DNA of 64,000 nucleotides, from contig JAEUJQ010000092.1 in the NCBI GenBank assembly GCA_016793095.1, forward strand, positions 1 to 64,000. Direction: 5' to 3'. The position numbers and the translations under genes are program-made. The notes below the pieces were generated by a model. The model saw only the letters and a list, made by a program, of their open reading frames with translations. It did not search any database and was not told where the DNA came from. The number at the start of each line of letters is the position of its first letter. Within the stretch, counting starts at the first letter, position 1. The DNA comes from Myxococcaceae bacterium. Lineage in GTDB: Bacteria > Myxococcota > Myxococcia > Myxococcales > Myxococcaceae. Below, in pieces: positions 1 through 64,000 of the stretch.

Positions 1-1164
1 GCCCGGGCACTCGGCCGAGGTGGCGCACGTCTGACAGAAGGGGAAGTCGCTCTTCGCGTTGCGGCAGAGGTTCGTGGAGCCTTCACAGACCTCGCAGGTG
101 TTGCAGGCGCTGGTGCCCTGACAGGCGCGCGCGGTGCCGATGACCGGGCCTTCGCAGATCTTCGTGCGGCCGTTGCAGCGCTGATCGAGGCCACAGTCGG
201 CGTTGACGGAGCAGCCCGGCGCGCAGCCGAACCGATTGCTCGCGGTGCGCGCGCAGACCTGCCCGACGGGGCACTGGGAGTCGGTGGTGCAGAAGGGCTG
301 GCATCGTCCCGTGGGCTCGCCTGGCGGCTTGGTGCACACGCGGTTCTCGGCGCAGTCGGTGTCGACGTTGCACTCGTTGAGCGGCTCGCACACGCGGCTG
401 ATGCAGCGCAGCTTCGAGTCACCACAGTCGGCATCACGCGAGCACTCGGCGACACAGAGGCGGGCGCGGGGATCGCAGGTGGTGCCGAACGGACAGACCT
501 GCGCGGCCGCGACGCACTTGCCGAGGCGCGGGTCGCAGCGCTGCGTCGAGTCCATGCAGTCGGGCGTGGTGTTGCACGAGCGCTGGCTGTCGGGGATGCA
601 GCCCTGGAAGTTGCGGCAGGTGGCCGTCTGGCCCTGCGGCGTCTTGTCGGGCCAGCACTGCCCCACGCCGTCCTTCTGCTGGCAGGTCGACCCGCGCGGG
701 CAGTTCGAGTTGTCGGCGCAGGCCTTGCCACAGAACTTCTGGTTCAGCGTCGTGTCGAGCACGCAGTTGTCGTCGTTGCCGCCGCACTCGTTGTTGGCCG
801 AGCACGTCTCACAGAAGCTCTTCAAGCTGCGGCACGCGCGAATCGAGGGGTCGCAGTACTCACCCATCGCGCACTCGGTGTCGAAGCGGCAGCCGGCGAT
901 CTCCTCCACGCACTGGCCCGTGAAGTTGTTGCAGTACTTGGGGGTGGCGCCGAGCATCGTGCCCATGCGGCAGGAGTCGTCGGAGAGGCAGATGCACTGC
1001 CGCCGAACCTTGTCACAACGAAGCACTCCGCACTCTGCGTCGACGTTGCAGGCGCGACCCACGAAGTCCGCCGTGCCCGCGTCGGGAGGCAGGGGCAGCG
1101 GCATGTTCGTGTTGGGACAGCCGAAGACCAGCAGGCTGAGGACGAGAGGGGCGACCCGCGACAT
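1..1164 (-). CDS. Cys-rich lipoprotein, C-terminal part outside the window
   Basis: A frame open from an ATG at 1164 to the window edge (388 codons, no stop seen). The N-terminus is a short lipoprotein signal (MSRVAPLVLSLLVFGC), with the cysteine at residue 16 as probable lipidation site, so it should sit in the envelope. The rest is a series of short Cys-rich modules with Asp/Glu near paired cysteines (for example AECSRDADCGDSKLRC and CNVDTDCAENRVC). Many myxobacterial surface proteins share this Dickkopf/EGF-like spacing. No enzymatic motif is visible. The next gene leftward cannot be seen. The frame is certain from cysteine periodicity and codon use; the function is unknown. Confidence 0.8.
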   Translation of the reverse strand, partial: MSRVAPLVLSLLVFGCPNTNMPLPLPPDAGTADFVGRACNVDAECGVLRCDKVRRQCICLSDDSCRMGTMLGATPKYCNNFTGQCVEEIAGCRFDTECAMGEYCDPSIRACRSLKSFCETCSANNECGGNDDNCVLDTTLNQKFCGKACADNSNCPRGSTCQQKDGVGQCWPDKTPQGQTATCRNFQGCIPDSQRSCNTTPDCMDSTQRCDPRLGKCVAAAQVCPFGTTCDPRARLCVAECSRDADCGDSKLRCISRVCEPLNECNVDTDCAENRVCTKPPGEPTGRCQPFCTTDSQCPVGQVCARTASNRFGCAPGCSVNADCGLDQRCNGRTKICEGPVIGTARACQGTSACNTCEVCEGSTNLCRNAKSDFPFCQTCATSAECPG

Positions 1165-1211
1165 GAGTGGCGGCGGCTTAGCCCTGTGCGGAAAGGGGTG
1201 CAACGGGCGGA

Positions 1212-1958
1212 TCAGGCGCGCGACGCACGACGGCGCAGGGCGACGAGGAGCAGTCCGAGACCACCGAGCAGCGGGCTGACCGAGCTGCAGCCGCAGAACC
1301 CGAAGTCGTTGCATGGTGGCTCCTTGAAGCCCCGCGCCGAGAGGCTGCTCTGACAGGTGCCTGCCTGCACGATGGCGGCGTACTCCTCGAGCGTGAAGCG
1401 CACGTTGCCGCACGTCACCCCGCCGTTGCTGACGAAGGCATGGCCACCTGATGCGCCCCAGACGGTCCCAAGCCCGCTCCCGCCGCCCTCGAGCAAGCTG
1501 CCGACAGAAGGAGCGCCGGCGTCAGCGTCTCCGAAGACACGTTGCACCCGAATCGCGGTGGAGGCGAGGCCGGCGTCCGTCGTCACCCGCTCGTCGACGC
1601 CGCTGACCACCCAGGGCGACGGCTCGGAGCACTGACAGAGCGCAATGCACGACGCGCGAGCAACGCCTGGCGTCAGCACGAGGAGCAGCCCGAGGAGCAG
1701 CCCGACGAGCGCGACGACTGTTCCGGGACTGGTGAAGTCCGCGCCCGAGAGGTCTCGAACATCGCCGAAACCGAACGCCACGAGCGCACGCATGACGCGT
1801 TCAGCGTTTGCCGCCCCTGCTTCCAGCCACACGTCGAGCTCGGCTGTGAACCGCGGGAACCCGTGCGCCGCCATCGCGTGGCCGCCGATCAGCAGGAACC
1901 TCACCCGGTGCTCGACGAGTAACGGCAAGAACGCTTTCCAGTCTTGGGGAAGTTCCAT
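1212..1958 (-). CDS. Chimeric protein: truncated nucleotidyltransferase N-terminus fused to a MYXO-CTERM secreted protein
   Basis: 248 codons. Residues 1-80 look like the start of a DUF6036/MNT-type nucleotidyltransferase: FLLIGGHAMAAHGFPRFTAELD holds the GG and the first acidic residues, then ADFTSPGTVV. The enzyme stops there and continues directly into LVGLLLGLLLVLTPGVARAS, the hydrophobic core and cleavage region of a signal peptide. An exported domain of about 140 residues follows, ending in a MYXO-CTERM-like tail (CGCSS, hydrophobic stretch, RRRASRA). Neither half is complete: the transferase lacks most of its fold and the exported protein lacks its own start and positively charged N-region. 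This looks like a deletion fusion. Whether it is expressed, or the exported half uses an internal GTG, is open. Confidence 0.6.
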   Translation of the reverse strand: MELPQDWKAFLPLLVEHRVRFLLIGGHAMAAHGFPRFTAELDVWLEAGAANAERVMRALVAFGFGDVRDLSGADFTSPGTVVALVGLLLGLLLVLTPGVARASCIALCQCSEPSPWVVSGVDERVTTDAGLASTAIRVQRVFGDADAGAPSVGSLLEGGGSGLGTVWGASGGHAFVSNGGVTCGNVRFTLEEYAAIVQAGTCQSSLSARGFKEPPCNDFGFCGCSSVSPLLGGLGLLLVALRRRASRA

Positions 1959-2038
1959 GCGCGAACTCCCTCAGCGTCTCGACCGCCGCGATGCGCTCAT
2001 GCATCGGGCGTGAGAGCCAATAGAACGGGTCAGCCTGA
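1959..2038 (-). pseudogene. Possible remnant of the small gene normally upstream of the nucleotidyltransferase
   Basis: Between the rho stop and the chimeric gene, one frame reads ADPFYWLSRPMHERIAAVETL followed by REFA. I recall short proteins of this flavour preceding MNT/DUF6036-type nucleotidyltransferases. It has no start of its own because its 5' side abuts the rho stop codon, so it would be a truncated leftover. The call rests only on residue flavour and context. Confidence 0.3.
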
Positions 2039-3664
2039 TCAGCGATTCATACCACCGAGGAAGTCTGCGTTCCCCTTGCTGGGGCGCATGTGCTTGAGCA
2101 CGAACTCCATCGCGTCGATGGGCGTGAACGGGTGCAGCACCTGGCGCAGCGCCGTGATGCGCACGAGGTCGGACGGCGGCAGCAGCAGCTCTTCCTTGCG
2201 CGTGCCCGACTTGTTGATGTCGAGACACGGGAAGATGCGCTTCTCGAAGAGCTTGCGGTCGAGCACGATCTCGCTGTTTCCCGTGCCCTTGAACTCTTCG
2301 AAGATCACTTCATCCATTCGGCTGCCGGTGTCGATGAGCGCGGTGCCGATGATGGTGAGCGAGCCACCCTCTTCGATGTTGCGCGCGGCGCCGAAGAAGC
2401 GCTTGGGCCGGTGCAGGGCGTTGGCGTCGACGCCGCCCGAGAGGATCTTGCCCGACGCCGGCACCACCGTGTTGTAGGCGCGCGCGAGGCGGGTGATCGA
2501 GTCGAGCAGGATGCAGACGTGCTGCTTCTGCTCGGCGAGGCGCTTGGCCTTGTCGATCACCATCTCGGCGACCTGCACGTGGCGCGTGGCGGGCTCGTCG
2601 AAGGTCGACGACACGACCTCGCCGCGCACCGAGCGCTGCATGTCGGTCACCTCTTCCGGGCGCTCGTCGACGAGGAGCACGATGAGGTGCATCTCAGGGT
2701 GGTTCTTCGAGATCGCGTGCGCGATGTTCTGCAGCATCACCGTCTTGCCGGCCTTGGGCGGCGCGACGATGAGGCACCGCTGGCCGAGGCCGATGGGGCA
2801 GAAGAGGTCGATGATGCGCGTCGTGTAGTCGTTGGCGTCGTGCTCGAGCTTGAGCTTCTTCGTCGGGTACAGCGCCGTGAGGTTGTCGAAGAGGATCCGC
2901 TCCTTGACGTCGGCGGAGAACGGCTCGGCGAAGTTGATCTTCTCGACCCGCTGGAGCGCGAAGTAGCGCTCGCCTTCGCGCGGCTGGCGGATCGGCCCGG
3001 TGATGGTGTCGCCCGGGCGCAGGTTGAAGCGCCTCACCTGTGACGGCGAGACGTAGATGTCGTCGGGGCTGGGCTGGTAGTCGGAGTCGGCCGAGCGCAG
3101 GAAGCCGTAGCCGTCGCTCATCAGCTCCATCACGCCTTCGGCCTGCACCTCGTACTTCTTCTCGGTGACGTTCGAGAGGACCGCGACCAGCAGCTCCTGC
3201 TTCTTGAGGCCCTGCGTACCCTCGATGCCCAGGTTGTGGGCCATCTTCGAGAGCTCGGTGATCTTCATCCGCTTGAGGTCGTTGAGCTTGAGCTCCTGCA
3301 GGTGCGGGTGGGGCTCGCTCTCGTCGCTGGCCGGGGCGGCCTCGGCCTCGGGGGCCTCGTGCTTGACGACCTCCTCGCCCGAGATCTGCGCCTCGCGAAT
3401 GTCGTCGTCCCGCACGGCGCGGTTCATCGGGGTCAGCACCGGCTTGACCCGGCCCTCCTCGCCCTCGTCATCGCCTTCGTCACGCTCGTCGGCCTCGTCC
3501 TCCGCCGCGTCGCGATCGTCTTCTTCATCGGCGTCGACCGGGTCGGGGATCTCTTCTTCGACCTCGGAGGACGCAGCGGCAGCGCGCTTGCCCTTCTTCT
3601 TCACCTTCTCGTCGTCGCTCTTCTTCGCGCGCTTCTTGTCGGACTTGGCGGGTGCCCTGGCCAT
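2039..3664 (-). CDS. rho: Transcription termination factor Rho
   Basis: 541 aa ATP-dependent RNA helicase that terminates transcription. Residues 1-120 are a Lys-rich then strongly acidic extension absent from the 419 aa E. coli protein. The Rho N-terminal helical domain lies at about 125-170 and the cold-shock RNA-binding domain at about 176-245 (DGYGFLRS). Walker A is PPKAGKT at 302-308 and Walker B is [12 protein letters not shown] at about 327-338. The C-terminal ring residues run through [20 protein letters not shown]. The ATG at 3664 is followed by basic [12 protein letters not shown]. The upstream 166 bp is shared with the divergent beta-helix gene. All core motifs are intact. Confidence 0.98.
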
Positions 3665-3830
3665 GACGGTCGTACTCGGAGACGCCCGGGGAGGAGTGCT
3701 GCGTGCTGCTCACCCGGATCGATGTGTCGGTGTTGGGAAAGCGGAGCGCCAGGAAGAGACGGTGCGCTCCGACAGCGAAGGCAAGGTACGGGGAGGGTAT
3801 TCGGGTGTCAAGGCGATACGATGGGCGCCC

Positions 3831-5364
3831 ATGAGAATCACGCTGACGGTGTGGCTCTTGAGCAGCCTCTCGGCCCTCGCGCAGCCCAGGGAGATCGGCC
3901 CCACGGCCAACCTGTCGCAGGAGCTCGCTGCGTTGACCCCCGGCGACGAGCTGGTGCTCCGGGGAGGCACGTACACGCTGGGCACCTCGCAGTTGGCGAT
4001 CAACCGCAGCGGCACCGCCGCGCTGCCCATCGTGATTCGCGGCAAGACGGGCGAGCGGGCGCACATCACCCGGCCGAACCAGAACCAGAACATCGCGGAC
4101 ATCTCGGGCCGCTACCTCGTCTTCCGCGACCTCGAGTTCTCGGGCGGCTCGGCGGGCCTGCGCTTCCTGTCGAACGCGTCGTTCATCACCATCGAGGGCT
4201 GCAACGTTCACGACACCGGCGACGTCGCGATCCGCGCGAACGACAGCGGCGGCACGTACGACGGGTTCCGCATTCTGCGGAACGAGGTGCACCACACCAA
4301 CGACACCGGCGAGGCGATGTACCTGGGCTGCAACTCGAACGCGTGCCGGTTCGCGAACGGCGTCATCGAGGGCAACTGGGTGCACCACACGAACGGAACG
4401 AGTGTGCTGCAGGGCGACGGGATCGAGCTGAAGGAGGGCAGCTACAACAACGTCATCCGCGACAACGTGATCCACGACACGAAGTACCCGTGCCTCACGC
4501 TGTACAGCGCGGCCGCGAACGCGAGCACGCCGAACGTCGTCGAGCGCAACGTGCTGTGGCGCTGCGGCGATCACGGCATCCAGGTGAGCCAGGACGCGCT
4601 CATCCGCAACAACATCATCCTCGGGGCGGTGAACGACGGCATCTCGGTGCAGTCGCACGCGCAGGTGAGCGGCGGTTCCGGCGACGTGCGGATCGTGAAC
4701 AACACGGTGCTCGACGTGAACGGCGCGGGCATCGCCGTGCGCGGCGCGATGGCTCCGGTGCTGGTGGCGAACAACGCGGTCTACGTCCAGTCCGGCGCGG
4801 CGCTGTTCGTGAACTCGTCCGGCACGAACGTGACGTTCTCGAACAACGTCGGCGTCGGCAGCGGCATGCTGGGGGCGGGGAACCTCGCCAACGACTTCGT
4901 GAGCGCGAGCTACGCGAACCTGCCGCCCAACGACGTGTTCCCGAAGACGGGCTCGGCGTTGATCGGCGCGGGGCTCGCCTCGGCGGCGCCGCCCGACGAC
5001 TTCAACGGCACCGCGCGCTCGACCCCGACCACCGTGGGCGCATACCAGTTCGCCGCGGCGAATCCCGGGTGGACGGTGGTGGCCGGGTTCAAGGGCACGA
5101 TGGGCGGAGGCTCGGCAGGCGGAGGCTCGGCGGGCGGAGGCTCGGCAGGCGGAGGCTCGGCAGGCGGAGGCTCGGCAGGCGGAGGCTCAGCGGGCGGAGG
5201 CTCGGCAGGCGAAGGCTCGGCGGGCGGAGGCTCCGCAGGCGGAGGCTCGGCAGGCGGTGGCATCGACAGCATTTCAGGCGCCGGCTGCGGCTGCCACACG
5301 TCACCTGCCGGCTCGGCGCTCGCGCTCGCGTTCCTCGTCGTGCTGGGTCGTTCGAGGCGCCGAC

Positions 5365-5375
<11 letters not shown>
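3831..5375 (+). CDS. Secreted right-handed beta-helix protein with (GGGSA)n linker and MYXO-CTERM tail
   Basis: 514 aa. A signal peptide (MRITLTVWLLSSLSALAQ) precedes a parallel beta-helix domain at about residues 25-400. The domain has repeated rungs rich in Asn/Val/Gly (NNVIRDNVIHDT, RNEVHHTNDTG, VRIVNNTVLDVNG), the pattern of PbH1-repeat polysaccharide lyases and pectate-lyase-like proteins. A Gly-Ser-Ala linker of about 50 residues follows. The C-terminus (CGCHTS, hydrophobic run, RSRRRLRA) resembles MYXO-CTERM, implying transfer to the cell surface. A carbohydrate substrate is likely but not identified. The ATG at 3831 was chosen because it begins the signal peptide. The 3' end overlaps the convergent esterase gene by 11 bp. 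Confidence 0.85.
5103..5258 (+). repeat. 15-bp tandem repeat encoding GGGSA linker
   Basis: About ten near-identical copies of ggcggaggctcggca with a few third-position changes and one Gly-to-Glu change (GEGSA). It encodes the flexible stalk between the beta-helix and the C-terminal anchor and is likely to vary in copy number. Confidence 0.9.
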
Positions 5376-8500
<3,125 letters not shown>

Positions 8501-8574
8501 CGCCCTGACACCCGCGCCGCGGTCGCCCGCCAGCACGACTCCGCAACCCTCACCTCAGATTTCCGTCGGGCCCT

Positions 8575-8603
8575 CCGCCCCTAACCCCGCGCTCCAGGGG
8601 CGG
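8575..8603. other. Inverted repeat between ligA and the serpin gene
   Basis: CCGCCCCT and AGGGGCGG form an 8-bp perfect stem around a 13-nt loop, 75 bp after the ligA stop and 35 bp before the serpin ATG. No T-run follows, so an intrinsic terminator is doubtful. A Rho-independent pause, an operator or chance in GC-rich DNA are all possible. Confidence 0.3.
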
Positions 8604-8637
8604 TGGGACTGGTCGCCGGCTTGCACAGGCCCGCGGC

Positions 8638-9897
8638 ATGCTCCGATCCCTGGCCCTCGTCGTGGTGGTGCTGTCCTCCTGTGCCGATCTTCGCGACCTC
8701 GCCCCGCCGGGAGAAGACGTCTCGTCGACGGCGCAGCGCATCACCCAGGCGGCGCCGGACCCGGACGTCGAGGCCGCGAGCGTGGCCAACACCGCCCTGG
8801 GCCTCGCCCTGCTCGCGCGCCACCCTGACGGGAACTTCATCTTCTCGCCGTACAGCATCACCTCGGCCACCTCGATGCTCGAAGCCGGCGCGCGCGGAGA
8901 CACCCAGACCGGCATCATCAAGGCCCTGAAGCAGACGCTGCCCGAGGCGCAACATCACCGGGCGATGAACACGCTCGAGGCCGCCATCGAGTCGCGCGGC
9001 GCGACCGCGAAGGGGAAGGACGGCAAGCCGTTCAGGCTCATCGCAACGAACCAGCTCTTCGGCCAGAGAGGCCAGCGCTTCGAGCAGGCGTACCTCGACA
9101 CCCTCAAGCAGGAGTACGGCGCCGGCATACGGCTGCTCGACTTCTCGACCGACGCCGCGCGGGTGTCGATCAACCAGTGGGTCGGCCAGCGTACCGAGGG
9201 GAAGATCCCCAACCTGTTCGCGCCCAACTCGCTCCTCGGCGCCCGCCTCGCGGTGGTGAACACGCTCTACTTCAACGCCGCCTGGGAAGACGTCTTCGAC
9301 AAGGCCGCGACGAAGCCGCACCCCTTCACGCTGCTCGACGGGGCGAAGATCGACGTCGCGATGATGCGGAACCCGAAGCTGAAGGGCGCGAAGGCGGCCC
9401 TCGTGGACGGCACCCAGGTGCTCGAGCTGCCGTACGACGGCCAGGACGTGTCGCTCGTCGTGGTGGCTCCGCCGGTCGGCAAGTTCGCCGATGTCGTCGG
9501 TGGGCTCGACGGCGCGAAGCTGCACGGGCTCATCACCCGCGCGGGCGTGGGCGGGTACGACGTGCGCCTGCCGAAGTTCAAGTTCGACACCAGCCTCGAG
9601 CTCGCCGAGGACCTGAAGGCGCTCGGCATGACGCACGCGTTCGACGCCGCGAAGGCCGACTTCTCGGGCATGACGGGCCAGCCCGAGCTCTTCGTCGGCG
9701 TGGCGGTGCACCAGGCCGTCATCATCCTGGACGAGAGCGGCACGGAGGCGGCCGCGGCCACCGGCTTTGGCACCTTCACCACGTCGGTGCCTCCACCGCC
9801 CACCGAGGTGATCATCGACCGGCCGTTCCTCTTCTTCATCCGCGACGTGAAGACGGGCCTCGTCCTCTTCGCCGGGCGCGTGGTGAACCCGAGCTGA
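8638..9897 (+). CDS. Serpin-family protease inhibitor, lipoprotein
   Basis: 419 aa. A lipoprotein signal (MLRSLALVVVVLSSC) precedes a full serpin fold: helix B region NFIFSPYSITSATSML, strand 3A/breach LAVVNTLYFNAAWEDVF, and C-terminal RPFLFFIRDVKTGLVLFAGRV. The reactive-centre loop is at about residues 365-385. Its hinge GTEAAAAT is canonical for an inhibitory serpin, with small residues allowing loop insertion. Counting from the hinge places P1-P1' around Thr-Thr-Ser next to a Phe. It probably sits in the outer membrane and protects the cell from its own or foreign serine proteases. The target is not deducible. Confidence 0.92.
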   Translation: MLRSLALVVVVLSSCADLRDLAPPGEDVSSTAQRITQAAPDPDVEAASVANTALGLALLARHPDGNFIFSPYSITSATSMLEAGARGDTQTGIIKALKQTLPEAQHHRAMNTLEAAIESRGATAKGKDGKPFRLIATNQLFGQRGQRFEQAYLDTLKQEYGAGIRLLDFSTDAARVSINQWVGQRTEGKIPNLFAPNSLLGARLAVVNTLYFNAAWEDVFDKAATKPHPFTLLDGAKIDVAMMRNPKLKGAKAALVDGTQVLELPYDGQDVSLVVVAPPVGKFADVVGGLDGAKLHGLITRAGVGGYDVRLPKFKFDTSLELAEDLKALGMTHAFDAAKADFSGMTGQPELFVGVAVHQAVIILDESGTEAAAATGFGTFTTSVPPPPTEVIIDRPFLFFIRDVKTGLVLFAGRVVNPS

Positions 9898-9945
9898 GAG
9901 CTGTGACGGTCGAGAGCGACCGAGATCAGGAGTAGACTGGGCCGC

Positions 9946-10815
9946 GTGCGCGCGCTGCTCGTCACCGACCTGGAAGGCGTTCACGGCGCGGACTCGGTGG
10001 AGTGCCTGGTGGGCGGCGAGCCTGCATGGGAGCGGGCGCGCCTGCGGGCGACCCACGAGGTGAACCTGGCGATCGCTGCGTTGAGCCGGCAGGGCTTCAC
10101 GAGCTTCGTCGTGTCTGACAGCCACCACAACGGCACCGACGCGCCCAACCTGGTGCTCGAGGCGCTCGACCAGCGCGCGACCTGTGAGCGGCGCAGCGAC
10201 GCGTTCGCCCCCGCGCTCTTCAATGGCGCCGACGCGGTGGCAGCGCTCGGGATGCACGCCGCCGGGGGCGCACCCGGCTTCATCAGCCACGCGCTCGACG
10301 TGGGCCTCGCGTGGGAGCTCGAAGGCCGACTCGTGTCCGAGACCGACTTCCTGCTCGATCTCTGCGCGGCCGCGATGACGCCCTTCCTCTTCGTCACCGG
10401 CGACGACGTGCTCGCGAGCTCCCTGCCGTCGATCCGCGCCGTCGTCACCAAGCGCGCTGTGTCCGTCACCAGCGCTGCCTCCCTGCCCCTCGAGACCGTG
10501 GAGGATGGGCTGGTGCGCGCCGCGCTGGAGCCCGGCCGCGCTGCTCCGTCGTTGCCACCCGGCCCCCTGCGGCTGCACGTGAAGTCGCCGTCGTTCGAGA
10601 TCCCCGCCCTCCCCTTCGTCGAGCGGGAATCGGACTTCACGGTGCTGGTGCACGGAGAGTCGCCGCGCTCGCGCTACGCCAACGCCCTCGCCACCGTCGA
10701 GCTCGTCTCGGCGGCGAGCGAAGACTTTCTCACCGGCGAACCGGGGGAGCCCGGCTTCGTCGAACAGGTCTCCGCTTTCCTGCGAGCGCCGTGGCCGTCG
10801 CTGAAGGTGAGTTGA
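9946..10815 (+). CDS. M55-family D-aminopeptidase (DppA-like)
   Basis: 289 aa with a GTG start preceded by aggagt. It matches the zinc D-aminopeptidase DppA of Bacillus subtilis closely in ligand spacing: Asp8 and Glu10 (TDLEG), His60 (DSHHN), His104 (GMHA) and a Glu at 132 (SETDF). His115 (FISHAL) corresponds to the catalytic region. DppA-type enzymes cleave D-amino acids such as D-Ala from short peptides, fitting recycling of cell-wall peptides or predation products. No signal peptide, so cytoplasmic. It stands alone here, 48 bp downstream of the serpin gene. Confidence 0.9.
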   Translation: MRALLVTDLEGVHGADSVECLVGGEPAWERARLRATHEVNLAIAALSRQGFTSFVVSDSHHNGTDAPNLVLEALDQRATCERRSDAFAPALFNGADAVAALGMHAAGGAPGFISHALDVGLAWELEGRLVSETDFLLDLCAAAMTPFLFVTGDDVLASSLPSIRAVVTKRAVSVTSAASLPLETVEDGLVRAALEPGRAAPSLPPGPLRLHVKSPSFEIPALPFVERESDFTVLVHGESPRSRYANALATVELVSAASEDFLTGEPGEPGFVEQVSAFLRAPWPSLKVS

Positions 10816-10853
10816 TTTGAATCAACGCCACGGGTCGGGGAGACTGCCGCCCC

Positions 10854-13646
10854 ATGCGCGCCCCCTCTGCGGTCATCGTCGTGCTCCTCGCAGTCTCCGG
10901 CTGTGACGGCGTCACCACGGTCGAGGGCGACGGCGGAACGGCCGGGGGCTCGACCACTGGCGATGGTGGCACCGGCGGTGGGGCGGCGGGTGGGAACGCG
11001 GGCGGCGCGGCGGGTGGCGATGCAGGCGGCGCGGCGGGTGGCGATGCAGGAGGCTCTGCGGGTGGGTCGACGGCAGGCGGTTCCACGGCGGGTGGGTCAG
11101 CTGGCGGTTTCGCAGGAGGCTCGACGGCAGGTGGTTCCGCGGGTGGTTCCACCGCTGGTGGTTCCGGAGGCGGCTCGACGGCGGGCGGCTCGGCGGCGGG
11201 TGGCTCCGCGGCGGGTGGCTCCGCGGCGGGTGGCTCGGCAGCGGGCGGCTCGGCGGGTGGTTCGGCGGCCGGTGGCTCCGCGGCTGGCGGTTCGGCGGCT
11301 GGTGGCTCCGCGGCTGGTGGTTCGGCGGCCGGTGGCTCCGCGGCTGGTGGTTCGGCGGCTGGTGGCTCGGCAGCTGGTGGCACGGCGGCTGGTGGCTCGG
11401 CGGCTGGTGGCTCGGCGGCTGGTGGCTCCGCTGCTGGTGGTTCGGCTGCAGGTGGCTCGACCGGCTGGGACGGCGGGCCCTACACCGTCGTGAACGATGG
11501 CGGCTTCGGCTACCTCACCCGCCCCGCGAACCCGACGTGCATCGCGCCACCGCGGCCGACGAACCCCACCAACGTCCAGCTCGTTCGCGCGTTCCCCAAC
11601 ATCACCTTCAACCAGCCCCTGCTGCTCATGCAGGCACCCGGCGACCCCGGCCGGATCTTCGTCATGCAGCGCGGCGGCACGGTGCGCTCCTTCCCCAACG
11701 TGCCCACCGCGCAGCAGACCGACGTCACCAACGTCATCTCCATCACCGTCGACACCGCTGGTGAGGGCGGCCTCCTGGGCATGGCGTTCCACCCGCAGTG
11801 GGCCACCCGCAAGGAGCTGTTCCTCTCGTACACGCGCACCGGGCGCGGTGGCGGGGTGCCTCTCATCAGCGTGATCTCCCGGTTCCGCAGCACCGACAAC
11901 GGCCTCACCTTCAACCCGGCGTCCGAGGAGCGGCTGCTCGAGCTCGATCAGCCGTTCAGCAACCACAACGGCGGCATGATCGCCTTCGGGCCCGACGGCT
12001 TCCTCTACATCGGCTTCGGCGACGGCGGCTCGGGCGGCGACCCGAATAACGCGGGCCAGCTGCTCAACACGAACCACGGCAAGTTCGTGCGCATCGACGT
12101 CGACGTGCCGTTCGTGAACGACGGCGGCGTGCGCTACGGCATTCCCCCCACCAACCCGTTCGCCTCCACTGGCGTGCCGTGCAACCAGACGACGTCGAGC
12201 CGCACCGTCGACGGGGGCAGCGTCGTGCGCTGCGCCGAGATCTACGCCTGGGGCGTACGCAACCCGTGGCGCTGGAGCTTCGACCAGGGAACCGGCCAGC
12301 TCTGGGCTGGCGACGTCGGCCAGGGCGTCTGGGAAGAGGTCGACGTCATCACCAACGGAGGCAACTACGGCTGGCGCACCTGCGAGGGCTTCTACCGGCA
12401 GGGCTCGTCGACGAACCTCTGCAACACGCCCGGCCACCTCGACCCGGTGGTGGCGTACGACCGCTCGATGGGCAACTCGATCACCGGGGGCTACGTGTAC
12501 CGTGGCACCGCGGCGCCGGGCCTGGTGGGGCGGTACGTGTTCGGTGACTACGGCAACGGCGCCATCTACGCGATCCGCGAGGACCCGATGACGGGGGCGC
12601 GCTCGATCGAGACGATCGGCTCGACCTCCGGCCTCGCGTCCTTCGGCCAGACGCTCGACGGCGAGGTGTACACGCTGAACCTCTTCAACGGCACCATCTC
12701 GCGCTTCCAGCAGGCCTCGGCCGACGCTGGCGTCGTCGCCTTCCCCGCCAGGCTCTCGCAGACGGGCTGCTTCACCTCGACGACGCCCACGCAGCCGGTG
12801 CCGGCGCTCATCCCCTTCGCGGTGAACTCGCAGCTGTGGAGCGACGGCGCCCTCAAGGAGCGCTCCTTCGCGATCCCCGACGGCACCACCATCGCCCTCC
12901 AGCCCGACGGCGACTTCGACTTTCCCAACGGCACGGTGACGGTGAAGACGTTCTCGCTCGGCGGGCAGAAGATCGAGACGCGCCTGCTGGTGCGGCACAG
13001 CGACGGGCAGTGGGCGGGCTACACCTACGAGTGGCGGGCCGACCAGACGGACGCCGACCTGCTGCCGGCGGGGAAGACGAAGGTGGTGGGCAGCCAGACG
13101 TGGCTCTACCCGAGCCGTGGCCAGTGCATGACGTGCCACACCGCGGCGGCCGGCCGCAGCCTGGGCCCCGAGCTCGCGCAGCTGAACAGCGCCATCACCT
13201 GGCCGCGCGGCGTCACCGCGAACCAGCTCGAGACGCTCGCGGCGCTCGGCTACTTTTCGGGGCCGCTGCCGGCGCCCGCGCCCCTGCTGCCCCGCCTGCC
13301 AGACCCGCTCGGCGCCAGCGGCACCGTCGAGGAGCGCGCGCGCTCGTACCTGCACAGCAACTGCTCCAACTGCCACCGCATGGGCGCGGTGCCCGGCCCG
13401 CAGGACTTCCGCTACGCCCTCACCTTCCGCCAGACGAACGTCTGCAACGTGATGCCCACGAGCGGCAACGCGGGCGTGCCGGGCGCGCTGCTGTTTGCGC
13501 CGATGGATCCGTCGCGGTCGCTCATCTCCATCCGCACGAAGGCGCTCAACGTCTTCCGCATGCCGCCGCTGGGCTCCTCGGTCGTCGACGCGCAGGGCAC
13601 CGCGCTGCTCGACGCGTGGATCAACTCGGTCACCAGCTGTCCGTGA
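10854..13646 (+). CDS. PQQ-dependent sugar dehydrogenase / di-heme cytochrome c fusion lipoprotein (copy 1)
   Basis: 930 aa. A lipoprotein signal (VVLLAVSGC) is followed by about 175 residues of Gly-Ala-Ser repeat. A soluble aldose-dehydrogenase-like beta-propeller follows (GEGGLLGMAFHPQW, NHNGGMIAFGPDGF, RNPWRWSFD, AGDVGQG). The C-terminal part resembles SO2930-type di-heme cytochromes: two CxxCH heme motifs (CMTCH, CSNCH) and a likely distal methionine in FRMPPLG. Substrate oxidation at PQQ could pass electrons to the hemes of the same chain at the outer membrane. Copy 2 follows after 10 bp. Both domains look intact; the sugar or alcohol substrate is unknown. Confidence 0.88.
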   Translation: MRAPSAVIVVLLAVSGCDGVTTVEGDGGTAGGSTTGDGGTGGGAAGGNAGGAAGGDAGGAAGGDAGGSAGGSTAGGSTAGGSAGGFAGGSTAGGSAGGSTAGGSGGGSTAGGSAAGGSAAGGSAAGGSAAGGSAGGSAAGGSAAGGSAAGGSAAGGSAAGGSAAGGSAAGGSAAGGTAAGGSAAGGSAAGGSAAGGSAAGGSTGWDGGPYTVVNDGGFGYLTRPANPTCIAPPRPTNPTNVQLVRAFPNITFNQPLLLMQAPGDPGRIFVMQRGGTVRSFPNVPTAQQTDVTNVISITVDTAGEGGLLGMAFHPQWATRKELFLSYTRTGRGGGVPLISVISRFRSTDNGLTFNPASEERLLELDQPFSNHNGGMIAFGPDGFLYIGFGDGGSGGDPNNAGQLLNTNHGKFVRIDVDVPFVNDGGVRYGIPPTNPFASTGVPCNQTTSSRTVDGGSVVRCAEIYAWGVRNPWRWSFDQGTGQLWAGDVGQGVWEEVDVITNGGNYGWRTCEGFYRQGSSTNLCNTPGHLDPVVAYDRSMGNSITGGYVYRGTAAPGLVGRYVFGDYGNGAIYAIREDPMTGARSIETIGSTSGLASFGQTLDGEVYTLNLFNGTISRFQQASADAGVVAFPARLSQTGCFTSTTPTQPVPALIPFAVNSQLWSDGALKERSFAIPDGTTIALQPDGDFDFPNGTVTVKTFSLGGQKIETRLLVRHSDGQWAGYTYEWRADQTDADLLPAGKTKVVGSQTWLYPSRGQCMTCHTAAAGRSLGPELAQLNSAITWPRGVTANQLETLAALGYFSGPLPAPAPLLPRLPDPLGASGTVEERARSYLHSNCSNCHRMGAVPGPQDFRYALTFRQTNVCNVMPTSGNAGVPGALLFAPMDPSRSLISIRTKALNVFRMPPLGSSVVDAQGTALLDAWINSVTSCP
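10942..11460 (+). repeat. Tandem repeat encoding (AAGGS)n stalk
   Basis: A long array of 15-bp units encoding GGSAA/GGSTA/GGNAG variants inside the first dehydrogenase-cytochrome gene. The 3' half is very regular (gcggctggtggctcg type) and the 5' half is more diverged. It probably forms an extended surface stalk and should be a hotspot for length change. Copy 2 lacks it. Confidence 0.93.
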
Positions 13647-13656
13647 GAGGTCGGGA

Positions 13657-15954
13657 ATGAGAGCGCTCGTGTCGAAGGCCGTGGTCTGCGGCTGCCTCGT
13701 CGCGCTGGCAGGCTGCTCGGGCGTCGCTGGCGCCGACGGCGGGCCCGGGGGTGGCGCAGGGGGCGGCGCATCGGGTGACGGTGGGAGCGGCGGGGGCGTG
13801 GCGGGGCCGATGGCCGACGCCGGGCCCGGGCTGCTCGCGCGGCCGGCCAACCCCACCTGCGTCGCGCCCGCCCGCCCGGTGATCGCCTCGGGCGTGCAGG
13901 TGGTGCGCGCCTTCCCTTCCCTCACCTTCAACCAGCCCATGCTGCTGCTCCAGGCGCCGCTGACGCCCGATCGGCTCTTCGTCATGGAGCGGCTGGGCGT
14001 GGTGCGCTCGCTGCCCAACCGCGACAACGCGGCGATGGCCGACGTGCGCACCGTCATCGACCTCCGCATGCGGGTCGACGCGGCGGGCGAAGGCGGCCTG
14101 CTGGGCATGGCCTTCCACCCCGCGTGGCCAGCCCGGAAGGAGCTGTTCCTCTCGTACACGCGCACGGGAGGCGGGGGCTCGCCGCTGGTGAGCGTGCTCT
14201 CGCGCTTCCGCACGACCGACGACGGCGTCACCTTCGACCCGATAAGCGAGGAGCGGCTGCTCGAGCTGAACCAGCCGTACTCGAACCACAACGGCGGCGG
14301 CATCGCCTTCGGGCGCGACGGCTTCCTCTACTTCGGGCTCGGCGACGGCGGCTCGGGCGGAGACCCGCTCAACGCGGGCCAGCGCACCGACACGCTGCTG
14401 GGCAAGTTCATTCGCATCGACGTCGACGTTCCGGCGGCGCAGCGGTACGCGATTCCGCCCACCAACCCGTTCGCGAGCGGCACCGTGTGCAACAACGGCC
14501 GGGCCGACACCATCGTCGACGCGGGCGCGGGCACCACCCGGTGCGCCGAGATCTACGCCCTCGGGCTGCGCAACCCGTGGCGCTGGAGCTTCGACACCGG
14601 CACCGGCGATCTCTGGGCCGGCGACGTCGGCCAGGGCACCTGGGAAGAGGTCGACGTCATCACCAACGGCGGCAACTCCGGGTGGCGTCCGTGCGAGGGC
14701 TTCTTCCGCCAGGGCTCGACGTCGACCCGGTGCATGACGCCGGGGTTCATCGACCCGGTGGTGGCGTACGGCCGCAGCCTGGGCCAGTCGATCACCGGCG
14801 GCTACGTGTACCGGGGCACGGCCATTCCCGGCCTCGTCGGGCGCTTCGTCTTCGGTGACTACGCGACGGGCCTCATCATGGCGGTGGCCGAGAACCCGGT
14901 GACGGGCGAGCGCACCATCGAGAACCTGGTCGACACGAACCTCGCCATCTCGTCGTTCGGGCAGACGCTCGACGGAGAGATCTACGTGCTCGGCATCGCG
15001 AACGGCCAGGTGCACAGGCTGGCGCCGATGGGCACGCCGATGCCGTCGACGTTCCCCCAGCGGCTGTCGCAGACCGGCTGCTTCGACCCGATGGACGTGA
15101 AGAAGCCGGGGCCGATGCTGATCCCGTACGACCTCAACGCGCCCCTGTGGAGCGACGCCGCCGCGAAGGAGCGGTTCTTCGCGATCCCCGACGGCGCCAC
15201 CATTCGCGTGACCGGCGAAGGCGACTTCGAGTTCCCCAACGGCACGGTGACGGTGAAGACCTTCTCGCTCGGCGGCAAGCGCATCGAGACGCGGCTGTTG
15301 ATGCGACACCCCGACGGTCAGTGGGCAGGCTACAGCTACGAGTGGCGCGACGACGAGTCCGACGCCGACCTGCTGCCGGCAGGCAAGACGAAGCAGGTCG
15401 GCGCGCAGAGCTGGCAGTACCCGAGCCGGGCCCAGTGCTTGTCGTGCCACACCGCGGCAGCCGGGAGGACGCTCGGGCCCGAGGTCTCGCAGCTCAACCG
15501 CGACCTCGTGTGGCCACGGAACGTCATCGCGAACCAGCTCGAGACCTACGAGTCCATCGGTCTGCTGGCAGCGCCGCTCGGCATGCCCGTGTCCGCGCTG
15601 GCCAGGCTCGAGCCCGCCGATGGCGCGGGCAGCGTGGAGGCGAAGGCGCGCGCGTACCTGCACTCGAACTGCTCGAGCTGTCACCGCAACGGCGCCGGCC
15701 AGGGCCCGCAGGACTTCCGCGCGTCGCTCTCCCTGATGCAGATGAACGTCTGCAACACGATGCCGCTCAACGGGACCCTCGGCGTCACCAACGCGCGGCT
15801 GCTGGCGCCGATGAACCCCGGCCAGTCGCTGATCTCACTGCGCATGAAGGCGCTCAACACGTTCCGCATGCCGCCCCTCGGCTCATCCGTGGTGCACGGC
15901 GATGGCGTGGCGTTGATCGACGCGTGGATCAGCTCGCTCGCCACCTGCCCGTAG
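13657..15954 (+). CDS. PQQ-dependent sugar dehydrogenase / di-heme cytochrome c fusion lipoprotein (copy 2)
   Basis: 765 aa paralogue of the preceding gene, with the ATG at 13657 and gagagg just upstream, 10 bp after the first stop, so co-transcribed. A lipoprotein signal (VALAGC) leads into a short Gly-rich linker instead of the long stalk. The dehydrogenase propeller (GEGGLLGMAFHPAW, NHNGGGIAFGRDGF, LRNPWRWSFD) and both heme motifs (CLSCH, CSSCH) with FRMPPLG are conserved. Divergence from copy 1 is moderate and spread along the length, indicating an old duplication. It may differ in substrate or in reach from the membrane. Confidence 0.88.
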   Translation: MRALVSKAVVCGCLVALAGCSGVAGADGGPGGGAGGGASGDGGSGGGVAGPMADAGPGLLARPANPTCVAPARPVIASGVQVVRAFPSLTFNQPMLLLQAPLTPDRLFVMERLGVVRSLPNRDNAAMADVRTVIDLRMRVDAAGEGGLLGMAFHPAWPARKELFLSYTRTGGGGSPLVSVLSRFRTTDDGVTFDPISEERLLELNQPYSNHNGGGIAFGRDGFLYFGLGDGGSGGDPLNAGQRTDTLLGKFIRIDVDVPAAQRYAIPPTNPFASGTVCNNGRADTIVDAGAGTTRCAEIYALGLRNPWRWSFDTGTGDLWAGDVGQGTWEEVDVITNGGNSGWRPCEGFFRQGSTSTRCMTPGFIDPVVAYGRSLGQSITGGYVYRGTAIPGLVGRFVFGDYATGLIMAVAENPVTGERTIENLVDTNLAISSFGQTLDGEIYVLGIANGQVHRLAPMGTPMPSTFPQRLSQTGCFDPMDVKKPGPMLIPYDLNAPLWSDAAAKERFFAIPDGATIRVTGEGDFEFPNGTVTVKTFSLGGKRIETRLLMRHPDGQWAGYSYEWRDDESDADLLPAGKTKQVGAQSWQYPSRAQCLSCHTAAAGRTLGPEVSQLNRDLVWPRNVIANQLETYESIGLLAAPLGMPVSALARLEPADGAGSVEAKARAYLHSNCSSCHRNGAGQGPQDFRASLSLMQMNVCNTMPLNGTLGVTNARLLAPMNPGQSLISLRMKALNTFRMPPLGSSVVHGDGVALIDAWISSLATCP

Positions 15955-16052
15955 CTTCTGGTTCGTGGAACGGAGCTTCGATGAGAATATCCGCGCGCGC
16001 CTGGCGTCGTGTGGCCAGGCTGCTGTCCCACACCCTGCTCCCGAGGTTCGCC

Positions 16053-16685
16053 ATGCGTCTCCTGCTCGTCTCGATCATCACCCTCACATCAGCCCTCTCG
16101 CTGGCCCAACAAGTCAAAGTCCAGACGGGGAGCGGTCAGGTCGAGGTCGATACGGGGCAGGCCGGCGTTCAGGTGAACACCGGGCCTGGCGGCGTGCGCG
16201 TCGAGGCTGGAAACACGTCCGTGAAGACGGGCACGCGGGCGGCCAACGTGAACGTGAAGACGGGCCAGGGGACGACGACCGTCCAGGTCGGTGGCCAGGC
16301 CGTCCGGGTCGAAAACACGCCAGCCGCTACCGTCGTCGTCACGCCGCCGCCCGCGCCGGTTGCGCCTCCGCCTCCTGTCGCGCCTGAGGTCGTCGGTGAA
16401 GACGAGGACGATCTCGTCATTCAGGAGAACGGCCAGACGATCGAGCACACCTGCGGCAACGACCAGCTCGTCATCGTCAACGGAGATCAGAACGTCCTTT
16501 CGCTGCACGGGCCCTGCAAGGACCTGCACGTCAACGGCGCGCGCAACCGCATCACCGCCGACTCCGTGCAGTCGATCGTCGCGAACGGGGACGCCAACCA
16601 GATTCACTGGCGCGCAGGTCGGCAGGGCAAGAACCCCAGAGTGTCCAGCAACGGCAACAAGAACACCGTCGCGAAGCTGCGCTGA
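16053..16685 (+). CDS. Secreted DUF3060-type beta-repeat protein
   Basis: 210 aa from the ATG at 16053, which starts a signal peptide (MRLLLVSIITLTSALSLAQQ). Residues 20-85 are a regular Val/Gly/Thr beta pattern (VQTGSGQVEVDTG, VNTGPGGVRVEAG). A Pro-rich hinge (PPPAPVAPPPPVAP) follows. The C-terminus resembles DUF3060: NGDQNVLSLHG, NGARNRITAD, NGDANQIHW, NGNKNTV, each a rung of the repeating N-G-x-N pattern. It is probably a small beta-solenoid exported to the envelope. An in-frame ATG at 15981 would add a basic extension before the signal and is less likely. It ends 3 bp from the convergent OmpA-like gene. Confidence 0.75.
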   Translation: MRLLLVSIITLTSALSLAQQVKVQTGSGQVEVDTGQAGVQVNTGPGGVRVEAGNTSVKTGTRAANVNVKTGQGTTTVQVGGQAVRVENTPAATVVVTPPPAPVAPPPPVAPEVVGEDEDDLVIQENGQTIEHTCGNDQLVIVNGDQNVLSLHGPCKDLHVNGARNRITADSVQSIVANGDANQIHWRAGRQGKNPRVSSNGNKNTVAKLR

Positions 16686-16688
16686 CAG

Positions 16689-17393
16689 CTACTTCTTCTT
16701 GAACTCGACGCGGCGGTTCTGCGCCCACGCGTCCTCGTTCGACCCCGCTGCCGCCGGCTTGTTCTCTCCGTAGCCGACAGTGTCGAGGGAGCCGGGCGTC
16801 ACCCCGAGATCGACGAGGTACTTGCGCACCGAGGCGGCGCGCTTCTGCGAGAGCACCATGTTGTACTCCTCGGTGCCGCGCTCGTCGGCGTGGCCCTCGA
16901 GCGTGAAGCGCAGCGCGCCCTTCTTGATGCAGTCGGCGTACTGCGAGAGCGTGGACTGGACCGAGCCCGTCAGGCTGTACTCGTTGAACTCGAACCTCAC
17001 CGCCTCGAACGTGCAGGCAGGGCCCTTCGCCTCGATGGTCGCGCAGCGTCCGGCCTTGCACTCCTGGCCCGACGGGCAGTCTTCGTTCGCGCGGCAGGTG
17101 CCTTCGGCCTTGTAGTCGGGATCGACGACGCACTTGCCTGATGAGCACTTCTTGCCGGTGCCACAGGGGCCGAGGCCGGCGCCGCACTCGGGCTTCGGCA
17201 CGCACTTGTTGGCGTCGCACACGAAGCCGGGCTTGCAGTTCTCGTCGGTCGCGCACTCGCGGCACTGGCCCTGAACGCACACCTCCCCCTTCTCGGTGCA
17301 GTTCTCGTCGCTCTTGCAGTTCGGGTACGTCGGCGGGCACCCCGTCAGGGCGAGGAGCGCGACGGCGAGAGACAGTCCAGACAGGTAGCGCAT
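16689..17393 (-). CDS. OmpA/Pal-like peptidoglycan-binding lipoprotein with Cys-rich N-terminal domain
   Basis: 234 aa, ATG at 17393 with gagggaatg upstream. The lipoprotein signal ends ALLALTGC. Residues 20-130 contain about 16 cysteines in short modules (CKSDENCTEKGEVCVQGQC and similar). The C-terminal OmpA-like domain (about 130-234) has FEFNEYSLT, LEGHADERGTEEYN and the RRVEF end, the motifs that bind diaminopimelate in peptidoglycan. It should tether the outer membrane to the wall. Cys-module plus OmpA architecture is common in myxobacteria. An upstream in-frame ATG at 17501 would bury the signal peptide and is rejected. Confidence 0.9.
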   Translation of the reverse strand: MRYLSGLSLAVALLALTGCPPTYPNCKSDENCTEKGEVCVQGQCRECATDENCKPGFVCDANKCVPKPECGAGLGPCGTGKKCSSGKCVVDPDYKAEGTCRANEDCPSGQECKAGRCATIEAKGPACTFEAVRFEFNEYSLTGSVQSTLSQYADCIKKGALRFTLEGHADERGTEEYNMVLSQKRAASVRKYLVDLGVTPGSLDTVGYGENKPAAAGSNEDAWAQNRRVEFKKK

Positions 17394-17591
17394 GGCGTCA
17401 TTCCCTCGGGGGTGTGGGCCCAACGGCGACCGTCCCCATACAGACAGGCGTCGGGGGGAGCAACGAAGTTCAACCTTGGATTCTTCCGGGGAAACCGTCA
17501 ACGCGAGGGCTCAGGCAGCCACGTTGCACTGAGCCCCTGTGCCGCCCCGCCAACCGCGGCAGAATGGCCACACCCGTCGTCCGGAGCCCAC

Positions 17592-19103
17592 ATGCCTGCC
17601 ACCGCCCTCATCGTCGATGACGAGAAGAACATCCTCCTCACCCTGAACCAGGCTCTGCAGCTCGAGGGCTACAGGACCGAGCTCGCGTCGGGTGGCCAGC
17701 TCGCACTCGATGTCATCGCCAACAAGCCGGTGGACGTGGTGCTGATGGACGTGAAGATGCCCGACCTCGACGGGCTCGCGGCGCTCGAGAAGATCAAGGC
17801 GCTGCGCCCCACCCTGCCGGTCATCATGATGAGCGGCCACGGCACCATCGAGACGGCGGTGAAGGCTACGCACCTGGGCGCACGGGACTTCCTCGAGAAG
17901 CCGATCTCGCGCGACCGGTTGCTGCTCGCGCTGCGCAACGCGCTCGAGCTGTCGCGGGTGGTGGAGGAGCTGAACGAGCTGAAGGCCGAGGGCGGGCGCT
18001 TCGACATGCTCGGCCAGAGCGCGGCGATGCAGCGCATCTACCAGGTGATCCAACGGGCGGCGCCGTCCGAGGGGCGGGTGCTGATCACCGGCGAGAACGG
18101 CTCGGGCAAGGAGCTGATCGCCCGCGCCATTCACCAGCAGTCGAAGCGGCGCGCGAAGCCGTTCGTGAAGCTCAACTGCGCCGCGGTGCCGCACGAGCTG
18201 ATCGAGTCGGAGCTGTTCGGCCACGAGAAGGGCGCGTTCACCGGGGCGCTCGCGGCGCGGCGGGGCAAGTTCGAGCTCGCGCACGAGGGCACGCTCTTCC
18301 TCGACGAGGTGGGCGACATGCCGCCGGCGATGCAGGCGAAGCTGCTTCGCGTGCTGCAGGAGGGCGAGCTCGAGCGCGTCGGCGGCAGCGAGACGATCAG
18401 GGTGGACGTGCGCGTCATCGCCGCGACCAACAAGGACCTCGAGCACGAGATCGCGCACGGGAAGTTCCGCGAAGATCTCTACTTCCGCCTGAACGTGGTG
18501 CAGCTGAACTCGCCGCCGCTGCGGGACAGGAAGGACGACCTGCCGGTGCTCATCGACGCCTTCCTCGAAGAGTCCTGCCGCAAGAACGGCCGCAAGGTGC
18601 TGCGGGTCGCGCCCGACGCGCTCGCTCGCATGATGGAGCACGACTACCCGGGCAACGTGCGCGAGCTGCGCAACCTGGTCGAGCGCCTGGCGATCCTCTG
18701 CGAGGGGCCGCTGGTGACGCTGACCGACGTCGACGCCATGTGGCCAAGGCGCCGGGCGCAGGTCAGCGCGCCGCCAACCGAAGCGGTCGTGACGGCGTCT
18801 GCGTCGTCGACACCCGTGGTGACGAGCGCGCCCATGAACCTGCCCGTACCCGCGAGCCCGCCGCCGCCGCCGGTCCCAGTGATGCGCTTCCGGCCCGACA
18901 AGCCGTTCCGCGATCAGGTCGAGGAGGCCGAGCGCGAGATCATCCTCGGGGCGCTCTCGTTCACGAAGGACAACGCGACCGAGGCGGCACGGCTGCTCGA
19001 TCTCGAGCGCGGGCACTTCTACAAGAAGATGAAGTCGCTCGGGCTGCGGCGGGCCGGCGGCGAGACGACCACGGCCGAGGCGAACGAGGCTGGGCGTCCC
19101 TGA
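17592..19103 (+). CDS. NtrC-family sigma-54 response regulator
   Basis: 503 aa. The receiver domain (1-125) has acidic pocket DDE, phosphoacceptor Asp53 (LMDVKMPD) and Lys103. The AAA+ domain (about 135-370) carries Walker A GENGSGKE (167-174) and an intact GAFTGA loop (214-219) for contacting sigma-54, then LFLDEVGDM. A long Ala/Pro/Ser linker (about 385-440) leads to a Fis-type helix-turn-helix (ATEAARLLDLERGHFYKKM). It should activate sigma-54 promoters on phosphorylation. No histidine kinase is adjacent, so the partner is elsewhere. The ATG at 17592 begins the family-typical MPATALIVDDEK. Confidence 0.95.
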   Translation: MPATALIVDDEKNILLTLNQALQLEGYRTELASGGQLALDVIANKPVDVVLMDVKMPDLDGLAALEKIKALRPTLPVIMMSGHGTIETAVKATHLGARDFLEKPISRDRLLLALRNALELSRVVEELNELKAEGGRFDMLGQSAAMQRIYQVIQRAAPSEGRVLITGENGSGKELIARAIHQQSKRRAKPFVKLNCAAVPHELIESELFGHEKGAFTGALAARRGKFELAHEGTLFLDEVGDMPPAMQAKLLRVLQEGELERVGGSETIRVDVRVIAATNKDLEHEIAHGKFREDLYFRLNVVQLNSPPLRDRKDDLPVLIDAFLEESCRKNGRKVLRVAPDALARMMEHDYPGNVRELRNLVERLAILCEGPLVTLTDVDAMWPRRRAQVSAPPTEAVVTASASSTPVVTSAPMNLPVPASPPPPPVPVMRFRPDKPFRDQVEEAEREIILGALSFTKDNATEAARLLDLERGHFYKKMKSLGLRRAGGETTTAEANEAGRP

Positions 19104-19158
19104 GCTGCGCAGCGCCCGCAGGTTGTCTCCCCAGCCACCCCCGTGCCACGGTCCAGCC

Positions 19159-20325
19159 ATGCTCAGAGCGGTCGTCTCTCTCATCTGTCTCGCGTCGCTG
19201 GGTTGTCGGCAACAGGTCTGCACGCCTGGAACGTCGGTGGCGTGCGTCGGGCCTGGTGGCTGCATGGGAGGGCAACGCTGTTCTGCGACTGGTGAGGCAT
19301 ACGAGGCGTGCGACTGCGGAACGGGCGGAGGCAGCGCGGCGGGTGGGAGTGCGGCGGGTGGGAGTGCGGCGGGTGGGAGTGCGGCGGGTGGGAATGCGGC
19401 AGGTGGGAATGCGGCGGGTGGCAGCGCGGCGGGTGGCAGCGCGGCGGGTGGGAGTGCGGCGGGTGGCAACGCGGCGGGTGGCAGCGCGGATGGTGGAACG
19501 ACAAACCCGTGCAGTGCGCTCACCCAGACAGGCTGCGCGGGAAGTCAGCGATGCCTCTTCAACCTGGACGACGGGGGCGCGTCCTGTGTTCCGCCCGGCA
19601 GCACTCCCCTGGGAGGAGCCTGTGGAGCTGACGGCGGTGATTCCTGCTCAGGGGCGAACGTCTGCCTGGGTGGTGCGTGTCGGCAGCTCTGTGAGGCTGC
19701 CACCGGGTGCGCGCAGAACGAGTTCTGCGATTTCGCAGATCGTCCGCTCGGCGTCTGCGAACCCTCGTGCAATCCCGTCTCCCAGGTTCGGCTGACTGAC
19801 GGGGCAGCGAGCTGCGGCGCGACGATCCTGACGCCCCAGCCCAACCGCGGCTGCTACGCCAGGGGCACGGTGGATGGGGGCGCCATCTTCGGTTGCGCGC
19901 CAGCAGGCATGGGTGGGCATGGCGTGCGAGCACAGTCGTTCGGGAATACCCCGTTCACCAACGGCTGCGCACCAGGCTTCCTGCCGATCTTCCCTGAGCC
20001 GGATGGCGGCCCGCGAGTCCTCTGTGCCGCGACGTGCACTGCCAAGCCCACGAGCGTTGCTTCATCGCAGGATGCTGGCGGTGTCGCTCCGTTCTCGTGC
20101 GCTGTGCGGGGTGCGGTGATGGCCGAATGCCGCTATTTCAGGTGGGTCGGTGGCGCCACCAGCGAGCCGTGGGGCGTGTGCTTCGACTATCGGGAGTACA
20201 GGTGGGACCACGACCGCAACGTGTCAACCCCCGACGTGCCGGTCCCGAGCTGTACGACACTGACCACAGCGCCGAGCGCCGACGGCGGAGCATCTCAGGC
20301 CTCAATCTGGGGCTGCGTCCCCTGA
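19159..20325 (+). CDS. Lipoprotein with AGGS stalk and Cys-rich domain
   Basis: 388 aa. A lipoprotein signal (MLRAVVSLICLASLGC) and a short Cys-rich segment (CTPGTSVACVGPGGCMGG) are followed by a repeat stalk of about 58 residues. A Cys-rich C-terminal domain follows with about 20 cysteines (CSALTQTGCAGSQRC, CDFADRPLGVC). This is the general form of myxobacterial adhesin-like or binding lipoproteins. No catalytic motif is seen. It sits between the NtrC-type regulator and the convergent AhpD-like gene. The start was chosen for the signal peptide; an in-frame ATG at 19123 adds only a non-hydrophobic leader. Confidence 0.75.
   Translation: MLRAVVSLICLASLGCRQQVCTPGTSVACVGPGGCMGGQRCSATGEAYEACDCGTGGGSAAGGSAAGGSAAGGSAAGGNAAGGNAAGGSAAGGSAAGGSAAGGNAAGGSADGGTTNPCSALTQTGCAGSQRCLFNLDDGGASCVPPGSTPLGGACGADGGDSCSGANVCLGGACRQLCEAATGCAQNEFCDFADRPLGVCEPSCNPVSQVRLTDGAASCGATILTPQPNRGCYARGTVDGGAIFGCAPAGMGGHGVRAQSFGNTPFTNGCAPGFLPIFPEPDGGPRVLCAATCTAKPTSVASSQDAGGVAPFSCAVRGAVMAECRYFRWVGGATSEPWGVCFDYREYRWDHDRNVSTPDVPVPSCTTLTTAPSADGGASQASIWGCVP
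19321..19497 (+). repeat. 15-bp tandem repeat encoding (GGSAA/GGNAA)n
   Basis: About twelve units of gcggcgggtgggagt type with Ser or Asn in the variable position. It encodes the flexible stalk of the lipoprotein. Confidence 0.92.
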
Positions 20326-20413
20326 GGCAGTACTCAGCCTTCTGGTTCCGCTCCGACACAATGAAGTCGTTCGGACTGCGACCAGCCGCTCCGACCGTCG
20401 CACCCGCACCTGA

Positions 20414-21370
20414 TCAGCCGCCCCACCGCGCCTCGTAGACGGCGTCGAGCCCAATCAGCGCCGCCGACATCGCACCAACGATGGTGAGCTCGTAGATCGC
20501 CTCGTCGCCGAACCCGGCGGTGCGCAGGCCGGCGACGTCGTCGTCGGTCATCCTGTAGGCGGCCGTCGCCAGCTTCGACAGGAACGGCTGGAGCGCCTCG
20601 GGAACCACCCCCGCCCCGGGTCGGGTCACCCCCCACTTCTGGGCGACGAAGGCGTCGACGGCGCGGCGCAGGTCGGGGCTGGTCACGCCCGGCGCAGAGA
20701 GCAGCCGGAGCCGGCCCGCCTCCGCCTCCTCAGGCCGCCTGACGCCGTCGGCGCCCACGACGAAGGGAACGCGGGCCGGCGCACCCTTCACGAACCGGCT
20801 CGCCAGGTTGAGGGCCTTCGCGAGTTTCACGAGCGCGGCGCCCTTCGGCCGCTCGAAGTCGAAGGCATCGGCGACACGGTTGATGAGGTTGTAGTGGAAG
20901 CCGACGTTCATCAACCCACGGAGCGCCGTGTCATCGATCCCCGCGCCCTGCACCGCGCGCACGAGCTCGGGGCTCACCTCGCGAGGCCGCAGCGTCGCCA
21001 CCTCGAGCAGGCTGAGCGCGGCACGCGTACGCTCTGGCACCGGCGCGGTCTTCCAGTCGGCCAGCACCGCGTCGACGGTGGCCTGCGGCAGGTTGAGCGC
21101 CGCGACCGCGGCGTGGGAGTCGATTCAGAAGCGACAACTGTTGAGGTGCGAGACGAAGGCGCTGAACAGCTCGGCGTGCCCCTTGTCCCAGCCGTCGAGC
21201 CCGCTGGAGCCACGGAAGATGTAGCCCACCAGGCGGCGCGAGAAGAGATCGGGGCGGTACGTGATGGCCAGCGGCGGCCCCGGGTACAGGCCGATGCGCG
21301 CCTTCATCAGGCGCAGGCCGAGCGAGAAGTACCAGGGCCGACGACCTCCCTCGAACAGGTTCACGCGCAT
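20414..21370 (-). CDS. AhpD-like peroxidase-related selenoprotein with in-frame UGA (Sec82)
   Basis: 319 codons read as one frame with a single TGA at 21125-21127 as residue 82. The context is E67-x11-C79-x2-[TGA]82-x3-H86, the AhpD catalytic motif E-x11-C-x2-C-x3-H with the resolving Cys replaced by UGA (HLNSCRF-U-IDSHAAVAALN). Sequence on both sides is typical carboxymuconolactone decarboxylase/AhpD: GHAELFSAFVS before, then DWKTAPVPERTRAALSLLE and NLINRVADAFDFERP after. A second, shorter CMD-like domain occupies about 225-318. The ATG at 21370 is preceded by ggag. A GGUC-loop hairpin lies 12 nt after the UGA. Reading it as two truncated genes or a nonsense pseudogene is possible but explains less. 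It would reduce peroxides with the CxxU redox pair. Confidence 0.85.
21099..21112 (-). promoter_or_regulatory. Candidate bacterial SECIS hairpin
   Basis: On the coding strand the sequence after the UGA reads, beginning at +13, GCCGC-GGUC-GCGGC: five perfect GC/CG pairs closing a GGUC tetraloop at +18 to +21. The E. coli fdhF SECIS has the same GGUC loop at almost the same distance from its UGA, where loop G and U contact SelB. No bulged U is evident in the stem. It lies within coding sequence, as bacterial SECIS elements do. Confidence 0.7.
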
Positions 21371-21828
21371 ACGGACTCCCTTACCTCACCCCCGCTCGAC
21401 GGCCTCTCCGTCGCGTCCAGCCGGTCGCGCCATGGTCCTGCTGGGGCCCTGGGGCTCCTGGCTGCCTCCAGCACGAGGGAGCGCGCGGCGCGGACCTGAC
21501 ATCGATCTCGCGGGTCGCCGATCTGCCGACAGGATTGGCCGACCCCGCGAGCCCGTCGCCGATCAGCCGGTTCAGCGTGATCCAGAACGGGTACGGCCAG
21601 CCGCCGATCGCGAAGTGGCCCGAGTTCGCTGCTGCCAGAGGGGCGCGAGTGGCTGCAGCGTCGACTGCGAGGCCTGGCGTCAGCCCCTCAGCATGGTGCG
21701 CCTCGGCGCGCCGAACGACCTTGAGCCGTGCTGAGTGCGGCCGGTCGGAGGCGCCTGGTGCTCGGTGATCTTCTCGCGAGAGACGGGGCTCGTCGTCGCG
21801 ACGCAGCACTTCTGTCAGGACTGACGCC
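21371..21828. other. 458-bp region without a convincing gene
   Basis: Open frames exist on both strands but show no recognisable start, codon bias or motif. The AhpD-like promoter should lie at the left edge (ggtgaggtaagggagtccgt precedes the ATG). A segment near 21540-21640 has fewer stops and could be the trace of a lost gene; nothing supports a specific call. Confidence 0.5.
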
Positions 21829-22383
21829 TCACACCCGCCGGCTCTCGATCATGAGCGCGCGTTCCTCCGCCTCGACGAACTCCGCGCCCAGCACCGACAT
21901 CACCACGCGGAAGGGCGCGGTCCGGCGCTCGGCGAAGACGCGCGTCTCGTGCGCGGCGATGAGCGCAGCCGCGTCGAGCGGGTAGCCGTAGACGCCGGTG
22001 CTGATGGCCGGAAACGCGAGGCTCGACAGCCCCAGCCGCTCGGCCTCGGCGAAGCAGGCGCGGTAGCAGCACGCCAGCGTCTCGGGCTCACCCTGCCCGC
22101 CTCCGAACCAGATCGGCCCCACCGTGTGCAGCACGTACTTCTGCGGCAACAGGAAGCCGCTGGTGACGCGCACCTCGCCGGGTGGACACCGCACTCCCGG
22201 CTCGACCTCGGGGAACTGCTGGCAGGCCGCGTACAGCTCGGGGCCCGCCGCGCGGTGGATCGCGCCGTCGACGCCGCCGCCCCCCGCCAGCGGAGCGTTC
22301 GCCGCGTTCACGATCGCATCCACGTCAAGCCCGACGATGGAGGCCTCGACCACCTCCACCGTCGTCGCGCGCCAGATCAGCAA
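21829..22383 (-). CDS. Macrodomain protein (O-acetyl-ADP-ribose deacetylase-like)
   Basis: 184 aa single macrodomain of MacroD/YmdB type. It shows the adenine/ribose-binding Asn and Gly loop (DAIVNAANAPLAGGGGVDGA), the catalytic-loop region IHRAAGPEL, VLHTVGPIW and the diphosphate loop FPAISTGVYGYP. Such enzymes remove ADP-ribose from glutamate/aspartate or deacetylate O-acetyl-ADP-ribose in the cytosol. The start ATG at 22383 lies 7 bp after the stop of the large upstream gene, so the two are probably co-transcribed. No NAD-dependent ADP-ribosyltransferase or sirtuin is adjacent. Confidence 0.93.
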   Translation of the reverse strand: MLIWRATTVEVVEASIVGLDVDAIVNAANAPLAGGGGVDGAIHRAAGPELYAACQQFPEVEPGVRCPPGEVRVTSGFLLPQKYVLHTVGPIWFGGGQGEPETLACCYRACFAEAERLGLSSLAFPAISTGVYGYPLDAAALIAAHETRVFAERRTAPFRVVMSVLGAEFVEAEERALMIESRRV

Positions 22384-22390
22384 CGACGCC

Positions 22391-24232
22391 TCACTGCACC
22401 TCGCTCGCGTCCACCGCGGTCGCGATGACCTTGATGTTCACGAAGCGGCTCGAGTCGACGATGCCGTTGACGACGCGGTTGGTGACGGCCGGCGGAGAGT
22501 AGTACTCGGTCTTGCCCGGGTCCGACACCATCGCGCCGCGCGCAGCCGTCAGCTCGTCCTGGATGTTCTTGCGCATCCACCCGGTCGCGTAGTCGTTGCG
22601 CTTCTCGGCGTCCATGTTCGCCACCCGCGGCAGCTGCGCGAGGCCGTTCGGCACCTTGCCCATCAGCTCCTTCGCGAGCCCCATGAGCTGCGGGTTCACC
22701 GTGCCGCCCGGCGCGAAGTCCTCGGCCTTGCCGCCGAGGCCCACGTAGAGGGTCGCGGTCGTCTTCTGCGTCCACTCGGGCAGCTTCGCCGGGTCGGTCG
22801 GCGCGCGGGCGATCGCCTCGGCCGCCATGATCTCCTGCAGGAGCGGGGTCGCCAGCTTCATGAACTCCTGATCGCCGATGCCCATGCGCTGCTGCACGAC
22901 CGGCTTGAACGCGAGGATCGACGCCGCGCTCACGACGCCGCCCACTTCCTTGAAGGGCGCGTACGTCTCGGCGAAGTTCTTCACGAGATCAGCCGTCGTC
23001 TCCGGCTTCCACGCGAGCGACTTGCCGACCGGCAGCGGCTCGTAACCCTGGTAGCGCCCGGCCTTGAGCGAGCCGTCGAAGCGCGCCGCCTGGTAGGCGT
23101 CGTACTCGGCCTTCGTGGGGATCTTGATGTCCTGTGGCTTGAGCCCTTCCTTCTTCCACAGCGGCTCGAAGTTCGTCTCGTCCGCGGCGGTGAACTCGCG
23201 GCCGTTGGCGGCCTTGAACTTGTCCTTGAAGGCCGTCCACAGCTTCGCGCCCTCGTCCGCGCCGAACAGCTCCTTGAACGAGTTCTCGTTGTGCGGAACG
23301 TTGAGGCCGATGTTGGTGACGATCGTCTTGTGCTCGGCGCAGTACGTGTGCCAGCTCGGGTCGTTCTTCAGGTACGCCTCGTCCTTGATCCAGTCGCGGT
23401 AGAACATCAGCGTGGTGTTGAGGTCGACGGTGCGGAACGGATCGTTCTTGTAGTCCGGCGGGAACTTCACGCCGTGGTTCAGCACGCTGTCCGCCGCGAG
23501 CATGTTCTTGTTCAACGTGGCCTGCCGCGTGCCGGCCAGCGAGATCACCTGGACATTGGCGGGGTAGCCTTTCACCTCCCACGTCTTCCCGTGGTACGTC
23601 TCAGGCGAGTTCGTCGTCTTGCCGCCGCCGACGTACGCGCCGGTGTGGGTGTTGCCCATCTCGGTCTTGAGCATGGTGTCGCCGAGCTCCTTGATGGAGC
23701 CGGTGTGCTTCTCGGGCTTGATGTACGCGACGAGCGTGAAGATGGGATCGTTCGGGCCGAGGTTCGACTTCTTGCGGATCAGGTCGTCCATCGCCTTGTT
23801 GCCGGCAGGATCGTTGTCCTTCACCGGGACGAGGTGCATGCCGAACTTGCCGTTGCCCAGGTCGTACTGCATGTCGCGAACGGTGAACTCCTTGCCGTTC
23901 GGCAGCTTCACCGAGGTCGCACCGAAGTTCTCGGCAGCGATCCCCTTGAACGCACCAGCCAGCACCTCGGGCTTCAACTTCGCGCCCTCGAACGTCGCCG
24001 TGCCCTTCTTGTGCATGGGCGCGCTCTTCGGGATCTGCACGCGATTCACCATGCCGTCGGGGTCGTTGCGGCCCACCCGGCCACCGCCCGTGCCCCGTGG
24101 GCCCCAGCCCTGAGGAGCAGCCGGCGTCGCAGGCGTCGGCGTGGTGTTCGCTGTCGATGTGGTGGAGGTCGTGGACGTGGTGGAGTTCGTCTGCGGCGTG
24201 GTGACGCGGTTGTTGGAGATCGGACCAGGCAT
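22391..24232 (-). CDS. Large unrecognised protein, possibly a permuted NlpC/P60-like cysteine peptidase
   Basis: 613 aa. The first 45 residues are Thr/Ser/Pro-rich (TTSTTSTTST), with no signal peptide. The body has unusually low Arg and high Lys/Asn for this genome (KKSNLGPNDPIF, YKNDPFRTVDLN). I recognise no family. A His in HTGAYVGGGKTT (about 197) and a Cys in HTYCAEHKTIV (about 297) occur in the order seen in permuted NlpC/LRAT peptidases, a weak hint. The neighbouring upstream gene is also an NlpC-like protein without a signal peptide. Its base use stays GC-rich, but amino-acid use differs from the housekeeping genes, consistent with a secreted or phage-derived effector. The function is not established. 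Confidence 0.8.
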   Translation of the reverse strand: MPGPISNNRVTTPQTNSTTSTTSTTSTANTTPTPATPAAPQGWGPRGTGGGRVGRNDPDGMVNRVQIPKSAPMHKKGTATFEGAKLKPEVLAGAFKGIAAENFGATSVKLPNGKEFTVRDMQYDLGNGKFGMHLVPVKDNDPAGNKAMDDLIRKKSNLGPNDPIFTLVAYIKPEKHTGSIKELGDTMLKTEMGNTHTGAYVGGGKTTNSPETYHGKTWEVKGYPANVQVISLAGTRQATLNKNMLAADSVLNHGVKFPPDYKNDPFRTVDLNTTLMFYRDWIKDEAYLKNDPSWHTYCAEHKTIVTNIGLNVPHNENSFKELFGADEGAKLWTAFKDKFKAANGREFTAADETNFEPLWKKEGLKPQDIKIPTKAEYDAYQAARFDGSLKAGRYQGYEPLPVGKSLAWKPETTADLVKNFAETYAPFKEVGGVVSAASILAFKPVVQQRMGIGDQEFMKLATPLLQEIMAAEAIARAPTDPAKLPEWTQKTTATLYVGLGGKAEDFAPGGTVNPQLMGLAKELMGKVPNGLAQLPRVANMDAEKRNDYATGWMRKNIQDELTAARGAMVSDPGKTEYYSPPAVTNRVVNGIVDSSRFVNIKVIATAVDASEVQ

Positions 24233-24417
24233 CGGCTGGGTACCCCTCGACGACGACGAGTGAGAACGACGGAAGGCCGATGGTCATACACCCGACCCCA
24301 CGGCCCTGCGCAGCGGCAAGCGACGATTCTGCCGCGTCACGTCACCGCGTGTCGAACCCTTCGGACTCTGTGGGCGTTCGGGCCGGCTGGGAGCTCGTGC
24401 TGACGCACGCGAAAACA

Positions 24418-24464
24418 GCGAGTCCTGCAGTTCGTTGCCTGGAGCAACGTTCTGCAGGACTCGC
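24418..24464 (-). terminator. Strong intrinsic terminator downstream of the NlpC gene
   Basis: Arms GCGAGTCCTGCAG and CTGCAGGACTCGC (13 bp, perfect) enclose a TT/TT mismatch, then a second perfect 6-bp arm pair CGTTGC/GCAACG around loop CTGGA. On the minus strand the stem is followed by TGTTTTCG, the short U-run of an intrinsic terminator. It starts 18 bp after the NlpC stop. It separates this gene from the large unrecognised gene, which begins at 24232. Confidence 0.88.
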
Positions 24465-24481
24465 GAGGTGACGACCGGAGC

Positions 24482-25135
24482 TCAGGACAGGCCGGGGATG
24501 GTGCCGGCGCGCGTCCAGCCGCGGCCTTCCGCGCTGAAGATGCCGACGCCGAAGCGGCGACCACGCGCCTCGATCGTCCGCCCGTCACCGAGCGAGATGG
24601 CGATGTGGTTCGGGCTGCCCGAGCGGAACAACAGCGCGCCCGGCGTGCGCAGCGCTTCCTCGACCGACATCGGCCGCGCAGCGTTGATCTGGTTGATGCT
24701 GCCGTCCGGCACGGTGACCCCCGCGCGACGGGCGGCCCACTCGACCAGCTCGGAGCAATCGAAGGCCCGGGGGTTCGGGTCGTTCGGGCTCGCCTCGGCG
24801 CCGAAGACGTACGACTTGCCCTGCTGCCCCAGCGCGTTCCACAGGAACTCCTGGGTCGTGCCGGTGCCTCTGCCGTTGGGCGGCTGCACGGGTGGTGAGG
24901 TGCCGTCGACGCGCGGCGGCGGAGCGTCGAACCCCGACAAGCCGAGTGCGCCTGCCGTGGCGGGGCCGGCGATTCCGTCAACCTTGAGCCCACGCGCCTG
25001 CTGAAAAGCGCGCACGGCACGCTGCGTCTGCGAGCCGAAGTCGCCGTCGAGTGGGCCGGGGCTGAAGCCAGCGTCGAGGAGCTTCTGCTGGAGGGAGAGA
25101 ACGTTCTGTCCGGAGCTTCCGATGCGCAGGTTCAT
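24482..25135 (-). CDS. Peptidoglycan-binding / NlpC-P60 endopeptidase protein
   Basis: 217 aa. Residues 1-66 are a PG_binding_1 domain (VLSLQQKLLDAGFSPGPLDGDFG, FQQARGLKVDGIAG). After a Pro-rich linker, residues 95-217 form an NlpC/P60 domain with catalytic Cys in FDCSELVEWA and His in NHIAISLGDGRTIEA. It should cleave the D-Glu-DAP bond or a related peptide bond in murein. No signal peptide is present, which is odd for a wall hydrolase: it may be released by a non-Sec route, act on lysis, or be an effector. An intrinsic terminator follows. Confidence 0.9.
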   Translation of the reverse strand: MNLRIGSSGQNVLSLQQKLLDAGFSPGPLDGDFGSQTQRAVRAFQQARGLKVDGIAGPATAGALGLSGFDAPPPRVDGTSPPVQPPNGRGTGTTQEFLWNALGQQGKSYVFGAEASPNDPNPRAFDCSELVEWAARRAGVTVPDGSINQINAARPMSVEEALRTPGALLFRSGSPNHIAISLGDGRTIEARGRRFGVGIFSAEGRGWTRAGTIPGLS

Positions 25136-25240
25136 GTCCTCATTGTCGCGGGCATCGGCGAGATCGCGCTGTCTGATTTCGCGAACATCGTTTACTGGGG
25201 TCCGCTCCTTCGGCAGAGCGCGCTACCTGGACCCACATCG

Positions 25241-26434
25241 TCACCGTGGACGAATCAACAACATGGCGATGACGAGCGTCTGCGCACCCACGGTCGCCAC
25301 GCCCATGGATTCTCCGAGCGTGAGAATCTTCGAGCCCGCGAGGGCCGCGATCGCCATGGGCACGAAGGCCGCCGGCACCGCCCCCAGCTGGTAGGCGAGC
25401 CCCACTGCGCGCGCGCGGACGGCCGTGGGGAAGAGCGAGGTCAGCAGCAGCGGCGTCGTGCCAGAGGAGCCCGCACCGAAGACACCTCCCGCGAAAGCGC
25501 CGACGGCGAGCATCGCCGGCTCCGCGCCCAGGTACAGGGGCGTGGCGACGATCATGAGCCCGGCCGCGAGGCCAACCGCGAGCGGAACGCCCTTCCTCAT
25601 CGCCAGGGCTCCGCAGGCAGCGGCGCCCACCAGCATGCCCACGTTGAAGAGCGCGACGTGCCACGACACCTGCGGCAGCGTCTGGCCAAGAGTGTCCTGC
25701 AGCAGCACCGCGTACGTGCCCGTCAACGCGTAGTAGCCGCAGAAGCCAGCCGCGAGGAAGCCCGCGCTCCACACGAGCCGGCGCAGCACTCCAGGCGTCG
25801 AGGCGAGGTCGCGCCACGAAGCACGAGGGGGCGACTCGCGGCGCGACGTGCTCCACGCTTCGCTCTCGGGCACGAAGGCCCGGATCGGAAGGACCAGCAA
25901 GGCCGGCAACGCCGCGATCAGGAAGAGCGCCCGCCAGCCCCAGGTCGGCACGACCGCCCCGGCGACGAGCCCCGCCAACAGGTAGCCGATGGCCCAGCTC
26001 CCCTGCAGCACGCCCGACGCGAGGCCGCGCGTGCGCTCGGGCCAGTTCTCCATCGCGAGGGTCGCGCCGGCGGTCCACTCCGCGCCCATGCCGAAGCCGA
26101 ACAGCGCGCGCAACGCCAGCACCCAACCGAACGACGGCGCGAGCGAGACGAGCCCGTCGCAGACGGCGAACCAGGCGATGGAGATCATCAGCGGCCACTT
26201 CCGGCCGAAGCGATCCGCGGCCCAACCGGCGACCATCGCGCCGAGCAGCCGTGTGAGCAGCGTGAGGGCGATGGAGCCCGCCGTCGCGACGTACGTCTCG
26301 CCGAACTCCGCGGCGATCTGCTTCATCACCAGCAGGAAGATGGTGAAGTCGAACGCGTCGAGCACCCAGCCGAGCCACGCAGCGACGAAGCTGGCCCACT
26401 GGCCCCGGCTCGGCTCTCTCCACCAGGCGGTCAC
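25241..26434 (-). CDS. MFS transporter, sialate/lactate (SHS) subfamily-like
   Basis: 397 aa, about twelve membrane helices. It shows the MFS motif between TM2 and TM3 (GWAADRFGRKWPL) and an early LDAFDFTIF motif typical of the sialate:H+ symporter and JEN lactate/pyruvate permease group. A central hydrophilic loop lies near residues 185-215. It probably imports a monocarboxylate or sugar acid with protons across the inner membrane. It starts 14 bp downstream of the hydrolase stop, so the two form an operon. The substrate is inferred only at subfamily level. Confidence 0.85.
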   Translation of the reverse strand: MTAWWREPSRGQWASFVAAWLGWVLDAFDFTIFLLVMKQIAAEFGETYVATAGSIALTLLTRLLGAMVAGWAADRFGRKWPLMISIAWFAVCDGLVSLAPSFGWVLALRALFGFGMGAEWTAGATLAMENWPERTRGLASGVLQGSWAIGYLLAGLVAGAVVPTWGWRALFLIAALPALLVLPIRAFVPESEAWSTSRRESPPRASWRDLASTPGVLRRLVWSAGFLAAGFCGYYALTGTYAVLLQDTLGQTLPQVSWHVALFNVGMLVGAAACGALAMRKGVPLAVGLAAGLMIVATPLYLGAEPAMLAVGAFAGGVFGAGSSGTTPLLLTSLFPTAVRARAVGLAYQLGAVPAAFVPMAIAALAGSKILTLGESMGVATVGAQTLVIAMLLIRPR

Positions 26435-26448
26435 GAGCCGCCCTTCGC

Positions 26449-27297
26449 TCAGCTTCCGCTGGCGGCGTCAACCGGGTCGATCGCCTCGTCGAACCACCGC
26501 TCGATGCGCGCCCACGACTCCCGCACCAGCAGCACGTCGATGTGGCCGACCCCCTCGAGCGGCACCAGCGCGCCACGTCTGGTGTTGGCCAGAATGCGCT
26601 GGGAGTGCGAGGGATCGATGAAGGTGTCCTTCGTGCCGTGGAGCAGCAGCACGGGTGCCTCGATCGCGGCGGCGTCGCGCGCGGGTGAGATCTGCGAGAG
26701 CTCGAAGCCCGCCTCGCGCTCGGCCAGCGTGACCGCCTGCGCGAAGACGTCGTCCGAGAAGAAGACCGGGCGGTGTTCGGCGACGATGGTGGGCAGATCG
26801 CTGAACGACGCGCCGGCGACCACCCCGACGACCCGCCGATCACGCGCGCCCGTCTGCAGCGCGACCGCCGCGCCGAGCGATTCACCGATGAGGATGACGC
26901 GGGTGGCCTGCAGCAGGTCGAGCCCACGCTTCAGATCGTCCACCTCGCGGAACCCGTAGGTGGTGCGCTCACCCTGCGACCGGCCATGGGCCCGTTGGTC
27001 GTACGCGAGCACGCGGTAGCCCCGGCTGGTGAAGCGGGCCGCCTCGCCCGCGAAGTGCTGGCGGTTGATGTCCTTCCCGTGCACGAGCACCACGAGACCT
27101 CTCGGCGTCGTGTCGGCGCGCGGCTCGAAGAGCCACCCGCGCAACGTCAGGCCGTCAGCGGTCCTCCACTCGAGCTCCCGGTGCGGCAGGGGCGCCTGCC
27201 CGACGATGGGCACGCGCATCGGGCGTGTGAGGGCGGCAGCGCCGAGCGTGGCGCAGCTGGAGAGGATCGTGACGAGGCCGGGAGCCAGGAGACGCAT
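26449..27297 (-). CDS. Alpha/beta hydrolase, membrane-anchored or lipoprotein
   Basis: 282 aa from the ATG at 27297 (MRLLAPGLVTILSSCATLGA), giving a signal with a possible lipobox SSC. The hydrolase domain has VLVHGKDINRQHF, the nucleophile elbow GESLGA (Ser), an Asp in HGTKDTFID and a His in GVGHIDVLL: a full Ser-Asp-His triad. It resembles serine aminopeptidase S33/BAAT-like esterases of the YqkD/FrsA type. A longer frame to 27498 adds low-complexity residues and is rejected. It is first of two genes with the MFS transporter. The substrate is unknown; a link to the transporter's cargo is speculative. Confidence 0.85.
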   Translation of the reverse strand: MRLLAPGLVTILSSCATLGAAALTRPMRVPIVGQAPLPHRELEWRTADGLTLRGWLFEPRADTTPRGLVVLVHGKDINRQHFAGEAARFTSRGYRVLAYDQRAHGRSQGERTTYGFREVDDLKRGLDLLQATRVILIGESLGAAVALQTGARDRRVVGVVAGASFSDLPTIVAEHRPVFFSDDVFAQAVTLAEREAGFELSQISPARDAAAIEAPVLLLHGTKDTFIDPSHSQRILANTRRGALVPLEGVGHIDVLLVRESWARIERWFDEAIDPVDAASGS

Positions 27298-27563
27298 GGG
27301 CCGGCGATTCAGCAAGCCGAAGGCCAGCCTCAACACGGCGCAAACGGGCGACGGGGTGCGCACCACCCTGCGCAGCCCGCGGGCATCGACCGCTGCCGGC
27401 CCTCCTGGCGACGACGAGCCCCAGGGACCTCCGTTCCCGCGCGCGCGGGAGGCAGCGGTGGGGCTCACCGGGAAGCGCGTGGCGCGACGGGAGGGCAACA
27501 GGCCGACCTGCGAGACGCTGACCGCGAGGCGAACCGTGGCTCGAGTCGGTTACCCTGCCGCTC

Positions 27564-28247
27564 ATGAGCAACCTCCACGTCTTGTTCGAGCTGCTCGAGG
27601 CGACGCTGGCCGATGGGCGCCTCTCGACCGAGGAGCGCCGGGCCCTGGGCGATGCGCTGGCGCGGGCGCCCTGGCGGGTCGATCAGCTCGCGGGCTTGCG
27701 CAACCAGGCCTTCGAGTTGCTCCGGGCGCGCGTCGATCCCGGCGCGGGGGCGCTGCTCGCCTGGCTCGACGGCGTCGTGCGCACCATCGACCAGGCCCGG
27801 CCGCCAGTGCCGCCGCGCACCGAGGTGTTCTTCAGCCCCGGTCCTGACTGCAAGGCAGCCATCATCGCGCTGCTCTCTTCCGCCCGGGCGAGCCTCGACG
27901 TGTGCGTCTTCACCATCTCGGACGACGACATCACCCGCGCGCTCCTCGACGCGCACCGCCGGCAGGTGGCCGTGCGCATCATCACCGACGACGACAAGCG
28001 CAACGACACCGGCAGCGACGTCGATCACCTCGCGCGGCAAGGAGTGCCCGTCAGGATCGATCGCACCGAGGCGCACATGCACCACAAGTTCGCCATCGCC
28101 GATGGCGCGCGGCTGCTCAACGGCAGCTTCAACTGGACCCGCTCCGCCAGCCGGGTGAACGAAGAGAACGTACTGGTGACCAGCGAGGGCACGGCGGTCG
28201 CGGCGTTCCGCGCAGAGTTCGACCGCCTGTGGGCGAGCCTCGGCTGA
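27564..28247 (+). CDS. PLD-like single-HKD nuclease/phospholipase domain protein
   Basis: 227 aa. Residues 1-80 are a helical region (ATLADGRLSTEERRALGDAL) that resembles tellurite-resistance TerB-like helices. Residues 85-227 are a PLDc_2 domain with one HKD motif (HMHHKFAIADG at about 171-181), followed by LNGSFNWTRSA and NEENVLV. One-HKD proteins such as Nuc and PLD6 act as dimers on nucleic acid or phospholipid. No signal peptide is seen, so it is probably cytosolic. The upstream 266 bp is shared with the divergent hydrolase. Confidence 0.88.
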   Translation: MSNLHVLFELLEATLADGRLSTEERRALGDALARAPWRVDQLAGLRNQAFELLRARVDPGAGALLAWLDGVVRTIDQARPPVPPRTEVFFSPGPDCKAAIIALLSSARASLDVCVFTISDDDITRALLDAHRRQVAVRIITDDDKRNDTGSDVDHLARQGVPVRIDRTEAHMHHKFAIADGARLLNGSFNWTRSASRVNEENVLVTSEGTAVAAFRAEFDRLWASLG

Positions 28248-28549
28248 CGTTCCCCTCTGCCGGTCCGCCACGCGCCAGATCCGGGCGTGCACCGCGTCAC
28301 GCCCACCGGGCCTGTTGGGGCGCGGCCCGATCACGCCCGCGAGGTCGATGTTCGAGGGCCACCAGCGTGGTGGCGACGGGCAACAGCCGCCAGGCCCAGC
28401 GCAGGGCCCGACCCGAGAGCGCCAGGGCGGCCTCGATGCGGCGCCGCTCCGACGTCTCGAGGCGCAGCGGGGCCCCGAACGCTTCGCGCTCACCGCCTTC
28501 TCGCGAAAGGCGTCTAGAGCGGGGCGATGAAGACGCTCGGAGACGCGCA
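28248..28549. other. 302-bp region without a supported gene
   Basis: GC-rich sequence after the PLD gene. A minus-strand frame contains ERRRIEAALALSGRALRWAW, which is protein-like but has no start and runs into stops elsewhere. No hairpin followed by T-run was found. Possibly the 5' part of the adjacent decayed gene or an unrelated remnant. Confidence 0.4.
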
Positions 28550-29139
28550 CCACGTTTCACGGGCCGCGCCTGGTGGGCCCTGAGGCCGTCGCGGCCGCGC
28601 TGGTGAAGTCCTTCGCGGAGGCCCGGGCCCCGCTCGCGGCGCTCCGCCGTGATGAACAGCCTGGCGACGCTGCAGGTACTGCTGCTGCCCTCCGGCGCGC
28701 CGACGGGAGTGGTGGCCGTCGAGGACGGCGTGGTGCTGGTGCGGGCGCTCGCCACCCCGAAGCCGCCCGGCTGGCTCGCCCATCGCGAAGGAGCACCTCG
28801 GCGTGCTGACCGTCGACGCGCCGCTCGTCCGGTTCGACACCGGCACCTGCCTCGCCGGCATGGGCGGCGGCGCCAGCGGGACGGGCGGAGGCATGGGCAC
28901 GGGCGGCGGCATGGGAGGGTCGGGCGGTGGCGCCGCGGGGGGCGGGCGCCGACCTGGAGTGGCGCGGCGCCGCCCAGGCCCGGCGGCGCTTCCTCGCGAA
29001 GCGGGCCGCGCGCCGGCTCCCGCTGCCGCTCGAGGCGGGGGCGTACGACGTCTTCTTCTCCCCGCCGGCCCCCGCGACCGGGCGTAACGTGGTGCGTCTG
29101 GCGAGGCTGGGCGCGACGTCGAAGAAGGGCCGGCGCTGA
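28550..29139 (+). pseudogene. Decayed gene with several frameshifts
   Basis: Four protein-like stretches succeed one another in different frames of the same strand: GPRLVGPEAVAAALVKSFAE (about 28560-28645), then a Val-rich stretch with VVAVEDGVVLVRALATPKPP (about 28655-28770), then KEHLGVLTVDAPLVRFDTG plus a Gly/Met-rich GTGGGMGTGGGMGG linker (about 28790-28950), then WRGAAQARRRFLAKRAARRL to a stop at 29139. Together they would make one protein of about 200 residues with at least three indels. I recognise no family. Confidence 0.5.
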
Positions 29140-29225
29140 TCGGCGGCTCTGTCCCCGGCGCCGTGGATCGCCACGCGTACCGGACTCCGGCCGGGACAGG
29201 GGGCGGAGACGGGAGGTCGGTCAGG

Positions 29226-30113
29226 TCACGCCTGAGCGGCGAGCACGCGTTTGTAGACCAGACGGCCGCGCTTCACCTCGGCCAGCGCGAGCACCTCGCC
29301 GGCCGGTCCCGTCACCCGGACGAGCGCGACGTCGGGCCGCGGCACCTCGACGACGCCACCGTGTCGAACGCGGTCGGCCTCGGCCGCGGTCGCCTTCACC
29401 TCGGGCAGGAACGCGAGCGCGTCTTCGAGCGACACCAGCCGGCCCGACGCCGCGGCGGGCCCCCGCTCGACCAGCTCGGCCAGCGGCACCGCCTTCGCGA
29501 GCGAGAACGGCCCGCTCTGGGTGCGCCGCAGCGCGATCAGGTGAGCGCCGCAGCCCAGGGCCTCGCCCAGCTCGGCCGCGAGCGTTCGCACGAAGAAGCC
29601 CTTGCTGCAGGCCACCGACAGCTTCAGCTCGTCGGACGAGAAGTCGTTGAGCGTGAGCGAGAAGACCGTCACCGCCCGCGCCTCGCGCTCGACCTCCTCA
29701 CCCGCGCGCGCCAGCTCGTAGAGCCGCTTCCCGTCCTTCTTGATGGCCGAGTACATCGGCGGGGTCTGCTGCTGCGGCCCCCGGAACCTGGCCAACACCT
29801 CCTCGAGGCGCTCGCGCGAGAGGGGCGGCACCGCGCGCGTCTCGAGCACCCTGCCCTCGGCGTCGAGCGTGTCGGTCGTGACGCCCAGCTTCACCGTCGC
29901 GTCGTAGGCCTTGTCGCCCTCGGTCAACACCTGCGCGACCCGGGTCGCGTCGCCGAGGCACAGCGGCAGCACCCCGGTCGCCATCGGGTCGAGCGTGCCG
30001 GTGTGCCCCGCCTTCTTCACGCCGAGCGCGCGGCGCACCACCTGCACCACGTCAGACGACGTCGGCCCCTTCGGCTTGTCCACCACCAACACGCCGTTCA
30101 CGGTCGCCGTCAC
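29226..30113 (-). CDS. truB: tRNA pseudouridine(55) synthase TruB
   Basis: 295 aa. It converts U55 of the T-loop to pseudouridine in nearly all elongator tRNAs. The catalytic Asp42 is in [12 protein letters not shown]; the flipping and substrate-binding motifs [16 protein letters not shown] and [18 protein letters not shown] are present, as is the C-terminal PUA-like region ([14 protein letters not shown]). The ATG at 30113 overlaps the rbfA stop by 4 bp (ATGA), indicating translational coupling at the end of the nusA operon. Confidence 0.97.
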
Positions 30114-30469
30114 CAGCCCTCTTTCGCCTTCACTTCCTTGATCAGCCGCTCGATCTTGTCCCCCTCTTCGAGTGAGCCGTCGAAGGTGAAGAAGACCTCG
30201 GGCGACACCCGCAGCTTCACCCGGCTGGTCACCTCGCGGCGCACGTAGCCCTTGGCGGCGTCGAGGCCCTGCTGGGTTCGGGCCTTCTCTTCCTCGCTGC
30301 CGATCATCGAGTAGTAGATGCGCGCCACCCGCAGATCCGGCGAGACCTTCACGCCAGTGATGGTGATGTAGCCGATGCGCGGGTCGTGAATGTCGCCCCG
30401 GGTCAGCATGTCGGCGACCGCGGCCTGGATCTCCTGACCCACCCGCTCCGGTCTGATCCTGGTGGCCAT
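30110..30469 (-). CDS. rbfA: Ribosome-binding factor A
   Basis: 119 aa KH-domain protein that assists 30S maturation at the 16S 5' helix. Typical features are [40 protein letters not shown] and [16 protein letters not shown]. The ATG at 30469 starts 4 bp after the DUF503 stop. An upstream in-frame ATG at 30547 would add 26 residues inside the previous gene and is not family-like. The stop overlaps truB. Confidence 0.96.
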
Positions 30470-30473
30470 CTCG

Positions 30474-31034
30474 TCACTCCTCGTCGCTGTCGTGCGACCG
30501 CTCCCACTCTCGCCGGTTCCTGAGGCTTCGCGCCAGCGCGCGGGCATCTTCGAGCGTGAGGTTCTGTGGAGCGGACGCCCGTGGGGCGCCCTGCTTGCGC
30601 GGTGAAGACGCCGTCGGAATCGGGGGCTGACGCGCGTGCCGGTCTTCCCAGTCGCCCAGGCCCTCGGCTTCGGCCAACGAGCGCTCGCCCCTCGGGATGC
30701 TCAGCGACGCGCCGTCGTCGTCCTCGTCGCGCGCGAACAGGTGATCTCCGAACGCGAGGATCTCCATCTCCCGGTGCGCCACCGGCGCCACGTAGATGTC
30801 CTCGATGTATTGGAGGATCTTGTCCATCATCTCGTTCACGTGGCGGCGCTCGTTGCCCACCACCGCGAGCGCGATGACGCCGCGCGTGTACACGTCGTTG
30901 TCTTCCACCTCGGCGACGGCCACGTTGAACTTGGCCTTCACCCGATCGGTGACCCGCCGCAGCACCTGCCGCTTGCCCTTCAGCGACCCCGCCGCGGGGA
31001 TGTCGATCGTCACTCGGGCGACGCAGACGAACAT
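30474..31034 (-). CDS. DUF503 (YlxP-like) protein with C-terminal extension
   Basis: 186 aa. Residues 1-95 are the DUF503/YlxP domain ([53 protein letters not shown]), a small fold often encoded between infB and rbfA in Gram-positives and myxobacteria and thought to associate with ribosome assembly. Residues 96-186 are an acidic and then Arg-rich extension not usual in the family. It sits between infB (54 bp) and rbfA (4 bp), so it is part of the same operon. The molecular role is unproven. Confidence 0.93.
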
Positions 31035-31088
31035 GGGGAAGCTCCAGGCACGACCCAGCAGGGAAGACGACGGAGGCTCGCGTCAGGC

Positions 31089-33911
31089 TCAGCTGAGGCT
31101 GGGCCGCGTCTCCTCGATCTCGAAGGCCTCGATGACGTCACCCGGCTGCAGCTCGTTGAAGCCGTCGATGCCGATGCCGCACTCGAAGCCGCTGGCGACC
31201 TCCTTCACATCGTCCTTGAAGCGCCTGAGGCTCGCCACCTTGCCCTGGAAGATCTGCTTGTTCGCGCGGAACAACCGCAGGAACGCGTTGCGCTTGATGA
31301 CCCCGTCGAGCACCGCCGAGCCGGCGATGGTGCCCAGCTTCGGCACGTTGAAGAGGTTGCGCACCTCGGCCTTGCCGAGCTTCTTCTCGGTGCGAATCGG
31401 CTCGAGCAGGTCCTCCATGTTGCGCGTCACCGCGTCGAGCAGCTCGTAGATGATGCCGTAGGTCTCCCACTTCACGCCGAGGGTCTTGGCCGCGGCCTCG
31501 GCGCCCGACTCGGGGCGCGAGTTGAAGCCGAACACCATCGCTCCGAAGGCCGCCGCGTTGTTGATGTCGGTCTCGGTCATCATGCCGACGCCCTTCTGCA
31601 CGATGGTGACCTTCACCTTCTTCGTCGACAGCTTGTTCACGGCGTCGGCGACCGCCTCGAGCGAGCCCGAGACGTCGGCCTTGAGCACCAGCTTGAGCTC
31701 CTTCTGCTCGGCCACCTTCTGCTTGGCGAGCAGATCGTCCAGCGTCTCGCGCGACGTCTTGCCGGCCTCGGCCTGGCGGGCCTTCAAGATGCGGTGATCG
31801 GCGATCTGCTTGGCGGCCTTCTCGTCGGCGACGATGTTGAAGACGTCGCCGGCCGTCGGTACGCCCGACAACCCGATAACCTCGGCGGAGTAGCCGGGCA
31901 TCACCTCGTCGATGGTGGCGCCGCGGTCGTTCACCATCATGCGCACGCGGCCGAAGTGAATGCCCGAGACCAGCGCGTCGCCCTTCTTCAGCGTGCCTTC
32001 CTGCACGAGCACGGTGGCGATGGGGCCGCGGCCCTTTTCGAGCCGCGCCTCGAGCACGATGCCCTGCGCGGGCCGGCCGGCGTTGGACTTGAGCTCGAGC
32101 ACCTCGGCCTGCAGCGAGATGTTCTCGAGCAGCAGATCCAGGCCCTGCTTCGTCTTGGCCGACACGGGCACCATGATGACCTCGCCGCCCCAGTCTTCGG
32201 ACAGCAGGCCGGCGTCGGCGAGATCCTTCTTCACGCGATCGACGTTGGCGCCGGGCAGGTCCATCTTGTTGATGGCGACGACGATGGGCACCTCGGCCTT
32301 CTGGGCATGCGAGATGGCTTCCTTCGTCTGCGGCATCACGCCGTCATCGGCGGCCACCACCAGCACCACCACGTCGGTGACGTTGGCGCCGCGCGCGCGC
32401 ATGGCCGAGAAGGCCTCGTGGCCGGGCGTGTCGAGGAAGGTGACGTCACCCTGCGAAGACTTCACCGTGTAGGCGCCGACGTGCTGGGTGATGCCGCCCT
32501 CTTCGCCCGAGGCGACGTTGGCCTGGCGAATCGCGTCGAGCAGAGAGGTCTTGCCGTGGTCCACGTGGCCCATCACCGTCACCACCGGCGGCCGGGTGGT
32601 GAAGTCTTCGGGCTTCTCTTCCACCTTGGGCAGGAAGTCCTCGACCTCGAAGCCCACCTTCTTCACCGCCCAGCCGAAGTCGGTGGCGAGGATGCCGGCG
32701 GTGTCAGGGTCGATGGTGTGGTTGGCGGTGGCCATCTTCCCGCCCGCCATCAGCTTCTTGATGATGTCGGTCGTCTTGACGCCCATGCGCTGCGAGAGCT
32801 CGCTGACGGTGATGCCGTCCTGCACCTTGATGACCTTCTTCTCTTCGGCCATCTGGGTGATGAGCGTCTTCTGGCCCTTCTTGGTGGGCTTCTTCTTCTT
32901 GCCGCGCACCGGAATCGCGGTGCGGCCGAAGATGATCTCGCGGATGTCGGTGGTGCTCGTCGTCTCCTTGTCCTTCTCGCGGCGCCCGGTGCCACGTCCG
33001 GCGCGCTCCTTCTCGCGCGCGGTGGCCTCCTTGGAGCCGGGCGGGAACTGGTTGGGGACGACGCGGAACACCTTCTCGTCGCCTGCCGTCACCTTGCGGC
33101 CGGGCGCCATCGGGTAGCGGCTGGCGCTGGGCTGGGTGGGGGTGACGCGCTTGACGGCGATGAGCGGCCGGCTGACCACGACGGCCTGGGTCGCGGTGGG
33201 CACGGCCGGCCGGGGCGGGAGCGCTGGCGTGGTGGGACCGGTGGCGGTCGCCCCCGCTGGAATCGCCGGGCGCACGGTGACGCCAGGTCGCGGAGCCGAC
33301 GGGCGAGCCGTCACGGAGACCCCGGTCCGCACCATGGGCGGCACCGCAGGTCGAACGCCCGGCGCCGAGGCGCGGGGTGCGGGCGCGGGCGCAGTCGCAA
33401 TGACGGCGGCGGCCACCGGTACGGGCGCAGGAACGGGCGCCGGGGGAGCGACCGCCGGGCTCGTGACCTGGGGCGGCAAGGCGGTCGCGACCGGCGTGTG
33501 CGAATCGGCAGGCACGTTCACGACCTCGGGGCTCGTGGGGGGCTCGACGGCGACGGCCGCGACCGGCGCGACAGGCGCCTCGACCGGCGGCGGTGGCGGT
33601 GGCGCGACGACGGGAGGCGCCGGCTTGTGCACCTCGGACGCGAGCATGGTGGTCGTCTGCACGGCCTCGCCCACGCGGCGGCGAACCACCACGCCCTTGG
33701 GCGCGACCGCTGGCGGCGGCGCCTTCGGCTTGAGCTTGTCCACCACCTTCTTCACCGCCTCGGCGGCGAGGTCGTCTTCGAGCGACGACGAGTGAGACTT
33801 CACGTCGTAGCCGAGCGACGCGAGGGTCGAGACCATGGCCTTGTTGTCCAGCTCGATGCCGTGGTGGTCCTTCAGCTCTTTGGCAATTTCATGAACGCGC
33901 TTCTTCGACAT
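31089..33911 (-). CDS. infB: Translation initiation factor IF-2
   Basis: 940 aa. The N-terminus ([16 protein letters not shown]) matches the myxobacterial IF-2N domain and is followed by about 250 residues of Ala/Pro/Val-rich linker. A second IF-2N-like domain lies at about 355-410. The GTPase domain has G1 GHVDHGKT (448-455), G3 DTPGHEAF and G4 NKMD, followed by domains II-IV to a typical end EAFEIEETR. It recruits fMet-tRNA to the 30S subunit. It lies 206 bp downstream of rnpM in the nusA operon; a Pro/Ala linker of this length is typical of the group. Confidence 0.98.
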
Positions 33912-34117
33912 TGGCGCCCCCGTACTTCAGAACCCTGTGGGTTGAAAGCGTTGCCCACCGGGTGGTGGGTGAATCTGTGAACTGTTCGTCGCGCGCCCCG
34001 GTCGGGCGTGCGGCGCTCGCTGCGAACCTGTTGTCCGTCGTGACGCTGCGCCCTGCTGGGGCGAGGCGGCTGGGACGGCCGATGACGATGCTGCTGCTCC
34101 GACTTCGTCGCTGTGCT

Positions 34118-34390
34118 TCAGGTCCGCAGGGCTTCCTCCAGGTCGTTCACCACCAGCTCGATGGACTGCTTGAAGGCCCGCTGGAAGGCCTTCTTCTTCA
34201 CGGCTGCCTTCAAGCAGCCCGGACCACAGAGGTATGCCCCCCTGCCAGGGGCAGTCTGTGCCGTGTCTTTCACCGGCTGGCGCCGCTCGTCCAGCACCAG
34301 CCGATGGAGCAGCCGCTTGGGCTGCTTCTTTCCGCACCCGAGGCAGGTTCGAACCGGCCCCGGCCTTTCGTCAGTCGATACCACGTTCAC
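34118..34390 (-). CDS. rnpM: YlxR/DUF448 RNA-binding protein (RnpM)
   Basis: 90 aa. The conserved N-terminal RTCLGCGKKQPKRLLHRLV motif and GRGAYLCGPGCLKAAVKK with paired cysteines identify the YlxR family, always encoded between nusA and infB. In Bacillus it modulates RNase P and binds RNA. The start ATG at 34390 lies 61 bp after the nusA stop. The 206 bp to infB contains no further gene. Confidence 0.94.
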   Translation of the reverse strand: MNVVSTDERPGPVRTCLGCGKKQPKRLLHRLVLDERRQPVKDTAQTAPGRGAYLCGPGCLKAAVKKKAFQRAFKQSIELVVNDLEEALRT

Positions 34391-34451
34391 CAGACGGCCC
34401 GGCTCCGGGCGACCGACCGGCCTCCGCCGATCGGAGAGGAGCCGGACTGAA

Positions 34452-36122
34452 TCAGGCCAGCACGCCCGCTTCGGGTGGCTTGCCCTTGAGCGCGTCGAGC
34501 TCGGCGCGCTTCTTGGCCTCTTCCTGCAGGTAGCGCTCGGCGGCGCTCTTCACCTGGCGGGCCTTCTTGATGCCGATGCCGGCCACGTTGCCCAGGCGCG
34601 TGAGGTCGGCCTCCTTCACCACGTCTTCGACCGTGTTGTAGCCAGACAGCTTGAAGGCCCCGAGGTTCGAGCTGCCGATGCCCGTCACGCGAATGAGCCG
34701 CTCGTCCTGGCTCAGCTCGTCCGGGTGCTTGCGCTGCTCCTCGAGGCGGCGGGCCTCGCGCTCGCGCTCGAGCTGCTCGAGCTCGATGGAGTCGTTCACC
34801 ATGCGCGACTTCGCGGTCTCCTGCATCGCGGGGATCCGGGCGGCGTCGAGGCCGGGGATCTGCGCCAGCACCTCGGGGTTCGCGTCGGCCACGTCCTTCG
34901 CCATGCGGAACCCGTGCGCGTACAGCGTCTCGACGAGCATCTCGGACACGCCCGGCAGTGAGCCGAGCGAGCGGCTGGCGAACTCGCGCATCTCCTTCAC
35001 GCGGCTCTCCGAGTTGATGTCGAGCTTCCACCCGGTCAGCTGCCACGCCAGCCGCACGTTCTGGCCCGAGCGGCCGATCGCGAGCGAGAGCTGGTCGTCG
35101 GGCACGATGATCTCCATCGCGTGGTTCGCCTCGTCGATGATCACGCGGCTCACCTCGGCGGGCGCCAGGGCGGCGCAGACGAAGCGCGCTGGATCCTCGT
35201 CGAACTCCACGATGTCGATCTTCTCGCCGCGGAGCTCCTGAACGACCGCCTGCACGCGGCTGCCCTTGATGCCGACGCAGGCGCCGACCGGGTCGACGTC
35301 GCCGTCGCGGCTCGACACGGCGATCTTCGAGCGCCGGCCAGGCTCGCGGGCGGCGGCCTCGATCACCACGATGCCCTCGGCGATCTCGGGCACCTCCATC
35401 TCGAAGAGCTTGGTGAGGAGGTTCACCGAGGCGCGCGAGAGGATGATCTGCGGGCCCTTCGCCTCGCGGAGCACGTCGAGCACGAAGGCCTGCACGCGAT
35501 CGCCCGGGCGGTACACCTCACGGGGCACCTGCTCGCGCACCGGCAGCACGGCCTCGGCGCGCCCGAGATCGACGATCAGGTTGCCGCGCTCGAGCCGCCG
35601 GGCGATGCCGGTGACGATCTCGCCCTTGCGATCCTTGTACTCGTTGAAGACGTTCTCGCGCTCGACGTCGCGCGTGCGCTGCAGCAGCACCTGCTTGGCC
35701 GTCTGCGCGGCGATGCGGCCGAAGCCGCGCCGGAAGGTCTTGAGCCCGAGAATGTCGCCGTACTGCTCGTCCTGCGCCTTGGCCTCGGCGGCGTCTTCGT
35801 CACGGTAGAAGATCTGGAAGACGAGCTCGTCGCCGGGCTGCACCTCCATGCCCCGCGACTGCGCCTGATCGGTGGTGATCTGGTTCACCGCCTGGATCGG
35901 GTCTTCGATCACCTGCACGACCTGAATGGCCTGGAAGATCTCGACGACGCCCTTCTCGGGCTCGAACTTCGCCTCGAGGTTGCGGTCCTGGCCGAAGTGC
36001 TTCTTGGCGGCCGTCTTCATCGCGTCTTCGAGCGTGGCGACCAGGACGGCCTTGTCGATGCCCTTGTCCTTGGCGACCTGGGTGAGCACGTCATCGAGGC
36101 GGAGCGAACCAGCGGGAGTCAT
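34452..36122 (-). CDS. nusA: Transcription termination/antitermination protein NusA
   Basis: 556 aa. An N-terminal RNA-polymerase-binding domain is followed by the S1 domain ([21 protein letters not shown]), two KH domains ([21 protein letters not shown] and the [20 protein letters not shown] motif) and C-terminal helix-hairpin-helix repeats ([17 protein letters not shown]). It controls pausing, Rho and hairpin-dependent termination. It lies 70 bp after rimP. Length is typical of long proteobacterial NusA. Confidence 0.98.
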
Positions 36123-36192
36123 CGTGTACCTTCCTTGTCCACGGCCACCGTCGCGATGGCCTGTATGTGCACTGCAGTGACGGCGAGTACGG

Positions 36193-36678
36193 CTACTTCG
36201 TGAACTCGAACTCGAGGTTGGCCTTCGCCACGTCCTTCAAGGCGATGGTGAAGGTGCCTGCGCCCTCGACCTCGACGGCGATGGCGTCTGCCGACGCGCT
36301 CTTGAGCGCTCCGAGGAAGTTCTTCCGCGGCGGCTCGCCCAGCGGGCCGAAGGTCTTGACGCGCACCTTCTGCCCCAGCGCCTTCTGGAAGTGCTCGGGC
36401 TTCTTCAGCGGGCGGTTGAGGCCGGGGCTCGACACCTCGAGGGAGTACGCCTGGGTGATGAAGTCCTCGACGTCGAGGGCGGTGTCGACGGCGGCGCTCG
36501 CCTTCTGGCACTCGTCCACGCCGACCCCGCCGCCCGGGTTGTCGATGAAGAGCCGCAGGATCCACTCGTTGTGCTCGCGCACGAACTCGACGTCGAGCAG
36601 CTCGAGGCCCTCGGCAGCAATGAGCGGCTCACACACCTGCCGGGCGCGCTCCTCGACGCTGTGGCTCTGCGAACCCAC
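36193..36678 (-). CDS. rimP: Ribosome maturation factor RimP
   Basis: 161 aa from a GTG at 36678. The frame also reaches an ATG at 36720, but that ATG lies inside a perfect hairpin and has no ribosome-binding site, whereas gaaggggg precedes the GTG at normal spacing. RimP features are LDVEFVREHNEWILRLFIDN, VEDFITQAYSLEVSSPGLNR and a C-terminal SH3-like part (TIALKDVAKANLEFEF). It assists 30S assembly and is the first gene of the nusA-infB cluster. Confidence 0.92.
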   Translation of the reverse strand: MGSQSHSVEERARQVCEPLIAAEGLELLDVEFVREHNEWILRLFIDNPGGGVGVDECQKASAAVDTALDVEDFITQAYSLEVSSPGLNRPLKKPEHFQKALGQKVRVKTFGPLGEPPRKNFLGALKSASADAIAVEVEGAGTFTIALKDVAKANLEFEFTK

Positions 36679-36699
36679 GACACGACCCCCTTCAAACGC

Positions 36700-36723
36700 A
36701 AAGTGGGCCAACCGGCCCACTTT
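36700..36723. promoter_or_regulatory. Perfect 10-bp hairpin in the rimP leader
   Basis: AAAGTGGGCC and GGCCCACTTT flank a 4-nt loop, just upstream of the probable rimP ribosome-binding site and between divergently oriented rimP and the nitrilase gene. Placement suggests an operator or a leader RNA structure controlling the nusA-infB operon, which is autoregulated in other bacteria. No U-run follows in either direction, so a simple terminator is unlikely. Confidence 0.6.
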
Positions 36724-36812
36724 CGAAGACGACCCAAAAGTGACGGCGGCCTCCTACGACACAAGCCGGGGGCCTGTAAACCGGCGGCGCGAGACTGAGG
36801 TAAGCAGCCGTC

Positions 36813-37616
36813 ATGACTCTGCTCGCAGCCGTCCAGATGACCAGTGGGGCCGACAAGGCCGAGAACCTGTCGAAGGCCACGGCCCTGATCCGCAAGGCGG
36901 CCCGGCGCGGGGCCCAGCTCATCGGCCTGCCCGAGAACTTCGCGTGGATGGGCCCGGAGCCGGAACGCGACGCGAACGCCGAGGCGCTCGACGGCCCGAC
37001 GTTGACGGCGATGAGCGCGCTGGCGAAGGAGTTCGGCGTCACCCTGCTCGCCGGCTCCGTGCTCGAGGCCGGAGCGCCGGGCGGCCGGCTCTACAACACC
37101 TCAGTGCTCTTCGGCCCCGACGGTGCGCGCCTTGCGGCCTACCGCAAGATGCACCTGTTCGACGTCGAGGTCGGCGATGGCCAGACGTACAAGGAGTCCG
37201 CGGCGGTCGCTCCCGGCACCGAGGTGGTGGTGGCGACGACGGCCCTGGGCAAGGTGGGGCTGTCAGTCTGCTACGACCTGCGGTTCCCCGAGCTCTACCG
37301 TCGGCACGCGGAGGCCGGGGCGGTGCTGCTGACGGTGCCGGCGGCCTTCACCCTGGCGACCGGGAAGGACCATTGGGAGGTGCTGCTGCGAGCGCGCGCC
37401 ATCGAGAACCAGGCCTACGTCATGGCGCCCGCGCAGCAGGGCCGACACCCGAAGGATCGCCTGACGTGGGGCCACGCCATGATCGTCGATCCCTGGGGCC
37501 TGGTGACGGCGCGCGCGAGTGAAGGAGAAGGCCTCGCCATGGCGGAGCTCGACGACGCGCTGCTGAGCAGGGTGCGGCGCAACCTGCCGGCGTTGCAGCA
37601 CCGGCGGCTCGTGTGA
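36813..37616 (+). CDS. Carbon-nitrogen hydrolase, Nit family
   Basis: 267 aa. The catalytic triad is Glu41 (GLPENFAW), Lys112 (AYRKMHLFD) and Cys153 (SVCYDLRFPELYR). Motifs and length match the Nit1/deaminated-glutathione amidase and omega-amidase branch of the nitrilase superfamily, cytosolic repair amidases that hydrolyse amide side products. The ATG at 36813 starts MTLLAAVQMTSG, family-typical. Divergent from rimP. The exact substrate is inferred from the subfamily only. Confidence 0.92.
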   Translation: MTLLAAVQMTSGADKAENLSKATALIRKAARRGAQLIGLPENFAWMGPEPERDANAEALDGPTLTAMSALAKEFGVTLLAGSVLEAGAPGGRLYNTSVLFGPDGARLAAYRKMHLFDVEVGDGQTYKESAAVAPGTEVVVATTALGKVGLSVCYDLRFPELYRRHAEAGAVLLTVPAAFTLATGKDHWEVLLRARAIENQAYVMAPAQQGRHPKDRLTWGHAMIVDPWGLVTARASEGEGLAMAELDDALLSRVRRNLPALQHRRLV

Positions 37617-37668
37617 GGGTACGTCGAGGAGCTCGATGAAAGAGCGATGCCACGCGCGTGCTGCGGGC

Positions 37669-38235
37669 TCAGCTCGAGGCGGGTCGAAGCCCGGCGGGCG
37701 CGAGCGAGCTGGAAAGCGTCAGCCTTGACTCGAGCGGACCCGCCTCGCTGCAGGCCGCCGTCCACAGCGCGGAGAGGGCCTCGGGGCCGGGCACCACCTC
37801 AGGGGACCGCTTGAGCTTCTTCGACTGGTCCGGCAGCAGCACCCGTCGCACGCCCACCCCTGCGATCTCGATGTCGAAGGGCGCCGTCGTCATCAGCCTC
37901 GACACGCGCACGCAGTACGCGAGGAGCCGCAGCGCGTCCTTCAGAATGGCGTCGTGGTAGCCGGGCGGAATCGTGCCGTCGTGGTTGACCGCGAGGTGGT
38001 GCTCGATGCCGTTGGGCGCCTGGGTCACCTGGTACGTCACCAGCCAGGTCAAGAAGAGCTCGTGCCGGAGGTGGGTCGACTGCTTCTGGCCCACGCCGAC
38101 GGTGCTCAACGCCTCGATGCATCGCCCTTGAATGTCGAGACAGACCCGCGCGAGGTGCGTGAGCTGCTCGGGCTCGAGGACGAGCTCGACGCGCTTCTTC
38201 GCGACAAACGGTATTTTCGAGCGCCAGTCGGCCAT
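37669..38235 (-). CDS. Unrecognised protein
   Basis: 188 aa from the ATG at 38235, with ggggaag upstream at good spacing. No signal peptide or membrane segment. The protein begins MADWRSKIPFVAKKRVELVL and contains a helical central part (FLTWLVTYQVTQAP, DALRLLAYCVRVSRL), then a DIEIAGVGVRRVLLPDQ segment and a Ser/Ala/Leu-rich tail. I recognise no family. It is convergent with the nitrilase gene (52 bp) and divergent from the lipoprotein operon at 38390. Codon bias supports it as a real gene; an alternative upstream start would overlap the divergent promoter. Confidence 0.65.
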   Translation of the reverse strand: MADWRSKIPFVAKKRVELVLEPEQLTHLARVCLDIQGRCIEALSTVGVGQKQSTHLRHELFLTWLVTYQVTQAPNGIEHHLAVNHDGTIPPGYHDAILKDALRLLAYCVRVSRLMTTAPFDIEIAGVGVRRVLLPDQSKKLKRSPEVVPGPEALSALWTAACSEAGPLESRLTLSSSLAPAGLRPASS

Positions 38236-38389
38236 GAAACCACTTCCCCCCATCGCCATGCCGCACCATCGCGCGCCTGACAAGTCGCTGACAAGCGGCT
38301 GGAACATTCCACTCCCGACGGCCTGCGGCCATCTGCGGCGCCTCCCATTGACCTTCGCAGGAACGCCGCGTCGTGGAAGAAGGGCCGTG

Positions 38390-39256
38390 ATGAACCGGTT
38401 GTTCCTGCTCTGCTCCGTGCAGCTCCTCGGGTGCGCCACTGCGCGTCTCATCGGCGACCGGCCTCCCATGACGCCCCTCGAGGCGGGGCCGCCGCGGATC
38501 GTGGTCGTCGAGCCCCTGTTCGACCGGGCCGAGTGGAAGACGACCATGCGCACCGAGCCGCTCAATCCCTCGACGCCCCCGGACCTCGTGGGCATGCCGT
38601 CGATGACCCAGGCCCCCAATCCCTTCCAGCCCGGGAGCGGCGCGCTGCTCGCGACCTCGGGCACCGGCGCGTACTCCTCGAGTGGCAGCGCGGGGCGGCA
38701 GAACGCCTGGGTCGCGTACCGGACGGTCACCGAGAAGCCGCTCTTCGGCCGGCCCGAGACGCTCGCCGCGATTCACGAGCGGCTCCTGCCCGTGCTCAAG
38801 CTGCTCCGGCCGAACTGGACCTTCGTCGCGCCGGGTCTGGCGCCCACGCTCACGCGTGACGTGGTGGTGGTGCGGACGCTCATCGACGGGAACGAGCAGG
38901 TCCAGAGCGATCGCTCGCTCAAGAACGCGGCGTTCGCCTTCGGGCTCGTCCTGCTCCCGCTGCAGATCCTCGCGGCCTTCCCGGTCGAAGAGACGCAGCG
39001 GGTGTCCGGGCAGCTCGAGAAGGTGCCGGTCGATCCGAAGGCGCTCGCGCAGCGGCTGGTGACGCACACCACCCAGCCGGACTTCGCGGTCAACCTGTCC
39101 GGCCTCCCTGCGAAGCAGCAGGCCTTCGCGCTCGACGTGCAGTACGAGGAGGGCCTGTTCGCCGACGAGACGCCGCGGCCCGGCGTGTTGATCGACGGCT
39201 TCGTGGAGAAGCTGGCGTGGGCCATCGTCGCCTTCGTCGAGGAGGAGTCACCGTGA
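38390..39256 (+). CDS. Lipoprotein of unknown function, first gene of a kinase operon
   Basis: 288 aa. A lipoprotein signal (MNRLFLLCSVQLLGC) is followed by ARLIGDRPPMTPLEAGPPRI. A Ser/Gly/Ala-rich loop (GTGAYSSSGSAG) lies near residues 88-100. A helix with HERLLPVLKLLRPNWTF follows, then a hydrophobic segment (FGLVLLPLQILAAFP) that may be a membrane-associated helix, and an Asp/Glu-rich end. No family recognised. The stop overlaps the next start (GTGA), so it is translationally coupled to the DUF971 gene and, through it, to a PEGA protein and a Ser/Thr kinase. Confidence 0.75.
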   Translation: MNRLFLLCSVQLLGCATARLIGDRPPMTPLEAGPPRIVVVEPLFDRAEWKTTMRTEPLNPSTPPDLVGMPSMTQAPNPFQPGSGALLATSGTGAYSSSGSAGRQNAWVAYRTVTEKPLFGRPETLAAIHERLLPVLKLLRPNWTFVAPGLAPTLTRDVVVVRTLIDGNEQVQSDRSLKNAAFAFGLVLLPLQILAAFPVEETQRVSGQLEKVPVDPKALAQRLVTHTTQPDFAVNLSGLPAKQQAFALDVQYEEGLFADETPRPGVLIDGFVEKLAWAIVAFVEEESP

Positions 39257-39600
39257 GCCTGTGGGACAGCGTCAAGCCCGCGAAGCAGAAGGCGCCGCAC
39301 GTCACCAACGTCGAGCTGGCCGCCGATCAGAAGTCGCTCTCACTCGTGTGGAGCGACGGGGCGAGCCACCGGGTCGCGGCGCGCACCCTGCGTCAGTTCT
39401 GCCCCTGCGCCGGCTGCGTCGAGGAGTGGACCGGCAAGCGCACCTTCGAGATCGACACCATCCCCGCCGACATGAAGGCCATCGAGGTCGTGCCGGTCGG
39501 GAACTACGCGCTCAGCTTCACCTTCGGTGATCTCCACCGCACGGGCATCTTCACCTGGGAGCTCTTGCGCGAGCTGTGCGAGCGCACGCCCGCTTCGTGA
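39253..39600 (+). CDS. DUF971 protein
   Basis: 115 aa with a GTG start overlapping the upstream TGA. The DUF971/gamma-butyrobetaine-hydroxylase N-terminal-like fold is recognisable: VWSDGASHRVAARTLRQFCPCAGCVEEWTG, with a CPCAGC cluster that could bind Zn or Fe-S, then VGNYALSFTFGDLHRTGIFTW. Members associate with Fe-S cluster assembly (ApbC/Mrp neighbours) or oxygenases elsewhere. Here it is in an operon with a lipoprotein and a kinase, so the partner is unclear. Confidence 0.85.
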   Translation: MSLWDSVKPAKQKAPHVTNVELAADQKSLSLVWSDGASHRVAARTLRQFCPCAGCVEEWTGKRTFEIDTIPADMKAIEVVPVGNYALSFTFGDLHRTGIFTWELLRELCERTPAS

Positions 39601-39610
39601 TGCGCCGCTG

Positions 39611-40201
39611 ATGAGGCATGCTCCGCTGGTGAGCGACGAGCCAGAGTTCCTCGGCGGACCGGCGCTGAGACCCGACGGCACGGTCGAGGGGCGCCCTGCC
39701 CCGGCGCCAGCACCCGATCCCGCGCGCCCCGCCGCACGTCCGCCTTCGCCCGAAGCGCCACTCGAGCTGGCCCGGCGACCTCCTCCCCGCGCCTGGTCTC
39801 CGCCCACCGCGTACCGTCCAGAGCCCGGGCGCCCGCGCCGGTGGGTGCCGATCGCGCTGGCCGGCTTCGTCGTCGCAGGCTTCGCCATCGCCGCGGCCGC
39901 GGTGCTGCTCACGCCGGGCCGGCCGACGCGCGTGCCCGAGCTCCCGCTGCCACCGGTGATGAAGGAGGTGCTGCCGGTGCTCGCAGGACCTCCGGTGGTG
40001 ATCGTGAGCGACCCGCCCGGCGCCACCATTCGCGCTGCCGATCAGATCCTGGGCGTGACGCCGTGGGCGGGGAACAACCCGTACCTCACCGACACGGAGC
40101 TGACGTTGAGCCTGGAGGGCCATCACCCGAAGAAGCTCGTGCTGCCGGGCTCGAAGGAGGCGCATCTGTCAGTCTCGCTTGCTCCGAGGCGCCCCCGATG
40201 A
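39611..40201 (+). CDS. Membrane protein with PEGA domain
   Basis: 196 aa. A Pro/Ala-rich cytoplasmic N-terminus (about 1-75) and one membrane helix (VPIALAGFVVAGFAIAAAAVLL, about 77-98) lead to a PEGA domain outside (VIVSDPPGATIRAADQILGV, about 128-190). Its GVTPWAGNNP turn closely matches GETPWAGENP in the PEGA domain of the next gene, a paralogous domain pair. The stop overlaps the kinase ATG (ATGA). The ATG at 39611 is used; a GTG at 39629 is an alternative. It may present a ligand-sensing or surface domain working with the kinase. Confidence 0.8.
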   Translation: MRHAPLVSDEPEFLGGPALRPDGTVEGRPAPAPAPDPARPAARPPSPEAPLELARRPPPRAWSPPTAYRPEPGRPRRWVPIALAGFVVAGFAIAAAAVLLTPGRPTRVPELPLPPVMKEVLPVLAGPPVVIVSDPPGATIRAADQILGVTPWAGNNPYLTDTELTLSLEGHHPKKLVLPGSKEAHLSVSLAPRRPR

Positions 40202-41793
40202 CGGCGGTGCTGGGCCGGTACGAGCTCGTGGGGCGCCTGGGCATGGGCGGCATGGCCGAGGTGTGGCTCGCGCGCGCCTCCGGGCCGAGCGGCTTCGAGA
40301 AGCAGGTCGTGGTCAAGCGCATCCTCCCGCAGCTCGCCGGTGATCCGACCGTCGAGGAGCTCTTCAAGGCCGAAGCCCGCATCGCGGCCCGGCTCGATCA
40401 TCCCAACCTGCTCCAGGTGTTCGACTTCGGCCGGGAGCCTGACGGCGCCCTCGTGCTGGTGATGGAGCTGGTTGACGGCGCCAGCCTGCGCGCGGTCGTA
40501 CGCGCGGTGAAGTCGGGCAAGCCGCTGGACCCGCGCCTGATCGCGAAGCTCCTGTCGCTGGTGTGCGAGGGACTCCACGCAGCCCACGAGCTGAAGGGCG
40601 ACAGGGGCCAGCCGCTGAACCTGGTGCACCGCGACATCAGCCCCGAGAACATCCTGCTGGCGAAGTCGGGCGCGGTGAAGGTGGCGGACTTCGGCATCGC
40701 GCGCATCGAGCGCGAGGTGCAGCTCACGAAGGGCGACACCTTCCGCGGCAAGATCGGCTACGCCGCGCCCGAGCAGCTCATGGGCGAACCGGTGACGCGC
40801 CAGGCCGACGTCTGGGCGGTCGGCGTGACGATGTTCGAGCTGCTGACCGGCGAGCGCCCCTTCCTCGGCGAGAACGAGGCGGAGCTCGTGTCGGCGACCG
40901 TTCACCGCGAGGCGCGGCGGGTCGAGCAGGTGCGGAAGGACTGCCCGCTGGGCCTCGCCGAGCTCGTCGCGCGCTGCCTCGAGAGGCGCCCGGAGAAGCG
41001 CTGGCCCACCGCGCACGTGCTGGCGGAGCAGCTCGATGAGTTCGTCGCCTGGTCGGGCAACCCCGTGCGCACCGCTGATCTGGGGGCGATCCTCGACCAG
41101 CTCGGCATTCAGCCACACACCGTCTCGACGCTCGGCACCCCGGCCCTGCCTCACCCGGTCTCCCTGCCCGGAACCGGGCCCGGCACCTGGGTCGAGCCGA
41201 GCACCTTCGAGCCCGTCGCCGAGCTGGCGATGGATGGCAAGCTGGTGCCGGTGGGCGCCGCGCTGGCCGCGAGGCTCGACGCGCTGGTCCCGAGCCCCGA
41301 CCACGACACGCCAGTTGGCGAGCCGAAGCCTCCGGAGCACGACTCGAGCGGCGCCCCGGAGCTCGCGCGGGAGCCGGCGCCGAGGTCCTCCGGCGGGCGC
41401 CTCGAGCTCGTCCCCCTCGCAGTCGCGGTCGAGCCGGTCGGCGAGGCTCAACGGCCGCCACCGCCCGGACGCCCGGTCCCGCTCGGGGCGATGCTCGGTG
41501 GCCTCGGCGCGGCCGTGCTCGTCGCCCTCGCCCTCACCCTCGGCCCGAAGCTCCTGCGCACCGGCGCTCTCCCGCCTGGCGCGCTGTTGATCGAGTCCTC
41601 GCCAACCGGAGCCCAGGTGCTGCTCAACGGCTCGGCCGTCGGCGAGACGCCGTGGGCGGGAGAGAACCCGGCCGGCGGCGTCACGACGCTCACCCTGCGC
41701 AGGCAGGGCTACGACGACGCGGTGCTTCGACTCGACGGCGGAGTGGACTGGAGCGGGACGCTGAAGCTCCAGCGGGTGAAGGGCGGGCGGTGA
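40198..41793 (+). CDS. Ser/Thr protein kinase with transmembrane helix and C-terminal PEGA domain
   Basis: 531 aa Hanks-type kinase. Gly-rich loop GRLGMGGMAEVW, Lys40 (VVVKRI), HRDISPEN (144-151), DFG (164-166) and APEQLMGEP are all present, so it should be active. A Pro-rich juxtamembrane segment leads to a membrane helix (AMLGGLGAAVLVALALTLG, about 445-465) and an outside PEGA domain (LLIESSPTGAQVLLNGSAVG). This is the typical myxobacterial receptor kinase layout. It is coupled at both ends: ATGA with the PEGA protein and GTGA with the pseudokinase. Confidence 0.95.
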   Translation: MTAVLGRYELVGRLGMGGMAEVWLARASGPSGFEKQVVVKRILPQLAGDPTVEELFKAEARIAARLDHPNLLQVFDFGREPDGALVLVMELVDGASLRAVVRAVKSGKPLDPRLIAKLLSLVCEGLHAAHELKGDRGQPLNLVHRDISPENILLAKSGAVKVADFGIARIEREVQLTKGDTFRGKIGYAAPEQLMGEPVTRQADVWAVGVTMFELLTGERPFLGENEAELVSATVHREARRVEQVRKDCPLGLAELVARCLERRPEKRWPTAHVLAEQLDEFVAWSGNPVRTADLGAILDQLGIQPHTVSTLGTPALPHPVSLPGTGPGTWVEPSTFEPVAELAMDGKLVPVGAALAARLDALVPSPDHDTPVGEPKPPEHDSSGAPELAREPAPRSSGGRLELVPLAVAVEPVGEAQRPPPPGRPVPLGAMLGGLGAAVLVALALTLGPKLLRTGALPPGALLIESSPTGAQVLLNGSAVGETPWAGENPAGGVTTLTLRRQGYDDAVLRLDGGVDWSGTLKLQRVKGGR

Positions 41794-42809
41794 GTCACTG
41801 GGCGCCGGTCTCGCTCCACGCCCTCACGGTGACGCCCCAGCAGGCGCTCGCCTTCGGGGTGGAGCTGTCGAAGCTCGTCGAAGCCACCGGCTTTCAGCTG
41901 CGCACTGCCGACCCGCGGCGCTACCTCATCAGCGCCGACGGCTCGCTGCACGTGGTGGACCAGCTCGGGCGTGACCTCTCAGCCGAGACGCTCTCGTGGT
42001 TCTCGCCGGAGTACGTCAGGGGCCTCGAGACCTCGGCCACCAGCGACGTCTTCCTCGTCGGCCTCGCCGTCATCGGGGCGCTCACGCACCGGTCTCCGTA
42101 CCTGCGCGAGTCGCCGTTGGACACGCTCCGCGCCGCGATGGAGGGGCAGTGGGCCCAGCCCCTGCGGGCGATGCGCCCGGACGTGGTGGGGCCGATGGTC
42201 GAGGTGCTGGTTCGTGCGGTGCTGCCGAAGCCCGAGCAGCGCACCCCGTCCCTCGCCGCGCTCCGCCAGGCCCTCGGCCCGCTCGCCTCGCCGCTGGGCA
42301 CCGAGCACGACTGGCGTTCGCTGGTGGCGCAGTGCTTCTCGACCCGCGCGCCGCTCGAGGCCGCGCCCGACGAGCTCGCCAGCGACCAGGCGCGCCTCGT
42401 CGCTGCGGATCAGCTCGAAGAAGAGGGGCGGCACGATGAGGCGCAGTGGGTGAGGCTCGAGTGCCACGTCCGAAGCGCCGAGGGTTCGGCCCTCGAGCCG
42501 CTGCGCGAGACGCTGGCGCCGCTCAGCGACGCGCTTGGCCCGGCCAGGGTGGCGCCGCTCGCGCGAGGCCCCATCGAGCGCTGTCCCCTGGTGTGCGGCG
42601 GGGCGTGCCCCGGAACGTGGGAACGGCTGCTGCTCACGACCGACCCGGCGGTTCGACGCTGCGGAACCTGCGGCGCCGACGTGCTCTTCGAGCTCACTGT
42701 CGCTGCCGCGTGGCAGCGGGTGCTCGACGGGCGCACCGTCGTGGTGGACGTCGCGGCGCCGCGCACCTTCGGTGACCTCACCCCCGCCGACATGGATCAA
42801 ATCACCTGA
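41790..42809 (+). CDS. Pseudokinase C-lobe with repeat-companion domain and zinc ribbon
   Basis: 339 aa, GTG start overlapping the kinase stop. Residues 40-190 align with a kinase C-lobe (YLISADGSLHVVDQLG at the DFG site, then FSPEYVRGLETSATSDVFLV) but lack a Gly loop, HRD and DFG, so it cannot be a normal kinase. A TIGR02996-like repeat-companion domain follows (DQARLVAADQLEEEGRHDEA, about 193-225). Near 285-300 a four-Cys zinc-ribbon-like element appears (VRRCGTCGADVLFEL, with CPLVCGGAC before it). It is probably a scaffold or regulator for the upstream kinase. Confidence 0.75.
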   Translation: MSHWAPVSLHALTVTPQQALAFGVELSKLVEATGFQLRTADPRRYLISADGSLHVVDQLGRDLSAETLSWFSPEYVRGLETSATSDVFLVGLAVIGALTHRSPYLRESPLDTLRAAMEGQWAQPLRAMRPDVVGPMVEVLVRAVLPKPEQRTPSLAALRQALGPLASPLGTEHDWRSLVAQCFSTRAPLEAAPDELASDQARLVAADQLEEEGRHDEAQWVRLECHVRSAEGSALEPLRETLAPLSDALGPARVAPLARGPIERCPLVCGGACPGTWERLLLTTDPAVRRCGTCGADVLFELTVAAAWQRVLDGRTVVVDVAAPRTFGDLTPADMDQIT

Positions 42810-42915
42810 ACGCAAGGGTTGCGCTCGGAGCAGGTGTGCAGGCGCGGTTTGCACGGCGTCATCGCGAGGTTGCCCCGGCACAGCGCTGGTATGCGCCATG
42901 CTCTCGCTGGCCTCC

Positions 42916-43356
42916 ATGATTCAGCACGTGCTCATCGCGGTGGACGGTTCTCCGTCGTCTCACCACGCGGCGAATCAGGGCTTCGGACTCGCGCGACAGA
43001 CCGGAGCGAAGGTGACGTTGGCCTTCGTGCTCGAGTCGCCTCCGGTGATCCCCGTCGGCCCCCTCTCGGGCTACGTCATGACGTCGCCGCCTCGCACCGA
43101 CGCCGATCTCGAGAAGGCGCGCGCCGAGCTGAAGACGCTGGCGCACGACGCTGGAGTTCCCGTCGAGACCCGGGTCGAGCTGGGCGCTCCCGCCGATGTG
43201 CTCTGCGAGCTGGCCGAGCGGCTCAGCGTCGATCTGCTCGTCATCGGGGCGCGCGGCCTCAGCACCGGCACCCGGTGGCTGCTGGGCTCGGTCAGCGATC
43301 GCGTCGTGCACCACGCGCCGTGCCCGGTGCTCGTCGTCCGCGATCGGAAGCGCTGA
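42916..43356 (+). CDS. Universal stress protein (UspA family)
   Basis: 146 aa from the ATG at 42916 (MIQHVLIAVDGS); an ATG at 42898 adds six residues. The ATP-binding motif G-x2-G-x9-G-S is present in GARGLSTGTRWLLGSVSDRV, so it belongs to the ATP-binding UspFG/MJ0577-like class. The C-terminal strand is VHHAPCPVLVVRDRKR. Cytosolic. It is monocistronic after a 100 bp gap from the kinase operon and convergent with the SDR gene. Confidence 0.92.
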   Translation: MIQHVLIAVDGSPSSHHAANQGFGLARQTGAKVTLAFVLESPPVIPVGPLSGYVMTSPPRTDADLEKARAELKTLAHDAGVPVETRVELGAPADVLCELAERLSVDLLVIGARGLSTGTRWLLGSVSDRVVHHAPCPVLVVRDRKR

Positions 43357-43365
43357 GGCGGCAGC

Positions 43366-44109
43366 TCAGAACTTCACCCGGCGCATCACGAAGCGCGGCA
43401 TCGCGCGAATCGCCGTCATCACCGCACGCCAGATGGGCGGGGCGTAGACGACCGGTGTCCCTGCATCGATCCCGTCGAGCACCACCTCGGCCACGTCGTC
43501 CGGCTCTCCCGCGAACGGCGGCGCCTTGAGCCCCTCGGTCATGCCGGTCCGCACGAAGCCCGGCTTCACGCAGACCGTCTTGAGGCCCTCGCGGCGGTGC
43601 TTGTGATCGAGCCCTTCGAGGTAGGCCGACAGGCCCGCCTTGGCCGCGCCGTACATCACCACCGGCGAGCGGCCGCGATCACCGGCCACCGAAGAGAACG
43701 CGCACAGCGTGCCCCCGCCTCGCATCAGGAGCTTCTTCCGCGCCTCCTCGCAGAACAGGACCGTGTTGGAGAAGTCGAGGGTGAGCACCTTCGCGGCGAG
43801 CGACGGGTCGCGCTCGAGCTGCTCCTGGGTCGCGAAGGCGCCCGCGGTCACCACGACGGTGTCGAGGCCGTCGAGCTTCTGCTCCGCCGCCTCGAGGGCA
43901 GGCTTGAACGTGTCTGGCCTCTCGAGATCGCACGGCACCCCTGCGACGCGCGTCCCGGGAACCCCGCGCGCCTCGAGATCGGCGACGCTGCGCTTCACCT
44001 CGTCCTCGCTGCGCCCGAGCACCGCGACGAAGTCTCCCCGCTCCACGAAGCGGCGGGCCAGCGCCCGACCCATGCCGCGGGTCGCACCGAGGATCGCAAC
44101 GCGCTTCAT
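43366..44109 (-). CDS. SDR-family reductase, DprE2-like
   Basis: 247 aa. A Rossmann nucleotide motif GATRGMGRALAR, the catalytic Tyr-Lys pair in VMYGAAKAGLSAYL, and a Ser in AFSSVAGDRG make it an active short-chain dehydrogenase. The ATG at 44109 overlaps the stop of the FAD oxidoreductase gene by 4 bp. The pair matches DprE1/DprE2 of decaprenylphosphoryl-ribose epimerisation, in which DprE2 reduces the 2-keto intermediate to the arabinose derivative. It ends in an RRVKF tail. An arabinofuranose role is inferred from pairing. Confidence 0.85.
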   Translation of the reverse strand: MKRVAILGATRGMGRALARRFVERGDFVAVLGRSEDEVKRSVADLEARGVPGTRVAGVPCDLERPDTFKPALEAAEQKLDGLDTVVVTAGAFATQEQLERDPSLAAKVLTLDFSNTVLFCEEARKKLLMRGGGTLCAFSSVAGDRGRSPVVMYGAAKAGLSAYLEGLDHKHRREGLKTVCVKPGFVRTGMTEGLKAPPFAGEPDDVAEVVLDGIDAGTPVVYAPPIWRAVMTAIRAMPRFVMRRVKF

Positions 44110-45422
44110 GACGGATCTCCGAACAAGCGCACCGACTGCGCGCTCCTGAACTTCCGCTCCGGGTCCCACTTCTCCCGCACGGCGAGGAACTTCGACAGCC
44201 GCGGCTCCATCGCGCGGAAGTGCTCGGGCCGGGTGAACGTGTCCTTCGCGAGGTAGATGCGGCCACCCTCTTTCAGCACGTGCTCGTTCAGCTCGTCCAC
44301 GAGCGCCTGGGTGTCGTCGCGAATCGCGATGTCGAGCGCGACCGAGATGCCCGGCCGCGGGAACGAGAGGAACGCGGGGCTCTCGGGGCCACAGTCCTTG
44401 ATGACGCAGAGGAAGCTGGCGCCGCCCCGCCTGGTGAGGACCTCGAGGAACCGCCGCGCCGCGCCGGTGCCTGCCTCGCTGGGCAGCACGCACTGGTACT
44501 GGGTGAAGCCGCGCCGGCCGTACATGCGGTTCCAGTCCTTGACGAAGTCGAGCGGCCAGAAAAACGAGAACGGGTTGGTGACGCCCTCGCGCTTCTTCGG
44601 CAGGTGCTTCCAGTAGAAGCCGAGGTTGAAGGCGCGAATGGAGAGGGGGTTGAGCAACCACTCCGGCGCCTCGAAGGGGAAGCGCAGGTTCGGCGGCTCG
44701 GACGGGAAGCGTGACGGCGCCTCGTGAGAGTGCGCCCAGCGGCCCTTCATCAAGATGCCGCGGCCCATGTGTTTGCCTGGCGTGAGGCAGTCGATCCACC
44801 CCACCGTCATGGGCCACGCGTGCGCCGACTCCTTCAGCTTCTCGACGTACTCGTCGATGTCGCCCACGCGCTCCGACTCCTGCCAGATCCACGGCGTGGG
44901 GATGCGCACCATCGGGAACTCGACCTCGAGGATCTGACCGGTGAGGCCCATGCCGCCGACGCTGGCGAGGAAGAGCTCACGCTCGAGATCGGGCCCGCAC
45001 TCGATGACGCGGCCATCGGCGACGCGCATCTTCAGCCGCCTCACGTGGGCGCCGAAACAACCATCGACGTGGTGGTTCTTGCCGTGCACATCGGCCGCGA
45101 CGGCTCCTCCGAGGGTGACGAACTGCGTGCCTGGCGTGACGGGCACGAACCAGCCACGTGGCAGCAACGTGCGATGCAGATCGAGCAGCGACAGCCCCGC
45201 CTCGGCGCGCAGCACGCCCGTGGCGCCATCGAAGGACAACATGCGGTTCGCGCGCGTGGTGTTGACGACGACGGGGTGCGCCGACGGCGGCAGCGAGGAG
45301 TCGCCGTAGCTGCGCCCCAGGCCCCGGAAGAGCACGGGCGGCGACTGCTCGAGGTGGTCGGGCATCAGCTCCTCGCCCACGACGCCGGTGCGGCCCCAAC
45401 CCTCGATGCGGGAGTCTGTCAT
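44106..45422 (-). CDS. FAD-dependent oxidoreductase, DprE1-like
   Basis: 438 aa from the ATG at 45422 (MTDSRIEGWGRTG). Vanillyl-alcohol-oxidase FAD domain: LFRGLGRSYGDSSLPP, PGTQFVTLGGAVAADVHGKN followed by HHVDGCFGAH. HGKNHH and GRSYGD are conserved with mycobacterial DprE1, where this enzyme oxidises the ribose C2 of a polyprenyl-phosphate sugar. No signal peptide. Upstream in-frame codons to 45461 lack family similarity. Coupled to the SDR by ATGA. It may act on a prenyl-linked pentose of an envelope glycan. Confidence 0.88.
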   Translation of the reverse strand: MTDSRIEGWGRTGVVGEELMPDHLEQSPPVLFRGLGRSYGDSSLPPSAHPVVVNTTRANRMLSFDGATGVLRAEAGLSLLDLHRTLLPRGWFVPVTPGTQFVTLGGAVAADVHGKNHHVDGCFGAHVRRLKMRVADGRVIECGPDLERELFLASVGGMGLTGQILEVEFPMVRIPTPWIWQESERVGDIDEYVEKLKESAHAWPMTVGWIDCLTPGKHMGRGILMKGRWAHSHEAPSRFPSEPPNLRFPFEAPEWLLNPLSIRAFNLGFYWKHLPKKREGVTNPFSFFWPLDFVKDWNRMYGRRGFTQYQCVLPSEAGTGAARRFLEVLTRRGGASFLCVIKDCGPESPAFLSFPRPGISVALDIAIRDDTQALVDELNEHVLKEGGRIYLAKDTFTRPEHFRAMEPRLSKFLAVREKWDPERKFRSAQSVRLFGDPS

Positions 45423-45525
45423 GACGAAGAGTCTGGTAGCCGGACGAGGCAAAGGGCGCAAGAGACGGCTCGGTGCGGCCCTGAACCGGGCAGCCGCCGG
45501 AGCGCGCAGGGAGTAGAGTCACGCC

Positions 45526-45921
45526 ATGCGCTGGCTCCTCATGGCTGTGCTCCTCGCTGCTCCCGTCGTCGCGTCGGCCGACTGCTACTCCGACTCGGAG
45601 TGTCGTGGCGGGAAGTGCCGCTCGGGCCAGTGCACCACGGCGGGCGGCCAGTGCTACTCCGACTCCGAGTGTCCGGGCGGGAAGTGCCGCTCGGGCAAGT
45701 GCACCACGGCCGGCGGCCAGTGCTACTCCGACTCCGAGTGCGGCGGCGGGAAGTGCCGCTCCGGTCAGTGCACCACCGCCGGCGGCCAGTGTTACTCGGA
45801 CTCCGAGTGCGCCGGTGGGAAGTGCCGCTCCGGCAAGTGCACCACCGCCGGCGGCCAGTGCTACTCCGACTCCGAATGCCCGGGCGGGAAGTGCCGCTCA
45901 GGCAAGTGCACGGCGCGGTGA
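45526..45921 (+). CDS. Secreted protein of five near-identical Cys-rich repeats
   Basis: 131 aa. A signal peptide MRWLLMAVLLAAPVVASA is followed by five copies of a 23-residue unit, CYSDSEC-x-GGKCRSG-x-CTTAGGQ, with only the x positions and a few codons varying; each unit holds four cysteines that could form two disulphides. The last copy ends at CTAR. No known enzymatic fold. It resembles the Cys modules in the larger lipoproteins of this window, so it may be a minimal surface or matrix protein. Divergent from the DprE1-like gene and convergent with the lipase-maturation-factor gene (4 bp apart). Confidence 0.85.
   Translation: MRWLLMAVLLAAPVVASADCYSDSECRGGKCRSGQCTTAGGQCYSDSECPGGKCRSGKCTTAGGQCYSDSECGGGKCRSGQCTTAGGQCYSDSECAGGKCRSGKCTTAGGQCYSDSECPGGKCRSGKCTAR
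45583..45915 (+). repeat. 69-bp tandem repeat, five copies
   Basis: Five direct copies of a unit starting tgctactccgactc-gagtg and encoding 23 residues. Nucleotide identity is very high, with mainly synonymous changes, so the array is either recent or homogenised. Confidence 0.9.
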
Positions 45922-45925
45922 CCGC

Positions 45926-47380
45926 TCATCGCGCTTCGACTTCCTCTGCCCGCCGCAGCAGGCCGTTCGGCGCGAGGGCCAGCGGCGGACAGTACGGACC
46001 CGTCAGCGCGCGCGTCCACCACACGCCTCGCTCGGCGAGCGGCGCGAACCGGTACTCCCACACCGTCGCCCGCAGGTACTTCGGCGGCGCCCCGAAGGGG
46101 TGGCTCGCGAGCAGCGCCTGTACGTCGCGCGAGCCCTTGAGCAGCTGCAGCTGGAACGAGAGGAACCAGGGGTTCTGCTCGCACGTCCCGAGGGCGGCAA
46201 ACCACATCTGCCAGTCGAGCCGCGGCTGCCACGGCGCCACGAAGTCGGGCCGGCGATCGAGGCGCCCCGGCTTCCATGGAAACTCCCAGGCCTTCCACGT
46301 CACGCCGTCGTCGCTGCCCTCGACGATGATCTCCGGCCGCGTCTTCGTCATCACCGCGAACGCCCCGTAGGCGTTGACCGCGTGGAAGGGCTCGAGCCGC
46401 TCGCGCACCGCCGCCAGCGGCGGCTCGAAGACGAAGCGCCTCGAGAAGGCCGTCACCGAGAGGAAGGCGAAGGCAGCCGCCAGGCCCCAGGCCCAGACGG
46501 GCGAGCGTCGCGGCTCGACGAGGGTGGCCGTGCCTTTCCAGAGCTTCGCCAGCGCCGCGTCGTCCAGCAGCGGGAGCGCCGTCACCAGCGTCAGCGCGTT
46601 GTAGAAGCTGTAGTTGCCCGCGGCGAGCAGCCCGGCCTGCATCGTCATCAGGCCGATGGCGCCGACGAGGCGCACCCGTCGCGGCCCGAACGCGAGCAGC
46701 GGCACCGGCAGCTCGAGGACGAACATCACGAAGCACAGCGCCTGCTGCACCCAGAGCGGCCACTCGTTGGCGAGCACGCTCGTCCACGTCGGCAGCGGCT
46801 GCGTCCACCAGTGCCAGGTGAGCGCCGTGAGGTCACGCCAGCTCTCGTCGCCGCTCGCGAGCTTCACGAGGCCCGACCCCAGCGTCACCTTGCAGGCCAG
46901 CACGGCGACCGCGAAGCGCACCGCGCGAGAGGGCTCGGGGAGCTCGTGCGCGCGGAAAGGCCGCAGCCCGTTGGGAGCGAGGCAGGCGAAGACCAGCGAC
47001 GTCTCCAGCAGCATGACGTCCCACTGGAAGTTGAGGAAAGGCGCGCCCACCTGGACGATCGAGAGCCAGCAGACGTACAGCGCCAGCAAGGCCCAGCGCG
47101 GCGCGACGCCGGCCGTGACGCACACCGAGGCCAGCACGCACGCGCCGAGCAGCAGGTGCAGCGCGAGATCCGACCAGCCCAGCCACAACAGCGTCGGCAC
47201 CTGCCAGGGCCGGGCGTTGGCGCGCACCACCCCTTCCATCGTCTCGGCGATCGGCACGATGCCGTCGCTGCCGTAGAGGCCTGGGAGCTGCGCCCAGACC
47301 GCCGCCGTCGCGAACACCGAGACCAGCCCGAACGCGGTGAGGGTCAGCCGGGTCGTCAGGCGCATGGACGGAAGAGCCAT
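45926..47380 (-). CDS. Lipase maturation factor family membrane protein
   Basis: 484 aa. Many membrane helices (SVFATAAVWAQLPGLYGSDG; LLALYVCWLSIVQVGAPFLN; FNALTL region) and a C-terminal domain with FHAVNAYGAFAVMTKTRPEI, EGSDDGVTWKAWEFPWKPG and PRLDWQMWFAALG, the LMF motifs. Animal LMF1 folds lipoprotein lipase in the ER; bacterial homologues are inner-membrane proteins of unknown task. It starts 11 bp after the response regulator stop, so it is third in that operon. Its HKR context hints at regulated secretion or lipid handling. Confidence 0.9.
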   Translation of the reverse strand: MALPSMRLTTRLTLTAFGLVSVFATAAVWAQLPGLYGSDGIVPIAETMEGVVRANARPWQVPTLLWLGWSDLALHLLLGACVLASVCVTAGVAPRWALLALYVCWLSIVQVGAPFLNFQWDVMLLETSLVFACLAPNGLRPFRAHELPEPSRAVRFAVAVLACKVTLGSGLVKLASGDESWRDLTALTWHWWTQPLPTWTSVLANEWPLWVQQALCFVMFVLELPVPLLAFGPRRVRLVGAIGLMTMQAGLLAAGNYSFYNALTLVTALPLLDDAALAKLWKGTATLVEPRRSPVWAWGLAAAFAFLSVTAFSRRFVFEPPLAAVRERLEPFHAVNAYGAFAVMTKTRPEIIVEGSDDGVTWKAWEFPWKPGRLDRRPDFVAPWQPRLDWQMWFAALGTCEQNPWFLSFQLQLLKGSRDVQALLASHPFGAPPKYLRATVWEYRFAPLAERGVWWTRALTGPYCPPLALAPNGLLRRAEEVEAR

Positions 47381-47391
47381 GGGCGGGGCCG

Positions 47392-47742
47392 TCAGCGGAC
47401 GACGAAGGGCATCACCGCGTCCATCAGCTCACTCGGCTGCAGGGGCTTCGCGAGAAAGGCCGCGATGCGTGCGTCGTCGCCATCGACGTCGAAGAGATCT
47501 CCCGACATCAAGACGAAGGGCACCGACTGCGGCAGGCGCTCGAGCACCTCGAGGCCAGTCAGCCCCGGCATGCGGTAGTCGCACACCACGACGCACGGAG
47601 CCTCGGGGGCGTCAGCCAGCCACGCCAGCGCCTTCAGCGGGTCCGTGAAGGTGAGCACCTCACGGCCGAGCCCACGCAACGAGAGCGACGAGACGCGACA
47701 GATCATCGGCTCATCGTCGATGACGATGATGGGACCGCTCAC
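47392..47742 (-). CDS. Stand-alone receiver-domain response regulator
   Basis: 116 aa, receiver only. Acidic pair IDDEP, phosphoacceptor Asp55 (VVCDYRMPG), Thr/Ser switch (LMSGD) and Lys (AFLAKPLQ) are intact. No output domain, so it passes phosphate to another protein or acts by protein contact. The ATG at 47742 overlaps the kinase stop by 4 bp, identifying its partner. Confidence 0.95.
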   Translation of the reverse strand: MSGPIIVIDDEPMICRVSSLSLRGLGREVLTFTDPLKALAWLADAPEAPCVVVCDYRMPGLTGLEVLERLPQSVPFVLMSGDLFDVDGDDARIAAFLAKPLQPSELMDAVMPFVVR

Positions 47743-48854
47743 GACTGACCGCCACCTCCGAACCGGGGCAGCCGCGCGGTGAAGACCGTGCGGGCCCCTT
47801 CACGCTCGTACACGAGCGTGCCGCCCATCGACTGAATGATGTCACGACTCACCGCGAGGCCGAGCCCGGTCCCTCTCGCGCCCTTGGTAGTGAAGAAGCG
47901 ATCGAAGGCCCGCTCCCGGTGTTCGTCGGCGATGCCGCGCCCGGTGTCTTCGACGCGCAGCTGCACCTCGGCGCTGTCGTCGAGCGCACGAACGGCCACG
48001 CGCCTGGTGGGTTGATCCCGCACCGCGTCGATGGCGTTGTTCACGAGGTTGATGAGGACCTGGCCGAGCTGCACCTGATTGCCCCAGACGTGCGCCCCGG
48101 TCCGAACCTCGAGCTCGAGCTCCAACCCCTCGCTGCGCGTCCGTGCGCCCGTGAGGCGCGAGACCTCGTCGATGACCAGGGGAACGAGCACCGGCTCGAA
48201 GGCGAGCTCAGAGGTGCCGCGCGCCAGCCGTCGCAGCCCGGTGGTGATCGCCCCGGCGCGCTCGGTCGCCTCGCGAATCGCGCCGAGCGCCTCGTCCACC
48301 AGCGGCCGGTCTCCGCGAGCGATCGCGTCGGGCAAGAGGTGGGCGAAGGCCGAGATGACGGAGAGCGGGTTGTTGACCTCGTGGGCGATCGAGGCGGCGA
48401 GCTCGCCCAGCGCCACCAGCTTCGACGCTTGAATGGCCTTGAGCCGCTCCATCTCGAGCGTCCGCTCGGCGGTGATGTCTTCGATGAACGACCAGATCAT
48501 CTTCTCGCCGTCCACCTCCACGATGAAGCCGTTGAGCCGCACCGACACCAGCGTGCCGTCCTTGCGGATGAACTCCTTCTCGTACGGGCCGTAGCGCCCC
48601 TCCGTGCTCAGCTTGCGCAGCTGCAGCGCCTCGTCCGCGTCGTACTTGCGGGGCGTGAGCTGCCAGTAGGTCAGCCGGCCGTCGTCGGCCTCGGCGGCCT
48701 CGTAGCCGATGATGCGCAAGAAGGCCGGGTTGCTGGCGAGCCAGTGGCCATCCAGCCGGCAGAGGTTCAGGCCGACCGAAGACTCGCGGAAGAAGGACTC
48801 GACGAACCCCGCCTTCGCGAGCGCTGCCGCGAATTGAGCCGAGAGCTGCTGCAC
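47739..48854 (-). CDS. PAS-domain sensor histidine kinase
   Basis: 371 aa from a GTG at 48854; the frame also allows a TTG at 48917, and neither has a strong ribosome-binding site. A PAS domain (about residues 15-130) with GYEAAEADDGRLTYWQLTPRK and EKEFIRKDGTLVSVRLNGF lies near the N-terminus, no membrane helices. The dimerisation/phosphoacceptor box is GELAASIAHEVNNPLSVI (His), then N-box NLVNNAIDAV, G1 DTGRGI, F-box DRFFTTKGARGTGLGL. A soluble kinase sensing through PAS. It pairs with the adjacent receiver protein. Confidence 0.9.
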   Translation of the reverse strand: MQQLSAQFAAALAKAGFVESFFRESSVGLNLCRLDGHWLASNPAFLRIIGYEAAEADDGRLTYWQLTPRKYDADEALQLRKLSTEGRYGPYEKEFIRKDGTLVSVRLNGFIVEVDGEKMIWSFIEDITAERTLEMERLKAIQASKLVALGELAASIAHEVNNPLSVISAFAHLLPDAIARGDRPLVDEALGAIREATERAGAITTGLRRLARGTSELAFEPVLVPLVIDEVSRLTGARTRSEGLELELEVRTGAHVWGNQVQLGQVLINLVNNAIDAVRDQPTRRVAVRALDDSAEVQLRVEDTGRGIADEHRERAFDRFFTTKGARGTGLGLAVSRDIIQSMGGTLVYEREGARTVFTARLPRFGGGGQS

Positions 48855-48942
48855 GACGTCATGGTGACGCCTCTCGCGCGCTGACGCAACGCCCGAGCGG
48901 GTGGCGCGAGCGACCAACCGCAGACGTAGACTCGAGGCCGCG

Positions 48943-49623
48943 ATGTGCGGGCGCTACACCCTCAAGTCGAAGGGCATCGACGTGCAGCGCGAGCTGCGCC
49001 TCGATCACGAACCGGTCCTCGAGGCCCGCTACAACATCGCGCCCACGCAGGCCGCGCCCGTCGTGCTCGACTCGGCGCCCCGGCAGCTCGTCACCGCACG
49101 GTGGGGCTTCACTCCCCGGTGGGCCAGGGACGTGAACGAAGGCGCGAAGCACATCAACGCCCGCGCCGAGTCGCTGGCCGACCGCCGCCTCTTCCAGGAC
49201 GCCCTGCTGCACACGCGCTGCCTCGTGCCCTGCGACGGGTTCTACGAATGGCGCCACCACGGGAAGCAGTCCACCCCGCTCTTCGTGCATGCGCCGTCCC
49301 ACCCGATCCAGACGATGGCGGGGCTGTGGACGACGTGGCGCTCGCCAGAGGGCCTCGAGGTCGTCACCTTCTCGATCGTCACCACCGCCGCCGACGCCTT
49401 CATGTCGCGCCTCCACACGCGCATGCCGCTCTTCGTGGCGCCGGGCGACCGCGACGCCTGGCTGGCTCCGGGCCTCAAGCCGCGTGAGCTCGAGACGCTG
49501 CTCCACCGTGCCAACGTCGCGCCGCTGAACGCCTACGAGGTGTCCGCGCACGTGAACCACGTGGCCGTGGACGACGCCCGCTGCCTCGAGCCCGCGGCGG
49601 CCGTTCAGCTCGACCTGCTGTGA
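48943..49623 (+). CDS. yedK: SOS-response-associated peptidase/HMCES (YedK)
   Basis: 226 aa SRAP protein. Cys2 immediately follows the initiator Met (MCGRYTL) and is the nucleophile that covalently captures abasic sites in single-stranded DNA. Also present: YNIAPTQ, GFYEWR (Glu) and LHTRMPLF (His). It shields abasic sites at forks. The ATG at 48943 is fixed by the need for Cys2. Divergent from the histidine kinase, 26-89 bp apart depending on its start. Confidence 0.97.
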   Translation: MCGRYTLKSKGIDVQRELRLDHEPVLEARYNIAPTQAAPVVLDSAPRQLVTARWGFTPRWARDVNEGAKHINARAESLADRRLFQDALLHTRCLVPCDGFYEWRHHGKQSTPLFVHAPSHPIQTMAGLWTTWRSPEGLEVVTFSIVTTAADAFMSRLHTRMPLFVAPGDRDAWLAPGLKPRELETLLHRANVAPLNAYEVSAHVNHVAVDDARCLEPAAAVQLDLL

Positions 49624-49632
49624 CTGGCGCGC

Positions 49633-50673
49633 TCACGCCTGCGCCCGCCGCAGCCCCGCCCAGTCGAGGACGTCGACGGTCTCGGCTGCCAGGCTGAAGT
49701 CCATCTGCTCCCGAGCGCCGACCACGTCGCCGCCGATCTGGAAGGGCATGGGCCGCGACAACGTGATGCGCAGAGACGTCGCGAAGTAGTCGTGCATGCC
49801 GGGCACGCGGGTTCCCCGCCAGAGATCGACCATGCGCGCGACGCCCTCGTAGACCGGCCGATCGTAGACGCGGAAGTTGAAGCACCCGGGCACCCGCCGC
49901 GCGTGGGGGAAGGCCTTGAACTTCGCGCCCCAGAACGGCTCCGTCGCGGCGGCGGCGACCGACACCGGCCCCTCGTAGAGCAGCTTGCCGGTGCGCGCCC
50001 GCACCACCTCGTCCTTCACCAGGGTGAGCGCGTTGCCCCCGAGATCCTCGACGCGCACCCTCGTGCGTCCCTCGAAGACGAGCTGCGACAGCTCGCCAGG
50101 CACGGTGCGGGTGAACAACGAGAAGAGGTAGCCGCCGACGCCTTCGTTCAGCTTGCCGGCGAGCGCTCCGGCGAGCGGCGTGGCGCGGGCCTGGGCGAGG
50201 TTGGCGTGGTAGTTGTGGACGATCGTCGCGTCCCAACCGACGCCCGCGAAGAGGCTCAACCGGCCCTCGGTCTCGATGAGGTTGAACCGCTGCACCGGTG
50301 GCTGCTTCGGCAACGAGGCTCCGAGCTCGAGCGACCGCTCATACCCGGGCGCCCCGACCGCGCTCGGCCAGCCGTTGCCGGTGCCCAGCTTCAGGAGGGC
50401 GAGGGTCGGGAAGTGCCGCGCGCCCTCGTCGCGGAGCAGGTTGAGCAGCACGACGCTGGTGCCGTCGCCACCCCCGCAGAAGACGAGCCTCGGGCGCTCG
50501 CGCACCAGCCGGCGTGCATCGGCGCGCGCCTCGTCGAGGGTGGTGGCCGCGTAGACGGTGGCGTGTGGCATCGCCCGCCGGAACGCCTCGATGCGCGCAG
50601 CCGTGACACGGCGCGCCCGCCCGTTGAACCAGGCAGCGACGTCTGCGCCCTTTCGTCTCGACGCCCGGCCCAT
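49633..50673 (-). CDS. Diacylglycerol/sphingosine-kinase-like lipid kinase
   Basis: 346 aa. The DAGK catalytic domain has FCGGGDGTSVVLLN and LLKLGTGNGWPSAVG (nucleotide-binding loop), and further DGKc strands around VGWDATIVHNYHANL. It likely phosphorylates a lipid or sphingoid base at the inner membrane. The start is MGRASRRKGADVAAWFNGRA; convergent with yedK (9 bp) and divergent from the small membrane protein. Confidence 0.9.
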   Translation of the reverse strand: MGRASRRKGADVAAWFNGRARRVTAARIEAFRRAMPHATVYAATTLDEARADARRLVRERPRLVFCGGGDGTSVVLLNLLRDEGARHFPTLALLKLGTGNGWPSAVGAPGYERSLELGASLPKQPPVQRFNLIETEGRLSLFAGVGWDATIVHNYHANLAQARATPLAGALAGKLNEGVGGYLFSLFTRTVPGELSQLVFEGRTRVRVEDLGGNALTLVKDEVVRARTGKLLYEGPVSVAAAATEPFWGAKFKAFPHARRVPGCFNFRVYDRPVYEGVARMVDLWRGTRVPGMHDYFATSLRITLSRPMPFQIGGDVVGAREQMDFSLAAETVDVLDWAGLRRAQA

Positions 50674-50741
50674 GCCGGCTCAGTTTCCGTTCAAACGCCT
50701 CTGGCATTCCACTGTGACGCCGCATCTGCCCCGGTTCGGGT

Positions 50742-51116
50742 ATGGTGGCGTCACACATGGCCTCGCCGTGGGAAGAAGTCAGACGGGAGTCGCTCGAGAT
50801 GCCCGCGGTGGGCTACCGACGCGGCGCGTCTCCCCTGCCCTGGCTGCTGCTCGCCGTGTCGATCACCCTCACGGTCACCGTGCTCGTCGTCGGCCGCAAC
50901 CGGCTCATGGAAGAGAAGGAGCGCACCTGGACGTCGTTGAAGGCCAACGACGATCTCAACCAGAAGCTGAAGGCCGCGCAGAAAGAGGTCGAGAAGGCGA
51001 AGGAGGCCTGTGAGCCCGGCGAGAGCGGCGACGGCGACACCGCCCGGCGCATCGTTCAGCTCGAGATGCAGAATCGTCGCCTGCAGGACGAGCTCGCGAA
51101 GGCCCGGAAGAAGTGA
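50742..51116 (+). CDS. Small membrane protein with coiled coil
   Basis: 124 aa (or 119 from an ATG at 50757). One membrane helix at about residues 30-50 (LPWLLLAVSITLTVTVLVVG), then a Lys/Glu-rich coiled coil (NQKLKAAQKEVEKAKEAC and RIVQLEMQNRRLQDELAKARKK). The stop overlaps the transporter's GTG (GTGA), so the two are translationally coupled. Function unknown; it could be an accessory subunit. Confidence 0.7.
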   Translation: MVASHMASPWEEVRRESLEMPAVGYRRGASPLPWLLLAVSITLTVTVLVVGRNRLMEEKERTWTSLKANDDLNQKLKAAQKEVEKAKEACEPGESGDGDTARRIVQLEMQNRRLQDELAKARKK

Positions 51117-52543
51117 CCTGGACGCGGGTGATCGGGCTGGTGCTCGGCCCGGCGCTCTTCCTCGCGCTTGCGCTCGCCGACACCCCGCTCGCCCACCTCG
51201 AGGGCTTCGGCTCCCGGCCAGCGCTGGCGGCCGGCGTCTCGCTGCTGATGGCGGTGTGGTGGTTCACCGAGGCCGTGCCCATTCACTGGACGGCGATGAT
51301 CCCCCTGGCCGCGTTCCCGCTGCTCGGCGTCTTCGGAGGCGGGCTCGGCGAAGGCCTGGTGCGCACCGGCGGCGAGTACACCAACGCGTACATCTTCCTC
51401 TTCGCGGGCGGCATGGCGGTGGGCGCGGCGCTCGAGCACTGGAACCTGCACCGGCGCATCGCCCTCCACCTCATGCTGCGCATCGGCGCCTCACCGCCGA
51501 GGCTGCTGCTGGGCCTGCTCGTCGCCACCGCGGCGATCTCCCTGTGGATCTCGAACACCGCGACCGCCGTGATGATGCTGCCGATCGCCCTCGCGGTGCT
51601 GGGTGAGCTCGAGGTGCAGAGCGGGCGCCGGCTCGAGGCCTACGGCATGGCGCTCATGCTCGCGGTCGCGTACGCCGCGAACGTCGGCGGCATCGGCACG
51701 AAGATCGGCACCGCGACCAACTCCATCTTCGTCGGCTGGCTCGCGAAGACGCAGCAGCTCGAGCTGAGCTTCCCCCGCTTCGTCGCCATCGGGCTGCCGT
51801 TCGTCGTGCTGTTCATTCCGGTGCTCTGGCTCGCGTTGTGGCGGCTCGGGCGGAGCGACGCGCCGCGATCGGACGCCGGCGAGGAGGTGCTCCGACGGCA
51901 GCTCGACGCGCTGGGGCCGCTCTCGTCGAAGGAGCGCGTGGTGGGCCGGGTGTTCTTCGTCGCCGCGATGGCGTGGGTGTTCGGCGATCCCCTGCGCGCG
52001 GTGATCGCGCCGCGCCTGCCGTTCGAGCTGGCGAACCGTCACTACGAGGCCGTGGTGGCGATGGGGGCCGCCCTCGTGCTGCTCGCGCTGAAGTGCCTCC
52101 CGCTGCCGGCGCTGAAGCGCATCCCCCTCAGCGCGCTGATGCTGCTCGGCGGCAGCTTCGCGATGGCGGCGGCGATCGAAGGGAGCGGCCTGTCCACGTG
52201 GCTGGGACAGCAGCTCGAGCCGCTCAAGGCGCAGCCGGCGCTCGTGCAGCTGACGATCGCGTCGTTCGCGACGGTGGCGCTTTCGGCGGTGGCGTCGAAC
52301 ACCGCGACGGTCAACCTCATGCTGAACCTGCTGCCGGCGAACCTGCCGCTCCTCTCCACCGTGACGCTCGCCTCGTCGTGCGACTTCGCCCTGCCGGCCG
52401 GCACGCCGCCCAACGCGATCGTCTTCGGCTCGGGGCGGGTGAGGTTGCCCACGATGATGCGCACCGGGTTCGGGCTCGACGTCGCCGCCGCGGCGCTGCT
52501 GGTGGCCTACGGGTGGCTCTATCTGCCGCTGATCGTGCCGTAG
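51113..52543 (+). CDS. DASS/SLC13-family sodium:dicarboxylate (anion) symporter
   Basis: 476 aa, GTG start. About eleven to twelve membrane helices with the two SNT motifs of the family, SNTATAVMMLPIALAVLG and SNTATVNLMLNLLPANL, and PAGTPPNAIVFGSGRV near the end. Substrates are usually succinate, citrate, sulfate or related anions taken up with Na+. Coupled to the upstream coiled-coil protein. Confidence 0.93.
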   Translation: MTWTRVIGLVLGPALFLALALADTPLAHLEGFGSRPALAAGVSLLMAVWWFTEAVPIHWTAMIPLAAFPLLGVFGGGLGEGLVRTGGEYTNAYIFLFAGGMAVGAALEHWNLHRRIALHLMLRIGASPPRLLLGLLVATAAISLWISNTATAVMMLPIALAVLGELEVQSGRRLEAYGMALMLAVAYAANVGGIGTKIGTATNSIFVGWLAKTQQLELSFPRFVAIGLPFVVLFIPVLWLALWRLGRSDAPRSDAGEEVLRRQLDALGPLSSKERVVGRVFFVAAMAWVFGDPLRAVIAPRLPFELANRHYEAVVAMGAALVLLALKCLPLPALKRIPLSALMLLGGSFAMAAAIEGSGLSTWLGQQLEPLKAQPALVQLTIASFATVALSAVASNTATVNLMLNLLPANLPLLSTVTLASSCDFALPAGTPPNAIVFGSGRVRLPTMMRTGFGLDVAAAALLVAYGWLYLPLIVP

Positions 52544-52546
52544 GCG

Positions 52547-52744
52547 TCAGCTCCGGAGTCTGCGCAGGACGGCCTCGAGTTCGGCGGCAACGCGCAGGTC
52601 CCTGGGTCTGCCGAGCTCGGCCGGCGTGAGCCCCTGCAGGAAACCGAGCAGGTCGAGGTCGAGATCGGCCTCAGGCGTCGGAAGCGCGGGCGCGTTCGGG
52701 TGCCCATTGCGCCTCGCCGGCGCTCTGGCGTCAACTGTCGACAT
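52547..52744 (-). CDS. Small hypothetical protein
   Basis: 65 aa (MSTVDARAPARRNG...LRRLRS), with an in-frame ATG at 52801 possible. It has a disordered first half and an amphipathic second half (LLGFLQGLTPAEL, AAELEAVLRRLR). The start codon overlaps the divergent gene's ATG as CATG, which is unusual, so it may be spurious. Confidence 0.4.
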   Translation of the reverse strand: MSTVDARAPARRNGHPNAPALPTPEADLDLDLLGFLQGLTPAELGRPRDLRVAAELEAVLRRLRS

Positions 52745-53180
52745 GCTCTCGACCCTCGTCGCGCTCACCCTGACGGCCGGCTCGTTCCCGCTCCCTTCCA
52801 TCGACGGGAAGGCGCTCGCCGCGACGCCGGAGCAGAAGACGTTCCGGCTGCCGATGCGCTTCGAGAAGGTGCGCGGCTTCTACGACGGCCAGTTCACCGG
52901 CGACGAGGCGAAGGGCGTCACCAGCAAGCTCTCGGGCACCGTCGGCAAGCGTGTGCTCACGCTCACGTCCTCCCGCGCGGGAGACACCTGGAAGAAGGCG
53001 ATCGTCCGCGAGGGAGAGATCGAGACCGTCGTCGAGATCACGCCGGTGCTGCGCATGGAGGAGGCGCAGATCGAGGGCAACGCGAAGCCGCTCGTGCAGT
53101 TCATCATCGGGCGCTCAGCCGACGTGGAGCGCGCGGTCGAGGCGATCGGCACGAAGCACACCGAGCAGCTCCGCCGCTGA
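52743..53180 (+). CDS. Small secreted or periplasmic protein of unknown function
   Basis: 145 aa. The N-terminus MLSTLVALTLTAGSFPLPS is a short signal-like segment. The rest is Lys/Glu/Thr-rich beta-type sequence (FRLPMRFEKVRGFYDGQFTG; SGTVGKRVLTLTSSRAGDTW). No family recognised. It is followed 44 bp later by another small secreted protein. Confidence 0.6.
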   Translation: MLSTLVALTLTAGSFPLPSIDGKALAATPEQKTFRLPMRFEKVRGFYDGQFTGDEAKGVTSKLSGTVGKRVLTLTSSRAGDTWKKAIVREGEIETVVEITPVLRMEEAQIEGNAKPLVQFIIGRSADVERAVEAIGTKHTEQLRR

Positions 53181-53224
53181 CGCTGGTTCTGGCAACATCG
53201 GGCTCCTCTCGTGAAGGAGCCGCC

Positions 53225-53707
53225 ATGCCTCGTGGAGCCGTCCCGCTGTTCGTCGCCGTCGCTGCTCTCATCGCCCTCGGCGCACGGGTGGAAGCGCAGG
53301 GCAAAGGGCTGCCGAAGTGCGAGGGCCGCAAGCCCCTGCTCGTCGGCGCCAACGGGCAGTACGAGTGCGCGGGGCTCGAGGATCTGCTGCGCTCGATCGA
53401 CTGCTCGGGTGTGCTCAAGTTCACGCCAGGCGACGGGCTCAAGTGCCTGAAGGCGCCCTCCGCGTTCTCCGGGGCCGAGCTGCTGCTGCCGGAGTGCTCG
53501 TCGAACACCCTGCTCGTGAGCGACGGCTGGGGCCGATGGAAGTGCGTCGAGCGGCGCGAGCTGCTGCCGGACTGCTCTTCGGGTGAGCAGCTCGTCAGCG
53601 AAGGCAGTGGGCGGTGGCGCTGCACCCCGGGCCTGCCGCAGTGCTCCTCAGGCGAAGAGCTCGAGAGCGAAGGCGGCAACCGCTGGCGCTGCCGCCGCCG
53701 GAACTGA
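53225..53707 (+). CDS. Secreted Cys-rich repeat protein
   Basis: 160 aa with signal peptide MPRGAVPLFVAVAALIALGARVEA. It then repeats a module of about 25-30 residues: PECSSNTLLVSDGWGRWKC, PDCSSGEQLVSEGSGRWRC and PQCSSGEELESEGGNRWRC are three copies, with two more diverged ones before. Two cysteines per unit suggest a disulphide per module. Probably surface or matrix. Convergent with purA (5 bp). Confidence 0.75.
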   Translation: MPRGAVPLFVAVAALIALGARVEAQGKGLPKCEGRKPLLVGANGQYECAGLEDLLRSIDCSGVLKFTPGDGLKCLKAPSAFSGAELLLPECSSNTLLVSDGWGRWKCVERRELLPDCSSGEQLVSEGSGRWRCTPGLPQCSSGEELESEGGNRWRCRRRN

Positions 53708-53712
53708 AGACG

Positions 53713-55032
<1,320 letters not shown>

Positions 55033-55075
55033 CTAGCCCACCGCCTCCGCGCGCGCGTGGAATAGCGTCATCGTC

Positions 55076-56095
55076 ATGACCTGCCTCACGTGTGGAGCGC
55101 TGCAGGACTTCGGCGAAGACCGCAGCGACTCCGAGGCGTCGACGCGCCCCTCCGGGTTCGATCGGCTCGAGCGCCTGGGCACCACGTTCGACTGGACCGA
55201 CGCCTTCCGTTGCCCGGCCTGCAGCTCGATCTTCGAGTGGTATCGCGATCGCGACTCGGACACCGGCATCACCTCGGAGACCATCACGCGATGCGGGGAC
55301 GAGCGCGCGATCTCCGTGCTCTGCGCAGCGCTCGCCTGGCCGTGGCCGATCGACAAGCACCCGGGCCTCCTCGAGGAGCTCGGGGCACGGCTGACGACGA
55401 CGGTGGACGAGCTGCGCGCGACCGACCCGTGGAAGCCGGCGCACCTGGCGCGCCTCGAGCTGTTGGGCGAGCAGGCGAAGGCGCTCGCGCCGAGACTCGC
55501 TGCCTTCGTGGAGGACGAGCTGGGCGCGAGGGCGCTGGCGGCGATGGGCGCCTTCGACGTGCTCGACGCGTCTGCGAAACGGGGGCACCGGCCGGCGCTG
55601 CGGGCGCTCGCGCGCTCGGGCCCGGCCGCGTTCGAGCCGACGCTGGTGGCGGCGCTCCAGCGTACCGGGAACACGCTCTCGAGCGCCGAGGCGGCCCACG
55701 GGCTCGGTCGGCTCGGCCTGGGACGCGAGATCCTCGCTGAGGTGCTTCGTGTGGCTCAGGACACGCACGTGACGAACGCGTGCCGGAGTGCCCTGGCGGC
55801 CATCGGCGCCCTCGACGAGCTGCTCGCCGCGCTCGCCGACAGGGACTGGAGTGTTCAGCGCGCTGCCGCTGAGGGGCTCGGGATGTCGACGGCCACGCCG
55901 GCGGTCCTCGAGGCGCTGCGCGGCGCGGTGACGGGCGCGGGCAGGCAGCTCATCGTCCGCACGACGGCGTTCCGGTCACTCCAGGCGCTGGGGGTCGAAC
56001 GCAGCACGTTGCAGGCGCTGATCGCGCAGCTCGAGGGCGACGCCGACCCGACGGCGAGGCGAGCCGCAAAGAGCTGCGCCGAGGAGCTGCGCTGA
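55076..56095 (+). CDS. Zinc-ribbon and HEAT-repeat protein
   Basis: 339 aa. Residues 1-55 carry two CxxC pairs (MTCLTCGAL and FRCPACSSIF) that may form a zinc ribbon. From about 100 to the end are HEAT/Arm-like helical pairs (LGRLGLGREILAEVLRVAQ, ACRSALAAIGALDELLAALA, AAAEGLGMSTATPAVLEALRG). No signal peptide. Such proteins bind partners as scaffolds; the target is unknown. Confidence 0.8.
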   Translation: MTCLTCGALQDFGEDRSDSEASTRPSGFDRLERLGTTFDWTDAFRCPACSSIFEWYRDRDSDTGITSETITRCGDERAISVLCAALAWPWPIDKHPGLLEELGARLTTTVDELRATDPWKPAHLARLELLGEQAKALAPRLAAFVEDELGARALAAMGAFDVLDASAKRGHRPALRALARSGPAAFEPTLVAALQRTGNTLSSAEAAHGLGRLGLGREILAEVLRVAQDTHVTNACRSALAAIGALDELLAALADRDWSVQRAAAEGLGMSTATPAVLEALRGAVTGAGRQLIVRTTAFRSLQALGVERSTLQALIAQLEGDADPTARRAAKSCAEELR

Positions 56096-56397
56096 GGTCC
56101 CGCGAAGGCCGGCGCTGTCGCAGCTCGCGCCACGCAGATCGCTCCCGTCACAGCGCTCGGCGTCGGGCTGACAGACGAGCTTCGCGCCGCGCTCGTCCGC
56201 GTGACAGCAATGCGACTCGATCTCCTCACACGGCCCGCCCGCGACCCCATCGCCGCAGACCCGCCATCGACCGGAACGGGCCGACGCGTGGTCCAGGCAA
56301 GGCACGGCGTGGCGCGGCGCGTGACTCGCCACCGCGCCTCCACTCCCTGGCTCGTGTGGCAGCTCGCGACGAACACCGCCAGCAGCGCCCACCTCAT
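56096..56397 (-). pseudogene. Frameshifted Cys-rich lipoprotein, coupled to addA
   Basis: The ATG at 56397 overlaps the addA stop as ATGA. It starts a lipoprotein signal MRWALLAVFVASCHTSQG. In that frame the next residues are Arg/Thr-rich nonsense. One base away the sequence becomes RWRVCGDGVAGGPCEEIESH then CCHADERGAKLVCQPDAERC, a typical myxobacterial Cys-rich domain. So one indel near 56320-56345 has broken it, or an assembly error has. Its 3' end may extend into the 3' end of the HEAT gene. Confidence 0.5.
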
Positions 56398-59300
56398 GCC
56401 TCCTTCGCGCCATGACAGCGCAACCGGTAGCCACACCCGAGGGCCGCGCAGCGCTCGAGCGGCCGCTGAGCCCACGCCCGCGTCGCCTGCGCCGTCACCA
56501 GCGCCTTCGCCTGCGCGACCAGCTCACGCTCGAGGGCGCCCTCATCGGGCAGCGCCTCGAAGAACCGCGGCGATGGATCATCGTGCTTGAGGAAGGAGAT
56601 GCCCGCGCGCACCTCGACGCCCGGGGCGCGCACGAAGCGGCGCGCCGCGAGCACGTAGCAGCCGAGCTGAAAGCGGTACGGCTCGAGGCCGGCCGGTGAC
56701 GGGGTCGTCGTCTTGTAGTCCACCACCTCGACGGCCTCGTCGATGACGAGCAGATCGATCTGCCCGCGCAGGTGCAGCGAGAAGTCGCCGTCCCCCAGGC
56801 GCAAGACGAACGGCAGCTCGCGCAGCACCCGTCGCGCCTTCGGCAGCCGCGCCCCGTACGGCGACTCGAGGAACCGCAGGGCCCAGCCCCGAACCTGATC
56901 GTCGCGATCGGTGGCGAGGCCGCTGGTGCGCTGCAGCGAGGCGAGCCGGGCGGCGAGCCCGGGCTGGGCCACCCACTCGAGCGGCGCCAGCTCGAGCAGC
57001 TTGTGCGTCGCGGTGCCCAGCACGCGGGCGTCGCCAGCGGGCGGCTCGTCGTCGCGCTCCTCGGCCCACTCGAACGAGACCGGCCGCTCGGCCAGCCCCA
57101 CCTGGTGGGCCAGATGGAACCGCTGCGGGCAGGAGACGAAGTCCTGCAGCTGGGTGACGGGCAGCATGACGTCGCGCACCGGCACCAGGGGCGGCGCCTT
57201 CACCCTCGCGACCAGCGCCTCGAGCGCGCGCCGGGTGTCCTCGTCGGCCAGCCCCGGCGTGGGCGGCGGCCTGCCGGGCGGCAGCGCGTCGACGTCGAGC
57301 TCGACGGCGTCGCCGCGATCGTGGAACTGCTGCCACCAGAAGTCCTCGAACCGGAGCCAGCTCGCCCAGGTCGTGCTGCGCGCGTTCTCTGGCTGGAAGC
57401 CCAGCACGAGGCGATCTCTCGCGCGGGTGAGCGCCACGTAGAGCAGCCGGCGGCGCTGCGCGTCCTCGCGGCGCGTCTTGAGCGCGCGGCACTGCAGGTA
57501 GCGGGCGCTGCCGACTGGCTCGTTCGCGAGCGGCGCGACCGCCAGGCCCACGTCACGATCGAAGCGCACCCGCTCGCCGCCAGGCGGCGAGGTGACGAAC
57601 AGCTCGGGCACCACGACCACCGCCCACTCGAGCCCCTTCGCCTGGTGCACCGTCAGCAGCGTGACGGCCTCGGTGTCACCCTCGTCGAGCACCTCGCCCT
57701 GCGCCTCCTTCGGCTCGGTGTCGGCCAGCTCGAGCAGCTCACGCGCCAGCTCGGCGATCGGCACGCCCTGCGCCTCGCGGGCGGTCGCGAGCTCGAGCAG
57801 CTTGTCGAGGTTGGCGAGGGCCTGCTCTCCGAAGGGCGCCGCGGCGATCGCCACGCGGTACTCCAGGGCGTCGAGGGCCACCCGCAGCAGCTGCCGCGGG
57901 CCGAGCCGATCCCGCTCGCGCGAGAGCACCTGCCACACGTCGATGAAGCGCGAGAGGCGCGCCCGCTCGCCCTCGTCGAGCGCCCCGAAGTCACCCCGCC
58001 CGTCGAGCAGGAGGCCGCGCGGGTCGAGGCCCACCACCTGCGCCCCGTCGAGCGCGAGCGCCACCAGCGCCGTGTCCGAGAGGCCCACCAGCGGGCTGCG
58101 CAGCACCGCGGCGAACGCCACCACGTGGGCTGGATCGGCGATCAGCTGCAGCAGCGAGGCGAGATCCACGACCTCCTGCGCCGCGTAGAAGCCGCGCCCG
58201 CGCACGATGCGGTGCCGCACCCCGTGCCGCACCAGCGCCTGCCGGTAGGTCTCGAGCTGCGTGAAGCGCTGGAACAGCACGGCGACGTCTCCACCGACGA
58301 TGGCCCGCGACGGCGCGTGCTTCGGCGCACGCGGCGTCACCATCGCGTCGGGCGACGACAGCGTCTGGGCGAGCCAGCGGGCGAGCGCCTCGGCCTCGGC
58401 GTTGCGGAGCGCCTCCACCGGCGGCGGGGCGTCGGCCTCAGCGATGGCGCTCGGCAGCCCCAGCCGCACCAGCGCGGGGCCGGGCGGCGGGTTGGTGCGG
58501 ACCGCCGTCAGCGCGTCGGTGGCGCGATCGAACTCGACCTCGAACGGCGCGCTCGAGCGAGTGGGATCGTCCCTGACGAGGAAGTGCTGGCTCTGCTCGT
58601 TGCACAGCTCGACGATGGCCGCCGTCGAGCGCCTCGACTGCTGCAGGAACTGCCGCTGGCCGCCGCTGGCCTCGATGCACCGGGCCATGCGCTCGAAGAC
58701 GGCCACGTCGGCGCCACGGAAGTCGTAGATGGCCTGCTTGCGATCGCCCACCACCGCGAGGGCCGCCGGCTCGAGCGGCACCTCCAGCGTCTCGGCGTTG
58801 GGGCCTTCGCCGAGCTCCCTCGACAGCGGGCGCGGCGCCCCCTCGCGACGCTCGGCGAGCAGCAGCACGAGCTCGAGCTGCACGCGGTTGGTGTCCTGGA
58901 ACTCGTCGACCAGCACCACCTTGAAGCGCCGGTGCGCCTCGAGGCGGGCGTCCGGCGAGCTGCGCAGGAGATCGCGCGCGCGCACCAGCAGCGCGGTGAA
59001 GTCGAGGGCGCCGAGGTCGTCGAGGGCCGACTCGTACGAGGCGATCGCCTCCTTGACGAGCTCGCGCACGGTCATGTCGAAGGGCGCCATCTTCCACGCC
59101 GCGTACAGCGCGCCCGGCCCGCTCGAGCCGTCGCCCTTGCCGCGCAGGGCGTCACGCAGCGGCACCACGTCGTCCCGGCGCCAGTGTTTGACCGTCTCGT
59201 CGAGCAGCTCGCGGTGCTCGGGCCAGGTCTCGAGCGTCACCTGCGACAGCCGGCGGCACAGCTCGTCCACGCGCGCGCGATAGGTGTCGCGCACGTCGAG

Positions 59301-60128
59301 GGACCGCTGCAGCGTCAGCGCCTGAAGCCGTAACCCGCGAACGGTGGCGAGGAACGCCGCGCCGGCCTCGTCGCGGTCCTGCACCGGCACCAGCTCGACC
59401 TGCGTACCCTCCTCGCGGATGGCGGCGGACACGCGCACGAGCGAGCTGACGAGGCCCCACGGGTTGTCGGCGCCGAAGCCGAAGTCGCGCACCAGCTCGC
59501 GCACGTGGGCGTCGCCCTGCTCGAGGCGCGCGAGCACCACCCGCTCGACCCGCTCGGCGAACAGCCGACGAGCGTCACGCTCCTCGAGCAGCTCGAACGA
59601 CGGGTTCACTCCGCTGCCGGCGGGCGCCCGCCGCAGCAGCTGCGTCATCACCGAGTGGAAGGTGCCGATGCTGGCCGCGCCGAGCTCGTCGCGAACCGCG
59701 CGCCAGAAGGCCGGAGGCGGCAGCGGCCGGCCCAGCGCGGCGAACGAGGTCTCGAGCTCGAGCTCCCGCTGCTCGCCCTTCGCGGCGCCGGTCGCGAGCC
59801 GATCGAGGCGCTCACGCAGGCGCTGGCGCATCTCCGCCGCGGCCTTGTCGGTGAACGTCAGCAGGCAGAGGTTGGCCGGGGGGACCGGCTCGTGTCCGGC
59901 GCGCGCGCCGCCGAGCACGTGGAGGCACAGGGTGATGAGGCTCCACGTCTTGCCTGCGCCCGCGCCCGCGAAGAGGGCCAGGTTGGCCTCGAGCCGCAGC
60001 GCGCGTTCGAGCGGCGTGGCCTCGTCGGGTGGGGGCGGCGGCGGTGGCGGCGGCGTGTTGCGCGGCACCGGCAGCGCGCCGAAGTCGAAGCCCAGCTGCG
60101 AGTCGGTCGGGCGGCGGCGAGCGGCCAT
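56394..60128 (-). CDS. addA: AddA-like helicase-nuclease subunit
   Basis: 1244 aa UvrD/Rep-superfamily helicase with C-terminal nuclease. After a Pro-rich N-terminus (PPPPPPPPPD), Walker A is FAGAGAGKTWS (54-61), followed by motif Ia LLTFTDKAAAEMR, the DEFQDTN motif II, AVVGDRKQAIYDFRGA (III), VTLLTVHQAKGLEW (V) and YVALTRARDRL (VI). The C-terminal RecB-type PD-(D/E)XK domain has GTATHKLLE, LLVIDEAVEVVDYKT and FQLGCYVLAA. With the AddB-like subunit it should process double-strand breaks for RecA. The start is one base past the addB stop. Confidence 0.93.
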   Translation of the reverse strand: MAARRRPTDSQLGFDFGALPVPRNTPPPPPPPPPDEATPLERALRLEANLALFAGAGAGKTWSLITLCLHVLGGARAGHEPVPPANLCLLTFTDKAAAEMRQRLRERLDRLATGAAKGEQRELELETSFAALGRPLPPPAFWRAVRDELGAASIGTFHSVMTQLLRRAPAGSGVNPSFELLEERDARRLFAERVERVVLARLEQGDAHVRELVRDFGFGADNPWGLVSSLVRVSAAIREEGTQVELVPVQDRDEAGAAFLATVRGLRLQALTLQRSLDVRDTYRARVDELCRRLSQVTLETWPEHRELLDETVKHWRRDDVVPLRDALRGKGDGSSGPGALYAAWKMAPFDMTVRELVKEAIASYESALDDLGALDFTALLVRARDLLRSSPDARLEAHRRFKVVLVDEFQDTNRVQLELVLLLAERREGAPRPLSRELGEGPNAETLEVPLEPAALAVVGDRKQAIYDFRGADVAVFERMARCIEASGGQRQFLQQSRRSTAAIVELCNEQSQHFLVRDDPTRSSAPFEVEFDRATDALTAVRTNPPPGPALVRLGLPSAIAEADAPPPVEALRNAEAEALARWLAQTLSSPDAMVTPRAPKHAPSRAIVGGDVAVLFQRFTQLETYRQALVRHGVRHRIVRGRGFYAAQEVVDLASLLQLIADPAHVVAFAAVLRSPLVGLSDTALVALALDGAQVVGLDPRGLLLDGRGDFGALDEGERARLSRFIDVWQVLSRERDRLGPRQLLRVALDALEYRVAIAAAPFGEQALANLDKLLELATAREAQGVPIAELARELLELADTEPKEAQGEVLDEGDTEAVTLLTVHQAKGLEWAVVVVPELFVTSPPGGERVRFDRDVGLAVAPLANEPVGSARYLQCRALKTRREDAQRRRLLYVALTRARDRLVLGFQPENARSTTWASWLRFEDFWWQQFHDRGDAVELDVDALPPGRPPPTPGLADEDTRRALEALVARVKAPPLVPVRDVMLPVTQLQDFVSCPQRFHLAHQVGLAERPVSFEWAEERDDEPPAGDARVLGTATHKLLELAPLEWVAQPGLAARLASLQRTSGLATDRDDQVRGWALRFLESPYGARLPKARRVLRELPFVLRLGDGDFSLHLRGQIDLLVIDEAVEVVDYKTTTPSPAGLEPYRFQLGCYVLAARRFVRAPGVEVRAGISFLKHDDPSPRFFEALPDEGALERELVAQAKALVTAQATRAWAQRPLERCAALGCGYRLRCHGAKEA

Positions 60129-60129
60129 G

Positions 60130-63100
60130 TCAGTCGCCCTCCGTCTCGCTCAGCCGGCGCGCCGAGATGCGGCAGACGCTGCGCAGGTGGCAGTACTCGC
60201 AGTCGAGCGGCCGGGCGCCGAAGTCGCCACGCCTCAGAGAGCCGTGCAGCGCGTGCACCGCGTTGGCGAGGTTCGGCAGCTCTCGCGTGGCGAGGTCGCG
60301 CCGGCGCTCGAGGTCGATCGACAGCACGTCGTCGAGCCCGTAGGGCGCGTTCTTGAGCACCCGCGAGAGCACCAGCGACTCGCTCTTCCGAAGGCCGACC
60401 CACGCCGCGTCCACGGCGCGCTCCGGGTAGAGCGCGCGGGCGACGTACAGGTACAGCGGCAGCTGGAAGTCCTTGAGCAGCAGCCCGTCGAGCCGGCCCT
60501 TCGGCGTGCCGGGCCGCGAGAGCTTGTAGTCGATGACGGCCACGAGCGCGGGCGCGACGTCGAGGCGGTCGATGGCGCCGGTGAGGAAGACGGGGCGCTC
60601 GTGCGGGAGCGCAGGCGGAATGGAGACCTGCTGGACCGCAGGCGGCGCGTCCTTGCGGCCGAACGGCGTCTCGAAGGCCCTGGGCGCGGCGCCGACGATG
60701 GGCGTGATGGCTGGCTCGAAGACGAGCCGCAGCAGCTCGCGGCGGGCGCGATCGACGCTGACCTCGAAGAGCAGGTGGTGGCCCACCGGCATCGTCCGAC
60801 CGACCTCCTGCGCGGCCTCGGCCAGCGCTGCGTCGAGCTCGCGCGTCACCAGCTCGAGCTGCTGCTTCGAGGGGGGCCACTGGCCGCGCGCCTGCAGCGC
60901 GGGGAGCAGCCGCTTGAGCGCCGCGTGGAGCAGATCGCCCAGCGCCCGGTGATCCATCTCCTCCCCGGCGCGCTCGTCTTCCTCGAGCCGCAGCACCCGC
61001 CGGCCCAGCCCCAGGAAGTGACAGTTCGCCCAGCTCTCGAGCTGGCTCGCGCTGATGGGCCGGGTGACGCCCCACTCGAGCGAGGGCTGCAGGCGCTCGA
61101 GCACGGCGCCGCCCAGCGCGCCCGAGAAGCGCCCGGGCTTCGCGTCGGGCCGGGAGAAGAAGCGCAGCCGCTCGAGCTCGATGGCCGACATGACCTGGGC
61201 CGTGGGCAGCCATGACGCTCGCGCGACGACGGCGCCCAGCACGCCGACGCGCAGGTCTCGCGCCGACAGCCGCGTCTCGACGGGGCTGAAGAGCTCGAGC
61301 GCCGCGCGGGCCGCGAGCTCGGCGTCGCACTCCACCTCGTCCAACGACGGCACCGGGCGGTGAGGAAGGACGGTGGACGGCAGCCCAGCGCAGGTCCGCT
61401 CGAGCGCGTCGAGGAAGGGCGATCGCAGCGCCTCACGGCCGCGCCCGTCGGAGCGGCAGAACGTGATCGTCACGCGGGGTGCGGCGACGAGCGCGTGGTG
61501 AAGCAGCAGGCGGTCCTCCGCGAGCCGCAGCGGCAGCGCGACACCGTCGTCCATCACCGCGAGCCGGAACAGCGTCACGCCCGCGGCCTGGTTCAGCTCG
61601 GCGCGCTCGTCGTCCGACAGCAGGGCGCCGGGCGACGGCCGCCCCGGGAAGCGCCCGTCGAGCAGCCCGCCGAGGAAGAGCCGATCGAACCCCGCGCCGG
61701 GGAGCTCACGCACGTCGAGCAGGCGCACCGCTCCGGCCCGCGGCCCCCTCGCCTGCAGGTTCACGTCGGCGGTCGCGAGGGCGAGCCAGCGGGCGAAGGT
61801 GCGCCGCTCCATCACCACCGCGCCCAGCTGCGACACCTCGAGTGCCCGCCGCAGGCCCCGCACCGTGGACGTCAACGCCTCGAACGAGGCCTGATCTCTC
61901 GCGACGGCCCGGTCAATCTGCGCTTCGAGGAGCCGGCCAGGCAGCGGCGGCTCAGGGGCGGCGAGCGCGACCTCGACGCCGAGCGAGGCGACGCCCTTCC
62001 ACCAGGCCTCGAGCAGCGCGAGCGCTGGCGCGCGCGGGGGAATGGAGCGCCCCAGGAAGAGCACCCGCTTCACGCCGCCGACGAGCGCCTCGAGGGCGTG
62101 CACGTCGGCCGTCAGCGATCGCCGCTCCGCCGCCTCGCGGGTGCGCCGGTCGAGCAGCGCCCCGAGCCGGACCATCCACGCGCCGCGACCGTCCTTCGCG
62201 CCGATGGCGTCGTTGCGCACGCCCGCCTCGGCGAACAGGCCCCGGCATGGCGGCATCCCCTTCGAGAGCGCCGGCGCGTAGCGGCTCTCGAGCAGCGCGG
62301 CCACGGCAGCCACGGGGAAGTCGTCGTCAGCGAGCGTCAGCAGCGAGAGCGCCAGGCGGCCGACCGGGCTGGCCGAGAGAGGGACGCCGAGGCGCGCCCG
62401 CACCGGAATGCCCAGCGCGTCGAACTGCTCGACCAGCAGCTCGGTGTCGTCGGCGAGGTCGCGGAAGGCCACCGCGATCCGCTCGATCGGCGTTCCCTGC
62501 TCGAGCGCGTGCTTCACGCCGACGGCGATGGTGCGCGCCTCGTCGCGGGGCGTGGCGCAGGAGGCGAGCTCGAGGCCCGGCACGGGCGCTGCGGTGAGCT
62601 GCGCCGCGAAGAGCTGCCGCAGGTGCAGGGAGCGCTCGCCGGGGGGGACTTCGGGCGCCAGCTCGACGCCCTCGAGGGACTCCCACCGCTTCTCGAAGAA
62701 GCGGGCGACGCCACCGACGAAGGCGTCGGTGTGGGCGCTGCCGGTCCAGGGCAGCACGAGCCTGAACCGCCGCCCCGCCGCCACACAGGCCCGCGCGAGG
62801 GCGTCGAGGAACGCGAGCCGTGAAGGAGGCAGATCGTGCAGGTCGCGCACCTCGATGGCCTCGAAGCGCTGCAGCGACTCGGGCAGGCCCCGGGCCTTGA
62901 GCCGTCTCGTCGCGAGGTGCACGACGGCGCGGCGATCGACGAAGCCCAGCGCCTCGAGCCGCTCGTCGACGGTCGTGAAGAGCGTGGCGAGCGCCCTCGC
63001 CTTCTCACCCGTGCGGCCCGGGAGCGCGACGTCACCAAGGGCCGACGGGGACACGTCCTGCGCGACGAGCTCGCCCCGGAGCAGCTCGGCGCTGCGGGCG

Positions 63101-63363
63101 AAGTCGGCGGTCATGGCCACCTCACCGAAGACGGCGCGGGCCCTGGTCGGCGCCTCCACCGCGAGCAGCGCCCTCACCAGCAGCGGATCGGCCGGCGCGA
63201 GCGCGGCGAACGCGGGCCCACCGCAGGCCTCGACGAGCTGCGAGAAGGTGAGCTGCCCGCCGGCGTCGACGAAGCCCTCACGCCGGCTCGCCTCGAGCAG
63301 CGCGAGCTCGACCCGGCCCGAGTCGGGGCGGACCTGCAAGAGCGCGGGCGTCGACGCCGTCAC
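60130..63363 (-). CDS. addB: AddB-like nuclease subunit with Fe-S cluster cysteines
   Basis: 1077 aa. The N-terminal helicase-like region has no recognisable Walker A GKT (the expected place reads VRPDSGRVELALL), so ATPase activity is unlikely. The C-terminal PD-(D/E)XK nuclease has HRALGDLLHAALKRLL, ALVAVIDYKLSRPG and LYLYVARAL. Four cysteines in AddB Fe-S order: one in SWANCHFLGLGRRVL and three in CEYCHLRSVC near the end. The 1-bp spacing to addA makes them an operon. ATG at 63363. Function as AddB is inferred from partner and layout. Confidence 0.88.
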   Translation of the reverse strand: MTASTPALLQVRPDSGRVELALLEASRREGFVDAGGQLTFSQLVEACGGPAFAALAPADPLLVRALLAVEAPTRARAVFGEVAMTADFARSAELLRGELVAQDVSPSALGDVALPGRTGEKARALATLFTTVDERLEALGFVDRRAVVHLATRRLKARGLPESLQRFEAIEVRDLHDLPPSRLAFLDALARACVAAGRRFRLVLPWTGSAHTDAFVGGVARFFEKRWESLEGVELAPEVPPGERSLHLRQLFAAQLTAAPVPGLELASCATPRDEARTIAVGVKHALEQGTPIERIAVAFRDLADDTELLVEQFDALGIPVRARLGVPLSASPVGRLALSLLTLADDDFPVAAVAALLESRYAPALSKGMPPCRGLFAEAGVRNDAIGAKDGRGAWMVRLGALLDRRTREAAERRSLTADVHALEALVGGVKRVLFLGRSIPPRAPALALLEAWWKGVASLGVEVALAAPEPPLPGRLLEAQIDRAVARDQASFEALTSTVRGLRRALEVSQLGAVVMERRTFARWLALATADVNLQARGPRAGAVRLLDVRELPGAGFDRLFLGGLLDGRFPGRPSPGALLSDDERAELNQAAGVTLFRLAVMDDGVALPLRLAEDRLLLHHALVAAPRVTITFCRSDGRGREALRSPFLDALERTCAGLPSTVLPHRPVPSLDEVECDAELAARAALELFSPVETRLSARDLRVGVLGAVVARASWLPTAQVMSAIELERLRFFSRPDAKPGRFSGALGGAVLERLQPSLEWGVTRPISASQLESWANCHFLGLGRRVLRLEEDERAGEEMDHRALGDLLHAALKRLLPALQARGQWPPSKQQLELVTRELDAALAEAAQEVGRTMPVGHHLLFEVSVDRARRELLRLVFEPAITPIVGAAPRAFETPFGRKDAPPAVQQVSIPPALPHERPVFLTGAIDRLDVAPALVAVIDYKLSRPGTPKGRLDGLLLKDFQLPLYLYVARALYPERAVDAAWVGLRKSESLVLSRVLKNAPYGLDDVLSIDLERRRDLATRELPNLANAVHALHGSLRRGDFGARPLDCEYCHLRSVCRISARRLSETEGD

Positions 63364-63426
63364 CAGCGCACCATAGCGGCTGAGGCTGACAGGAGGCCGA
63401 CTGGCGTTCGCGCGAGGGGTGCGCCA

Positions 63427-63792
63427 TCAGGGAGCGCTGGCGGCGCCGAGGGCCGCGAGACCGCTCCCACCCACCGTCGTCGCGGCGGACCAGGTCGCGC
63501 CTGTCAGGCGGTAGTGGACGACGGCTCCGGTGCTGGTGAGCGCGAGCAGCCCGGCGTCCACGCCGCCGACGCCAGGGACGAGCGCGGGCGGCGCGGGCGT
63601 CACGAGTTCGGCGAGGAGACCCCAGCCGGCGCGGACCAGCCGGCGCCAGGCGTGTAACGCGACCAGTACGCCTGACCGTTCTGACCACGCGAGCGCCGCC
63701 CCGCCGTTCGGGAGCGCGGCGAGGGAGTCGGGTTCGCTGGTGAGGGCGTTGACGTCGAGCGCACCATGCCGGCAATCGTCCCACGCGCGCAT
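63427..63792 (-). pseudogene. Frameshifted fragment of a repeat-type secreted protein
   Basis: A frame starting at an ATG at 63792 reads RAWDDCRHGALDVNALTSEP, GGAALAWSERSG and, at its end, VDAGLLALTSTGAVVHYRLT then GATWSAATTVGG. In the middle the good sequence moves one frame over (NGQAYWSRYTPGAGWSAPAG then VSSPNS), so two indels interrupt it. The intact parent would be a Trp-containing beta-propeller-like repeat. No signal peptide or start context was seen, so only the C-terminal end seems preserved. Confidence 0.5.
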
Positions 63793-63829
63793 CGTCTGGC
63801 GGGCACCACGCGGTCGGAATGGAGAGCCC

Positions 63830-64000
63830 ATGACGAAGCTGCTGTTCCTCGGAAGCCTCGCCTGCCTCGGAGCCTCAGGGTGCGTCGCCCATCGCTCGAT
63901 GCTGCTGCCTGACGAGCGCACGCACCTCACCCCAGAGCCGTTCCGCCTCGGCGACGTCTCGACCTCCATTCAGGTCCGAGGCAGCTCCGGCAACCTGTCG
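63830..64000 (+). CDS. Lipoprotein, C-terminal part outside the window
   Basis: 57 codons to the window edge. Lipoprotein signal MTKLLFLGSLACLGASGC, then VAHRSMLLPDERTHLTPEPF. ggagag precedes the ATG at 63830. Nothing further can be said. Confidence 0.7.
   Translation, partial: MTKLLFLGSLACLGASGCVAHRSMLLPDERTHLTPEPFRLGDVSTSIQVRGSSGNLS

Follow-up and report, generated by a model that had tools for sequence, protein, structure and literature searches.

The DNA analyzed here, referred to as the window, is the whole stretch of 64,000 nucleotides taken from contig JAEUJQ010000092.1 of a Myxococcaceae bacterium. Its minus strand harbors a gene of 318 codons plus stop (20414..21370), which runs from an ATG start codon at 21370-21368 to a TGA stop codon at 20416-20414. 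A possible ribosome binding site (AAGGGAG, 21376..21382, minus strand), read from sequence alone, lies 5 nt ahead of the ATG. The extent of the gene rests on a translation with TGA as selenocysteine (Sec), a codon check and the full-length homologues L049-L051. The single stop codon inside the gene is a TGA at codon 82 (21125..21127, minus strand), and 236 of the 318 codons lie downstream of it. The list of open reading frames splits the gene in two, an 81 aa frame starting from the ATG and a 217 aa frame starting from a GTG. A plus-strand frame over the same place is also open; the homology found belongs to the minus strand.

Codon 82 takes the place of the second Cys of a CxxC motif. The AhpD motif E-x11-C-x2-C-x3-H is present with Sec for one Cys, and consists of Glu67 (21170..21172) and His86 (21113..21115), which are the AhpD relay positions, and of Cys79 (21134..21136), the partner of Sec82 (all minus strand). 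In alignment A1 (18 rows) Cys79 and His86 are invariant and Glu67 is nearly so. Residues 1-193 (20792..21370, minus strand) form an N-terminal AhpD-like (Sesn-A-like) domain, which reaches 72.2 bits on TIGR01926 (cut-off 81.8) and in the predicted model takes the AhpD fold, with Z up to 16.0 (6k40, 179 residues, 2.9 Å); the best AhpD structure rows align it from residue 1 to residues 182-186. Residues 216-318 (20417..20725, minus strand; model pLDDT 96.2) form a C-terminal, Cys-less AhpD-like (Sesn-C-like) domain; most relatives encode it in a gene of its own, located upstream.

A first-pass annotation had described a frame that is continuous save for the TGA at residue 82 and goes on for 236 codons, the positions E67, C79, [U]82 and H86, and two truncated genes as the outcome of ordinary gene calling. 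All of this held, the positions by codon check and the two genes as the 81 aa and 217 aa frames. The annotation did not give the strand, which is minus, and missed that the last third of the protein is a second, Cys-less AhpD-like domain.

Conservation of the UGA codon and selenocysteine machinery

To be decoded as Sec, a UGA codon needs dedicated machinery, and all of its genes were found in the host genome (8.8 Mb, 93 contigs). A tRNA-Sec was detected with 70.3 bits, above the Rfam cut-off, and its anticodon is UCA according to ARAGORN. selA (559.5 bits), selB (324.1 bits) and selD (380.3 bits) each scored above their cut-offs.

Subsequently, the codon at the column of residue 82 was compared between homologues. 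A search of 195 genomes of the same phylum with the window protein gave matches in 39 at E 1e-10; 31 loci were fetched, one of them from a separate search, and 30 span residue 82, window included. The column holds TGA in 29 of these 30 loci and TGC in L032. One locus, L026, starts at a contig edge, and only 14 codons are visible ahead of its UGA. In seven rows of the search a second stop codon fell within the match; since these matches run to about query residue 217-231, the stop was taken as the gene end, and the respective proteins end at 201 to 226 residues. A second set was obtained by an alignment-based contig scan and consists of the 80 top-ranking named loci among 123; a scan with the single protein confirmed nothing. 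Four of the 80 are contigs already in the same-phylum set. Here the column holds TGA in 68 loci and a Cys codon in 12. As one of the two patterns used for the named loci requires a Cys codon at the column, the Cys share is possibly inflated. One distant relative among them, L065 of Ktedonobacter robiniae, carries an extra in-frame TAA 43 codons ahead of the UGA, within its AhpD domain. A second copy in the same organism, L112, lacks the extra TAA, and L065 may be a decaying paralogue or an error.

A profile search of the 195 same-phylum genomes matched 57 at E 1e-15. Fifty of them have a match with one TGA, eight have a match without a stop, and one genome has both kinds. selA is present in all 50 genomes with a TGA match, in six of the seven Cys-only genomes and in 150 of the 195 overall (Fisher p 2.9e-7, uncorrected for kinship). 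For those profile matches that were not fetched as loci, this count takes a TGA anywhere in the match. Among 16 genomes picked outside the phylum search, selA was present in nine of ten with UGA and in three of six with Cys; the UGA genome showing no selA, that of L068, may be an incomplete draft.

The checks named by the first-pass annotation thus came out as follows: Sec machinery is present (tRNA-Sec/selC, selA, selB and selD), the column in homologues holds UGA or Cys and nothing else, and none of the 30 same-phylum loci has another nonsense codon before the gene end. The chain obtained by read-through also models well (pLDDT 92.7, pTM 0.92). With the machinery, the UGA/Cys column and the hairpin covariation described below, it is very likely that UGA 82 encodes selenocysteine; the incorporation itself is inferred, as no protein, RNA or 75Se data are at hand.

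Two further observations were made. L028-L048, apart from L032, constitute another and larger set of AhpD-like UGA genes in the same phylum that have no partner gene, and the sole member scanned, L036, scored 110 bits on TIGR01926, above its cut-off. L019 (G000:C85:2741-2854) covers only about 40 residues, which share 67.5-71% identity with residues 111-152 of the window protein; the rest of the gene is absent.

A covarying SECIS-like hairpin follows the UGA codon

Downstream of the UGA codon lies a bacterial SECIS-like hairpin with a 6-pair stem and a GGUC loop (21098..21113, minus strand), separated from the codon by 11 nt. For its analysis 97 UGA loci were reduced to 78 distinct rows of 36 nt in a gap-free alignment. 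In this alignment the stem keeps its distance of 11 nt to the UGA codon; 98.1% of its 468 cells are paired, and all six pairs are formed in 72 of the 78 rows. Changes on both sides of a pair were found at four of the six stem pairs (31 such cells). None of 500 shuffles reached the same pairing and covariation score, and slid versions of the stem gave at most 11 cells. The loop contains GU in 77 of 78 rows (GGUC in 65, AGUU in 12 and GACC in one), and its outer letters are G-C in 66 rows and A-U in 12, never unpaired. The one UGA row without the loop GU, L126, also lacks half of the stem. When both strands of the window were scanned for this geometry with a GU loop, 16 of 127920 positions fitted. 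Taken alone, the folding energy of the window hairpin was no better than that of shuffled sequences (z -0.13 and 0.52).

All six stem pairs are kept in five of 13 Cys rows, and the hairpin is therefore no clean separator of Sec and Cys forms. These five (L057, L063, L066, L071 and L094) are all labeled Mycobacterium, and their SECIS-like stem carries a GGUC loop. The stems may be a relic of past Sec use. The Mycobacterium Cys group stands beside Sec forms in one tree, its placement is unresolved in another, and the genome of L057 has selA.

The second domain is a separate partner gene in most relatives

In L020, L021, L022, L023, L024 and L027, parts of residues 216-314 have their counterpart in another gene, and the overlap between this gene and the start of the selenogene is 1 or 4 nt. 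A partner profile was built from nine seeds, the C-domains of the window and L049-L051 and the partner genes of L020-L023 and L027. The seed loci match this profile by construction, and so do L083, L106 and L116, whose contigs are identical to those of three seed loci. In 73 of the 80 named loci a partner gene lies on the same strand, ends before the column and starts within 800 nt upstream of it. The partner is fused behind the enzyme domain in four loci (L049, L050, L051 and L127) and lies about 1.1 kb upstream in L067. It was not found in two of the 80, L094, in which the N-terminal part looks degraded, and L121, which is at a contig edge. No separate partner was found for L028-L048; here the profile matches only the end of the AhpD domain itself, and nothing in L032.

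The fused selenoform comprises the window and three Chloroflexota, and a fused Cys lineage exists as well. Three more fused Cys proteins, L179, L181 and L184, were found in genomes of the phylum of L049. In 400 sampled genomes of that phylum, a full-chain UGA match at E 1e-25 was obtained only in G195, the genome of L049 itself.

A wider conserved neighborhood was sought among the 25 largest clusters, and none was found beyond the pair of enzyme and partner. The pair is the largest cluster (84 loci, gene strand), a cluster of 78 loci is the opposite strand of the same place, and the remaining clusters hold at most 20 loci each, mostly from one clade, e.g. Gemmatimonadota. Pfam gave only weak, scattered matches on the 34 rows of alignment A5, with CMD in five (best E 0.0044). 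Neither the window C-domain nor the partner of L020 matched above any Pfam or NCBIfam cut-off, so no family model was found for either.

Relationships and inferred history of the gene

The window protein groups with L049-L051 (by label two Anaerolineae and one Chloroflexi) with support of 1.0 and 100 in two trees. It is 47-49% identical to these proteins and, in the same kind of alignment, 29-35% identical to the split genes of its own genus. The fused Cys lineage was placed beside a split Arthrobacter gene (SH-aLRT 99), yet the AU test does not reject a single fused clade (p 0.354). Two independent fusions are for this reason not claimed.

The contig looks native, since a neighboring gene of 613 aa is found across genomes of the genus, 82-84% identical in four and 57% identical in two. 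Three fetched congeners lack the window segment from 19.08 kb to about 22.3 kb (19080-22300) and have 82 bp (L165), 71 bp (L167) or about 0.96 kb (L166) in its place, which indicates that the segment with the selenogene was gained here or lost there. As the nearest relatives are in Chloroflexota, we infer that a horizontal gain of the segment is the likelier of the two. The segment also holds an ORF at 19123-20325 (plus strand) with Gly-Gly-Ser/Asn-Ala-Ala repeats and most of a gene at 21829-22383 (minus strand), which we take to encode a macro-domain protein.

The predicted fold resembles human Sestrin2

The full chain was modeled with AlphaFold2 on 14 alignment rows. With VIA-align, residues 11-318 of the model were superposed on residues 66-478 of human Sestrin2 (5t0n) with Z 26.1 and 2.4 Å over 263 residues; single AhpD chains reached a Z of 16.0 or less against the full model. 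Foldseek listed AhpD chains first (E 1.2e-4) and gave Sestrin2 an E of 1.6e-3, with a TM of 0.64 by query and an rmsd of 13.5 Å. For the C-domain modeled by itself, both programs returned AhpD chains (Z up to 10.8) without any Sestrin, an absence that is not evidence. No match was obtained in a viral fold library at E 0.001.

Like the window protein, human Sestrin2 (PDB 5T0N, 5DJ4, 5CUF) is one chain with a redox AhpD-like domain first and a Cys-less AhpD-like domain second. The modeled C-domain has no helix between residues 244 and 261, where the N-domain equivalents are the helices 80-91, which starts at the CxxU, and 96-105; this equivalence was judged from helix order and not from superposed coordinates. 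In Sestrin2 the helix-turn-helix of the C-domain is likewise replaced by a loop, and a comparable helix change was described for the Sesn-C domain (PMC4674687; PMC11429811). Cys125, Tyr127, Leu128, His132 and His113 of Sestrin2 (PMC4674687) are each numbered 46 above C79, F81, U82, H86 and E67 of the window protein. The two proteins differ in that Sec82 stands against Leu128, Phe81 against Tyr127 and Glu67 against His113, with an overall identity of 11-12%. The acidic DDYDY-like hinge that defines Sestrins in PMC11429811 is also lacking, residues 245-260 of the window protein being KWGVTRPGAGVVPEAL.

Sequence comparisons did not detect a Sestrin. Pfam PA26 (PF04636) did not match the window protein up to E 10 and matched nothing in the genome at E 0.1. 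Three of the 14 members of alignment A4, the one-domain proteins L028, L033 and L036, matched PA26 weakly, below cut-off. Searches of PDB sequences with profiles A4, A5 and A6 returned no Sestrin but mainly AhpD-like chains and a few unrelated ones, with A5 also matching designed helical proteins. On the basis of the model, the window protein is predicted to have the architecture of a Sestrin without being one, as it shows neither an acidic hinge nor a PA26 score.

A conserved Arg-Glu pair in the second domain

To find the best-kept residues of the partner family, 82 partners and C-domains were compared after removal of L033 and L035, whose matches lie inside the enzyme domain; A5 consists of 34 of the 82. 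Arg235 (20666..20668, minus strand) is present in 80 of 82 with two gaps, and Glu294 (20489..20491, minus strand) in 81 of 82 with one His. They are the only residues invariant in A5. Sestrin2 was reported to bind leucine through R390 and E451 (PMC11429811), and an apo-locked Sestrin2 bears E451Q, R390A and W444E (PMC12136191). The spacing of R235 and E294 is 59 and that of R390 and E451 is 61. At position 287, seven before Glu294, 62 of 82 have Y, H or F; in Sestrin2, W444 is seven before E451. Some plain AhpD domains likewise have an acidic residue at the Glu position (E in 6k40 and 2oyo). A Sestrin-like pocket in the C-domain, compared by spacing only, is for this reason a possible lead by analogy rather than a test, and any ligand is inferred.

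Discussion

AhpD-like selenoproteins with a CxxU motif have been in print since the Sargasso Sea study of 2005 (PMC1088965), followed in 2008 by 'AhpD-like 1' and 'AhpD-like 2' from GOS (PMC2398784), and a 2026 review lists an 'AhpD-like protein, TIGR01926, CxxU' (PMC13188914). The CxxU AhpD-like selenoprotein put forward in the first-pass annotation is thus supported but as a type already published, and the peroxidase activity it assumed stays inferred. The published proteins resemble the window protein in the CxxU motif and in having Cys homologues, and for the 2005 families stem-loops downstream of the UGA were reported. The window protein differs from them in its fused Cys-less second domain, which is not mentioned in the sections bearing on them. 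Its scores reach none of the curated cut-offs of the listed Pfam and NCBIfam families; in addition to TIGR01926, NF041238 AhpD_rel_CFYUT (23.4 bits, cut-off 175) and NF053654 GroundWater_YciW (29.8 bits, cut-off 310) match its AhpD-like domain weakly. In R. eutropha YP_296737.1, Glu74, Cys86, Tyr88, Cys89 and His93 are each numbered 7 above E67, C79, F81, U82 and H86 (PMC4674687).

Two-domain prokaryotic analogues of Sestrins were recently described, namely YciW, a Rokubacteria CMD protein and proteins of Corynebacterium ureicelerivorans and Comamonas aquatica (PMC11429811). Like the window protein they have two AhpD-like domains per chain, and in two of them one domain is Cys-less. In the Corynebacterium and Comamonas proteins this domain is N-terminal, whereas it is C-terminal in the window protein, as in Sestrin. 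The section on these analogues does not mention selenocysteine, which is inferred for the CxxU of the window protein. AhpD is not mentioned in the deep-Sep paper, and a link between the Sestrin architecture and a bacterial selenoprotein was not found in the open-licence PMC literature searched. What was not found in print is the Cys-less second half, fused or separate, with its Sestrin-like predicted packing; the CxxU AhpD-like part is of a known type.

Conservation of the UGA, the Sec machinery, the covarying hairpin, the domain make-up, the gene partnership and the predicted fold were shown by computation. Together they make it very likely that the locus is a working selenogene with read-through at Sec82, a fused Cys-less domain and a predicted Sestrin-like packing; Sec insertion, redox activity, substrate and the role of the second domain are inferred. 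In the proposed mechanism, SelB and tRNA-Sec would decode UGA 82 as selenocysteine, aided by the hairpin just downstream, giving a single chain of 318 residues with C79-R-F-U82 as the redox pair of the AhpD-like domain. The last 103 residues are the Cys-less AhpD-like domain, for which most relatives have their own gene upstream and which is fused here, and the two domains are predicted to pack like the two halves of Sestrin. Sec82 and Cys79 may reduce a hydroperoxide, or the disulfide of a partner protein, via a selenenylsulfide, and the second domain may stabilize the enzyme or bind a ligand. An antioxidant role of the protein is likely, its activity being inferred.

The strongest rival concerns the Sestrin reading and not the selenocysteine. 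It holds that the protein is an ordinary AhpD-like selenoprotein whose likeness to Sestrin is merely the likeness of an AhpD dimer, with no ligand and no special tie to Sesn-C. In its favor, Sestrin2 overlaps with the dimer of YP_296737.1 (PMC4674687), an AhpD dimer fused in silico is at an RMSD of 3.2 from SESN2 (PMC11429811), sequence searches find no Sestrin, PA26 does not match the window protein, and Foldseek places AhpD chains above Sestrin2, whose alignment has the rmsd of 13.5 Å given above. Against it, the partner stands beside the selenogene across phyla (73 of 80) with its Arg and Glu almost invariant, and the full-chain VIA-align match to Sestrin2 (Z 26.1, 263 residues, 2.4 Å) far exceeds the values of at most 16.0 for single AhpD chains. 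Because the partner domain remains so conserved after the loss of its redox helices, it is unlikely to be a mere remnant. The evidence does not tip clearly to either side, and this rival may well prove correct.

A second rival, which we consider very unlikely, is that the two ORFs are separate products with the UGA as a regulated stop, or that an amino acid other than Sec is inserted at the UGA. A possible start for the 217 aa ORF is a GTG located 57 nt past the UGA codon; however, residues 83-101, which this ORF does not cover, align with those of homologues and include invariant positions (H86, A88, A90), and the gene itself ends in TGA, which therefore serves as a stop here. That a Cys-type gene merely suffered a nonsense mutation at this codon, or that the UGA is a sequencing error in such a gene, is all but excluded: Cys homologues do exist (12 of 80 named loci), but the column holds UGA in 29 of the 30 same-phylum and 68 of the 80 named loci, the machinery is present and the window gene has no other stop.

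Beyond the preferred reading of a working, fused selenogene, a bolder one can be formulated, which at present we regard as unlikely. It would see a bacterial Sestrin-like module, in which a seleno- or Cys-AhpD enzyme is joined by a Cys-less subunit whose almost invariant Arg-Glu pair binds a small zwitterionic ligand, e.g. an amino acid, so that peroxide reduction would be tied to the nutrient state. Eukaryotic Sestrins, which have a leucine pocket, would then have descended from the architecture of the fused form or have re-invented it.

Sestrins connect oxidative stress and leucine to mTORC1. They were proposed in a 2024 review to stem from two fused AhpD-like proteins, a step that was called a gap in understanding, and the prokaryotic analogues differ from them in that the C-domain helix is not deleted and no acidic hinge stands in its place (PMC11429811). 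In the window protein the redox domain precedes the Cys-less domain and the helix is missing in the model, but there is no acidic hinge. With this architecture and a conserved, separable second subunit the origin of Sestrins becomes testable, and bacterial proteins are available for asking what the second domain binds. The gene is split by gene callers that treat the UGA as a stop, and this may be one reason why it is easily missed.
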